In this document: piece after piece, positions 1 through 35,290 of the stretch
Numbering within the stretch: position 1 is the stretch's first letter
Layout of the letters: the number at the start of each line of letters is the position of its first letter
Virus record (IMG/VR): IMGVR_UViG_3300042516_002937
Span: 1-35,290 of that record
Strand: one strand, 5' to 3'
Length of the DNA stretch: 35,290 nt
Source: a virus
Made by a program: the position numbers and the translations under genes
The notes under the pieces: generated by a model
The model's input: the letters and a program-made list of their open reading frames with translations, nothing else
What the model was told of the DNA's origin: nothing
The model's database searches: none

Positions 1-99
1 CTAGAGCTGCTTGCGGCGCAGGGGTTCGTGGTCGTGCATGCGAGCGCGGTGATTAACGTGCAGAAGCCCTGCAAGTGCGGGAGCGCGACCGATGCCTAG
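1..99 (+). CDS. C-terminal end of an unknown protein (5' truncated by window)
   Basis: The frame is open from the first base to TAG at 97-99 and encodes 32 residues ending in a Cys-containing tail (PCKCGS). I do not recognise it. It is kept because the next gene starts inside its end (ATG at 92), the tight spacing typical of this phage. It would be the last part of a gene in the rightward operon leading to the integrase. It does not read as a plausible end of the methyltransferase that runs off the right edge. Confidence 0.45.
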   Translation, partial: LELLAAQGFVVVHASAVINVQKPCKCGSATDA

Positions 100-256
100 C
101 TGGTGGCCGGCCTGGGTGCCGTGGATCGGCGTCGAGACATGGGACGCCGAAACCGCGTGGGAGGTGCTGGAAGTCGCACGGCCGGTGCGCGTGCTGCACG
201 CCCAGTGGTTTAGCCGCAGCATGACCATCGCGGCCTGGGATGCGCCGCATGGGTAG
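92..256 (+). CDS. Small Trp-rich hypothetical protein (54 aa)
   Basis: The ORF starts with ATG at 92, preceded by GGGAG eight bases upstream, and ends with TAG at 254-256. The product is unusually rich in tryptophan (seven W in 54 residues, beginning MPSWWPAWVPWIG) with no Cys. I do not recognise the family. It overlaps the end of the upstream gene by 8 nt and the start of the next by 17 nt, as expected for translationally coupled phage genes. No catalytic motif or membrane segment is evident. Confidence 0.5.
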   Translation: MPSWWPAWVPWIGVETWDAETAWEVLEVARPVRVLHAQWFSRSMTIAAWDAPHG

Positions 257-518
257 CTATCACTGCGAGTGCGATCCGCACGGAGACAACGCGCGCTGCG
301 ACCGGCCATGCGCTAGGCCCCGCCATGTCAGCGCCGCCGAGGCCGCCGCCATTGTCGCCAAGGCGCGGCGGATGAATGAGCGGCCGAAGCCCAGCCCGGA
401 GGACATGGCCAAAGCCATCGAAGCCCTGCGGATGCTCGCGTCCCGCACGCGCAGCGTTGAGGTGATGGAACGGCTGGCGAGGGTGGCGGCGTGGATAGAG
501 GGGGAAAGTGCGCGATGA
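240..518 (+). CDS. Hypothetical protein (92 aa) with Cys-rich N-terminus
   Basis: This protein of unknown function starts at ATG 240; an in-frame ATG at 249 is an alternative start. The first 27 residues contain Cys and His (HCECDPHG and RCDRPCARP), which could bind a metal ion; this is inference. The rest is a charged helical region (AAEAAAIVAKARRM, then PEDMAKAIEALRMLASR). It ends at TGA 516-518 and overlaps the next gene by 4 nt (ATGA). Position in the operon suggests an accessory or regulatory role before the HTH and integrase genes. Confidence 0.55.
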   Translation: MRRMGSYHCECDPHGDNARCDRPCARPRHVSAAEAAAIVAKARRMNERPKPSPEDMAKAIEALRMLASRTRSVEVMERLARVAAWIEGESAR

Positions 519-832
519 CTAACTGTGCCGGCCCTCTACGCCTTCGCCCGGCTGCTGTGGCGCTAATGCTGGGCGTCTCAGCCCGCAAGGTCCAAGAGCT
601 ATGCCAGCGCGGCGCCCTGCCGGCCGCTCGCATCGGTCGTGTCTGGACTATCGCGCCCAAGGATGTGCAAGAGTACCTGCGCCGTAACGGAAATAGCCCG
701 CAGCCGTGCCATCCAACCTCTATCGCCGTGGCGATACCTGGTGGGCGCGCGTCCAGATTTCTGGACGCGACCACCGCCAAAGCCTACGCACAACTGATCA
801 GCGGGAAGCGAAGCGGCGCCTCAAGTCGCTGA
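515..832 (+). CDS. Excisionase-like helix-turn-helix protein (105 aa)
   Basis: A MerR/excisionase-type winged HTH (HTH_17-like) spans about residues 9-51: a helix beginning LRPAAVALMLGVSARKVQ, a turn, then LCQRGALPAARIGRVWTIAPKDVQEYL. Proteins of this kind next to an integrase usually act as recombination directionality factors or small regulators. The start is ATG 515 because it forms an ATGA overlap with the upstream stop and has a GA-rich stretch (agagggggaaag) just upstream. The last 42 codons overlap the integrase gene by 127 nt; that tail is low complexity and may not be conserved. Family assignment is fairly sure; function as Xis is inferred from position. Confidence 0.7.
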   Translation: MTNCAGPLRLRPAAVALMLGVSARKVQELCQRGALPAARIGRVWTIAPKDVQEYLRRNGNSPQPCHPTSIAVAIPGGRASRFLDATTAKAYAQLISGKRSGASSR

Positions 833-1755
833 TAGATAATGCCGGCCGCCTGCGCGCCGGCATCCCGCAGGAAACAGACGGCCCGGTGTGGGAAGAGGCT
901 GTTGTGCGGTGGTCCGATCTGCATATGGGCGACCTGCGCGAGCGAACACAGGATCGTTACCGGACCAGCCTCGCTAAGCTGAACGCCCATTTTGCCAGCC
1001 GTCCGGTCGCCTCAATCACAGCCGCGTGCGTCAACGCCTATGCGGTCACCCGCATGAAGGGTGGGGTTAGTTCGGCTACCGTCCGGCGCGACCTAACGGT
1101 GGCGTCTAGGGTCATGCGGGTGGCCAAGCGCGCCGGCTGGATCAGCGCAAACCCGGTGCCTGACGAGGCCAGCGAGCTGGAAGAACGGCGCGAGCCGATC
1201 CACCCCGTCAGGCTGCGGCACCTTGCCACTGTGTTAAGGGCGGCGCCGGCAGGCTTTGGTCGGCTGATCCGGTTCTGCGCCTTGACCGGGTGCCGCCAGG
1301 AAGAGGCGGCTGGGCTGACCGTAGGTGCCGTGGACCTAGCTCGCGGCCGCGTGACCTTTGCCCACACCAAGACCCGCAGCCCGCGCGTGATCGCTCTGCG
1401 GCCTGGCGCCGTTCGGCTGCTGCGCGGCATGAACCTCGGCACAGACCCCGGCACACACGTCTTCACCAGCGGGCGCACGGGCGAGCGGTTCAATAACGTG
1501 CCGGGCCAGTTCCGGGCGCTGGTGGCACGTCTCGATGTGCCGCATTTCAGGTTTCACGACATGCGCCACACCTTCGGTATTCGGTGGCTACAGGCCGGGG
1601 GTGACATCTATGACCTGTCGCGCTACCTCGGCCACAGCAGCGTCAAGACCACCGAGGGATACCTCAAATGGCTGGCGCTGCCGCTACACGACCCCGGCAC
1701 AAAAGCCGGCACAGCGCGGAAGGCCGGCACACGGAACCACCCCGCAAGACGTTGA
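706..1755 (+). CDS. int: Tyrosine-type site-specific integrase (349 aa)
   Basis: It catalyses phage integration and excision. Layout: N-terminal Arm-like beta region (MPSNLYRRGDTWWARVQI), SAM-like core-binding domain about 60-150, catalytic domain about 165-325. Visible catalytic residues are R197 (LTGCRQEE), probable K222 (HTKTR), H284 and R287 (HDMRH), H310 (LGHSS) and nucleophile Y319 (EGYLKWL). The start is GTG at 706; the downstream sequence matches usual integrase N-termini. The last about 20 residues (PGTKAGTARKAGT) are encoded by DNA carrying three CCGGCACA motifs, probably arm-binding sites for this same enzyme. The gene ends 13 nt before a tRNA-Thr fragment on the same strand, the presumed att core. 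Confidence 0.93.
   Translation: MPSNLYRRGDTWWARVQISGRDHRQSLRTTDQREAKRRLKSLIDNAGRLRAGIPQETDGPVWEEAVVRWSDLHMGDLRERTQDRYRTSLAKLNAHFASRPVASITAACVNAYAVTRMKGGVSSATVRRDLTVASRVMRVAKRAGWISANPVPDEASELEERREPIHPVRLRHLATVLRAAPAGFGRLIRFCALTGCRQEEAAGLTVGAVDLARGRVTFAHTKTRSPRVIALRPGAVRLLRGMNLGTDPGTHVFTSGRTGERFNNVPGQFRALVARLDVPHFRFHDMRHTFGIRWLQAGGDIYDLSRYLGHSSVKTTEGYLKWLALPLHDPGTKAGTARKAGTRNHPARR
1691..1713 (+). repeat. Left copy of 23-bp direct repeat (P-arm, candidate integrase arm sites)
   Basis: The 23 bases are identical to 1911-1933 and contain two CCGGCACA units (1694-1701 and 1706-1713); a third unit lies at 1724-1731. All lie inside the 3' end of int. Three units here and three on the other side of the tRNA-like core in the same orientation suggest arm-type sites bound by the integrase N-terminal domain. 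Binding is inferred. Confidence 0.7.
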
Positions 1756-1768
1756 AAATACTAACTAA

Positions 1769-1808
1769 GCCGGGTTAGCACAGCGGTAGTGCAGCGGTTT
1801 TGTAAACC
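1769..1808 (+). other. attP: Candidate attP core: 5' half of a tRNA-Thr(UGU) gene
   Basis: The sequence begins with a complete tRNA 5' acceptor strand (GCCGGGT, 1769-1775), a D-arm with pairing GCAC (1778-1781) and GTGC (1789-1792), and an anticodon arm with loop TTTGTAA and anticodon TGT at 1801-1803. Pairing fails at 1809-1810, and no T-arm or 3' acceptor strand follows. It is therefore a tRNA 5' half, not a tRNA gene. It lies 13 nt after int, between two sets of arm-like repeats, which fits an att core shared with a host tRNA-Thr gene. After integration, this 5' half would be joined to the host 3' half directly downstream of int. Confidence 0.72.
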
Positions 1809-1900
1809 CATTCCGCACATCCCGCAAAACCGCAGAACCCAGCCAATCCTATGAAAAGACGGCGCTTTTCGGAAGCGCAGGAAGCGCAACAACCGCAGAG

Positions 1901-1933
1901 CCGGCACACCACCCCGGCACAAAAGCCGGCACA
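1901..1933 (+). repeat. Right cluster of three CCGGCACA motifs, including second 23-bp repeat (P'-arm)
   Basis: CCGGCACA occurs at 1901-1908, 1914-1921 and 1926-1933; bases 1911-1933 are identical to 1691-1713. Spacing of 12-13 bp places successive motifs about one helical turn apart. Together with the left cluster this brackets the tRNA-derived core. The cluster sits between the core and the terminator of the late operon. Confidence 0.68.
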
Positions 1934-1963
1934 AAAAAGCCCCGCCAGCCGAGGCTAGCGAGG
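1933..1963 (-). terminator. Rho-independent terminator of the leftward late operon
   Basis: On the minus strand, CCTCGCTAGCC (1963-1953) pairs with GGCTGGCGGGG (1950-1940), allowing two G-T pairs, with a very short loop, followed directly by GC and six T (1938-1933). It lies 10-40 nt after the endolysin stop, so it ends the long structural/lysis transcript before it reaches attP and int. Confidence 0.8.
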
Positions 1964-1972
1964 CGGCAATTA

Positions 1973-2566
1973 TCAAGCCTTGCTTGAAGGTTCGCCGGCC
2001 CCGCCCTTGAACAACCGCGCCTCTGCCGCCCGGCGCTTGACCAGCCCAGGCAGGACAACGCCGCCGGCTTTGGTCCAGCGCGTGAACTCGCCCGCCGCGC
2101 TGTCGAGGCGCCCGGCGTTCAGGTGCATCAGCAGCGTGGACCGGGCGAAGGCGCCCCGGCCGACGTTGTGGACGAAGCTGGTCAGGGCAGCGCGCTGATG
2201 CTCGGCCAGGGGCACAGTCACTAGGGCATCCACCGCCCTCGCGGCGTCTGCCAAGTCGTTCTCCAGCAGGCGGCTTGCGGCGTCCTTAGTGATCGGGCCG
2301 TCGCCCTTCACGACAGGCTGCCGGTTACCCCACCGGGTCGTCCCGTAGCCGATAGTCCAGACTTTCGCCGGGCACAGATACGCCTCGGCGCGGAAGCCCT
2401 CAAAGCCCGCCACCATGTCCACCGCCGCCGCAGGCACGGGAAGAGGCACCGTTGCCGGCGCCTCCCCAAATGCGGTGACAGGGATGGCGCCGGGGCGCTC
2501 CTGGGCCGGCGCTGTCGGCGCCTCGACCGGCCCGCGCGCGATAAGGCTGCGGAGGATGGCCAGCAT
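1973..2566 (-). CDS. Endolysin, GH24 lysozyme (197 aa)
   Basis: This muramidase cleaves host peptidoglycan at the end of infection. The active-site pattern is E56-8aa-C65-5aa-T71, within GFEGFRAEAYLC and WTIGYGTT. GH24 phage lysozymes have E-8aa-(D/C)-5aa-T, so the Cys variant is within family range. The C-terminal half has the usual NVGRGAF, STLL and FTRWTKAGGVVLPGLVKRR sequence. The N-terminal about 48 residues are Pro/Ala-rich with a weak hydrophobic start (MLAILRSLIARG), not a clear signal peptide or SAR segment. The start codon lies directly after the stop codon of the holin-like gene, so the two are coupled. It is the last gene of the late operon. Confidence 0.92.
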   Translation of the reverse strand: MLAILRSLIARGPVEAPTAPAQERPGAIPVTAFGEAPATVPLPVPAAAVDMVAGFEGFRAEAYLCPAKVWTIGYGTTRWGNRQPVVKGDGPITKDAASRLLENDLADAARAVDALVTVPLAEHQRAALTSFVHNVGRGAFARSTLLMHLNAGRLDSAAGEFTRWTKAGGVVLPGLVKRRAAEARLFKGGAGEPSSKA

Positions 2567-2734
2567 CTAGCGGCGCTGGTTCCAGTTCCACAGATACCAG
2601 CCGGCCGTCGCCGCGCTGGTGGCGGTGCCGGCGACCAAATCCCAGCCGGTCGGGTCTACGACGCCGCGCGCAATCAGCACGCCGCCGGCAAGCTGCAACG
2701 CATGGCGCAGCAGCCCCACAAAGAGGTCAGGCAT
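2567..2734 (-). CDS. Small holin-like membrane protein (55 aa, Pam3-gp28-like)
   Basis: The product starts MPDLFVGLLRHALQLAGGVL, then GVVDPTGWDLVAGTATSAA, then AGWYLWNWNQRR. A short amphipathic N-terminus, two hydrophobic stretches separated by a DPTGWD turn and an Arg-rich end match Pam3-gp28-type putative phage holins. It would open the inner membrane for the endolysin encoded immediately downstream (no gap). The start is well supported by AGGAGA eight bases upstream of ATG 2734. Family recognition is from memory; the lysis-cassette position supports it. Confidence 0.75.
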   Translation of the reverse strand: MPDLFVGLLRHALQLAGGVLIARGVVDPTGWDLVAGTATSAATAGWYLWNWNQRR

Positions 2735-2999
2735 AGGTCTATCTCCTATGATTGCCGCTTCACCCAGCGGCGCGGGATTGGGTACAATCGGCCGCTGCGG
2801 CGGCGTGGAGAGACACGCGCTGACGTATCGGCCAGAAGGCTTGCCGGGGGCGCTCGGCTCGACTGACTGGCGGCGAAAAGTCCTGCCGCCGTGTGCGGGA
2901 CCAGCGGCCTCGCAAGCCAGCCGGGAGTAACGCCCCGGCCCGCAGCATCCTCACATCGGCAGCGGCTCGACCGGCCCCGGATACGGCTCGCCGTCGCGG
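2735..2999. other. Intergenic stretch without a supported gene (265 nt)
   Basis: This lies between the 79-aa gene and the holin gene. I see only the holin ribosome-binding site (minus strand AGGAGA near 2745-2740) and no ORF with both a good start and protein-like composition. Short open frames exist on both strands. A very diverged spanin cannot be excluded. Confidence 0.5.
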
Positions 3000-3239
3000 C
3001 TAGGCGTCGGGGTCTTCGTCGTCGTCATCGGCCGCCGCGCCATCAGTCAGGAGGCTAAGGGCAAATGTGAGCATCCCCGCCAGCAAGACGGGCGGCGTTT
3101 CGTCTGTTGGGTAGAGGCAGACGTTGCCGCTGCCGTCGAGGACGACGAAAGCGCCATGCTTGGCCCCTGCCTCGCTGGCGCGCTCTGCGATGGCGACGAG
3201 GGGAGAGGACGCCAGGGGCTTGGCTTGTGGCTTTGCCAT
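3000..3239 (-). CDS. Conserved-looking hypothetical protein (79 aa) of the lysis region
   Basis: The start ATG (3239) overlaps the stop of the metallophosphoesterase gene (TGATG). The N-terminal part (residues 14-42: VAIAERASEAGAKHGAFVVL, then DGSGNVCLYP) looks like a small alpha/beta domain. Residues about 50-67 (PVLLAGMLTFALSLLTDG) are hydrophobic enough for one membrane helix, and the tail is highly acidic (ADDDDEDPDA). I do not recognise the family. Position between a phosphoesterase and holin/endolysin suggests a late function. Confidence 0.6.
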   Translation of the reverse strand: MAKPQAKPLASSPLVAIAERASEAGAKHGAFVVLDGSGNVCLYPTDETPPVLLAGMLTFALSLLTDGAAADDDDEDPDA

Positions 3240-4222
3240 CACGCCCTCCCCGCTTGCACGCGAACACGCGGGCGGCCGGCAAGGGCCTCGCCCCGGAAGT
3301 ACGCCACGCCGTCCAGCACTTCGCACGTCTCGGGCTGTAGCAGCCGACCGGCCCGGACGGTCAGCACCACCCAGCCCTGCGTCCAGGCTGTCGGTTTGCC
3401 CCGGAGGTAGCCGAAGCAAGGCCAGTGCGGATCGGCGAGCATGCCGGTTTCCACGCCGTAGATGCGGCCTTTCAGCCCCTCGCGGCCGGTGACGCGCAGC
3501 TTGTGCGTGTCGCCCGTGACGATGGACGCGGCACCCTTCATCGCATTGTTGTGGGCGGCATGCTCGCCGCTATGCCAGCGGTGGAGCGCGTAGAAGGCGC
3601 CGAAGTCGAACCGCCACGCCTGCCGCCAATCGGGGAACTTGTCGGCCAGCCGCATGCCCGGCTCGTCTTCAAAGGCGGCGGCATGCTTGGCCAGCCAGTT
3701 ATCGTGACGCTCGTCGTGGTTCCCGATGGTCCAGAACCGCAGCGCCTTGGGGGCCAAGTCGGACAACTCGCCCAAGTGCAGCCGACCGGCGTCTATGGTG
3801 TCCTTAACCCGCACACTCGGCTGCCAGCCCACCGGGTCGTGTCGGCTGATTTCGTTGAAATCCAGCGCGTCGCCCGTGCAGAGGAGGAAGTCCGGCTTGA
3901 TGCGCGGCGTGGCCCGCATCAGCGCCTCATGGGCGATGCTTCGCTCTTGCGCGGGGTGCGTCCAGTGCGTGTCGCCGAACACCAGAAACACGCCGTTCTC
4001 AACGGGCCACAACGTCTCGGTCAGGGACGGCGCCTCGCCCGTGTTCTGGCGCCCCTTGAGCCGCTTGTCTTCCAGACCGAGCGTCCGCATGGCGGCCTCG
4101 TACTGGTGGCGCATGGTGGACGGTGCCACGCCGCGCTTGCGTGCGGCCGGTGCTACGCCGACCGCATTAACGTCCTCATAGACGGCCCGCAGGACGTGCG
4201 GCGGCGGAAGGGCGACCGGCAT
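3239..4222 (-). CDS. Calcineurin-like metallophosphoesterase (327 aa)
   Basis: The metal-binding motifs appear in order: FGDTHW (residue about 83), LLCTGDALDF, WTIGNHDERHD and, near the C-terminus, VTGDTHK. These are the D-x-H, GD, GNH-D/E and GDTH signatures of calcineurin-like phosphoesterases. The N-terminal 60 residues (VYEDVNAVGVAPAARKRGVAPSTMRHQY) look like a helix-turn-helix of the kind that often precedes phage phosphoesterases. The substrate is unknown. It starts at ATG 4222, overlapping the stop of the membrane-protein gene. Its place among lysis genes is odd for a nucleic-acid or nucleotide phosphatase and suggests either a late role or cargo. Confidence 0.85.
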   Translation of the reverse strand: MPVALPPPHVLRAVYEDVNAVGVAPAARKRGVAPSTMRHQYEAAMRTLGLEDKRLKGRQNTGEAPSLTETLWPVENGVFLVFGDTHWTHPAQERSIAHEALMRATPRIKPDFLLCTGDALDFNEISRHDPVGWQPSVRVKDTIDAGRLHLGELSDLAPKALRFWTIGNHDERHDNWLAKHAAAFEDEPGMRLADKFPDWRQAWRFDFGAFYALHRWHSGEHAAHNNAMKGAASIVTGDTHKLRVTGREGLKGRIYGVETGMLADPHWPCFGYLRGKPTAWTQGWVVLTVRAGRLLQPETCEVLDGVAYFRGEALAGRPRVRVQAGRA

Positions 4223-4524
4223 CAGCCGATACGCCTCTGTGCCGCAGCCGCCAGCATATCCAGAAGCCGATTGCCGAGCGCCCCAGCAAAGCCGGCAGCG
4301 CCGCCGACAATCAGCACGGGCCAGCCGTCGTCCCGCAACGCCGGGTCAAAATAGACCACGGCAGCGGCGGCGATGACGCCAAGCGTGGCGCCAAAGCCAG
4401 CCTGGATGCACAACACCACGGGGCTTCGCTCGCCGCACTGCAAGGCCAAAATGACCCGCGCGACCGCGCCAGTTCCTGCGGCGACCGCAGCCATTCGGGC
4501 TGCGTCCGTCAAATCCTCGGCCAT
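4222..4524 (-). CDS. Holin-like membrane protein (100 aa)
   Basis: The product has three hydrophobic stretches: residues about 12-28 (AAVAAGTGAVARVILAL), 33-56 (PVVLCIQAGFGATLGVIAAA then AVVYF) and 68-90 (WPVLIVGGAAGFAGALGNRL). This suits a class I holin or antiholin. ATG 4524 is preferred because the residues beginning MAEDLTDAARM look native; a TTG start at 4587 would add an unlikely N-terminus. With the small holin-like gene nearby, the two may form a holin/antiholin pair. No exact family is recognised. The ribosome-binding site is weak. Confidence 0.6.
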   Translation of the reverse strand: MAEDLTDAARMAAVAAGTGAVARVILALQCGERSPVVLCIQAGFGATLGVIAAAAVVYFDPALRDDGWPVLIVGGAAGFAGALGNRLLDMLAAAAQRRIG

Positions 4525-4596
4525 GTCTGCGATCCGCGGGCTTGTCTTGCCGTGCTGTTGGCCGCCCGCGCTGGCCGAACAGGGCAAGCCGGGCAG

Positions 4597-6687
4597 TTAC
4601 TGCGCGAGAAGTCCGCGGGGCTGCTGCGGCTGAACCGCGCCGCCGCTTTGCTGTCCGGCGAAGGCGCCCACGCCTGCCGGATAGGTCTGCGCCCGGCGAA
4701 GCTGAGCCAACAGCTCGTCACGGCGCACTTGTTCAAGACGCTGAAGCATACGCATCTGTTCGAAGGGGTCAGTGGCGAAAAGCCGCTGGCCCATCGCGTC
4801 CACGGCCGAGCCTTCGGCCCTATTCGTTAGGCTGCGCGTTGCCGCTCGCGCACCGGCACCAGCAGCGGCGCCGAGTATCGCGCCCGTCTGCAAATCGCCC
4901 TGATAGAAGCCGCCCAGGCCACCGATGGCGCCACCGATACCGGCGCCAGATGCGGCTTGGCCTAGCGCCGTCTGCGCCGCAATGCGGCGAGCGGTGGCGC
5001 TTCCGCCAAGCGCCTGGCTCTCAAAGCCCTTCATGCTGCGCTCGCGGTCAATGAACCGCGAAAGCATGTTGAACCGCGCGGAGGCGTCGCGCTCATCGGG
5101 ATAGACCGCATCCAGGGCGCTGCGGAGAAGCTGCCGCTGCTTATCATTGCCGAGAATGGCGCGCGTGCCGTCTCGGCCGTCCGCCACCGTATCCAGGCGG
5201 TTCCGAATGGCATCCATCACGCCAACGGCAAAGCCTTCTCGCTCGCCGTCGCTCATGTCGCGGATAGCAACCCGCAGCTCGCGGACATCCACCTTATTGC
5301 CAAAGATGCCGCGCCCAAGTTCCTGCGCGTCCAAGGTGGCGGCAGAGTCCGCCCACTCGTTCCGCGCTTGGCGATAAAGGCTCTGCCCGTTGGCCGATGT
5401 GATCCGGTCCAGCGTATCGGTCAGGTCGCCTTTGAGTGGGATCAGACGGCGCGCCATAACGCGGTCGCCTTCCCGAAGCATCTTGCCGATCTCGTCGCCA
5501 AGCGCGCTGCGGAAGTAGTGCAAATCCTGGGCGGTCGGCATCACCTCGAAAATGCTGGCGAGGTTGCCGCGCTCCACGCTGTCGGGGACGGCAAGTTCGC
5601 CATCCTGCATGCGGAAGCGGAAGTTGACGCGGCGGCCTTCCGTGGTCGCCAGATCACGCGCCCGAGCTGCCGCCCTGTTCAGGACGCTGCCGGGCATGCG
5701 CGTGAACACTTCAAGGTCGTTCGCCTGCGGCGTCCACCCCTCCGCAACCCGAAACGCCTCCTGATACTTCGGGCTAGTCTGCCCGCCCATGCGCTGCTGG
5801 ATCGCCATGCGGCGCGTGAAAGCATCCTCGGGATTGCCGAAGATGTCCGACAGCATCATGTCCGTCCGCGAGTTTGCCCCGACGCCGCGAGGCCGCAGAA
5901 GGTCCACCGCAAGCTGGCGCGTCTCGCCCGGCGCGTTGGCCAAAGCCTCCGCCGTCGCCATGCCGTTTTCGCCCATGCGCTCGGCCATCGTGACCTGCTG
6001 GACCGGGGCGCCCGCGCCGCGGGCCTGCAAGTCTTCCGCCAGATCGCCCGCCACGCGCCCCAGGCCGGGGTCAGTCGCAAGGCGGCGCTCGGCCTCCGGG
6101 ACACCACCGCGAACGGCGCGGTAGGCATTCACGGCCCCCTGGGTGACTGCTGGCGTGACGGCGCCCAGCGCCCCGCCCGCGAGGCCCCCAAGCATGCCGC
6201 CACCGGCCGCGCCGGACAGTCGCTCCCCTGCCCCGCCCTCGCCTTCGCCAAAGCCCTGCACGGCGCCCGTGGCTGCGCCTGCGGCAGCACCACTCCGAGC
6301 GGCCTGCACGGCGCGGCCAGAGGTGGCAGCAACACGCGCGGCGTTCGCCGCAGCAGCAGCGCCAGACCCGCCGCCCGTCACGGGCGCCAGCGCCATTGCC
6401 GCCGCCGTGGTCGGCAGCGAGCCGGCAACCTCAAAGGCAAGCGCCCGGCCGGGGTTCTGGTCCCGGTACTGCGCCAGGTTCGCGCGCTCCTGGGCAAGCG
6501 CCTGATCGTAGGGCGTGCTGCCAAGGCGCGAGCGCATAAACGCGGTTAGTTCGTCGCCGAAGCCGAAGGTCAGACCTTGCAGCGCGGCAGAGGCGCCGCC
6601 CGGCAGGACTGCACCCGCCGCCGTCTGCTGGCGCTGCGTTTGAGCAAGCGCCCGGTCCACCAGCGCCGTGATCGGATCAGCCGCCAT
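4597..6687 (-). CDS. Large putative internal virion / DNA-ejection protein (696 aa)
   Basis: This belongs to a type of large late protein typical of podoviruses. The N-terminus has the characteristic stretch ALQGLTFGFGDELTAFMRSR followed by YDQALAQERANLAQYRDQNP, also seen in ejection proteins of other alphaproteobacterial phages (from memory). Next come Gly/Ala-rich membrane-active-looking segments (about 90-190) and a long charged helical region (200-560). A second Gly-Ala block (about 580-640, ALGQAASGAGIGGAIGGLGG) resembles glycine-zipper helices. The last residues are a coiled coil and a Gln-rich tail. It overlaps the upstream gene at TAATG. It probably enters the cell envelope with the DNA. 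Confidence 0.7.
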   Translation of the reverse strand: MAADPITALVDRALAQTQRQQTAAGAVLPGGASAALQGLTFGFGDELTAFMRSRLGSTPYDQALAQERANLAQYRDQNPGRALAFEVAGSLPTTAAAMALAPVTGGGSGAAAAANAARVAATSGRAVQAARSGAAAGAATGAVQGFGEGEGGAGERLSGAAGGGMLGGLAGGALGAVTPAVTQGAVNAYRAVRGGVPEAERRLATDPGLGRVAGDLAEDLQARGAGAPVQQVTMAERMGENGMATAEALANAPGETRQLAVDLLRPRGVGANSRTDMMLSDIFGNPEDAFTRRMAIQQRMGGQTSPKYQEAFRVAEGWTPQANDLEVFTRMPGSVLNRAAARARDLATTEGRRVNFRFRMQDGELAVPDSVERGNLASIFEVMPTAQDLHYFRSALGDEIGKMLREGDRVMARRLIPLKGDLTDTLDRITSANGQSLYRQARNEWADSAATLDAQELGRGIFGNKVDVRELRVAIRDMSDGEREGFAVGVMDAIRNRLDTVADGRDGTRAILGNDKQRQLLRSALDAVYPDERDASARFNMLSRFIDRERSMKGFESQALGGSATARRIAAQTALGQAASGAGIGGAIGGLGGFYQGDLQTGAILGAAAGAGARAATRSLTNRAEGSAVDAMGQRLFATDPFEQMRMLQRLEQVRRDELLAQLRRAQTYPAGVGAFAGQQSGGAVQPQQPRGLLAQ

Positions 6688-8525
6688 TAGAACATGCTCT
6701 CCGGGTTGGGGACGCCAAGGGAGCGCGCGGCAGCAATCGCTTGCTCGCGCGTGACGGCGCCAGAACGCACGCGGTCGCGGAGGTTAGATACCGCAAGCAT
6801 CTGGTCAGCCGGCGTGATCTGCTGCTGGGGCGCCGGGCGAGGCAGTATGCCCGCTTGGCCTGGAACCGCTCGCTGCGGTGGTTCGGCGCCACGAAGCGGG
6901 CGCACAACGCGGTCAGGGTTCACGCCGTAATCGGTGGCAAGACCGCGATATTCTTCGGCAAAAAGCTCAAAGGCATCACGGGCTGAACTAAACCGGCTGC
7001 GCGCTTCAGTCAGGATTGAGGCCCGTGTTTCAGGCGCAATAGTCGCGCCGCCGTTTAGCCCATTAATCGTGCCACGCAGCGCCTCAATCGGGCCGCCGCT
7101 GCGGGTAATCATAATCTGCTCGCCTTCCCGGACCACGGACGCCGGGTCGAGCATCTTGGCATAGGCGAAGACCAGATTGATGTCGTTGATCCGCGTCGGG
7201 TTCTCACGGGTTGCCGCGGCTTCGATTTCACGGATCGCCGGTTGCAGGGCCATGAAGTCCCGAACCGGCTGCAAGGCGAGGAACTGCGAGCGCAGTTCGC
7301 CTTCAACTTGGCGATTGGTCGAACTCACCTCTCGCGTGCCGGGCACAACAGAAATCCCGCCCTCGGCAGTAAGCTGATAGACGTTTTCCGGGTTGTACCG
7401 CTCAGCGCCAAGGATCGTCCGCGCCTCGTCATCCGACAGAACGCGAACGCCACCCTGCAACGCACGGACTTGCTGCTGCGCCAGGAACATGGCGCCAGCT
7501 TCCGGTCCCATGCGGCGCAGCATTTCCACCAGCTCGGGCGTCATCTGGAACCCACGCGGGCGGATTTGCTGACCTGGCGCCTGGGCCTGGGGCGCTTGCG
7601 GCGCAGGAGCCGGCTGCGGAGTGCCGGCAATCGCCTGCTGCTGCGGCGTGAGAAGCGCCGCGTTGGCATTGCTCGCCGCCGGACCGCCTGCAACAGCGCG
7701 GGCTTCCGGCTCATCCTGACCGAGCCGCATCCACCGACTAACCGGCGTGCCGTTAGCGTCCGCACGATCCTGGCCGCCGCGAACAAAACGCTCGACACCG
7801 CCGGGGCCGCCAAGCCATGCGCCTTGCAGCAGGGCCTCCGGCGTGATGCGGACGCCATCAACCTCCTGGCCGATCACACCCGGAAGCCCCATGCCGGTGA
7901 GGCGGCCGGCGTTCAGCGACATCCCTAGTTCAGCAGCGCGGCGCTGGGCTGCTGGATTGTTAAGAAAGTCCTCTAGCGTCCGGACATCGCTATGGCCCGG
8001 AATGTTGAAAGTGCCGCCCCACTGACCATTCCAGCGGCCATTCTGAATTTCGCCCGGAGCAGGCTGATAGACGCCTGCGTCTAGGGCGAGCGGCGCGCCG
8101 ATCTGATAGAGCCCAGCAAAGCCCTGCGCATTGACAGCGCGCGGGTTGCGGCTGCTTTCGGCGCGCTCCAAACGATCAAGCGCCCGCCCAATAGCCGCCG
8201 GGCTGAAGTCGCCGCCCTCTTCCAGCAACGTGCCGGCCGGAGAGCGCGGCGGCTCGGCCGGCTGCATCGCTGGCGCAGTAGCGCCAGGACCGACAGGCGC
8301 GGGAAGCGCAGCAGGCGCAGCAGCACCGCTAGGCGCCGGTATGGCAGGGGCGCCGCCGGGTTGACGAAGCTGCGAATTTAGAAAGTCATTCCACCCCGCA
8401 TCACGCGCCACCGGGGCGAACTGCTGCATGGCGTTACCGGGGCGCCCAGCAAGCGAGCCGAAGGCGTCACTTAGCGCCGCCAGCCCCAGGATGGTGCGCT
8501 GCGAGTCTGAAAGACCTCCAAACAT
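6687..8525 (-). CDS. Virion protein with lytic-transglycosylase-like domain (612 aa)
   Basis: ATG 8525 is chosen because GAGGTG lies just upstream; the frame stays open further 5' but that part looks random. Residues about 140-280 form a lysozyme/transglycosylase-like fold: ERAESSRNPRAVNAQGFAG then LYQIG carries the catalytic-type Glu region. Later AWLGGPGGVERFVRGGQDRA then DANGTPVSRWM matches the end of virion-associated peptidoglycan hydrolases. The C-terminal half (about 400-560) is helical, with NDINLVFAYAKMLDPASVVR, a motif found in phage internal virion proteins. It probably cuts peptidoglycan locally during DNA entry. Confidence 0.75.
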   Translation of the reverse strand: MFGGLSDSQRTILGLAALSDAFGSLAGRPGNAMQQFAPVARDAGWNDFLNSQLRQPGGAPAIPAPSGAAAPAALPAPVGPGATAPAMQPAEPPRSPAGTLLEEGGDFSPAAIGRALDRLERAESSRNPRAVNAQGFAGLYQIGAPLALDAGVYQPAPGEIQNGRWNGQWGGTFNIPGHSDVRTLEDFLNNPAAQRRAAELGMSLNAGRLTGMGLPGVIGQEVDGVRITPEALLQGAWLGGPGGVERFVRGGQDRADANGTPVSRWMRLGQDEPEARAVAGGPAASNANAALLTPQQQAIAGTPQPAPAPQAPQAQAPGQQIRPRGFQMTPELVEMLRRMGPEAGAMFLAQQQVRALQGGVRVLSDDEARTILGAERYNPENVYQLTAEGGISVVPGTREVSSTNRQVEGELRSQFLALQPVRDFMALQPAIREIEAAATRENPTRINDINLVFAYAKMLDPASVVREGEQIMITRSGGPIEALRGTINGLNGGATIAPETRASILTEARSRFSSARDAFELFAEEYRGLATDYGVNPDRVVRPLRGAEPPQRAVPGQAGILPRPAPQQQITPADQMLAVSNLRDRVRSGAVTREQAIAAARSLGVPNPESMF

Positions 8526-8532
8526 ATTCACC

Positions 8533-8838
8533 TCACATTCGGCCCGCGCGGCGATGCGCGAAGATGTCGGGGGTGGGGAGAAGGCCGGGCATCGGGGCGC
8601 TAGGGGCGCCGATCTCGCCAAATGCCTTCGTCAGACCCTGCATTTCGCGGAACTGCTGAAGCATCCGCTGCTGGTCAGGCGTCAGGGCGGACATCAGCCC
8701 TGCATTGGGCTGCGGCGCCTGTGGTGACGCAGCTACCGGAGGGGATGCCGCCGCATTGGCGGCTTCGGGGGAGAAGCCCAGCAGGCCGCCGAGATAGCTG
8801 GCCGCGCTACCGAGAGCGTTGCCGATGCCGCCAAACAT
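8533..8838 (-). CDS. Small structural-type hypothetical protein (101 aa)
   Basis: The protein starts with a Gly-rich amphipathic segment (MFGGIGNALGSAASYLGGLL), has a Pro/Ala linker, then a helix (LTPDQQRMLQQFREMQGLTK) and a Pro-rich end. The first residues MFGG match the start of the next protein (MFGGL), possibly reflecting duplication of an N-terminal membrane-active or signal-like element. It overlaps the upstream stop (TGATG at 8838) and ends 7 nt before the next gene. Function unknown; context suggests a small ejection or tail protein. Confidence 0.6.
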   Translation of the reverse strand: MFGGIGNALGSAASYLGGLLGFSPEAANAAASPPVAASPQAPQPNAGLMSALTPDQQRMLQQFREMQGLTKAFGEIGAPSAPMPGLLPTPDIFAHRRAGRM

Positions 8839-10217
8839 CAGCGCGGCTCCCCGAACTTGGCGGCGATCCGGCTATCCATGAAGCGGCGGATCAGCCCCTT
8901 CAGGCTCGGCTTGTCCGCCACCCATTCGGCAAAGGCGGCGCCGTGGCGGATGTAGAGGCTGCGGAACCACCGCGGCGCGTCCTCAAGCATCCACTCGCGG
9001 AACATCAGCCAGCGCGGGTTATGCAGGCCATAGACCTCACGCGCGACCCAGCAGAACGGCAAGAGCCTAAACGCAAGCGCCGCATTGGCCGCCGTCTGAC
9101 CCAGGCCGCCCACCGTGCCGAGAAAGCCGGGGTTCTGCGTCTGCGTCTGCGACGTGCTGACCGGGTTCGGGAACATCCCGAGCGCGCCTTGCAGCACTTG
9201 CAGGCGGAACAACTCGTTCTGCTGCGGCTCCATGAAGATTTCGCGCTGCACATCGAGGGCCGCTTGGTTCTGCGCTCGCTGAAGCCCGCCGGCCGCAAGC
9301 TGCGCCTGCGCGCCCTGTAGCGCCGCCGTCTGGCCGGTCGTCCCGAGGGCCGCCAACTGGCCGGCGGCTTCCAACTGCTGCGCCCGCTGCGCAAGCTCAG
9401 CCTGCGAGAGCGTCTGACCCTGCGCCAGCCGAAGGCGGCCTTCCTCCGAGCCAAGCTGCCCAAGCTGCCCAGCCTGCGACAAGTCGAGCTGCTGTTCGGT
9501 GGCGCCAAGCTGGCCGAGTGCGGAGGCCCCACTCATGCGAGCGCGGTTGGCATCTGCCGCCAGATTGGCCGCCGTGGTGAAGCCACCCTGTCGCAGCGTC
9601 GCAGCAGTCCGAGCGGCCTGTTCCAGCGCAGCGCGGTCCGTCTCGGCCGCCTGCACCGCCTGCCGCGAGCCGCCAAAGGCGTTGGCCCGCACCGCCTGGG
9701 CGTTGTTCTGCTCCTGGGCGATCAGGCGGCTGCGCTCAATGTCCGCCAGCGTCGTGTCCACAACGCTCTGCGTGTAGGGGTTCATAAAGGTGTTGATGTC
9801 TGCCGCGATCTGCTGCGGGCCGCCGAAGATGCTTTGAGCCAGCGCCATCTGGCCGCCACGCAGCGCGCGGGACGTGTCGGCGTCACGGGTCATGCCCTGC
9901 CCGTCCAGCAGCGCGGTCGGAACGCCAGACGTGCGCAGGATATCCAGGCCGGCATTGCCATCGGCGGCGGCGACGTTGGCCGTGGTGTCAGTGGCCGACC
10001 GGATCGCCGGCTGCGCCGACTGCGCGAAGGCGTCCATGTTGTTGAAGCCGCGGTTCTCCATCGGCGTGAAGTCCGCCAGCCGCTGCCCCGTGTAGGGACG
10101 GAACGGCTGATCCGCCACCGACCGCGCGCGGTTGAAGACTTCTAGCGCCCGATCCCTGAAATCCGGGTCTACGGTCTGCGTCTGCGTCGTCGTGCTACGG
10201 CCGCCCTTACCGCCCAT
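8838..10217 (-). CDS. Tail/ejection-type structural protein (459 aa)
   Basis: The start is ATG 10217 with GGAG upstream. The first 120 residues (TQTQTVDPDFRDRALEVF, YTGQRLADFTPMENRGF) resemble N-termini of phage head-tail or internal virion proteins. Residues 140-370 are Gln/Ala-rich helices with near repeats such as LGQLGATEQQLDLSQ and LGQLGSEEGRLRLAQ. The C-terminal 85 residues form a separate Trp-rich domain (CWVAREVYG, WLMFREWMLEDAPRWFRSLY), a module I recall at the end of many tail proteins. It overlaps the preceding gene by 11 nt. Exact role inferred from position among ejection and tail genes. Confidence 0.65.
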   Translation of the reverse strand: MGGKGGRSTTTQTQTVDPDFRDRALEVFNRARSVADQPFRPYTGQRLADFTPMENRGFNNMDAFAQSAQPAIRSATDTTANVAAADGNAGLDILRTSGVPTALLDGQGMTRDADTSRALRGGQMALAQSIFGGPQQIAADINTFMNPYTQSVVDTTLADIERSRLIAQEQNNAQAVRANAFGGSRQAVQAAETDRAALEQAARTAATLRQGGFTTAANLAADANRARMSGASALGQLGATEQQLDLSQAGQLGQLGSEEGRLRLAQGQTLSQAELAQRAQQLEAAGQLAALGTTGQTAALQGAQAQLAAGGLQRAQNQAALDVQREIFMEPQQNELFRLQVLQGALGMFPNPVSTSQTQTQNPGFLGTVGGLGQTAANAALAFRLLPFCWVAREVYGLHNPRWLMFREWMLEDAPRWFRSLYIRHGAAFAEWVADKPSLKGLIRRFMDSRIAAKFGEPR

Positions 10218-10620
10218 CTGGTTCAATCTCCATCGCAACCGTGGTGGCCATGCGCGTAAAACCTTGCTCCTGAAGGGCGCGCACCCATCCAAGGCGTCCA
10301 GTTCCTGTGATCTTCGTGCAGCCAAAGGACTTGGCGAAAAGGATCAGCGACGGGATCATGTCGCGGACCTGGCCCAACTCGCCGCCAACCAGCCAGCAAT
10401 GCAGCGCCGACCAATTCGGATAGATCAGCAGCTCCGTGACGATGGCTGCACGCGGCGCCGGCCAGAACTCATAAGAGCCGGCGAGAACGCCGTTCTTCAC
10501 GTCATCTAGGCTGTGGCTGTTGCCGGCGGAGTCCAAAGCATCCTGTAGCCACGCAGAACACCGCCGCCACTCCGCCTCGAAATCAAACGGCGGTGGCTGA
10601 GACGGTCCCGCTGTTGTCAA
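10207..10620 (-). CDS. Conserved phage protein, acetyltransferase-like fold suspected (137 aa)
   Basis: The only usable start is TTG at 10620, because a TGA lies two codons upstream in frame and no ATG or GTG follows before the conserved part. The conserved core runs from EWRRCSAWLQDAL through VLAGSYEFWPAPRAAIVTEL to FGCTKITGTGRLGWVRALQE. The last part resembles the acetyl-CoA-binding end of GNAT proteins (RLGW...LQEQGF), but the fold is an inference. Similar small proteins occur beside tail genes in other phages. It overlaps the preceding gene by 38 nt and the following one by 11 nt, which argues for coupled translation. Confidence 0.65.
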   Translation of the reverse strand: MTTAGPSQPPPFDFEAEWRRCSAWLQDALDSAGNSHSLDDVKNGVLAGSYEFWPAPRAAIVTELLIYPNWSALHCWLVGGELGQVRDMIPSLILFAKSFGCTKITGTGRLGWVRALQEQGFTRMATTVAMEIEPDGR

Positions 10621-10789
10621 CGGTCAGGCTCCATCGGGTGCCATTAGGCGAGGTCAAAATGAGACGGCCGGGATGTATCTCTACATCCCGGCCGCGCTTG
10701 TGGTTCTGCTGGTCCGCCCGCTCGATCAGAGTGAAGGCGATCTGCACTTCATTGGGCTGATACGCCGCAGGCGCACGCGGCAGCTTCAT
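10583..10789 (-). CDS. Small hypothetical structural-region protein (68 aa)
   Basis: ATG 10789 overlaps the stop of the 586-aa tail protein (ATGA). The product (MKLPRAPAAYQPNEVQIAFT..., ending WSLTVDNSGTVSATAV) looks like a small beta-rich domain, similar in style to short proteins that follow tail-hub or stabilisation proteins. A near-perfect 13-bp hairpin lies within its coding sequence at 10665-10694. No enzyme motif. Function unknown. Confidence 0.6.
   Translation of the reverse strand: MKLPRAPAAYQPNEVQIAFTLIERADQQNHKRGRDVEIHPGRLILTSPNGTRWSLTVDNSGTVSATAV
10665..10694 (-). other. Intragenic 13-bp perfect hairpin with GNRA-type loop
   Basis: CGGCCGGGATGTA (10665-10677) and TACATCCCGGCCG (10682-10694) are perfect complements with a 4-base loop. 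In the leftward mRNA the loop reads GAGA, a GNRA tetraloop. The mRNA continues UCUCAUUUUGACC, so it may act as a partial terminator, a pause or an RNA-stability element. It lies in frame inside the 68-aa gene. Confidence 0.6.
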
Positions 10790-12546
10790 CGCCGCGAACC
10801 TTCGACCGCATCGAGGCGGAAGTTGCCAACACGCCAATCGCCAAGCTGCGCGCCTTCGACCCGAAAGGACACCTGGCGCCCGCTGAACCGAACATCAGTG
10901 TATTGCGCCGAGATGGTGTAAGGCCCGTGCGTTGTCTCGGTGCCTTCCGGCGCAAAGCGCGACTTGAAGCGCATCCGAACCTGACCCTGGATGCGCTCAT
11001 CCGGCAGCACTTGCCGCGCCACTATGATCCGGTCGCCAACGCCGATCTCTATCGGCCCCGTCTCTGCGTAAGGCGTGGCGGCGTCATAGTTGAAGCCGCT
11101 TTCATGGTCATACACATAGCCGGATGGGTCGAAGAAGATCGGGTTGGCAAAGGCGCCAACCGGCACGCCACTCGTCCGGGCCAGAGTGCCAATGGTCCAA
11201 GTGTTCTCCCGATAGTTCCAGATCACATAGCGGTCGTTCTCGGAGCTGCCCGACGAAGGGTAGAACCACCAGACCTCGAAATAGTCGGCGTTAACCACGG
11301 CCGCCACCTTGGCCTGCTGGCCGAAGTTGAAATCGCTCCAAATGTAGTCGGACACCTCGCAGGCGAGCGGCTTCACGGTGCCGTCGAAAAAGAAGAAACC
11401 GCCCCCGCTCATCCAAACGGCGCCGTTGTCGAAGGACACCGACGCCTGCGGGCTGATAACGCCGCAGTTGGAGCCGACACGCTCAAAACCATAAACGAAG
11501 GGCGGCCCCTGATAGGTGGCAAGGTGAGCGTCGGTGGTGGTCAGGACAAGCGAGCCATACCGGGTGCGCTCGCCGCAGACGATCTGACCCGGTGTCGCCA
11601 GCTCAAAGTCGCCCGCTTGGTTGGTCGCCGCAGGCGTCCAGTCGGTGTTGTCTTCCTGATCGCACCACTGGACCCTGCGGGGATTGCCGCCAGCGCCGAG
11701 CGCAAAGACAAACCGCTCCGGAGTGACGAGGATAGCGGCGTTGCCGGTTGGGGCGTTGGTCAGCAGCGCCGCACGCGAGGCGGTGTTGAGCTGCCATTCG
11801 TAAATCTTACCCTCGTCGCTGCGGCAGGCGAGGAGGTATTCGCCCCAGTTATCCAGCGTCCAGACAGAAGCAGCCTGCACGCCAGCCGCGACATTCTGCG
11901 GTCGAGGCGTGCCGTAAGCGCCCAGGCCATAAGCCCAAACGCCATAACCGAGCTGGCTGGTGCCGTCAGCCCGGCCAACAGGTATCTCATAGGCGTAGTT
12001 CGCGCTGCCGGCGGCCGTCTCTGTCGAGGCGGCGTTGCTGGCAGCCTGCACGGAGTAGCTGTTGCTATTGATAACCGTCACCGTGTAGCCGCCAGCCAAC
12101 GTAATGCCGCTGGAACCAATGGCGGTGCCACTGGAAAACGTCGCCAAGTCGCCGGTCGTCAGCCCGTGCGAGTTATGCGTGACGGTGACGGTCTTGCTGC
12201 CGGAAGTCGTGGCGAAGGCGTTGCTTAGCGAGCCGTTCGCCCGGATCGGCGTGATGTCATACGGCGCGGCGTTGGCTTCGATGCCATACAGCTTCTTGTA
12301 AGTGCCCGCTCCCAGCCACGCCTTTGCGTTGTTCGCACGCCAAGCGTGCGAGCCGCGCGGCGGCCCGACAAGCTGGATATCGAAATAGCTGGAATTGAAA
12401 TACTGCCGCTTTACCCAGCCGCCGACAGGCCGCAGGGTGCCTTCGTACCAGCGCACAAGGTTGGCGTCATACCAGCGGCCCGCAGACTGATACTGCGTGC
12501 CGTTGCGATAGACGCCGGGCGGCAGTTTGAGCGGGATGTACGCCAT
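10786..12546 (-). CDS. Tail hub / DNA-stabilisation-type beta-propeller protein (586 aa)
   Basis: The start is ATG 12546 (MAYIPLKLPPGVYRNGTQYQ). The opening resembles podovirus packaged-DNA stabilisation or tail proteins (P22 gp10-like: LPPGVYRNGT, GRWYDANLVRWYEGTLRPVG). The body has repeated beta-propeller-type strands (WTLDNWGEYLLACRSDEGKI; NDRYVIWNYRENTWTIGTLA). An inserted Ser/Thr-rich Ig-like segment at about 105-185 (KTVTVTHNSHGLTTGD) is typical of tail surface decoration. The assignment to the gp10-like group is from overall pattern, not a specific motif. It probably seals the tail or connects tail hub and fibres. Confidence 0.7.
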   Translation of the reverse strand: MAYIPLKLPPGVYRNGTQYQSAGRWYDANLVRWYEGTLRPVGGWVKRQYFNSSYFDIQLVGPPRGSHAWRANNAKAWLGAGTYKKLYGIEANAAPYDITPIRANGSLSNAFATTSGSKTVTVTHNSHGLTTGDLATFSSGTAIGSSGITLAGGYTVTVINSNSYSVQAASNAASTETAAGSANYAYEIPVGRADGTSQLGYGVWAYGLGAYGTPRPQNVAAGVQAASVWTLDNWGEYLLACRSDEGKIYEWQLNTASRAALLTNAPTGNAAILVTPERFVFALGAGGNPRRVQWCDQEDNTDWTPAATNQAGDFELATPGQIVCGERTRYGSLVLTTTDAHLATYQGPPFVYGFERVGSNCGVISPQASVSFDNGAVWMSGGGFFFFDGTVKPLACEVSDYIWSDFNFGQQAKVAAVVNADYFEVWWFYPSSGSSENDRYVIWNYRENTWTIGTLARTSGVPVGAFANPIFFDPSGYVYDHESGFNYDAATPYAETGPIEIGVGDRIIVARQVLPDERIQGQVRMRFKSRFAPEGTETTHGPYTISAQYTDVRFSGRQVSFRVEGAQLGDWRVGNFRLDAVEGSRR

Positions 12547-12563
12547 CGGGCTGCGCGTGCCGC

Positions 12564-12773
12564 TTAGGCCGCAGACGGCGCCGGATCAGGCGCCTCAACC
12601 GGCGCGGCGTCCGCAATCGTGAGTTCGCCCGCCGCCACCAGAGCCATGATGTTCTGGTAGTCGGCATTTGCCGGGTCGAGCGGCACGAACGAGATCACGC
12701 CGTTGATGTCGCAGCGGATGCTGTCCAGCTGCCCGGTCAGGGAGCTTTTTACATACTGAGCGTTGCTGTACAT
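12564..12773 (-). CDS. Small protein downstream of tail fibre (69 aa)
   Basis: ATG 12773 lies one base after the stop of the fibre gene (TAATATG). The product (MYSNAQYVKSSLTGQLDSIR, CDINGVISFVPLDPANADYQ, then NIMALVAAGELTI and a Pro/Ala/Asp tail) has the pattern of short phage proteins that pair with tail fibres; DPANADYQNIMALVAAGEL is a common motif in that group. It may be a fibre assembly factor or a tail accessory protein. I am confident that it is coding, less so of its role. Confidence 0.7.
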   Translation of the reverse strand: MYSNAQYVKSSLTGQLDSIRCDINGVISFVPLDPANADYQNIMALVAAGELTIADAAPVEAPDPAPSAA

Positions 12774-12774
12774 A

Positions 12775-14478
12775 TTAAAGCTCCGCGCTTGCGGTGTAAG
12801 AGCAAAGAACAAGCGTGTATGTGTTTATTCCGACCCTTGAGAACATATAGCCGGTTGTGTTGTTGGTTTCGGGGTTTACGGCACCAACAACGCCGGTAGG
12901 ATACCAAGTTGCTGACCCAGCCGTGCCGAGCAGGCTTCCGCCCGAGTATATGGTTACCGTGGCCGGGGCTCTCTTGGTGACTTGATAATAAATTCCCGTC
13001 GGGTAGCTATTTGAAAGGCCGCCACTCGACGCCGTCTGAAAGAGTTGATCGCTCCTTTCAAAATATCTCTGGCACAGCACAAACTCTTGGCCAAACTGGC
13101 GACGCTCAAACGGTGTTGCTATGCTGCCGACTTCAAGCTGGACGCCGGTCACGAACCAAGTTGCCCCTGCATTGGCAATCCAATTTACCGATCCGCTAGT
13201 GCGCCAGACAAAGTTGCCGGACCAAGTGCCAGCCGTGCCGTTGAAGTTGGAGCCAGACCCGAGGTCGAAGCGGACTAGAAGGCCAGCACCGTTGTCGGTC
13301 AACCAAGTGCCGCTCGTATCACCAGGAACGGTAATCGTCTTGTATTCCCAAGTGTTGGCGGTATTAACGGTGTAGGTCGCGATATAGCTGCGATTGCCTG
13401 CTGAATTGAGGACGCCGAACCCATACGTTCCGGTGACGCTCGACCGCACCCAGAAAGAAATGGTGACCGTCTGGGCGTTGGCGGTGCCCCAACTAAGATC
13501 AGCGGCGTTGAAGCCTTCGATAGACTGACCGTAAAGCAACTGCTCCGATGCGCCCGGAGAGCCAGACACGCCAACCGTAAGCTGTGCGCTGTTTGTAAAG
13601 CTGGCCGGAGCAGTCGTGCTTCTTTGAACGGTGAACGTGCGGGTGGATGTGGCAAAGCCATACCAGCGATCCAGCGTATAGAGGATGCTGCCAAGGCTCG
13701 GACCAACCGTCACGCTCGCCCCAGCGTTCCGCTGGTCGATCCGCATGTCCCCATTGATGATCCGGTTCCGCAGGAAGCTGGACGCCATCGCCGCAGTGCC
13801 CGCGAAGGTCGCGTTGCCCGAGGCGTCGAGGCGCAGCCGCTCCGTGCCGCCAGTGCTGAACGCCAGCGTGTCGGCCCCCGGCGCAAACAGGCCCGTGTTG
13901 CTGTCGCCGGTCGGGGCAATGGAGGGCGCAGAGGCAGAGCCGGCGCCAACGACGACGCCAGCATCCTTCAGCAGAACACCGTCCACCGTCACGCCTGCGG
14001 CGGAAGTGCGCTCGGACACCGTGTCGGTCGAGACAGAGCCGCCCGAACCCACAGTGAGCGAGCCGTCTTTCAGCAGCGCACCGTCCACCGTAACGCCGGC
14101 CGCCGCAGTCCGCTCAGATACGGTGTCAGTTGAAACCGCGCCGCCAGAGCCGACCGTAAGCGAGCCGTCTTTCAGCAGCGCGCCATCTACCGTAACGCCC
14201 GCCGCTGACGTGGACTCGCTGACCACATCGGCTTTGAAGGTGCCGGTGACGTTCTGCGTGCCGCTGACATTCAGAGCGCCCGAAACGCTCTGCGTGCCCG
14301 CCACCGTCAGCGTCTTCCCAGAGCCAACATTCAAGCCAACGGACGTACCAGTGCCGGCACCAGCGAACACCGCATCCAGGGTGTCGAAGTCGGTGTTCAG
14401 CTTCGCGCCCCAAGTATCAGCAGAAGCGCCAACCTCGGGCTTCACCAGCCCTAGGTTAGTGGTGGTCGTATCAGGCAT
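12775..14478 (-). CDS. Tail fibre protein with tandem repeats (567 aa)
   Basis: The start is ATG 14478, overlapping the previous stop (TAATG). The N-terminus ([20 protein letters not shown]) is typical of phage tail-fibre proteins. A repetitive shaft follows, with 34-residue repeats at residues 90-180 ([20 protein letters not shown]). After [20 protein letters not shown] comes a beta-sandwich tip (about 245-470) of the type ending [16 protein letters not shown] then [12 protein letters not shown], common in marine and freshwater phage fibres. The last 100 residues are a small variable beta domain, probably receptor binding. Context among tail genes agrees. Confidence 0.85.
13939..14211 (-). 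repeat. Tandem 102-bp repeats in tail fibre gene (2 full copies + 1 partial)
   Basis: Fibre residues 90-123 and 124-157 are 34-residue copies differing at few positions; a third, diverged partial copy covers 158-180. Each unit contains [19 protein letters not shown]. Such in-frame repeats can change fibre shaft length by slippage or recombination. Confidence 0.8.
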
Positions 14479-15062
14479 TATTGAACCCTCGTCCAAGCGT
14501 CAGAGGTGTCGGTGATCTGCGTCCAGACGGTCGCGGCGCTTGGCAAGTCCGCCCAGCTCTCCGTCCCCGCCGGAATGTCGTGCCACTTGAAATCGCCAGA
14601 GGCGGCGAATGCGCTGCGCGCCGTGATCGGAGTTGGAGTTGCAATCCGAACGCCAACAGCCGACGCAACAAAGACAGACGCCGCGATGACGTGCGCGCCG
14701 CCGAGATAGACCGCCTCGGCTCGCGCCGAGAACTCCGTGCCGGCCGCCACAACGGCGCTGCCGCCCTGGATGCGCTGCCCCTCGGCAGTCGCGGCGGAGG
14801 CCGCCGCAATAAGCGCACCGCCGGCCTGGATGCGCTGCCCCTCGGCCACAAAGGCAGAGGTGGCAGTGACAGCAGCAGACCCGGCGAAAACGATATTGCC
14901 GGACGCCGTTGCGGCAGAAGCCGCATTAATGGACGCCGCAGCATCCAGAACCCGAAGGCCGGCGGCCGAAGCCGCGCTGGCCGCAGCGATGACGGCAGCG
15001 CCTTCCTTCGGGTCATAGCCATAATTGCCACGCCCGTAGAGGCCGCTGCCGAAACCGGCCAT
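14478..15062 (-). CDS. Ala-rich repetitive tail-associated protein (194 aa)
   Basis: The product begins [20 protein letters not shown] and continues with Ala/Ser-rich units of about 23 residues in which [20 protein letters not shown] and [15 protein letters not shown] are clear copies. The last 40 residues are Trp-rich ([34 protein letters not shown]), a tail I recall at the end of phage structural proteins that attach to fibres. It lies directly upstream of and overlaps the fibre gene by 1 nt. Probably an extended beta-repeat adaptor or secondary fibre. Confidence 0.65.
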
Positions 15063-15066
15063 CTAC

Positions 15067-15450
15067 TTAGTCCAGCGTGATATCAAGATCGCCAGACGGG
15101 ATGCGGAACACGTCGCCGGTCGCAATCGTCTTCGCGGAGGTGAGCGCCGCATACGCCAGCATGTTGCCGCTGGTGCTGGCGTCGAAGATCGCAACGTGGG
15201 TGATCGTACCCCACGTCCCCGTCGCGGTGTCGAACTCCACGGCGCCGCTGTTGGTGCTGGCGTTGCCAGAAGTGGTCATCGTGGCCTGCTTTCGGGCATA
15301 GCCATTGCCGCTCACTTCCGTGCCGCCGCCACCCTCGCCAGGCGCAGCGGTGAAGAGGCCGACATACAGGCTGCCGGACGGCGACGAGAACGCCGTACCC
15401 GTCCAGACATAAGCCATGACCTTGTTTTCAAGGTAGTTGGTAAAAGCCAT
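15067..15450 (-). CDS. Phage tail-fibre-like structural protein (127 aa)
   Basis: The product starts MAFTNYLENKVMAYVWTGTA, then SGSLYVGLFTAAPGEGGGGT, GNGYARKQATM, WGTITHVAIFDASTSGNMLA and GDVFRIPSGDLDITLD. This is a widely found small phage structural protein, usually labelled tail fibre or tail-associated: L-GLFTA-PGE-G-GTEV-GNGYAR and I-H-AIFDA-TSGN are its conserved parts. It overlaps the upstream stop (TAATG at 15450). Location between the adaptor and fibre genes agrees. Confidence 0.8.
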   Translation of the reverse strand: MAFTNYLENKVMAYVWTGTAFSSPSGSLYVGLFTAAPGEGGGGTEVSGNGYARKQATMTTSGNASTNSGAVEFDTATGTWGTITHVAIFDASTSGNMLAYAALTSAKTIATGDVFRIPSGDLDITLD

Positions 15451-16073
15451 TAGCCGAAGCTCCTTGCGCGCATGCGCAGCGCGCTTGTCGCCATGCGCGC
15501 ACGCTCATCAGAAACTGCGAGGTCTTGTTGCAGCGCCTGCGCCATGCTGGCCCAGACCGCGATGCGCTCATCGTCCTTCAGATACGGCGCGGACTGCATG
15601 AGCGAGGTGTACAGGTAGAGGTCAGGCGCATCTTGCAGCAGCCAGTTCGCCGTGTTGCTGACCGAGAGCGCGGGGATTTTGGCGTAATACGTCAGCTCGC
15701 CCGTGTAGCCCGCGCTATCGGGAACCGGGATCACCTGAAACTGCTGCCCGATCTGCGTGTAATAGATCGGCTTGCCAACCGCAGAGTTGGCGCCCTTCAG
15801 CATCGCCGCCTGGTCGGGCGACACGAACTCCAACACCGTAATCGGGTTGGTGTTGATCTGATACCTGATGGTTTCCAGCCAATCCGCCGGCAGCGCGCTG
15901 TATTCGGTGTCAAGCGTCGCCGTCGCCCGCTCCACCATCTTCCGGTGGCGAATGCCGCGGTTAAACCGCGCCTCCGCGAGCGAGATAAAGGTCGGGATTA
16001 CCGCCGTCAGGTCCGCCCGGTTCAGCCAATCGCCGATGGCGCTTTGCAGCTCGGCATAAGTCGTGATCGCCAT
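15450..16073 (-). CDS. Head-tail adaptor protein (207 aa)
   Basis: The product (MAITTYAELQSAIGDWLNRA, then IPTFISLAEARFNRGIRHRK) matches helical adaptor/connector proteins that sit under the portal in podo- and sipho-like phages (SU10 adaptor/gp6 type). Conserved pieces are LPADWLETIRYQI, FVSPDQAAML, GKPIYYTQIGQQFQVIPVPD and LLQDAPDLYLYTSLMQSAPY. The start is ATG 16073, which overlaps the glycosyltransferase stop (TGATG); a TTG just upstream is less likely. Confidence 0.75.
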   Translation of the reverse strand: MAITTYAELQSAIGDWLNRADLTAVIPTFISLAEARFNRGIRHRKMVERATATLDTEYSALPADWLETIRYQINTNPITVLEFVSPDQAAMLKGANSAVGKPIYYTQIGQQFQVIPVPDSAGYTGELTYYAKIPALSVSNTANWLLQDAPDLYLYTSLMQSAPYLKDDERIAVWASMAQALQQDLAVSDERARMATSALRMRARSFG

Positions 16074-16705
16074 CAATCACCCCTCGCCGCTGCCGCGTGG
16101 CTGTTGCTGAACTCGAAATTGCCGATGTGCCGAACGTGCTGGCTCAGATCGTGGTCCAGCCACACTTCAAACTTCGCCTCGCGGGCGCCGCGGCAGAACC
16201 AAATATCCTCGCCCGTATAGACGGCGCTGCCGGGCGAGAAGTGGATGTGGAACCACGGCTTCGGCATGGTCTGGAACACCTCGGCGCGGACCATCATCAC
16301 GCCCATGCCGATGGCCGCCACGCGCTCAAGGCCCGCGCTGTCCGGCTCGGTATAAACCCGCGTCTGCGTGGTATCATCCGCGAACGCCACCGGCTGAAGC
16401 GGCAGCTTCCGCGTCGAGTAGTTCGCCGCGACAATCGCCTTGTCCGCCGCCAGCAGCCGCCGAATGGTGTCCTTTGGAAACCGCATGTCGGCATCCAAGA
16501 ATAGGACATGCGTGGCGCCAGCTTGCAGCGCCCCGGCCGCCAGCTCGGCCCGCTGATTGACGATCAGCGTGCCCTGCGACTGAAACAGCAAAACCCGGTC
16601 TTCTGTCGCCGCCGTATGCGCTGCAACACACCGGGCGAGGTCAAACGCAAACCCTGCGTCCACCATTTCCCGGCAGGGAACGCAGACCGCGACAGTCGCC
16701 GTCAT
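16073..16705 (-). CDS. Glycosyltransferase, GT-A fold, in the structural operon (210 aa)
   Basis: The Rossmann-like start (TATVAVCVPCREMVDAGFA) is followed by QGTLIVNQRAELAAGALQAG, then the metal-binding DxD motif at residues 71-73 (THVLFLDADMRFP). Later YTGEDIWFCRGAREAKFEVW then LDHDLSQHVRHIGN gives the acceptor/catalytic region (GED about 166 and His 190/193). This pattern fits family-2-like transferases found in phages. The sugar donor and acceptor are unknown. It lies between the capsid-downstream gene and the adaptor, translated in phase with virion genes (ATGA overlap), so modification of virion protein or host surface glycan during late infection is possible; this is inference. Confidence 0.8.
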   Translation of the reverse strand: MTATVAVCVPCREMVDAGFAFDLARCVAAHTAATEDRVLLFQSQGTLIVNQRAELAAGALQAGATHVLFLDADMRFPKDTIRRLLAADKAIVAANYSTRKLPLQPVAFADDTTQTRVYTEPDSAGLERVAAIGMGVMMVRAEVFQTMPKPWFHIHFSPGSAVYTGEDIWFCRGAREAKFEVWLDHDLSQHVRHIGNFEFSNSHAAAARGD

Positions 16706-17007
16706 ACGGTGCCCGGCCGCGTGCGGAAGAAGCGGTTATCGGCGTCGTTCAGCCACCGCTTCATCGCCACAGGGTCATCAACGATGCCCTTGGCCTTCAG
16801 GTCATAATAGACACTGAGGGGAATGGACGCCACTTTCGTCCACTCGCCATAGCGCCCGTGGTCTTCGTTGAACTCGGACTTGTTGGCTTCCACGATGTCC
16901 GACACATCTTGGCGCTTCTCAATCAGCGCCGTGTCAGTCGCCTCGTCGTAATGCCAGAAGGACGTGATGCCGCTCAGCGGATCAACGTCGAAAACCTTGT
17001 CGGCCAT
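16702..17007 (-). CDS. Conserved phage protein downstream of the capsid gene (101 aa)
   Basis: The sequence MADKVFDVDPLSGITSFWHY, EKRQDVSDIVEANKSEFNED, IPLSVYYDLKAKGIVDDPVA and KRWLNDADNRFFRTRPGTV has the conserved shape of a small protein commonly found immediately after DUF5309-type or T7-like capsid genes. It may be a head-completion factor, but I know no proven function. It is separated from the capsid gene by a strong terminator-like hairpin. Confidence 0.75.
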   Translation of the reverse strand: MADKVFDVDPLSGITSFWHYDEATDTALIEKRQDVSDIVEANKSEFNEDHGRYGEWTKVASIPLSVYYDLKAKGIVDDPVAMKRWLNDADNRFFRTRPGTV

Positions 17008-17016
17008 ACAAGCCCC

Positions 17017-17051
17017 AAAGAAAGAGGCGCGGGGCCGTGAAGCCCCGCGCC
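17017..17051 (-). terminator. Terminator/attenuator after the major capsid gene
   Basis: GGCGCGGGGC (minus strand 17051-17042) pairs perfectly with GCCCCGCGCC (17035-17026) around a 6-base loop, followed by TCTTTCTTT (17025-17017). It starts 7 nt after the capsid stop codon. Because genes continue on the same strand, it probably lets only part of the transcripts through and keeps capsid mRNA in excess. Confidence 0.75.
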
Positions 17052-17058
17052 GTTACAC

Positions 17059-18024
17059 TCAGGCGGTCGTCAGGTCCGCCGCGATGCCGTGCGCGGCTTC
17101 CTGGCGAACCATCAGGCCATACTCGCAGAGCATCATGCGCTTCTCGGCGTCGCCGGTCTTCGCAAGCTCGGTGCTCTGGATCGGGCGCAGGATGCCGACC
17201 GCCGCGTACTCGGGGTCAAGCACGAAGGCGTCACGCTCGCGCTGGAAGCGGTTCGGCACAATCGAGACGGCGCCGAAGTCCGACACATACACATCGGCAG
17301 CGCCGATGATGGCGGCAGGCTTCGCAGTCGCCTGGTTGTAGCGGATGCCCGCAATGCCAGCGAAGGTGGACACCACGCCCTTGTTGTACGGGCCGACCAT
17401 GAGGACCTTGGGCGAGCCGCCCTGCGTCCACACCTTGCTGATCACGTCCTTCAGCATGGTTTCCGTGAAGGTGCGCTGCGTGCCATCAACGCGGGTCGCA
17501 TTCACCACACCGTTCGACACGGTGGGGTCAACGCCGTTCGTGCCCTTGTTGGTGTTGGTGCGCAGGAACGCCGGCAAGCCGGCAGTCTGGCGCGCCGTGC
17601 TGTTGTTGCCCGCGTTGGCAGCCTTGGACGCCAGCAGAACGGCTTCCATGTCGCGCTTCAGCTCAGCGCCACGCTTCGCGATCTGGTAGGCCATTTCCGA
17701 ACGACGGCCGGCCTTGTCCACGCTCTCAAGCGTGCCAGAGATCACAACCGTCTTCACGCTGATCTGCGTGTAGTTGCCCAGGCGCGTGGTCGGCGTGGTC
17801 TGATCAAAGCTGCCGATGTCGTCGCCTTCCAGCGCGGCATTGGTCGTGGACGCCGCAGCGAGCGAGTCCGTCTGCCACTCGAAGAAGGTGTTCTTAACGT
17901 TGGTGCGGGCCACGTTCGACTGGAACGGGGTTTCTTCCGGCGAGATGTTATAGATGACGTTCGCCAGGTCCTCGCGGATGCCCTTGGCATCATAGCGAGT
18001 GAAGGTGTTGGTCACGATAGCCAT
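17059..18024 (-). CDS. Major capsid protein, DUF5309/SU10 type (321 aa)
   Basis: The full-length pattern matches DUF5309 capsid proteins: N-terminal FTRYDAKGIREDLANVIYNI, SPEETPFQSNVARTNVKNTF, FEWQTDSLAAAS and NYTQISVKTVVISGTLE form the family's conserved block. The middle has RRSEMAYQIAKRGAELKRDM and LPAFLRTNTNKGTNG. The C-terminal block is AAIIGAADVYVSDFGAVSIV, PNRFQRERDAFVLDPEY and AEKRMMLCEYGLMVRQEAAH. It forms the HK97-fold shell. It lies between scaffold and small head genes, with its own downstream terminator. Confidence 0.93.
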   Translation of the reverse strand: MAIVTNTFTRYDAKGIREDLANVIYNISPEETPFQSNVARTNVKNTFFEWQTDSLAAASTTNAALEGDDIGSFDQTTPTTRLGNYTQISVKTVVISGTLESVDKAGRRSEMAYQIAKRGAELKRDMEAVLLASKAANAGNNSTARQTAGLPAFLRTNTNKGTNGVDPTVSNGVVNATRVDGTQRTFTETMLKDVISKVWTQGGSPKVLMVGPYNKGVVSTFAGIAGIRYNQATAKPAAIIGAADVYVSDFGAVSIVPNRFQRERDAFVLDPEYAAVGILRPIQSTELAKTGDAEKRMMLCEYGLMVRQEAAHGIAADLTTA

Positions 18025-18036
18025 TGATCTGAGCCC

Positions 18037-19053
18037 CTATATGAGAGCCGCGATTGCTGCCGCGGCGTCGTTGACTGTCCCGGTCTTAGCGAGACGCTGC
18101 TTGGCTCGGGTCAACTCGCTGGCTTGCTTGGGTCCAGCCGCGACGGCGCCAGGTCGAACCGGCGGTGTCGTTGTCGGCTGCGGCTTCACCGCCGCCTGCG
18201 CTTTGCGCTGGCCGCGGTCATACAGATACGCCTTACGGAGAAGCGCCACATGCTCGGCTCGGGTCAGGCTATCAATCTCAACCTGATTGAGACCCTGATT
18301 TTCGAGCCAAGACCGAAGCTCGGTCTTCTCCTTCTTGGCTACCGAAGCATCCTTCCACTCGGGAATAAGCTCCGGCATCCGGTCAGCTTCGCGGATTAGG
18401 TGCTGCTTCAGCACCTCCGCCTGTTGCGTATCCAGCGCCTTGGACACCCGCTGCTGCTCAGCCTGAATGGCCGCCAGCTTGGCTTGGCGTTCCTCGGTCA
18501 CCTTGCGCCACTGCCGCTCTAGCTTCGTCGCCTGGATGGGGTCCTCGTCATAGAGGCGATCCCAATCCGGCTGCTGCTCTAGCTGCGCCGTGGCCTGCAA
18601 CTGCTGCTGCAAAGCCCCAAGAAGCGTGGCGTATTGCGCCCGCTCCTGCCGGATCGCCTCTGTCTCGCCCTGGAACGCCTTGCGTTCCTCGGCGAGCTGC
18701 TGCGTCTTCCGGCTGTAATCCGCCTGCCGCGAATAACCGCGCTGCAACTCGTCCAGCGTCACCTCGACCTCTTCGCCATTCACCTTCACGGTGAACACCG
18801 GGTCCGGCTGCTGTTCCTGTTGCTCGCCGTCTTCGCTCTCGGCGGAGTCCTCCGCGTCAGTTTCCTCGGCTTCCGCCTCGGTTGCCTCCGCTTCGGTGCC
18901 CTCGGCGCCTTCGGCTTTCGCCTCTACCGCGTCGGGCTGCTGCGCCTCGCCTTCCTGGGTGTCTCCGTCAGAGGCCAGAAGATTGGCGATGGCATCTTGT
19001 GCCTGATGAATGCCGATCCCGCCTTCAGGCAGGGTGCCGGTCGTGCCAGACAT
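18037..19053 (-). CDS. Capsid scaffolding protein (338 aa)
   Basis: The start is ATG 19053 with AGGACA upstream (a TTG one codon earlier is not needed). The N-terminal 90 residues are strikingly acidic (EAEATEAEAEETDAEDSAES). Then VFTVKVNGEEVEVTLDELQR is followed by GYSRQADYSRKTQQLAEERK, the signature found in scaffold proteins of T7/N15-like and DUF5309 phages. Long coiled-coil regions follow (about 115-260). The basic end (TRAKQRLAKTG) probably contacts the coat. It lies directly upstream of the capsid gene, the usual order. Confidence 0.85.
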   Translation of the reverse strand: MSGTTGTLPEGGIGIHQAQDAIANLLASDGDTQEGEAQQPDAVEAKAEGAEGTEAEATEAEAEETDAEDSAESEDGEQQEQQPDPVFTVKVNGEEVEVTLDELQRGYSRQADYSRKTQQLAEERKAFQGETEAIRQERAQYATLLGALQQQLQATAQLEQQPDWDRLYDEDPIQATKLERQWRKVTEERQAKLAAIQAEQQRVSKALDTQQAEVLKQHLIREADRMPELIPEWKDASVAKKEKTELRSWLENQGLNQVEIDSLTRAEHVALLRKAYLYDRGQRKAQAAVKPQPTTTPPVRPGAVAAGPKQASELTRAKQRLAKTGTVNDAAAAIAALI

Positions 19054-19071
19054 CAAATTGTCCTTTGGAGT

Positions 19072-19320
19072 TTAAAAACGCCTTTCGGCCTGCGCCGCAG
19101 CGACCTTGCCACTGTCCACAGTGGCGTGGAGGCGCCGCAGCACCCTTTCCAAGCCACGGAATGCAGCATGGATTTCTTCGCGCCCTTCGGCCGTCTCAGC
19201 CGCGCGCCATTCCTCAAAAAGCTCCGCCTCCACCAGCCGCACCGCAGCCTTGAAGGCGTCATCATTCAGAACACGGCTGGCCTGATGCCCCGCCGCGATC
19301 TCGGCCCGCAGATCAGCCAA
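19072..19320 (-). CDS. Small helical head-region protein (82 aa)
   Basis: The coding frame overlaps the portal stop by 8 nt; the best start is TTG 19320 (product begins MADLRAEIAAGHQASRVLND). The rest (DAFKAAVRLVEAELFEEWRA, EIHAAFRGLERVLRRLHATV, DSGKVA) is all alpha. It resembles short proteins that follow portal genes in related phages, including the end LRRLHATVDSGKVA. An ATG start is not available near the native N-terminus. Role unknown; perhaps head assembly. Confidence 0.7.
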   Translation of the reverse strand: MADLRAEIAAGHQASRVLNDDAFKAAVRLVEAELFEEWRAAETAEGREEIHAAFRGLERVLRRLHATVDSGKVAAAQAERRF

Positions 19321-21469
19321 AGCCGAAGCCCAACTGCGGCTGCGCCGGCTGCGGTCGCGCCATCTGACGCATCGCCTCGCGGTCGCGCTCCATGTTCGCG
19401 CGGATCGCGGCAACATCCACCTGGGCGCCATACCGCGCCTGGATTTCCGCGATCTTCACCATCAACTCGGCTTCCGCCTGATCCCGCGCGCGGTCATCGT
19501 CGCGGATCATCTTCTGGCGCTGCAATTCCAGCTCAGCCGCTTTCTTCTGAATGTCGGCCTGGATCGCCTGCACCTGAACCTGGGCCAGCATCTCTTCCGG
19601 CGTCGGCTTCGGGGGCTGCGGCGGCTGCGGAGCCGCCTGCGACGGGTCAAGGAAGAACATATTGGCGTCCTTGAAGCCCGACAGCGCCAGCATCTGCGCC
19701 AGCGTTGCGCGATACTGCGCCAGCGTCACCAGCGGGTTGTCCACGCCGGCCCGCTGAAAGATGTCCTCTTGCTTCGCCAGCACCGCCGACAGAACCGCGA
19801 TCTTCTCCTGCTCGGTGCCCGCGCCCAGCGCGATATTCACCACCACATCCATGTTCGCATCCCACCCGCGGGGGTCGATGGGCACAAACTGCCCCCGCAG
19901 GCGGATGATCCGGCCCGGCTGCTGATGCTGCACCGCCAGCCGCAGCAGGCCCGTAAACAGCCGCTTCATGCCCGTCTCGGCAAAGATGCGGGCGATCAGT
20001 TCAATGCGCTGCTGCGCGGCCGAAATCGTGGCCGCAACCGCCGCCTTGGTGGACGACTGCAAGCTGTCCGCATCAAGCCCCGCCGCGGCCTTGCTGATGC
20101 CGGTGCGGTTCTCCTTGATCTCGTCCATGTAGGCCAGCATCGGAAACGCCTGCTGACCCACAAACGGCACGCTGAAGGGCTGCACCATCCCTGGCGCACG
20201 CATCCTAATGACGCCGCCCACTTCCGTGTTCAGCACGTCATCCATGTTCGCCTGCCCCTCCACCACGCCCACGCGGGGGTGGATGGAGAGCGCCAAGCTA
20301 TCCAGCATGTTGCGCTGGATGCTAGACTTGATGCGCTGGATGTCCATGACCTGATCGGCCACAGACAGCCCGAAGAACGTGTGCGGCTCCGGGTCCGGGC
20401 AGAACACGGCGAACGGCACCATGTCCGCCGGCTCGTTCCGCATCACCTCATAGCCAGGCCCGACGCAGCAAACCTTCCGCAGCTCGGCAATGCCATCGCC
20501 GTCCATGTCAATGCGCAGATACGCCTCGACATAGAGGACCTTCTTCGCCGCCACGTCCGAGCGGTTGGCGAGGTCAATCGTCGCCTGCGGATTGCGGACA
20601 AACCGCTCCCGGTTGTCCTCTAGCTCGTCCACCTCATTGGCGTACGGCTCGATCTCGTCGCGGTCATAACCCATCGCCACAAGCTCGGAGACGGTCATAA
20701 TCCGCCGATGCGCCACCACCGACGCATCGTCCAAGCTGATGGCATTGCGCGACACCAGCAGCTCCTCGGGCGGCACCGCCGCAATCCGAAGCCGGCCCTT
20801 GTCCTTTTTGCGGATCACCCGCACGTCATAGGCGCTTGCCCCAGGCTGGCCCGTCATCGGGTCCACCTCGCCGGGGTACGCCACCGTAATCTGCACTTCC
20901 ACAGACGGATCGGCGCTCAGCACCGCCAGCGCCAGATCATCCAGACCCGTCAGGTCCGAAGTCTCAACCTCGGTGGCGTTGTCCCAATAGTACTTGATGA
21001 TGCCCGTCTTGCAGACCAGCGCATCCTTGAACGCGCTATAAAACACCTCAAAGCCAGGGTTATCCCGCGTCACAACGTAGTTGATGAAATCGGTCGCCTG
21101 CTGCGCCGAAGCGATATCTTCCGCACCGTTCGGCGCGTACTCCACCACATGCTGCGAGCCGAAGAACACCCGCATCAGGCTCGGCAAGATCGCCTGCACC
21201 GTGTCCCGCACGTCGCGCGAGACAACCTGGCTGCGGCCCTCCTCCTCATTCCCGAACGGCTCGCCGCGATAATACTGCGTGGCTTCAGCCCGCAGCGGCG
21301 AGATAACGCTATCAATGTAGTCAACCGCGTCGTCCACCTCGCCGCGGACAATCGCCTGAATGTCGATCTCGTCCGGCGCCTCAGACCCGCCCTCGCCGTC
21401 ACCGGACAGCATGGGCGCCATCGCGTCTTCAATCTCGCTGAACAGGTCGGAGGAGGCGTACGGCGTCAT
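19313..21469 (-). CDS. Portal (head-to-tail connector) protein (718 aa)
   Basis: The start is ATG 21469 with AGGTGA upstream. Conserved regions: YRGEPFGNEEEGRSQVVSRD then VRDTVQAILPSLMRVFFGSQ, DFINYVVTRDNPGFEVFYSA, FKDALVCKTGIIKYYWD, RKVCCVGPGYEVMRNEPAD, FGLSVADQVMDIQRIKSSIQ then RNMLDSLALSIHPRVGV, GISKAAAGLDADSLQSSTKA. These are typical of P22-type/T7-like-sized portal proteins. A long charged coiled-coil C-terminus (from about 620) with a Gln/Pro-rich end could form the barrel. It forms the dodecameric DNA channel at one capsid vertex. Confidence 0.92.
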   Translation of the reverse strand: MTPYASSDLFSEIEDAMAPMLSGDGEGGSEAPDEIDIQAIVRGEVDDAVDYIDSVISPLRAEATQYYRGEPFGNEEEGRSQVVSRDVRDTVQAILPSLMRVFFGSQHVVEYAPNGAEDIASAQQATDFINYVVTRDNPGFEVFYSAFKDALVCKTGIIKYYWDNATEVETSDLTGLDDLALAVLSADPSVEVQITVAYPGEVDPMTGQPGASAYDVRVIRKKDKGRLRIAAVPPEELLVSRNAISLDDASVVAHRRIMTVSELVAMGYDRDEIEPYANEVDELEDNRERFVRNPQATIDLANRSDVAAKKVLYVEAYLRIDMDGDGIAELRKVCCVGPGYEVMRNEPADMVPFAVFCPDPEPHTFFGLSVADQVMDIQRIKSSIQRNMLDSLALSIHPRVGVVEGQANMDDVLNTEVGGVIRMRAPGMVQPFSVPFVGQQAFPMLAYMDEIKENRTGISKAAAGLDADSLQSSTKAAVAATISAAQQRIELIARIFAETGMKRLFTGLLRLAVQHQQPGRIIRLRGQFVPIDPRGWDANMDVVVNIALGAGTEQEKIAVLSAVLAKQEDIFQRAGVDNPLVTLAQYRATLAQMLALSGFKDANMFFLDPSQAAPQPPQPPKPTPEEMLAQVQVQAIQADIQKKAAELELQRQKMIRDDDRARDQAEAELMVKIAEIQARYGAQVDVAAIRANMERDREAMRQMARPQPAQPQLGFGFG

Positions 21470-21578
21470 TAAATCACCTACCCTCCGCCGAAAAAGCAAT
21501 CATCCGAACGCAAAGCCGCGAGCGCAGACCGAAACCGATCCCCACCAGCAGCACCTCATGGATTTTACGGAAATAACG

Positions 21579-22502
21579 CTAGGCCAGATCAGCGCCTTCA
21601 AGCGCCGCAAGTTCAGAATGGCCTAAAAGCTGATCTAAGGCGTCAAGCGGCAAGCGCAGGATGCAAGCAGCGGCATCTTTGACCCCATAACCTATTACCG
21701 CGTTAGCACCGTCGAGTGCAAGTCCTGAATTGAACTCAATCTGGTCACCCTCAAAGCAGAACGGCGCCGATACACGGGTAAATCGCCATTCCTCGGCGTC
21801 CAACTCCACCAGCCGATGCCGATACACCACCCCGCCTCGGCCGTTCTTCTCGCCCTCCCGCTTGTGCAGCAGCGCCAAATATCGGCCATTCCAGGGGACA
21901 TAGGGGCTAGAACCGCACCAGCCATCGAGTTCTGGACGGCCCTCGCTAATAAACACCGGGTCCAGCACCCGGCCGCCGGCATACCGATATATTTGCCGCG
22001 GCGAGGCCCAGTATACGAAAAACAAGGCGCCCTTGTGCGTTAGGACGCCCCAATTCTTTTCCCGCCCCTCGCCTTTCGGCGATAGCAGCACCTCCATCTG
22101 GCCCATTTCTTTGGAAACAGGCGCCAGAACCATCGTGTTCCGGCCATTCAGATGGTTATGCGCCGACGCCAAGCCCCACAGGCCGCCCCGCCAAGCAAAG
22201 AGCCGCATGTCCTCCAAGCCATCGCGGGCCACCGGATGCTGCCGCAACGCCGCATCATCAATCCGCACCGCCTCACCCTGCGCAAGCGTGGCGGCGTCCA
22301 ACTCCACCAGCCAGTTCTGCGTGTCCGGCGCAGGCCCGCGGATGGTGATGCTGGCGTTCTCCCGCAGCTCGTAATTCACCGTCCGCACCACCGCCGCGAT
22401 CCGGCCGCCCTCGACCACCAAAGACGGGTTGCAAGGCCAGTACCGCGTCGGCAACTGGATTTGGACACGCTCGGCCCCAGGCCACTCCGCCAGCCGACGC
22501 AT
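21579..22502 (-). CDS. GH130-like beta-propeller protein in the packaging block (307 aa)
   Basis: ATG 22502 overlaps the TerL stop (TGATG). Repeated motifs fit a five-bladed beta-propeller related to GH130 glycoside phosphorylases/hydrolases: CNPSLVVEGGRIAAVVRTVN, LEDMRLFAWRGGLWGLA (compare EDPR in GH130), KNWGVLTHKGALFFVYW, GSSPYVPWNGRYLALLHKRE, and FCFEGDQIEFNSGLALDG then IGYGVKDAAA (compare YG-AD). The relation to GH130 is a remote family recognition, and catalytic activity is not certain. Its location between terminase and portal is unusual for a carbohydrate enzyme. It may act with the glycosyltransferase at 16073-16705 on virion or host glycans; this is inference. Confidence 0.65.
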   Translation of the reverse strand: MRRLAEWPGAERVQIQLPTRYWPCNPSLVVEGGRIAAVVRTVNYELRENASITIRGPAPDTQNWLVELDAATLAQGEAVRIDDAALRQHPVARDGLEDMRLFAWRGGLWGLASAHNHLNGRNTMVLAPVSKEMGQMEVLLSPKGEGREKNWGVLTHKGALFFVYWASPRQIYRYAGGRVLDPVFISEGRPELDGWCGSSPYVPWNGRYLALLHKREGEKNGRGGVVYRHRLVELDAEEWRFTRVSAPFCFEGDQIEFNSGLALDGANAVIGYGVKDAAACILRLPLDALDQLLGHSELAALEGADLA

Positions 22503-24067
22503 CAGACAATCCCCTTCACGCCACGACGCAGCGGCTGGGACCACTTGAAGCCATACCCGCCCGATCCGCTCGCCACCGCAGCCACGCCCGCAAAGGTCAG
22601 GCAGAACGCATCCGCCTTGTCCGGGCTTCGCCCAATCCGGCGCTTCATATGCGCCTTCGGCTCCACCTGTATCTTCCCGCTACTCGTCAGGCTGTAGAGC
22701 GGCCCCGCCAGCTCATCGATCAGGCTTTCGTCGTCCGGGATGCTGCAATCCCTGGCCTCAAACCACTCCCGCGCCTTCCACCACAACTCGTCCCGCAGCC
22801 GCTGGAACCTATTCCCGTCCAGCGCCGGCAGCTCGGCCACGTTCACGCCACGCACCGGCAAGCCTAGCTCCCGAAGCCGGTCCACCACGCCCGCGCCCAA
22901 CCCGATCACGTCAACCAATATCTCCACCGGACGATGCTGGCCGGCGGCGTCGTACTCGACCTTAACCAGCCCGCACGTCTCCATTAGGTCCTTGCCACGC
23001 CAGACCTTCACCGGCTCCACCAGCGCATTGCCCCGCCGCTTCGCCAGCGCGCTGCTGTCATCGCCAAACCGCGCCACGTCCAAGCCCCACACCACAGGCG
23101 CCGTCTCGCTTTTGGCGACCGGCCGGTCCCGAGCCGCCGTGATGATGTGCCGGGGGATCAACGTATCATCATCGCCCGCCGGGAACTCGCCCAGCACCCG
23201 CACCCGGTACTGATTGGAACCGTCGCCATACTGGGCGGCCATGTCCGCCAAGAACCCCTTATCCACCGTGTCGGCGTCGTGGCAGCTCACCCGCCGGGTC
23301 CACCACCGAGCGGCCGACTTGGTGAAGGCGTCGTAAAAGTACCCCTGCGCCCGCGTGGGGTTGCCGCACATGACCACCTTGGCGCCTTCGGTCGAAAGCG
23401 CGCCCTGGCCCACCTCAAACACGATGTCCGGGACGCCAGACGCCTCATCAATCACAAACAGCAGGTTCTCGGAGTGGAAGCCCTGCAAGGCTTCCGGCTG
23501 CTCCCTGCGGCTGGTGCGGGCCACGGCGAAGCTGTCCGGGACGCCAGTTAGCTCGATCTTGTCCGACTTGATTTCGAGCAGGCGCCGCATGCCCTCGGGC
23601 AACTTCCGGTGCCACTTGCCGATCTCGGACCACAGAACGTCCGACAACTGGTGCGCCGTGTTCGCCGTGCAGACCACCTTGGTCGGCAGCCGGGTCAGCA
23701 GCCACCATAGGACCAGCCAGGACAAGAACGCCGTCTTGCCGACGCCGTGGCCCGACCGGATCGCCACCCGGTCGTTGTTGGCAATCGCCAGCAACGCCTC
23801 CGCCTGCCACCTCTGCGGCGTGGCGCCCAGCATGCTCTCCACAAACAGCACCGGGTCCGCCGCCAAGCGTTCAATGATCTCCGCCTGTTCGCGGGCGTTC
23901 GGGGCGCCTTGGGGCTCGGGTGGCGGAGGGGGTGGGGGTTCTAGGGCCGCAGCGAGGTCAGGGGCGCTTGGGGGCGCTAGTCGGACATTTATGTCCGCCG
24001 CCTCGGCTGCGGCTTTGGCCGCCGCCTCCGCTTCCAACCTTGCTCTGCGTTTCGGACGGCCGGCCAA
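22502..24067 (-). CDS. terL: Terminase large subunit (521 aa)
   Basis: This ATP-driven motor packages DNA and cuts it. Walker A SGHGVGKT at 105-112, Walker B LLFVIDEAS at 202-210, coupling motif GNPT at 235-238. The nuclease domain has D330 (WGLDVARFGDD), D386 (ILVDVIGLG) and D483/D487 (SPDKADAF). The N-terminus is basic, then Ala/Pro-rich. The start is TTG 24067: a TGA stands six codons upstream, no ATG fits, and AAGGAG lies at proper distance. The gap to TerS (220 nt) is the largest in this operon and holds G-rich structures. Confidence 0.93.
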   Translation of the reverse strand: MAGRPKRRARLEAEAAAKAAAEAADINVRLAPPSAPDLAAALEPPPPPPPEPQGAPNAREQAEIIERLAADPVLFVESMLGATPQRWQAEALLAIANNDRVAIRSGHGVGKTAFLSWLVLWWLLTRLPTKVVCTANTAHQLSDVLWSEIGKWHRKLPEGMRRLLEIKSDKIELTGVPDSFAVARTSRREQPEALQGFHSENLLFVIDEASGVPDIVFEVGQGALSTEGAKVVMCGNPTRAQGYFYDAFTKSAARWWTRRVSCHDADTVDKGFLADMAAQYGDGSNQYRVRVLGEFPAGDDDTLIPRHIITAARDRPVAKSETAPVVWGLDVARFGDDSSALAKRRGNALVEPVKVWRGKDLMETCGLVKVEYDAAGQHRPVEILVDVIGLGAGVVDRLRELGLPVRGVNVAELPALDGNRFQRLRDELWWKAREWFEARDCSIPDDESLIDELAGPLYSLTSSGKIQVEPKAHMKRRIGRSPDKADAFCLTFAGVAAVASGSGGYGFKWSQPLRRGVKGIV

Positions 24068-24288
24068 TGGAACGGGACTCCTTCAGTTTTGGGCTACCCC
24101 CACGGGGGGGGTCTGGCTTAATGTGCATATGCCTGCCGACAGCCCGCCCCCCGGCCGCGCGAAGACCGGGGGGGGTGGGCGGGGGTGGGGGTCCAAGAGG
24201 CCCCGCACCCCTGCCAGCGCCGGACATCCCCCTCGCTTGGGCGGATCGGCCCGGTTGCCGCCTAATATCAATTATGGAAAGTTGCACG
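24068..24288. other. terS-terL intergenic region with G-quadruplex-like tract and inverted repeats
   Basis: The plus strand has G8-T-G3-C-G5-T-G5 at 24168-24191, enough for a G-quadruplex. CCCCC (24097-24101) faces GGGGGGGG (24104-24111) across two bases. CCCGCCCCCCGG near 24133-24144 is nearly complementary to the G-tract, allowing a large hairpin. No gene is evident. Location beside terminase genes makes it a candidate packaging recognition or cutting region, or an expression brake between the two subunits; neither is proven. Confidence 0.5.
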
Positions 24289-24873
24289 CTAAGTCTTTGA
24301 TTTGGCGCGATTGTTGGTCGCGTCGCTCACGGACTCGCTTCCTATAAATTTGGGCTGCGCGTCCGCATCATCGGGCACGTCGAAAACTCGATTTCCCTCT
24401 AGCGTCCGCTTGCGGATGCGCTCAGACGCCAGCCGCAGTGCCTCGACGTAGCTTTCGCCGGCTTCCACGCGATGCTCGACCCTATCGCCGTAGATGCGCG
24501 GCGCGATCTTGCCGACAAACCACCGCCGCGCGTCGAACTTCAGCCGAGCAAGCTGGGCATCGCCGGTCGCCCGCTCCGCCTCGTTCACCGCCCGCTCGGC
24601 AATGGCATGCGCCTGCAATTCCCGAGCGCGCGTGTAAGGTACCACCCACCTCTCTATCAAGAACATCTGCTGCATAGTCGTGTATCCCGGCATATCCGGC
24701 ATCGCCGCGATTTCAAGAACAAGATGCCCCTTGGATATCAGTTCTAAAATTTTGGGCATGTATACATCGGGATCATACTTTACCACGCGCCCGTCGCTCG
24801 CTTTCTTTTCCAGCGGCGGCATCGTGACTTCATTTTTATATGGCTCGCCGATTTTGACGCCTCGCCTTGCCAT
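24289..24873 (-). CDS. terS: Terminase small subunit (194 aa)
   Basis: The product resembles Sf6/P22-type small terminases: VVKYDPDVYMPKILELISKG (helical entry), GHLVLEIAAMPDMPGYTTMQ (HTH), VPYTRARELQAHAIAERAVN, then ARLKFDARRWFVGKIAPRIY followed by GDRVEHRVE. The last pattern (KFDARRWFVGKIAPRIYGDRV) is a strong signature of this family. It forms a ring that selects phage DNA for TerL. ATG 24873 overlaps the upstream stop (TGATG). Its codon use and lower GC around 24750-24850 differ slightly from neighbours. Confidence 0.88.
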   Translation of the reverse strand: MARRGVKIGEPYKNEVTMPPLEKKASDGRVVKYDPDVYMPKILELISKGHLVLEIAAMPDMPGYTTMQQMFLIERWVVPYTRARELQAHAIAERAVNEAERATGDAQLARLKFDARRWFVGKIAPRIYGDRVEHRVEAGESYVEALRLASERIRKRTLEGNRVFDVPDDADAQPKFIGSESVSDATNNRAKSKT

Positions 24874-25394
24874 CACGCCAACCCATAATGCTCAGCCAGC
24901 ACGTCCAGCGCCGCCAGGAGGTAGCCGCTGGCTTTCGCCGGCTGCCACCCCCTCGCCTGCCCGAACGCTTCAGCTGTGTGGTTTTGAAGAAGGCAGCACT
25001 CGGCCACCTCACGAAGCGGCCCGAGCGCATCTGTCGCCGCCGCATGCTCGCGGGCCGCGTGCAGCCGGTAGATCGGCACCGCGCTCGGCCCATAGCCAGG
25101 CGTGCGCCCAGCATCAGCGCCAAGCGTCGAGGTCGAGCGCGGAAGGCTCCGCTCCCAATCGCCGCGATACCGCATAGCCGCCGCATACTGATTGCCGTTG
25201 ATCGCCCCGGTCCGAAGCATGCTGTCCGGCGCCCAAGCCCTGCGCGCCCGGCGTATGGTCCGGCTGGGCGCATCGGGATCGCCGGCATCCAACACCACCA
25301 CTTCGCCGCGGGCGATTTGCTCCGCTGGTCCGTGGTCGAAGGACGGCCCAGGCTCCTGCCGCTTCACGCGGCGCTTTCTGACTGCTGCCGCCAT
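24873..25394 (-). CDS. DUF6456-like regulatory protein (173 aa)
   Basis: The N-terminus is basic (AAAVRKRRVKRQEPGPSFDH). The middle has MLRTGAINGNQYAAAMRYRG DW and the C-terminus LGPLREVAECCLLQNHTAEA then FGQARGWQPAKASGYLLAAL DVLAEHYG (given in pieces). The order 'ring or DNA-contact region, then helical HTH-like end finishing with HYG' is what I recall for DUF6456 proteins in alphaproteobacterial phages, where they precede terminase genes. It may regulate late transcription. Assignment is moderately sure. Confidence 0.6.
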   Translation of the reverse strand: MAAAVRKRRVKRQEPGPSFDHGPAEQIARGEVVVLDAGDPDAPSRTIRRARRAWAPDSMLRTGAINGNQYAAAMRYRGDWERSLPRSTSTLGADAGRTPGYGPSAVPIYRLHAAREHAAATDALGPLREVAECCLLQNHTAEAFGQARGWQPAKASGYLLAALDVLAEHYGLA

Positions 25395-25600
25395 CAGCCG
25401 CCCCGAAACTCTAAGCCAGTCGCCTCGCGGGCGGGATGCGTCTCCGCCAGCTCGTCGGCCGCCATTTCCAGCGTCGCTGCATTGCTCATGGCGTAGGTGC
25501 AGCCCTTCGCCCGCTGGCGGATACGGGACGCCATCGCCCGGAGGAACACGGCAGCATCAGCCACCCCCTCCCGCCATGCTGCGCGTTCGGTCGGCGTCAT
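25394..25600 (-). CDS. Small helical hypothetical protein (68 aa)
   Basis: The start ATG 25600 forms an ATGA overlap with the preceding 43-aa gene and has GAGGTG five bases upstream; a GTG two codons earlier is an alternative. The product (MTPTERAAWREGVADAAVFL, RAMASRIRQRAKGC, then NAATLEMAADELAE) is mostly alpha with no recognised motif. It resembles small phage proteins of replication or late-regulation clusters. The stop overlaps the next start (TGATG). Confidence 0.6.
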   Translation of the reverse strand: MTPTERAAWREGVADAAVFLRAMASRIRQRAKGCTYAMSNAATLEMAADELAETHPAREATGLEFRGG

Positions 25601-25728
25601 CGCCACACCTCGGGCGGCACATTGTCATTAGAAGCCTCCAGGAAGCCCGTACGCGCGTTTTCCACGCTCTCCGCACCACCCCTAGCCAGAAGCTCCGCAA
25701 TCGGCCTCCACGGCCATCCTAGAGTCAT
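25597..25728 (-). CDS. Very small protein (43 aa) bridging two genes by ATGA overlaps
   Basis: ATG 25728 overlaps the upstream stop (ATGA), and its TGA (25599-25597) overlaps the next start in the same way, so this short frame exactly fills the space between two real genes. GGGAGGC occurs nine bases upstream. The product begins MTLGWPWRPIAELLARGGAE and ends NDNVPPEVWR. Family unknown. The exact coupling at both ends is the main evidence. Confidence 0.6.
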   Translation of the reverse strand: MTLGWPWRPIAELLARGGAESVENARTGFLEASNDNVPPEVWR

Positions 25729-26273
25729 TGCCGCGCCTCCCACCCCGCAGGCTTATCCCCTGCGCCCCATGCCCCGAACGGGATGTCATCGTCGGGCATC
25801 TTCCCCACCGGACGCGGCTGCGGGCGGCCCATGATCTCCGCGCCGGGCCAGGTGTCCTTGATGTCGCCAACCAGCGGGATCGCGGCGATCAGCTTCGCGA
25901 TCTCCGCCACCGTCCAGACGCTGTAGTGCTGCCGCCCGTCCTGCTTGGCGCGGACTTCCAGCGCCTGCTTGTGGTCGCCATCCAGCGCCACCGCGAACAC
26001 GCGCCCCTTTTCCCACTCGGCTTCCGCCACCGGCCCCGGCAGCGGCGCATGGCCTCTCGCCGTCGCCTCCGCCTCAAGGGCGGCCCAGCCACGGGCCAGC
26101 GACGCGCGCACTGCTTCCCACGTCTGCCCTGCCGGCGGCCAATCGCTTTCGAGCAGCGCCAGCGCCGTGGCCCACTTCGTCGCCGTCTCTGGTGACACCA
26201 GCCGGGGCAAGCGCCCCAAGCCCCATCGCCGTTCGTAGCTGCTGGCGATGGCGTCGAGTTCTTCGGGGGTCAT
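25725..26273 (-). CDS. Hypothetical protein, first gene of the late leftward block (182 aa)
   Basis: ATG 26273 has AGAGG seven bases upstream. The product starts MTPEELDAIASSYERRWGLG, with WPPAGQTWEAVRASLARGWA, then a region EWEKGRVFAVALDGDHKQAL EVR, a helix WTVAEIAKLIAAIPLVGDIK and an acidic Pro-rich end (PDDDIPFGAWG). I do not recognise it. DDDIPF lies internally and resembles an SSB C-terminal tip, but it is not terminal here. It follows directly after the repeat region 26301-26463. Confidence 0.6.
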   Translation of the reverse strand: MTPEELDAIASSYERRWGLGRLPRLVSPETATKWATALALLESDWPPAGQTWEAVRASLARGWAALEAEATARGHAPLPGPVAEAEWEKGRVFAVALDGDHKQALEVRAKQDGRQHYSVWTVAEIAKLIAAIPLVGDIKDTWPGAEIMGRPQPRPVGKMPDDDIPFGAWGAGDKPAGWEARQ

Positions 26274-26300
26274 CGCCGTGCCTCTCTGCATGAGACACGG

Positions 26301-26463
26301 GTCTGCGTCGGGTCGCCAAAGTTACCCGCCATCTCGCACCGCGTGCGTCGGGTCTGCGACGGATGCAGACCGACGCGCGGGTGCGACGGGTAACTATAGT
26401 CGAAAAAAGAACCGACGCAGCTTTTTTGCGTCGGGTCTGCGACGGTTCTCGCGTCGGGTCTGC
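26301..26463. repeat. Iteron-like repeat cluster GCGTCGGGTC(TGCGACGG)
   Basis: Direct copies of GCGTCGGGTC start at 26305, 26345, 26428 and 26451. Those at 26345-26362 and 26428-26445 extend to the identical 18-mer GCGTCGGGTCTGCGACGG. Inverted relatives lie at 26365-26376 (GCAGACCGACGC) and 26411-26420. The cluster lies beside the primase-helicase gene and between the two leftward blocks, suggesting a replication origin or regulator-binding region. The 3' end of the primase gene overlaps none of it; its stop is at 26466-26464. Confidence 0.6.
26403..26448 (-). terminator. Terminator-like hairpin after the primase-helicase gene
   Basis: On the minus strand GAACCGTCGCAG (26448-26437) pairs with CTGCGTCGGTTC (26420-26409) except for one central mismatch, followed at once by six T (26408-26403). 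It would end the leftward early transcript. Alternative pairing inside the loop (CCGACGCA with TGCGTCGG) suggests it could switch structures. Confidence 0.65.
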
Positions 26464-28617
26464 TCATGGCGTTTCCCCCTGTTTTTGGCGTCTCATTTCC
26501 GAGACTGAGGAGAGATTGACGACGAAAGCCTTGCGGGGATGGCCGCGCCTCGGACCCTCCCGGACCTCCACGCTGACGGTGCCGGACTTGATCCAAGCGG
26601 CCAGGATGGCGTCGGCCTGGGCGTCGGTGAGGCCGTGCTTTTCAGTCAGGATGCGTCCGCCCCAATCGTCGCGGGTCTGCTTGGCGACAGCCCAAGCGTG
26701 CCCGCCAGGCGTGCCCGCGTGCATGATGTCCAACGCGGCGATGCAGTCGGTCATGGACAGCCCGGCGAAGGGGCTCGGCGGCGCCCAGGGGAGGCAGGCG
26801 GCGACTTCCTCCCCATTGGCCAGCGGGTAGCCTGCCAGCCGCCACCACTCGGCTTCCTGGGCGATGGCGTAGTTCGACTTCGCCCCATCAATCCTAAAGT
26901 GCCGGCGCCGATGTTCGGGCGGGATGCCGAACCGCTCGGCGTCTGCCTCGGACATGCTGGTCAGGGTCAGCAGGACGCGAACGGCGCCTGTGATGGCGCT
27001 GGCGCCTCTGAGGCGGTCCATGTCGCCGGGTGCGTTGTTGCCCTTGCGGTCATGGTGCAGCAGCAGCACCGCGATATTGAGCCGCTTGGCGAGGCCCCGG
27101 AATGCCGCCACCACCGCCCGCATGGCGGTGTTGTCGTTCTCTTCGGCGTTGTGCAGCTCGGCCAGCGGGTCGCAGACCAGCACGTCCGCGCCGCTCTCCC
27201 GGCACAGCGCCTCTAGGGCTTCCATTGCCGCGGTCGGCGTGATGTGCCCGGTGTCCGGGTGCCGTTCGAAGAGGGTGCCGATGCTCTCCGGGCCGCACCG
27301 GATGACTTGGCCCGCAACGTCTGCCGGCGTCCTGCCGGACGCGCGGAGGGCGGCGCTGTAGCGGCGGCGCTGTTCCAGCTCGTCGTCTTCGACGTTGTAG
27401 TTAACCACCCGCATCGCGCCGGTCGGGCGGAACTCGCCAACGGCTTGGCCGGTGGCCAGCGCGATGGTCCAGCAGACCACCAGCGAAGACTTACCGCCCG
27501 ATCCCTGACCGCTGAGCGCCGAGACTGCCCCGCGCATGAGGTAGCCAGGCGCCAGCCAGGGGCGCTTCGGGATGGCGTCTTCGGTCCATTCCTCGGCGTC
27601 GATCCAGATTGCGGGCTTCGCTGCTTTCGGTGTCCCCGGTGTCCCCGGAGCCCCAATGGCGTCGCTGATGATCTCCCCCGTCTCCGGGTCATAGGTGAGG
27701 CCGGCCAGTGTGGCGGCGGTGCTGGCCTCGGGCGCCTGCGGCGCGATGCCGAAGCCTCGGATGGCGCCGGCCTGGATGCGGCCCAGCGTATAGCGAACCT
27801 TCGCCCGAAACTCAGGCTCGCCCCTGCCGGCGCGGGAGAAGTCCACCTTGGCGGCGTATTGCGGCCACGCAGCCTCGAAAAGCTCGGCCTCGTCCGGCAG
27901 GCGCCCCAGGCGGTCCCGGAGGTCCCGGCAGACGGCGAGGATGGTGTCTCGCATGTATTGCTCGCGGCCGTCCGTGACGCGCTCGGCTGCCGGCAGGCCA
28001 AGCGGCCCGGCGGCCTGCACCCGGACCACCTCGCCGGGCTGGCCTGGGAGCTGCGGGGCGTCGCCGCAGATCAGGTCCACCAGCCACGCCGGGCAGTCGG
28101 CAACCGGCGTCTCTTCCGGGTGTGCGTCCACATCCCAAGCGTATTCCCGCCCGTTGGCGTGGACGGACGGCGTGGCGACGATGAAGCCGCCATCGCCGCG
28201 GACATCCATGCCGGGCCGGACGGACTTGCGGGTCGGGACGTAGCGGCCTGGGTGCAGCAGCACGACATGCACGCCGCCGCCCGGCGTGAACTGGCGCACG
28301 GACTGCGGCAGCCCCCGTGCGTCCAGTTCCGCCAGGGTTTCGAGGCCCCCGGAGGCGGCGTCAAAATCGAGGACGATGGTGGCGCTCCGCCCGCCTTGGA
28401 TCAGCCCGACGCCGAAGGTCGGGTTATCCGCAAACCACGCAATGATCTGCGCGTGGTCGGCCGGCAGCGTTTGGAACCTGGCCCAGCGTTCAGCCGGGAT
28501 TTTCTCGCCGCGTCGGACAGGCACCACGGACCACCCGAGCGAGGCGTAGAACAGCGCCCACTCAAGCGGCGTCTGCGGGCTTCGGCGCAGCGGTGGCGGC
28601 AGCGGCTCGCTCATCAT
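26464..28617 (-). CDS. Bifunctional primase-polymerase / RecA-fold helicase (717 aa)
   Basis: The N-terminal AEP prim-pol domain (about 15-185) has VLDFDA with the DxD metal site at 84-86, GGGVHVV (about 113) and MDVRGDGGFIVATPSVH. A linker carries a PriCT-like helical part. The C-terminal ATPase domain has Walker A GQGSGGKSS at 370-378, Walker B VLVCDP at 479-484 and the sensor HHDRKG at 521-526, then a helical/winged end. Such fusions prime and unwind phage DNA at the fork. ATG 28617 overlaps the stop of a 23-aa ORF. It is the last gene of the early leftward operon; the adjacent repeats may be its origin. Confidence 0.9.
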   Translation of the reverse strand: MMSEPLPPPLRRSPQTPLEWALFYASLGWSVVPVRRGEKIPAERWARFQTLPADHAQIIAWFADNPTFGVGLIQGGRSATIVLDFDAASGGLETLAELDARGLPQSVRQFTPGGGVHVVLLHPGRYVPTRKSVRPGMDVRGDGGFIVATPSVHANGREYAWDVDAHPEETPVADCPAWLVDLICGDAPQLPGQPGEVVRVQAAGPLGLPAAERVTDGREQYMRDTILAVCRDLRDRLGRLPDEAELFEAAWPQYAAKVDFSRAGRGEPEFRAKVRYTLGRIQAGAIRGFGIAPQAPEASTAATLAGLTYDPETGEIISDAIGAPGTPGTPKAAKPAIWIDAEEWTEDAIPKRPWLAPGYLMRGAVSALSGQGSGGKSSLVVCWTIALATGQAVGEFRPTGAMRVVNYNVEDDELEQRRRYSAALRASGRTPADVAGQVIRCGPESIGTLFERHPDTGHITPTAAMEALEALCRESGADVLVCDPLAELHNAEENDNTAMRAVVAAFRGLAKRLNIAVLLLHHDRKGNNAPGDMDRLRGASAITGAVRVLLTLTSMSEADAERFGIPPEHRRRHFRIDGAKSNYAIAQEAEWWRLAGYPLANGEEVAACLPWAPPSPFAGLSMTDCIAALDIMHAGTPGGHAWAVAKQTRDDWGGRILTEKHGLTDAQADAILAAWIKSGTVSVEVREGPRRGHPRKAFVVNLSSVSEMRRQKQGETP

Positions 28618-28685
28618 GCGGCCCCCGCCACACGAAGCCGTGCCTTGCCTATCGTTACGTCCTCCCGCTTTATCTCGTCCGCCAT
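28614..28685 (-). CDS. Tiny ORF (23 aa) before the primase-helicase gene
   Basis: ATG 28685 follows a G-rich site (GGGGGATGAC) and its TGA overlaps the primase ATG (ATGATGA). The product begins MADEIKREDVTIGKARLRVA. Charge pattern and coupling fit a real mini-protein or a leader peptide that couples translation. No family known; low confidence. Confidence 0.4.
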   Translation of the reverse strand: MADEIKREDVTIGKARLRVAGAA

Positions 28686-28717
28686 GTCATCCCCCGTTTT
28701 GGCGGTTTGGCTGGTGT

Positions 28718-28758
28718 GGCGGGGTGCGTCCGGCCTGCGAAACTGAGCGCACCCCGCC
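28718..28758 (-). other. 11-bp inverted repeat between SSB-like gene and primase leader
   Basis: GGCGGGGTGCG (28718-28728) and CGCACCCCGCC (28748-28758) are perfect complements separated by 19 nt. There is no T-run after it on the minus strand, so it is not a usual terminator. It may be an mRNA processing or stability element between the two genes. Confidence 0.5.
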
Positions 28759-28764
28759 GGCTCC

Positions 28765-29481
28765 TCAGAACGGCAAGTCTGCTGCGGCCTGGGCCTTCGG
28801 CGCGGGCGGCGGGACGTGGTTCGGAGGAGGCGCAGACGGCGCGGGTGCGGCGGCCACTGCGGGCTGGCTACCGGCGGCCGGGGGCGGCACGGCGCGGTCG
28901 CCAAGCGCGGCCGGGCGGTCCACCCACTGCGCGATGGTGAAAACTGGCGCGTAGAACTTCGAAGACCCGCGCGGCGTCTGCACCTCGACCACCCGCGTCG
29001 TGATGTTGACCACCGGGACCTGGCCGGCGGCGGCTTCTGGGGCCGCGCAGAAGGCGGTCCAGCACTCTTCGACGCCGCCCATCACGGTCTTTGCCGAGCT
29101 GCCGAAGAAGCGCGGTTCGCCGTCGCCGAAGGTCTTGGCCGACATGACCTTGATGCGAAAGGACGGCGAGAAAGCCGGCTTGTCCTTGCCGTTGTCGTCC
29201 TTGACCGTCTCAATCGGCCTCGGCGGGAACGGCTGGCCCATCGGCACCAGCATGAACACGGGCGGCGAAGCGATCTTGGAATAGCCGACATGGAGGCTGC
29301 CGAAGTCCATCAGCAGGCTTTGCGCCTTGAAGGGCTCCGTCTCTTGGTTTTCGAAGCGCCCGCCCACGTTCACGCGGTTGACGGTCTTCCAGAAGCCGGA
29401 CCGCGCGTCGAACTGGATGCGGCCAAGAAACTCGGTGTCGGCGCTGGCGCCGCTTTCTGATCCTGGGATGCCGAAGGCCAT
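28765..29481 (-). CDS. Putative single-stranded DNA-binding replication protein (238 aa)
   Basis: ATG 29481 has GAGGAAAG upstream. The folded part (about 1-190) has the beta-rich text LGRIQFDARSGFWKTVNRVN, ETEPFKAQSLLMDFGSLHVG, FSPSFRIKVMSAKTFGDGEP RFFGSSAKTV, QVPVVNITTRVVEVQTPRGS (given in pieces) and FYAPVFTIAQWVDRP. The last 50 residues are Pro/Ala-rich and finish in ADLPF, like the D-x-x-P-F tip through which SSB proteins recruit partners. The neighbours are a nuclease, a resolvase and a primase. I infer an SSB-type role; the OB fold itself is not proven by motif. Confidence 0.6.
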   Translation of the reverse strand: MAFGIPGSESGASADTEFLGRIQFDARSGFWKTVNRVNVGGRFENQETEPFKAQSLLMDFGSLHVGYSKIASPPVFMLVPMGQPFPPRPIETVKDDNGKDKPAFSPSFRIKVMSAKTFGDGEPRFFGSSAKTVMGGVEECWTAFCAAPEAAAGQVPVVNITTRVVEVQTPRGSSKFYAPVFTIAQWVDRPAALGDRAVPPPAAGSQPAVAAAPAPSAPPPNHVPPPAPKAQAAADLPF

Positions 29482-29539
29482 CGCTTTCTTTCCTCTTGCG
29501 CCGGCTGTTGAAAGGGCCGCCGGTCTGCGCCCTGACGGG

Positions 29540-30289
29540 TCAGAGCCCGTAGGTTTCCCGCACCAGGGCGCGGGTTGTGGGGTCCGAGAAATAGAAACTC
29601 TCGGTATCGGGGACGACGATGGCGGCGAGTTCGTGCGGGTCATTGCTGACCGACAGAAACCGCTCCATGCGCTTGGCGATGTTGGTGATGGCGGCAATCT
29701 GCTCGGCCGCGTTGTCGAGCCGATAGACGCCGATCTTCGCGGGCGTGCAGTAGGCAACGCGCGCCTCGCGGTTGGTGTTGTGGACGTACAGCGCGACCTG
29801 GCGCGCGTGCGCGGTGCTGATTTCGCTGTTCAGGCGAAGCTGCGTCTTGATGTCGAGCGTCAGCCCGTGCGCGGTCCATCCCAAGTCAGCGAACCCCAGG
29901 AAGGGCACCGGCACATCCGGCAGCGTGACCTCGATGCGCTTCTGCACCTCGTCCGGGATGCCGTACTGCCGCAGCTCGGCTAGCCCCGTAGCGACGATGC
30001 TGGGCAGGGCTTCGCGTTCCTTGGCGCGCTTCGGATCGCCGGATAGCGCGGTGAGTTGGTCGAACTGCTGAACGGCGATCTCCTGGCACTCGGCCAGTTC
30101 GGCGGCCGGGTTCAGCAGCCCATGCACGATGCCGCTTTCTGCCGCCGTACCGCGATGCGCTGCGCAGCCGACCGGGCCGCGGCGCTTCAGCAGCTTTTCC
30201 ATGACAAAGGCCGCCGGCTGCGCGGCAAACAGGTTGATCGTGCTGGCCGACAGGTGGCCGATGCCGTGGCGGGCGAAGGCGTTGGTCAT
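29540..30289 (-). CDS. PD-(D/E)XK nuclease, Cas4/RecB-like (249 aa)
   Basis: The start ATG 30289 overlaps the RuvC-like stop (ATGA). N-terminus: GHLSASTINLFAAQPAAFVM EKLL, as in the PDDEXK_1 group (LSASxIxxFxxCP). The active site shows VPFLGFADLGWTAHGLTLDI K, with D in GFADL and D-I-K in LTLDIKT, followed by RQVALYV. It lacks an obvious Cys cluster for iron-sulfur binding. It is probably a recombination-type exonuclease working with the SSB-like protein and the resolvase. Confidence 0.8.
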   Translation of the reverse strand: MTNAFARHGIGHLSASTINLFAAQPAAFVMEKLLKRRGPVGCAAHRGTAAESGIVHGLLNPAAELAECQEIAVQQFDQLTALSGDPKRAKEREALPSIVATGLAELRQYGIPDEVQKRIEVTLPDVPVPFLGFADLGWTAHGLTLDIKTQLRLNSEISTAHARQVALYVHNTNREARVAYCTPAKIGVYRLDNAAEQIAAITNIAKRMERFLSVSNDPHELAAIVVPDTESFYFSDPTTRALVRETYGL

Positions 30290-30753
30290 GCCGCACCTCG
30301 CAGCGTTTGCGCGCCATACAGGCCAATAAGCGAGGCTTCCGCCCGCCCGTCGTCCTTCACGCGCGCGAACGTCCCAGCTAGCCCAGGCCAAAGCTGCGAG
30401 GCGCGCAGGCGGGCGGCAGACTTGTCGGCAGGAACGCGCAGCGCCGCCTTCCACTTGGCTGGCGTCACCAGCGTGACCGGCACCCCGAGCGCCGCCAGCA
30501 CGCCCTCGATCTGACCGTAGCCGCGACCGAAATTGAACGAGCTGGCGACGCCTGCGCCTGGCCGGGACGCGACGCGCTCGACAAAGGCGTGCGTGGCGGG
30601 CCGCTCGCGCAGCATGTCCGCCAGCGCGGCCGGCATCAGCTCGGACTTGCCGTTGGCCTTCGCGACGGGCAGATCGCGGACCTCGATCAGCCGGCCTTCG
30701 TCGTCCAGCCAAGCGATTGCGCCAGACAAGCCTGGGTCTATGCCCGCCAGCAT
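30286..30753 (-). CDS. RuvC-like Holliday-junction resolvase (155 aa)
   Basis: N-terminal MLAGIDPGLSGAIAWLDDEG carries the first catalytic Asp (GIDPG). HAFVERVASRPGAGVASSFN provides E (FVERV). FGRGYGQIEGVLAALGVPVT, TPAKWKAAL, then ARVKDDGRAEASLIGLYG provides the C-terminal acidic pair (KDDGRAEA). This is the standard RuvC/phage resolvase motif order. It resolves recombination intermediates or debranches DNA before packaging. ATG 30753 overlaps the Myb-like gene stop (TGATG). Confidence 0.88.
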   Translation of the reverse strand: MLAGIDPGLSGAIAWLDDEGRLIEVRDLPVAKANGKSELMPAALADMLRERPATHAFVERVASRPGAGVASSFNFGRGYGQIEGVLAALGVPVTLVTPAKWKAALRVPADKSAARLRASQLWPGLAGTFARVKDDGRAEASLIGLYGAQTLRGAA

Positions 30754-31286
30754 CACGCGCCACCCTTTGCGCGGCGGGCGCTTCCAAGGCGTCGCATGTC
30801 GTCTGCTATCTCGTCGGCGAGGCCGGGCGGCAGCTTCGCCGCCACCTGTGCCCACTTATGCGCCGCCGCTTTTTCGCTGTGCTTAACGGCGGCGGCAATC
30901 TCGCCGTAGGTCCGGCGTTCGATCTTCATCCGCAGCAACGTGCGGATTTCCTCGACCGACCAGCGGCGGGTTTGGGGAGCTAGCTTCAGCCGGTTGATAG
31001 CGAAATGCAGGCCCCAAATGGTGCGACCCAATGCCGCCGCGCACTCTTGCCGCGTGCGCCCTTCCGCGCGCAGCTCGGCCAGCCGCTCGATTTCCTCCCG
31101 CGTCCAAGAAAGCCCCCGGCTGGACGGCAGCCCAGCCGGGGCAGTTTTGCAGGGAGGAAACGAGGTGCCGGCGCATAGTGCCCCCGCCGGCTGGGGATGG
31201 GATGCGGCGGGGCGCGGCACGATGCCGCAGTGGGGGGAAGTCGCCCCGCCGCTACGCGCCGGGGACGGCGGCGCGATCTCGATCAC
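30753..31286 (-). CDS. Myb/SANT-like DNA-binding protein (177 aa)
   Basis: Two helical repeats are seen: SWTREEIERLAELRAEGRTR with QECAAALGRTIWGLHFAINR, and RWSVEEIRTLLRMKIERRTY with GEIAAAVKHSEKAAAHKW. Each begins with (R/S)W(T/S)-EEI, the SANT-type start. The first 55 residues are low-complexity, Pro-rich and contain Cys. GTG 31286 is the start (GTGA overlap with the upstream stop). It probably binds DNA in the early phase; exact role unknown. Confidence 0.7.
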   Translation of the reverse strand: MIEIAPPSPARSGGATSPHCGIVPRPAASHPQPAGALCAGTSFPPCKTAPAGLPSSRGLSWTREEIERLAELRAEGRTRQECAAALGRTIWGLHFAINRLKLAPQTRRWSVEEIRTLLRMKIERRTYGEIAAAVKHSEKAAAHKWAQVAAKLPPGLADEIADDMRRLGSARRAKGGA

Positions 31287-31495
31287 TTGGGCAGCCCGTT
31301 AACGAGTGTGGGCATGCGGACGGTCCAGCTAGTGTTCGGATGGCCCGGCTGCACCGGCACCACGTCAACGCGCACGTCATGGCCCGCCTTCGTCCAGGCA
31401 GCGCTGATCATGCCGGCGAGGACGTAAGCGCCCTCCTGCGTGGTGTAGTCTCGCAGCATCGCAGCGGGCGCCGAGCGGAACGGCGGAACCTTCAC
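31283..31495 (-). CDS. Hypothetical protein (70 aa)
   Basis: The product (MKVPPFRSAPAAMLRDYTTQ, EGAYVLAGMISAAWTKAGHD, VRVDVVPVQPGHPNTSWTVR then MPTLVNGLPK) looks like a compact alpha/beta protein. GTG at 31495 overlaps the upstream stop as GTGA, and its own stop overlaps the next GTG. I do not recognise the family; early-operon position suggests a small regulatory or takeover protein. Confidence 0.6.
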   Translation of the reverse strand: MKVPPFRSAPAAMLRDYTTQEGAYVLAGMISAAWTKAGHDVRVDVVPVQPGHPNTSWTVRMPTLVNGLPK

Positions 31496-31701
31496 CGGCC
31501 AGCCTCGCGCAGCCTGCGGGAAAGATCGTCAAGGTCGCGGCCAAGCGCGCGAGCCGTGGCGAACGCAGCCTTCCGCTCGCAGAAGCGCATCCACCGCAGA
31601 CAAAGGTGGTCGAGCGCGCCGAACAGGCGGCCCAGCGCGTTACCGGGTCGAGCGAGCAGCAGCCAAAATCTGGCCGAAGTCCACGCGCGAGTGTTCTGCA
31701 T
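31492..31701 (-). CDS. Hypothetical basic helical protein (69 aa)
   Basis: ATG 31701 is preferred (GGGGGA a few bases upstream); ATGs at 31707 and 31722 are in frame. The product MQNTRAWTSARFWLLLARPG continues with NALGRLFGALDHLCLRWMRF CER and RDLDDLSRRLREAGR: amphipathic, Arg/Leu-rich helices, possibly membrane-associated near residues 8-25. It overlaps the previous gene by about 62 nt, more than usual here, so confidence is moderate. Confidence 0.5.
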   Translation of the reverse strand: MQNTRAWTSARFWLLLARPGNALGRLFGALDHLCLRWMRFCERKAAFATARALGRDLDDLSRRLREAGR

Positions 31702-32008
31702 CTTCATCCCCCAACATTTCATCGAGTTCGCTGAGCCGCGTGCGGAGCTGTTCGCGCTGCTGCCGACGCAGCGCGTTGTCCGCTTCGCGGAGCGCGAGGT
31801 ATTCGCCCGCTGTGATGCGTGCGGCCTCGCCGTAGTGAATGCCTGCTGCCCGGCGCTCGCTGCCGACGATGCGTCCGAGAAGGAACAGACCGCGCTTGCG
31901 GCCGTAGTGTTCGACGTAGCTTCGCGCGATGCGTCGCGCTTCGGCGTCCGCTTTGGCGGTCAGAGTTTCCACGTTTGCGGAACGGCTTTCCGACACGGCG
32001 TCACGCAT
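31640..32008 (-). CDS. Hypothetical coiled-coil protein (122 aa)
   Basis: ATG 32008 has GAGGA about nine bases upstream; ATGs at 32014 and 32026 are alternatives. The product contains AKADAEARRIARSYVEHYGR, KRGLFLLGRIVGSERRAAGI and EYLALREADNALRRQQREQL, i.e. mostly charged helices with a short basic hydrophobic centre. It is the second gene after Cro in the early leftward operon. Family not recognised. Confidence 0.6.
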   Translation of the reverse strand: MRDAVSESRSANVETLTAKADAEARRIARSYVEHYGRKRGLFLLGRIVGSERRAAGIHYGEAARITAGEYLALREADNALRRQQREQLRTRLSELDEMLGDEDAEHSRVDFGQILAAARSTR

Positions 32009-32027
32009 GGCGTGCATCCTCGCGGAC

Positions 32028-32171
32028 ATGGAAAAGAAACCCGCCGATCCCCCGCCGCGCGCCAACGTCATTGACGTGCTGCTGCTGACCCTGTGCTGCC
32101 TGCTGGCGCTGGTGCTGGTCGCCAACCTTGTCGATTTCGGCCGGATGGTGATGGGAGGCGGCCATTGCTAG
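32028..32171 (+). CDS. Possible small single-pass membrane protein (47 aa)
   Basis: The frame runs on the plus strand, opposite to its neighbours: MEKKPADPPPRANVIDVLLL, then TLCCLLALVLVANLVDFGRM. A polar N-terminus and a clear about 20-residue hydrophobic helix look protein-like. The ribosome-binding site is weak, and its stop shares the palindrome CTAG with the converging Cro stop. It may be real or a chance frame; other small phage membrane proteins in this window share its style. Confidence 0.4.
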   Translation: MEKKPADPPPRANVIDVLLLTLCCLLALVLVANLVDFGRMVMGGGHC

Positions 32172-32431
32172 GCGGCCTCGCCGGGCACGCTCACGCGATT
32201 GCGAGTGGCGCCGCAGTTCGCGTTGACGCACTTTGCGCCGGGTAGGAAATCCAACGGGTCTAGGGCAATCTCCCGCTGATTTGCTGCCTCTAGGATTGCA
32301 TGTGCGTGCCATGCGGGAATGGTCCCGCGGCCCCGCATCCAGCCCGAGACAGTGGACCGAGGAAGGCCAACCGCGTCGGCAAGCGCAGAAGCGCCGCCGA
32401 ACAGGGAGATTATGCGTTGTGCAGGTGTCAT
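32168..32431 (-). CDS. Cro-like helix-turn-helix repressor (87 aa)
   Basis: The DNA-binding HTH is ISLFGGASALADAVGLPRST then VSGWMRGRGTIPAWHAHAI, with the two helices at about 14-20 and 25-33. The C-terminus has KCVNANCG, which could bind metal. ATG 32431 is the start, about 30 nt after a promoter-like pair overlapped by an operator palindrome. Transcribed divergently from the CI-like gene, it is the first gene of the early leftward operon and probably represses the CI promoter while early genes are on. Confidence 0.82.
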   Translation of the reverse strand: MTPAQRIISLFGGASALADAVGLPRSTVSGWMRGRGTIPAWHAHAILEAANQREIALDPLDFLPGAKCVNANCGATRNRVSVPGEAA

Positions 32432-32461
32432 CTGACCGCAGAGGCGTGCATCACGACGCAG

Positions 32462-32490
32462 AGATAACGCAAAGTGCGTCAGATGCGCAA
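32462..32490 (-). promoter_or_regulatory. Candidate leftward early promoter (PL)
   Basis: On the minus strand TTGCGC (32490-32485) and TTATCT (32467-32462) are separated by 17 nt, a sigma-70-like layout. The palindrome at 32467-32479 lies in the spacer and touches the -10, so a bound repressor would block it. It would drive cro and the replication genes. Confidence 0.5.
32467..32479. promoter_or_regulatory. Operator palindrome ACGCAAAGTGCGT (left)
   Basis: The arms ACGCA and TGCGT are perfect complements around a 3-bp centre. The same 13-bp form occurs at 33327-33339 with one base changed. Position in the cI-cro divergent region suggests a CI/Cro binding site. Confidence 0.65.
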
Positions 32491-32541
32491 GCGCAAAACG
32501 CAACCTGCGACGCGGGGCAAAATTCGGCTAACGACCCTCCC

Positions 32542-33276
32542 GTGGCCAAACCGATCCCAACTAACGAAAAGTTGAAGGCTCTGCGGAAGCGTTCCGGGCT
32601 GTCGGCTCCGACCGTCGCGGCAGCCCTCAACCTTCCCCACAGCACTTACAAGTCGTGGGAGGACCGCCCGCGATCTGTCGGATTTCCGGTTGAAAAGATG
32701 ACGGCCCTGGCCCGCGTTATGGTCGGGCATGGGCAGCCGCCGATCACTGAACGCGACGTTCTGGCCCTGTCTGGCGTCGAAACCGCGCCGGTCACATATA
32801 CGCCAGAGGCTAACGCCCGGATTGCAGACGCCTCACCTTTGCCGGCGCGCGAAATGATGTTGCGCGATGTGCCGGTGTTTGGGACGGCGGCGGGGTCCGG
32901 GGAAGAAGGGGCGTTCGTCTTGAACTGGACCGGGGGACCGATTGATTACATTCGCCGCCCTCCCGGGATTGCGGCGGCGCGCGGCGTTTTTGCGATCTAC
33001 GTCGAAAACGACAGCATGGTGCCGCGTTATGAGCCGGGAGAGCCGGTTTATTGCGACCCACACAAGCCGCCAGCCATCGGCTCTTATGTGGTCATCGTCC
33101 TAGACGGCGAGACGCCCGGCGACCCGCCCCAAGCGTTTCTGAAGCGCCTGGTTCGCCGCACGGCGTCCGAGCTGATCTGCGAGCAGTTCAACCCACCCCG
33201 CGAGGTTCGCTTCCCAACTGCCCGGATCAAGCAGATTGCGCGGGTCCTCGACTGGCGGGACCTGACCGGGGTTTAG
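32542..33276 (+). CDS. CI-like phage repressor with S24 (LexA-like) peptidase (244 aa)
   Basis: It keeps lysogeny and is cleaved after DNA damage. N-terminal HTH: about residues 8-45 (LKALRKRSGLSAPTVAAALN, LPHSTYKSWEDRP). Linker, then the peptidase: cleavage-type A117-G118 (VFGTAAGSGEEG), S158 (YVENDSMVPRYEPGE) and K201 (FLKRL). The start is GTG 32542; upstream codons in frame lie over the operator region and look non-coding. Its ribosome-binding site is poor, suggesting weak or leaderless translation. Operator palindromes lie on both sides of the gene. Confidence 0.9.
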   Translation: MAKPIPTNEKLKALRKRSGLSAPTVAAALNLPHSTYKSWEDRPRSVGFPVEKMTALARVMVGHGQPPITERDVLALSGVETAPVTYTPEANARIADASPLPAREMMLRDVPVFGTAAGSGEEGAFVLNWTGGPIDYIRRPPGIAAARGVFAIYVENDSMVPRYEPGEPVYCDPHKPPAIGSYVVIVLDGETPGDPPQAFLKRLVRRTASELICEQFNPPREVRFPTARIKQIARVLDWRDLTGV

Positions 33277-33284
33277 GGCCCCGG
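33266..33284 (+). other. Short hairpin at the end of the CI-like gene
   Basis: CCGGGG (33266-33271) pairs with CCCCGG (33279-33284) across a 7-base loop holding the stop codon. An AT-rich stretch (aaaataaaat) follows but there is no T-run, so termination is only possible, not shown. Confidence 0.3.
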
Positions 33285-33326
33285 AAAATAAAATCAGCGT
33301 TACCGCGCAGGCGGCAACGCAAAATG

Positions 33327-33339
33327 ACGCAAAATGCGT
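33327..33339. promoter_or_regulatory. Operator palindrome ACGCAAAATGCGT at rightward promoter
   Basis: A perfect ACGCA/TGCGT palindrome with centre AAA, next to and touching the -35 of the rightward promoter. A half-site (ACGCAAAATGACG) precedes it at 33317-33329. Confidence 0.7.
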
Positions 33340-33367
33340 TGACGCACACGAACTGTTGACGCATTAT
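33339..33367 (+). promoter_or_regulatory. Candidate rightward promoter (PR)
   Basis: TTGACG (33339-33344) and CATTAT (33362-33367) are spaced 17 bp, a good sigma-70-like promoter 27 nt before the MarR-like start. One operator touches the -35 and another covers the -10, so the repressor should shut it in lysogens. A second TTGACG at 33356 may be a remnant or an additional site. Confidence 0.7.
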
Positions 33368-33371
33368 GCGG
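33359..33371. promoter_or_regulatory. Operator palindrome ACGCATTATGCGG covering the -10
   Basis: It matches ACGCA-N3-TGCGT except for the last base. It fully covers the -10 CATTAT of the rightward promoter. Third member of the set of sites around the CI-like gene. Confidence 0.6.
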
Positions 33372-33393
33372 CCATCCCAACGGGAGGCCGCAT

Positions 33394-33732
33394 ATGTCGC
33401 ACACACACACCCACACCCAACGCGCCCCGCACCCCCGCCCGGCTATGGCACAGGTGCGCCAGGTCACGGTGCCGAGCGAGGCAAAGCCGTTCCTGGCGTT
33501 CGCCGGGTTTGACCTCCTGACGTGCCGTCAGGCCGCCGTGCTTATGACGCTGCGGGCCAATCCTGGCCTGACGGTTGGCGCGATTGCTGGCGCGCTCGGC
33601 CTCAACAAGCCCAGCGTCACGCGTTCCGTCGATAAGCTGGAAGCCTTCGGGCTGGCGCGCCGCGCGATTGACCCGGCCGACCGGCGGCTGGTCGAGATTT
33701 GGCCGGCCACCTCGCGCAAGCGGCGGGGCTGA
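33394..33732 (+). CDS. MarR-like winged-helix regulator (112 aa)
   Basis: The DNA-binding part is LTCRQAAVLMTLRANPGLTV, GAIAGALGLNKPSVTRSVDK, LEAFGLARRAIDPADRRLVE, the MarR order of helix, recognition helix and beta wing (DPADRR). The first 18 residues are His/Thr-rich (MSHTHTHTQRAPHPRP), and an in-frame ATG at MAQVRQ (33445) is an alternative start. ATG 33394 is supported by GGGAGG. It is the first gene of the rightward operon, under the operator-covered promoter, so it may be a second-level regulator. Confidence 0.82.
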   Translation: MSHTHTHTQRAPHPRPAMAQVRQVTVPSEAKPFLAFAGFDLLTCRQAAVLMTLRANPGLTVGAIAGALGLNKPSVTRSVDKLEAFGLARRAIDPADRRLVEIWPATSRKRRG

Positions 33733-33734
33733 CC

Positions 33735-34019
33735 ATGCGCCCGACCTATCACACCGCTTCTGCGCTGGCTGACCGCGACGCACGCCGCCGCAGCGCGGCC
33801 GATGCGGCGATGGCTGCGGCGTACATGAACGCCGAGCGCATCGCGCAGCTTCTGGACCGTCACGCGGGCGATGCCGGCGACGACGCCGAAGCGTGCCGCG
33901 CCATCGCGGACAAGCTGGCTGCGCTAGAGCGCGAGATTTTCGACCAATTCGGCGAGCCGCTGGTGCGGTTCGCGGGCGGCTGGGTGCCGCGCAGCTACAT
34001 CGGAGGCCGCCATGTTTAA
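33735..34019 (+). CDS. Hypothetical helical protein (94 aa)
   Basis: ATG 33735 lies 2 nt after the MarR-like stop. The product has an Ala/Arg-rich helical body (ALADRDARRRSAADAAMAAA, YMNAERIAQLLDRHAGDAGD, ACRAIADKLAALEREIF) and a short Gly/Trp end (FAGGWVPRSYIGGRHV). No family recognised. The overlap with the next gene (8 nt) and the GGAGG within its last codons serving as the next ribosome-binding site support it as coding. Confidence 0.6.
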   Translation: MRPTYHTASALADRDARRRSAADAAMAAAYMNAERIAQLLDRHAGDAGDDAEACRAIADKLAALEREIFDQFGEPLVRFAGGWVPRSYIGGRHV

Positions 34020-34140
34020 TAGCCCCGGCGCCTTCGTCGTGCTGTCGTTTGTGATCGGCGCGATCCTTGGCCCGGCGCTGCTGGCCGGCGCGTCCTGGGT
34101 CGTCGTCACCTACGCCGCGCTGTTCGGGTGGATCGCGTGA
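34012..34140 (+). CDS. Small membrane protein (42 aa)
   Basis: ATG 34012 has GGAGG just upstream. The product is MFNSPGAFVVLSFVIGAILG followed by PALLAGASWVVVTYAALFGW IA: nearly all hydrophobic, one or two membrane helices with a Pro-containing turn. Its TGA (34138-34140) overlaps the next GTG start. Small membrane proteins early after prophage promoters often affect superinfection, but no role is shown here. Confidence 0.65.
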   Translation: MFNSPGAFVVLSFVIGAILGPALLAGASWVVVTYAALFGWIA

Positions 34141-34376
34141 CGCCCGACCCTGCCCGCGCCGAGCGGCTGAACGCCATGTCGGTGGCTGTCGCAGACAGCG
34201 CGCGGCAGCTCGCGGCGGCCGGCGAACTGTCTCAGGCCATGCTGCGGCTCGCCATTGCCGACGCGCTGCGCAAGGCCGCACACGGCGACAAGCTCGGCCG
34301 GCGCCTTGCGTTGCTGGATGCCCGCGCGCTGCGCCGCGCGATGCGGCGGCGGAAGGCGGCTGGGGAAGCGGCTTAG
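34137..34376 (+). CDS. Hypothetical basic helical protein (79 aa)
   Basis: The start is GTG 34137 (GTGA overlap with the membrane protein stop); a GTG three codons earlier is possible. The product (MTPDPARAERLNAMSVAVAD, SARQLAAAGELSQAMLRLAI, ADALRKAAHGDKLGRRLALL, then ALRRAMRRRKAAGEAA) is all alpha and ends strongly basic. No family recognised. Its stop TAG overlaps the methyltransferase GTG by one base. Confidence 0.6.
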   Translation: MTPDPARAERLNAMSVAVADSARQLAAAGELSQAMLRLAIADALRKAAHGDKLGRRLALLDARALRRAMRRRKAAGEAA

Positions 34377-35290
34377 TGCCTGCCTACTACAACGAGATTG
34401 AGCCTTACGCGGCTCAATGGCTGCGCAACCTCATCAGCGCCGGACTGATTGCGCCGGGCGATGTGGACGAGCGGTCGATTGTCGAGGTGCAACCCGATGA
34501 CCTTCGTGGCTACACGCAAGCGCACTTCTTCGCCGGCATTGGCGTCTGGTCCCATGCAGCTCGACTTGCTGGAGTGGCTGACGACCAGCCGCTCTGGACC
34601 GGCTCCTGCCCCTGTCAGCCTTTCAGCGCAGCCGGCAAGCAGCGCGGCACCGACGACGAGCGACACCTCTGGCCTGAGTTCCACCGCCTCATCGCGGAGT
34701 GCCGCCCTCCAGTCGTCCTTGGAGAGCAGGTTGCGAGCGCGCTTGGCCGAGACTGGCTCTACGCTGTTCGCGCTGACTTGGAAGCATTGGGATATGCCGT
34801 CGCAGCCGCCGATCTTGGCGCGGCGAGCGTCGGCGCGCCGCACATCCGACAGCGCCTGTGGTGGGTGGGTCAGTCCGCAAGCGGCAGACGCGAACGGGGC
34901 AGGCATCAACCAACATACGGCGTCTCTTTGCCGAGACGCGAGGCTCCTGCTGGCGTCGCCCTGGGCGACGCCAGCAGCGAGGGACTACAGGCACGCCAAC
35001 GCGAAGCCTTGGAGCGAGCGGGGCGGCGGCAAGAAGGGCGAGCAGCTCAACAACCAGGTTGTGCATCTGACCGGCTGGCCGACGCCAGCGGCGCAGGAGT
35101 TCGAGATTGCCGACCCAGAGCGGATGCGGCAGCGCCGCGCGGAAGTGAAGGCGAAGGGCTACAACGGCAACGGCTTCGGCCTGACGCTGGGCATGCTGGC
35201 GGTGTCGGAACTGACGAGCAGCCCGCAGCCAGCCCGCTACACGGCTTCTGGCGAGATGCTGATTGGCTGCTCTGCCGGGATGGAAAGTGG
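34376..35290 (+). CDS. C5 cytosine DNA methyltransferase (3' end outside window; two-frame C-terminal half)
   Basis: It probably methylates cytosine to protect phage DNA. Starting at GTG 34376: motif I FFAGIG at residues 51-56, catalytic GSCPCQPFS with C80, EQVAS (117-121) in place of ENV, RQRLWW (158-163). The frame stays open for 305 codons to the window end, finishing FWRDADWLLCRDGKW. From about 34863 on, the +1 frame also looks like this family: WATPAARDYRHANAKPWSER, GWPTP (35073-35087), NGNGFGLTLG (35163-35192) and ASGEMLIGCSAGMES at the end. A 4-base slippage in GGTGGGTGGGT (34860-34870) would join the halves. Which frame is used is undecided. Confidence 0.82.
   Translation, partial: MPAYYNEIEPYAAQWLRNLISAGLIAPGDVDERSIVEVQPDDLRGYTQAHFFAGIGVWSHAARLAGVADDQPLWTGSCPCQPFSAAGKQRGTDDERHLWPEFHRLIAECRPPVVLGEQVASALGRDWLYAVRADLEALGYAVAAADLGAASVGAPHIRQRLWWVGQSASGRRERGRHQPTYGVSLPRREAPAGVALGDASSEGLQARQREALERAGRRQEGRAAQQPGCASDRLADASGAGVRDCRPRADAAAPRGSEGEGLQRQRLRPDAGHAGGVGTDEQPAASPLHGFWRDADWLLCRDGKW

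Follow-up and report, generated by a model that had tools for sequence, protein, structure and literature searches.

The DNA between positions 1694 and 1933 of the window, by which we mean the whole 35,290-bp stretch analysed, a virus record without terminal repeats, is very probably the attP of a lambda-type (heterobivalent) tyrosine integrase, in which repeats of CCGGCACA would serve as Int arm sites and a tRNA-Thr gene would be the target. What comparison with relatives shows, at the level of sequence, is how the sites are laid out, that they are conserved as DNA, that left and right arms co-vary and how the junctions of integrated prophages are built; the binding of Int, the point of crossover and the role of a further cluster inside the int gene are what we infer. 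Our joint reading, which we favour with moderate confidence, is that attP reaches about 260-450 bp upstream of the core into int, where a third Int-binding cluster, repeatedly gained and lost, would occupy two segments of the catalytic domain, and where the DNA site would dictate whether the protein reads GT, AQ/AH or RH. The features of the region are collected in Table 1.

Table 1. Features in and around the putative attP, with positions in the window.
Feature	Position	Strand	Basis
ORF with excisionase-type HTH_17 domain, candidate xis	491..832 (ORF bounds)	+	PF12728 5.6e-13; phrog_1840/66 excisionase
int, tyrosine integrase, 349 aa	706..1755	+	PF00589 E=7.5e-18; phrog_1 integrase 3.8e-56
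Internal pair TCGGCACA/CCGGCACA, 12 bp apart, in catalytic-domain codons (NLGTDPGTHVF); proposed distal third arm cluster	1436..1455	+	sequence and family enrichment
Putative left arm pair, CCGGCACAAAAGCCGGCACA, in final int codons	1694..1713	+	exact match; pairs also in family
Putative third left arm copy	1724..1731	+	exact match; kept in L003
Candidate IHF-like site, weak, 1 mismatch, between left arm and core	1745..1757	-	consensus match
Putative attP core, 5′ half of tRNA-Thr(TGT), base 1 to anticodon stem	1769..1808	+	exact 40-mer in 4 genomes
Predicted 7-bp overlap at the anticodon loop (TTTGTAA), flanked by inverted core-type GGT/ACC half sites	1799..1805	+	sequence
Tandem GGAAGCGCA GGAAGCGCA adjoining right arm; candidate accessory (Xis?) site	1871..1888	+	sequence
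Putative right arm copy 1	1901..1908	+	exact match
Putative right arm pair, 20-mer identical to left pair	1914..1933	+	same in L003 except A-run indel after pair
Terminator-like hairpin of converging endolysin gene	1938..1964	-	stem kept in L003 with changed bases

The int gene overlaps the candidate xis ORF, and the endolysin gene converges on it. Its product consists of an N-terminal domain of beta-sheet and helix, a core-binding domain, a catalytic domain and a disordered tail of 18 amino acids. In an AF2 model (pLDDT 87 overall, but about 40 in the tail, residues 332-349, which is predicted to be disordered), the N-terminal domain is made up of a three-stranded sheet and a helix (E5-8, E11-18, E21-26 and H32-50), and the best fold match of the model found with Foldseek is full-length lambda Int (1z1b). 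By its modelled fold the N-terminal domain appears to be of the arm-binding type; it also has a weak match to DUF6538 that falls below the cut-off of that family. The catalytic residues R197, H284, R287, H310 and Y319 are invariant in an alignment of 31 sequences, so the R-H-R-H-Y set of tyrosine recombinases is present.

CCGGCACA occurs at 1694, 1706 and 1724 and again at 1901, 1914 and 1926, always on the plus strand and exactly where the first-pass annotation had placed it, and such repeated putative arm sites on both sides of a core mark the lambda-type class. The identical 23-bp blocks that it had described at 1691-1713 and 1911-1933 are real, lie 220 bp apart and form part of a longer repeat of 34 nt with 91% identity. 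A genome-wide count of the motif, which it had proposed as a check, yielded 12 copies in the window, a number that none of the shuffles attained (expectation 2.6, sd 1.4). Leaving aside the copy inside int that is discussed below, the remaining copies at 524 (minus), 23146 (minus), 27199 (plus), 29908 (plus) and 32868 (minus) are all single and compatible with background, and the one at 29908 had rightly been called isolated.

Between the two sets of repeats lies the tRNA-derived core, which had likewise been recognised at 1769-1808, though not as a 5′ half. This 40-mer of tRNA-Thr(TGT) is found base for base in four bacterial genomes, two of Rhodovarius and two MAGs (one Acetobacteraceae, one Rhodospirillales), and the identity to these genomes ends at both edges of the 40-mer. 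When the phage 5′ half is joined to a host 3′ half, ARAGORN recognises a complete tRNA-Thr and, therefore, the phage supplies the 5′ half. A tRNA half that ends at the anticodon stem-loop, with a complete tRNA rebuilt at one junction, places the site among anticodon-loop tRNA integrations. The inverted GGT/ACC around the anticodon loop has the shape expected of core-type sites, and a GGT-N7-ACC core is also present in relatives. Known integrases of the anticodon-loop sublocation (Williams 2002; Islander) share the anticodon stem-loop core and the use of several tRNA identities within one family, which we also observed here; they differ in that here the 5′ half comes from the phage, which is the rarer arrangement, with 159 islands carrying a 5′ tRNA fragment versus 3760 carrying a 3′ fragment in the Islander survey (PMC4383910). 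In this 5′-half layout the host promoter is displaced from the rebuilt tRNA, and a consensus scan of positions 1600-2050 found no sigma-70 promoter ahead of it. We also considered tRNA-dependent lysogeny, in which a short core does not rebuild the tRNA and the phage encodes a replacement (PMC10865867), and rejected it, as the 40-bp core rebuilds the tRNA and the window holds no tRNA gene. The orientation of the tRNA core relative to int varies in the family (L006, L016-L018, L021 and L022 versus the window, L007, L020 and L023), and either orientation is what a near-symmetric anticodon stem would allow.

About 70 related integrases were gathered by protein and DNA searches, and their hosts, where known, have so far mostly been alphaproteobacterial. 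In the sequences of this family the spacing, orientation and location of the putative arms hold. The closest relative, L003, whose integrase has 91% amino-acid identity to that of the window, retains all arm copies on both sides with a single change within the motifs, a synonymous one (CCC to CCT before GGCAC); the DNA from the core to the right arm is only 84% identical between the two. GGCACA pairs recur in relatives at the int 3′ end and past the core, and in the 630 bp from the end of the int domain the family loci hold 56 pairs on the int strand, 51 of them spaced by 12 bp, and none on the opposite strand. Among non-redundant loci fetched by protein, the left-arm region carries a GGCACA pair in 18 of 46, compared with 2.2% of draws of random 170-nt windows from the same loci, a control in which the draws include the arms themselves. 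When viral contigs were scanned by DNA only, for CGGCACAAAARNCGGCACA, 45 were found, of which 29 have an integrase of the family nearby on the same strand, none has one on the opposite strand and 16 are without one nearby. A degenerate pair lacking the AAAA spacer was discarded as a collection-wide marker, being mostly background (135 of 141 places on viral contigs have no integrase), and CGGCACA in a paper on Brucella GI-2 turned out to be an unrelated PCR primer. In some members, among them the Asaia relatives L004 and L012-L014, we could not recognise a pair at the 3′ end of int.

In protein terms the left pair reads G-T, A-Q or R-H, unless it is located past the stop codon (L007, L020, L065), and its reading frame changes at least nine times on the family tree. 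Because the frames differ and the pairs can follow the stop codon, it is the DNA that is conserved and not the protein tail, and the same observations rule out selection on the int tail at the protein level. The proposal of the first-pass annotation that the tail is shaped by its own binding sites is borne out in so far as DNA is kept over protein in a disordered tail, but the arrangement is not new, since lambda also has arm sites in its final int codons. Many integrases without GGCACA have another pair with 12-bp spacing at the same place, namely ATCCGGG (L006), CCGTAGCA (L017, L038), GTGTAGCA (L022), CGTCATAA (L039), CCCCACA (L047), TGACACA (L052), GGCCACA (L063), CAGCACA (L073) and ATATRCA (L074), and in loci with an uninterrupted attP (L063, L073, L074, L084, L087) the phage's variant motif is found again on the right side. 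Such co-variation of left and right motifs between phages would be expected if the members share an arm-binding domain whose specificity drifts, and together with L003, the layout across the family and the ends of prophages it supports the original reading of the repeats as integrase arm sites.

The prophage ends were read in relatives. In Rhodovarius crocodyli (G001) and in G290, the pairs at the int end adjoin a complete tRNA-Ser(TGA), and those at the far end, about 86 kb (G001) and 25 kb (G290) away, adjoin the displaced 5′ half of the same tRNA. No prophage of the window phage at tRNA-Thr was found, the junctions being read only in these more distant relatives. We examined a displaced 5′ half of tRNA-Thr(TGT) in the MAG G003 (L028, G003:C56:9129-9168) as a candidate for it and rejected it as a different element without GGCACA, which suggests that different elements may use tRNA-Thr(TGT) as a target and displace its 5′ half. 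Elsewhere, G072 looks like a case of serial integration at one site: a tandem remnant on G072:C1 at about 974.2-974.6 kb (L191, L200), made up of a degraded int 3′ end, a degenerate left pair, a 5′ tRNA-Ser half and a right pair, suggests serial integrations at one tRNA gene. On G003:C77, at about 2.9-5.6 kb (L016, L192), a displaced fragment of tRNA-Ser(GCT) is accompanied by a right-arm pair at a distance of only about 1.2 kb upstream of the L016 integrase. The left array of this integrase contains five copies of GGCACA, and the locus is possibly a minimal element or a remnant of about 2.3 kb.

Further candidate features lie close to the arms. The IHF-like site is not significant by itself, as the window has 4 such matches versus 4.9 expected, and its consensus bases are the same in L003. 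The tandem GGAAGCGCA repeat is kept in L003 except for its first two bases, while the DNA before the repeat diverges. The T-tract of the endolysin hairpin abuts or overlaps the A-run of the right arm.

The copy of CCGGCACA at 1448-1455 had also been taken for an isolated one, and no cluster other than those of attP had been noticed; however, it pairs with TCGGCACA at 1436, and a third cluster thus exists inside int. Internal pairs or triples, defined as GGCACA copies 10-14 bp apart in the int coding region and at least 60 nt before the domain end, occur in 16 of 63 non-redundant integrases versus 0.23 in synonymous shuffles, and GGCACA tops all 4096 hexamers for internal pairs. Since the DNA pattern itself had served to retrieve some of the 63 loci, the test was repeated on protein-fetched loci only, in which internal pairs were seen in 11 of 47 versus 0.15 expected when synonymous codons were shuffled (at most 2 genes in any of 1000 shuffles), with GGCACA again ranking first among hexamers. 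The internal sites map to two stretches of the protein, at about residues 236-249 and 275-276 in the numbering of the window's integrase, at or in the segments that in the model connect helices 233-240 and 265-274, and helices 265-274 and 284-296. The same DNA is read as GT-GT, SAQ-SAQ (also AQ/AH) or RH in different members; between the window and L003 the second copy is shifted by 1 nt, turning GTHV into AQHV with GGCACA kept. The presence of an internal pair changes at least 13 times on the family tree, and the exact pair is absent from about three quarters of the family and is, therefore, not essential to the system. It is found in 14 of 39 integrases with GGCACA arms versus none of 13 with other arms (Fisher p = 0.011, a value not corrected for phylogeny and including pattern-fetched loci). 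Internal pairs of a phage's own motif were searched for in variant-arm phages, with a single weak, mismatched match (L006, 14 bp apart). On balance, we consider it rather likely that the 1436/1448 cluster is an Int-binding site, which may act as an arm site in intasome assembly or directionality, or in Int-dependent control of int.

In the mechanism that we propose, neighbouring Int protomers, spaced by 12 bp, would occupy the direct repeats of GGCACA with their N-terminal domains, their catalytic domains would bind the GGT/ACC half sites flanking the anticodon loop (1799-1805), and these half sites would recombine with the host tRNA-Thr(TGT) gene. In the integrated state, the int end would carry the left arms and a rebuilt tRNA with a phage 5′ half and a host 3′ half, and the far end would carry the displaced host 5′ half and the right arms. 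The 1436/1448 pair, as an additional cluster bound by Int, would remain on the int side together with the attachment site there.

It is very improbable that the attP repeats are operators of another protein, such as an Xis/HTH_17 regulator or a phage repressor, and not Int arms. An HTH_17 excisionase-like ORF does overlap int, and direct repeats in attP are a frequent target of recombination directionality factors; however, the repeats stand on either side of the core, share one strand and a fixed 12-bp spacing and go along with the integrase family where phage, host and tRNA target differ, and lambda-type integrases need arm sites, for which no other repeat here qualifies. We give still less credence to the idea that the internal pairs reflect a protein-level preference for GT/AQ residues, or chance. 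Although GGCACA lies within codons there and the dipeptides G-T and A-Q are common, the excess over protein-preserving shuffles, the same DNA in different frames at one protein position and the one-nucleotide move of the motif between the window and L003 all speak against it. That the internal pair is an autoregulatory (roadblock) site for int transcription and no recombination arm deserves more weight, while it too seems unlikely: the pair is part of the transcribed int gene, autoregulation by Int is known from other systems (PMC2951348) and a regulatory role has been proposed for arm-like sites at int starts (PMC3706429), but this pair is 0.7 kb downstream of the int start, its orientation and spacing equal those of the attP arms, and its position shifts between two places in the protein.

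The attP layout as such is already known in kind, because arms in the last int codons and the Int fold are those of lambda and paired repeats are found in mycobacteriophages. Lambda attP/Int shares an int gene that reads toward the core, arms on both sides, the full-length fold match and arm sites in the last int codons (annotated Int site 27814-27854 within int 27812-28882), whereas here the arms are same-strand pairs or triples at 12 bp, the core is a tRNA anticodon arm and an extra cluster lies in catalytic-domain codons. In mycobacteriophages of clusters J and K (Omega/BAKA, CrimD, Pixie) and in L5/Giles, putative arm-repeat pairs flank a tRNA/tmRNA core; attP is 3′ of int in cluster J, and Pixie has two left and three right direct arm repeats plus a sixth site (PMC3203893, PMC3706429). 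Arm motifs likewise co-vary in cluster K, on a small scale (PMC3203893). Their motif is different, however, and in the J phages the extra arm-like sites lie inverted at the start of int and not within catalytic-domain codons. Mx8 and SSV integrases share an overlap of attP with int coding DNA (PMC4383910), but their int extends across attP, whereas here only arm sites lie in int, which integration leaves uncut. Searches of open-access literature found no arm sites inside int catalytic codons, which does not prove their absence, and the internal cluster is what sets this attP apart from known layouts.

For integrases that target tRNA-Ser and tRNA-Thr genes, these results define by sequence an arm-site code of 12-bp paired repeats whose motif varies by phage, with which attP sites become easily recognised and which offers paired natural variants for the study of DNA reading by the N-terminal domain. 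The internal motif of many related phages seems to be an additional site of control or assembly that has so far been overlooked and, if the internal cluster is functional, it would be a clear example of a catalytic domain whose sequence is shaped by the regulatory DNA sites that it uses.
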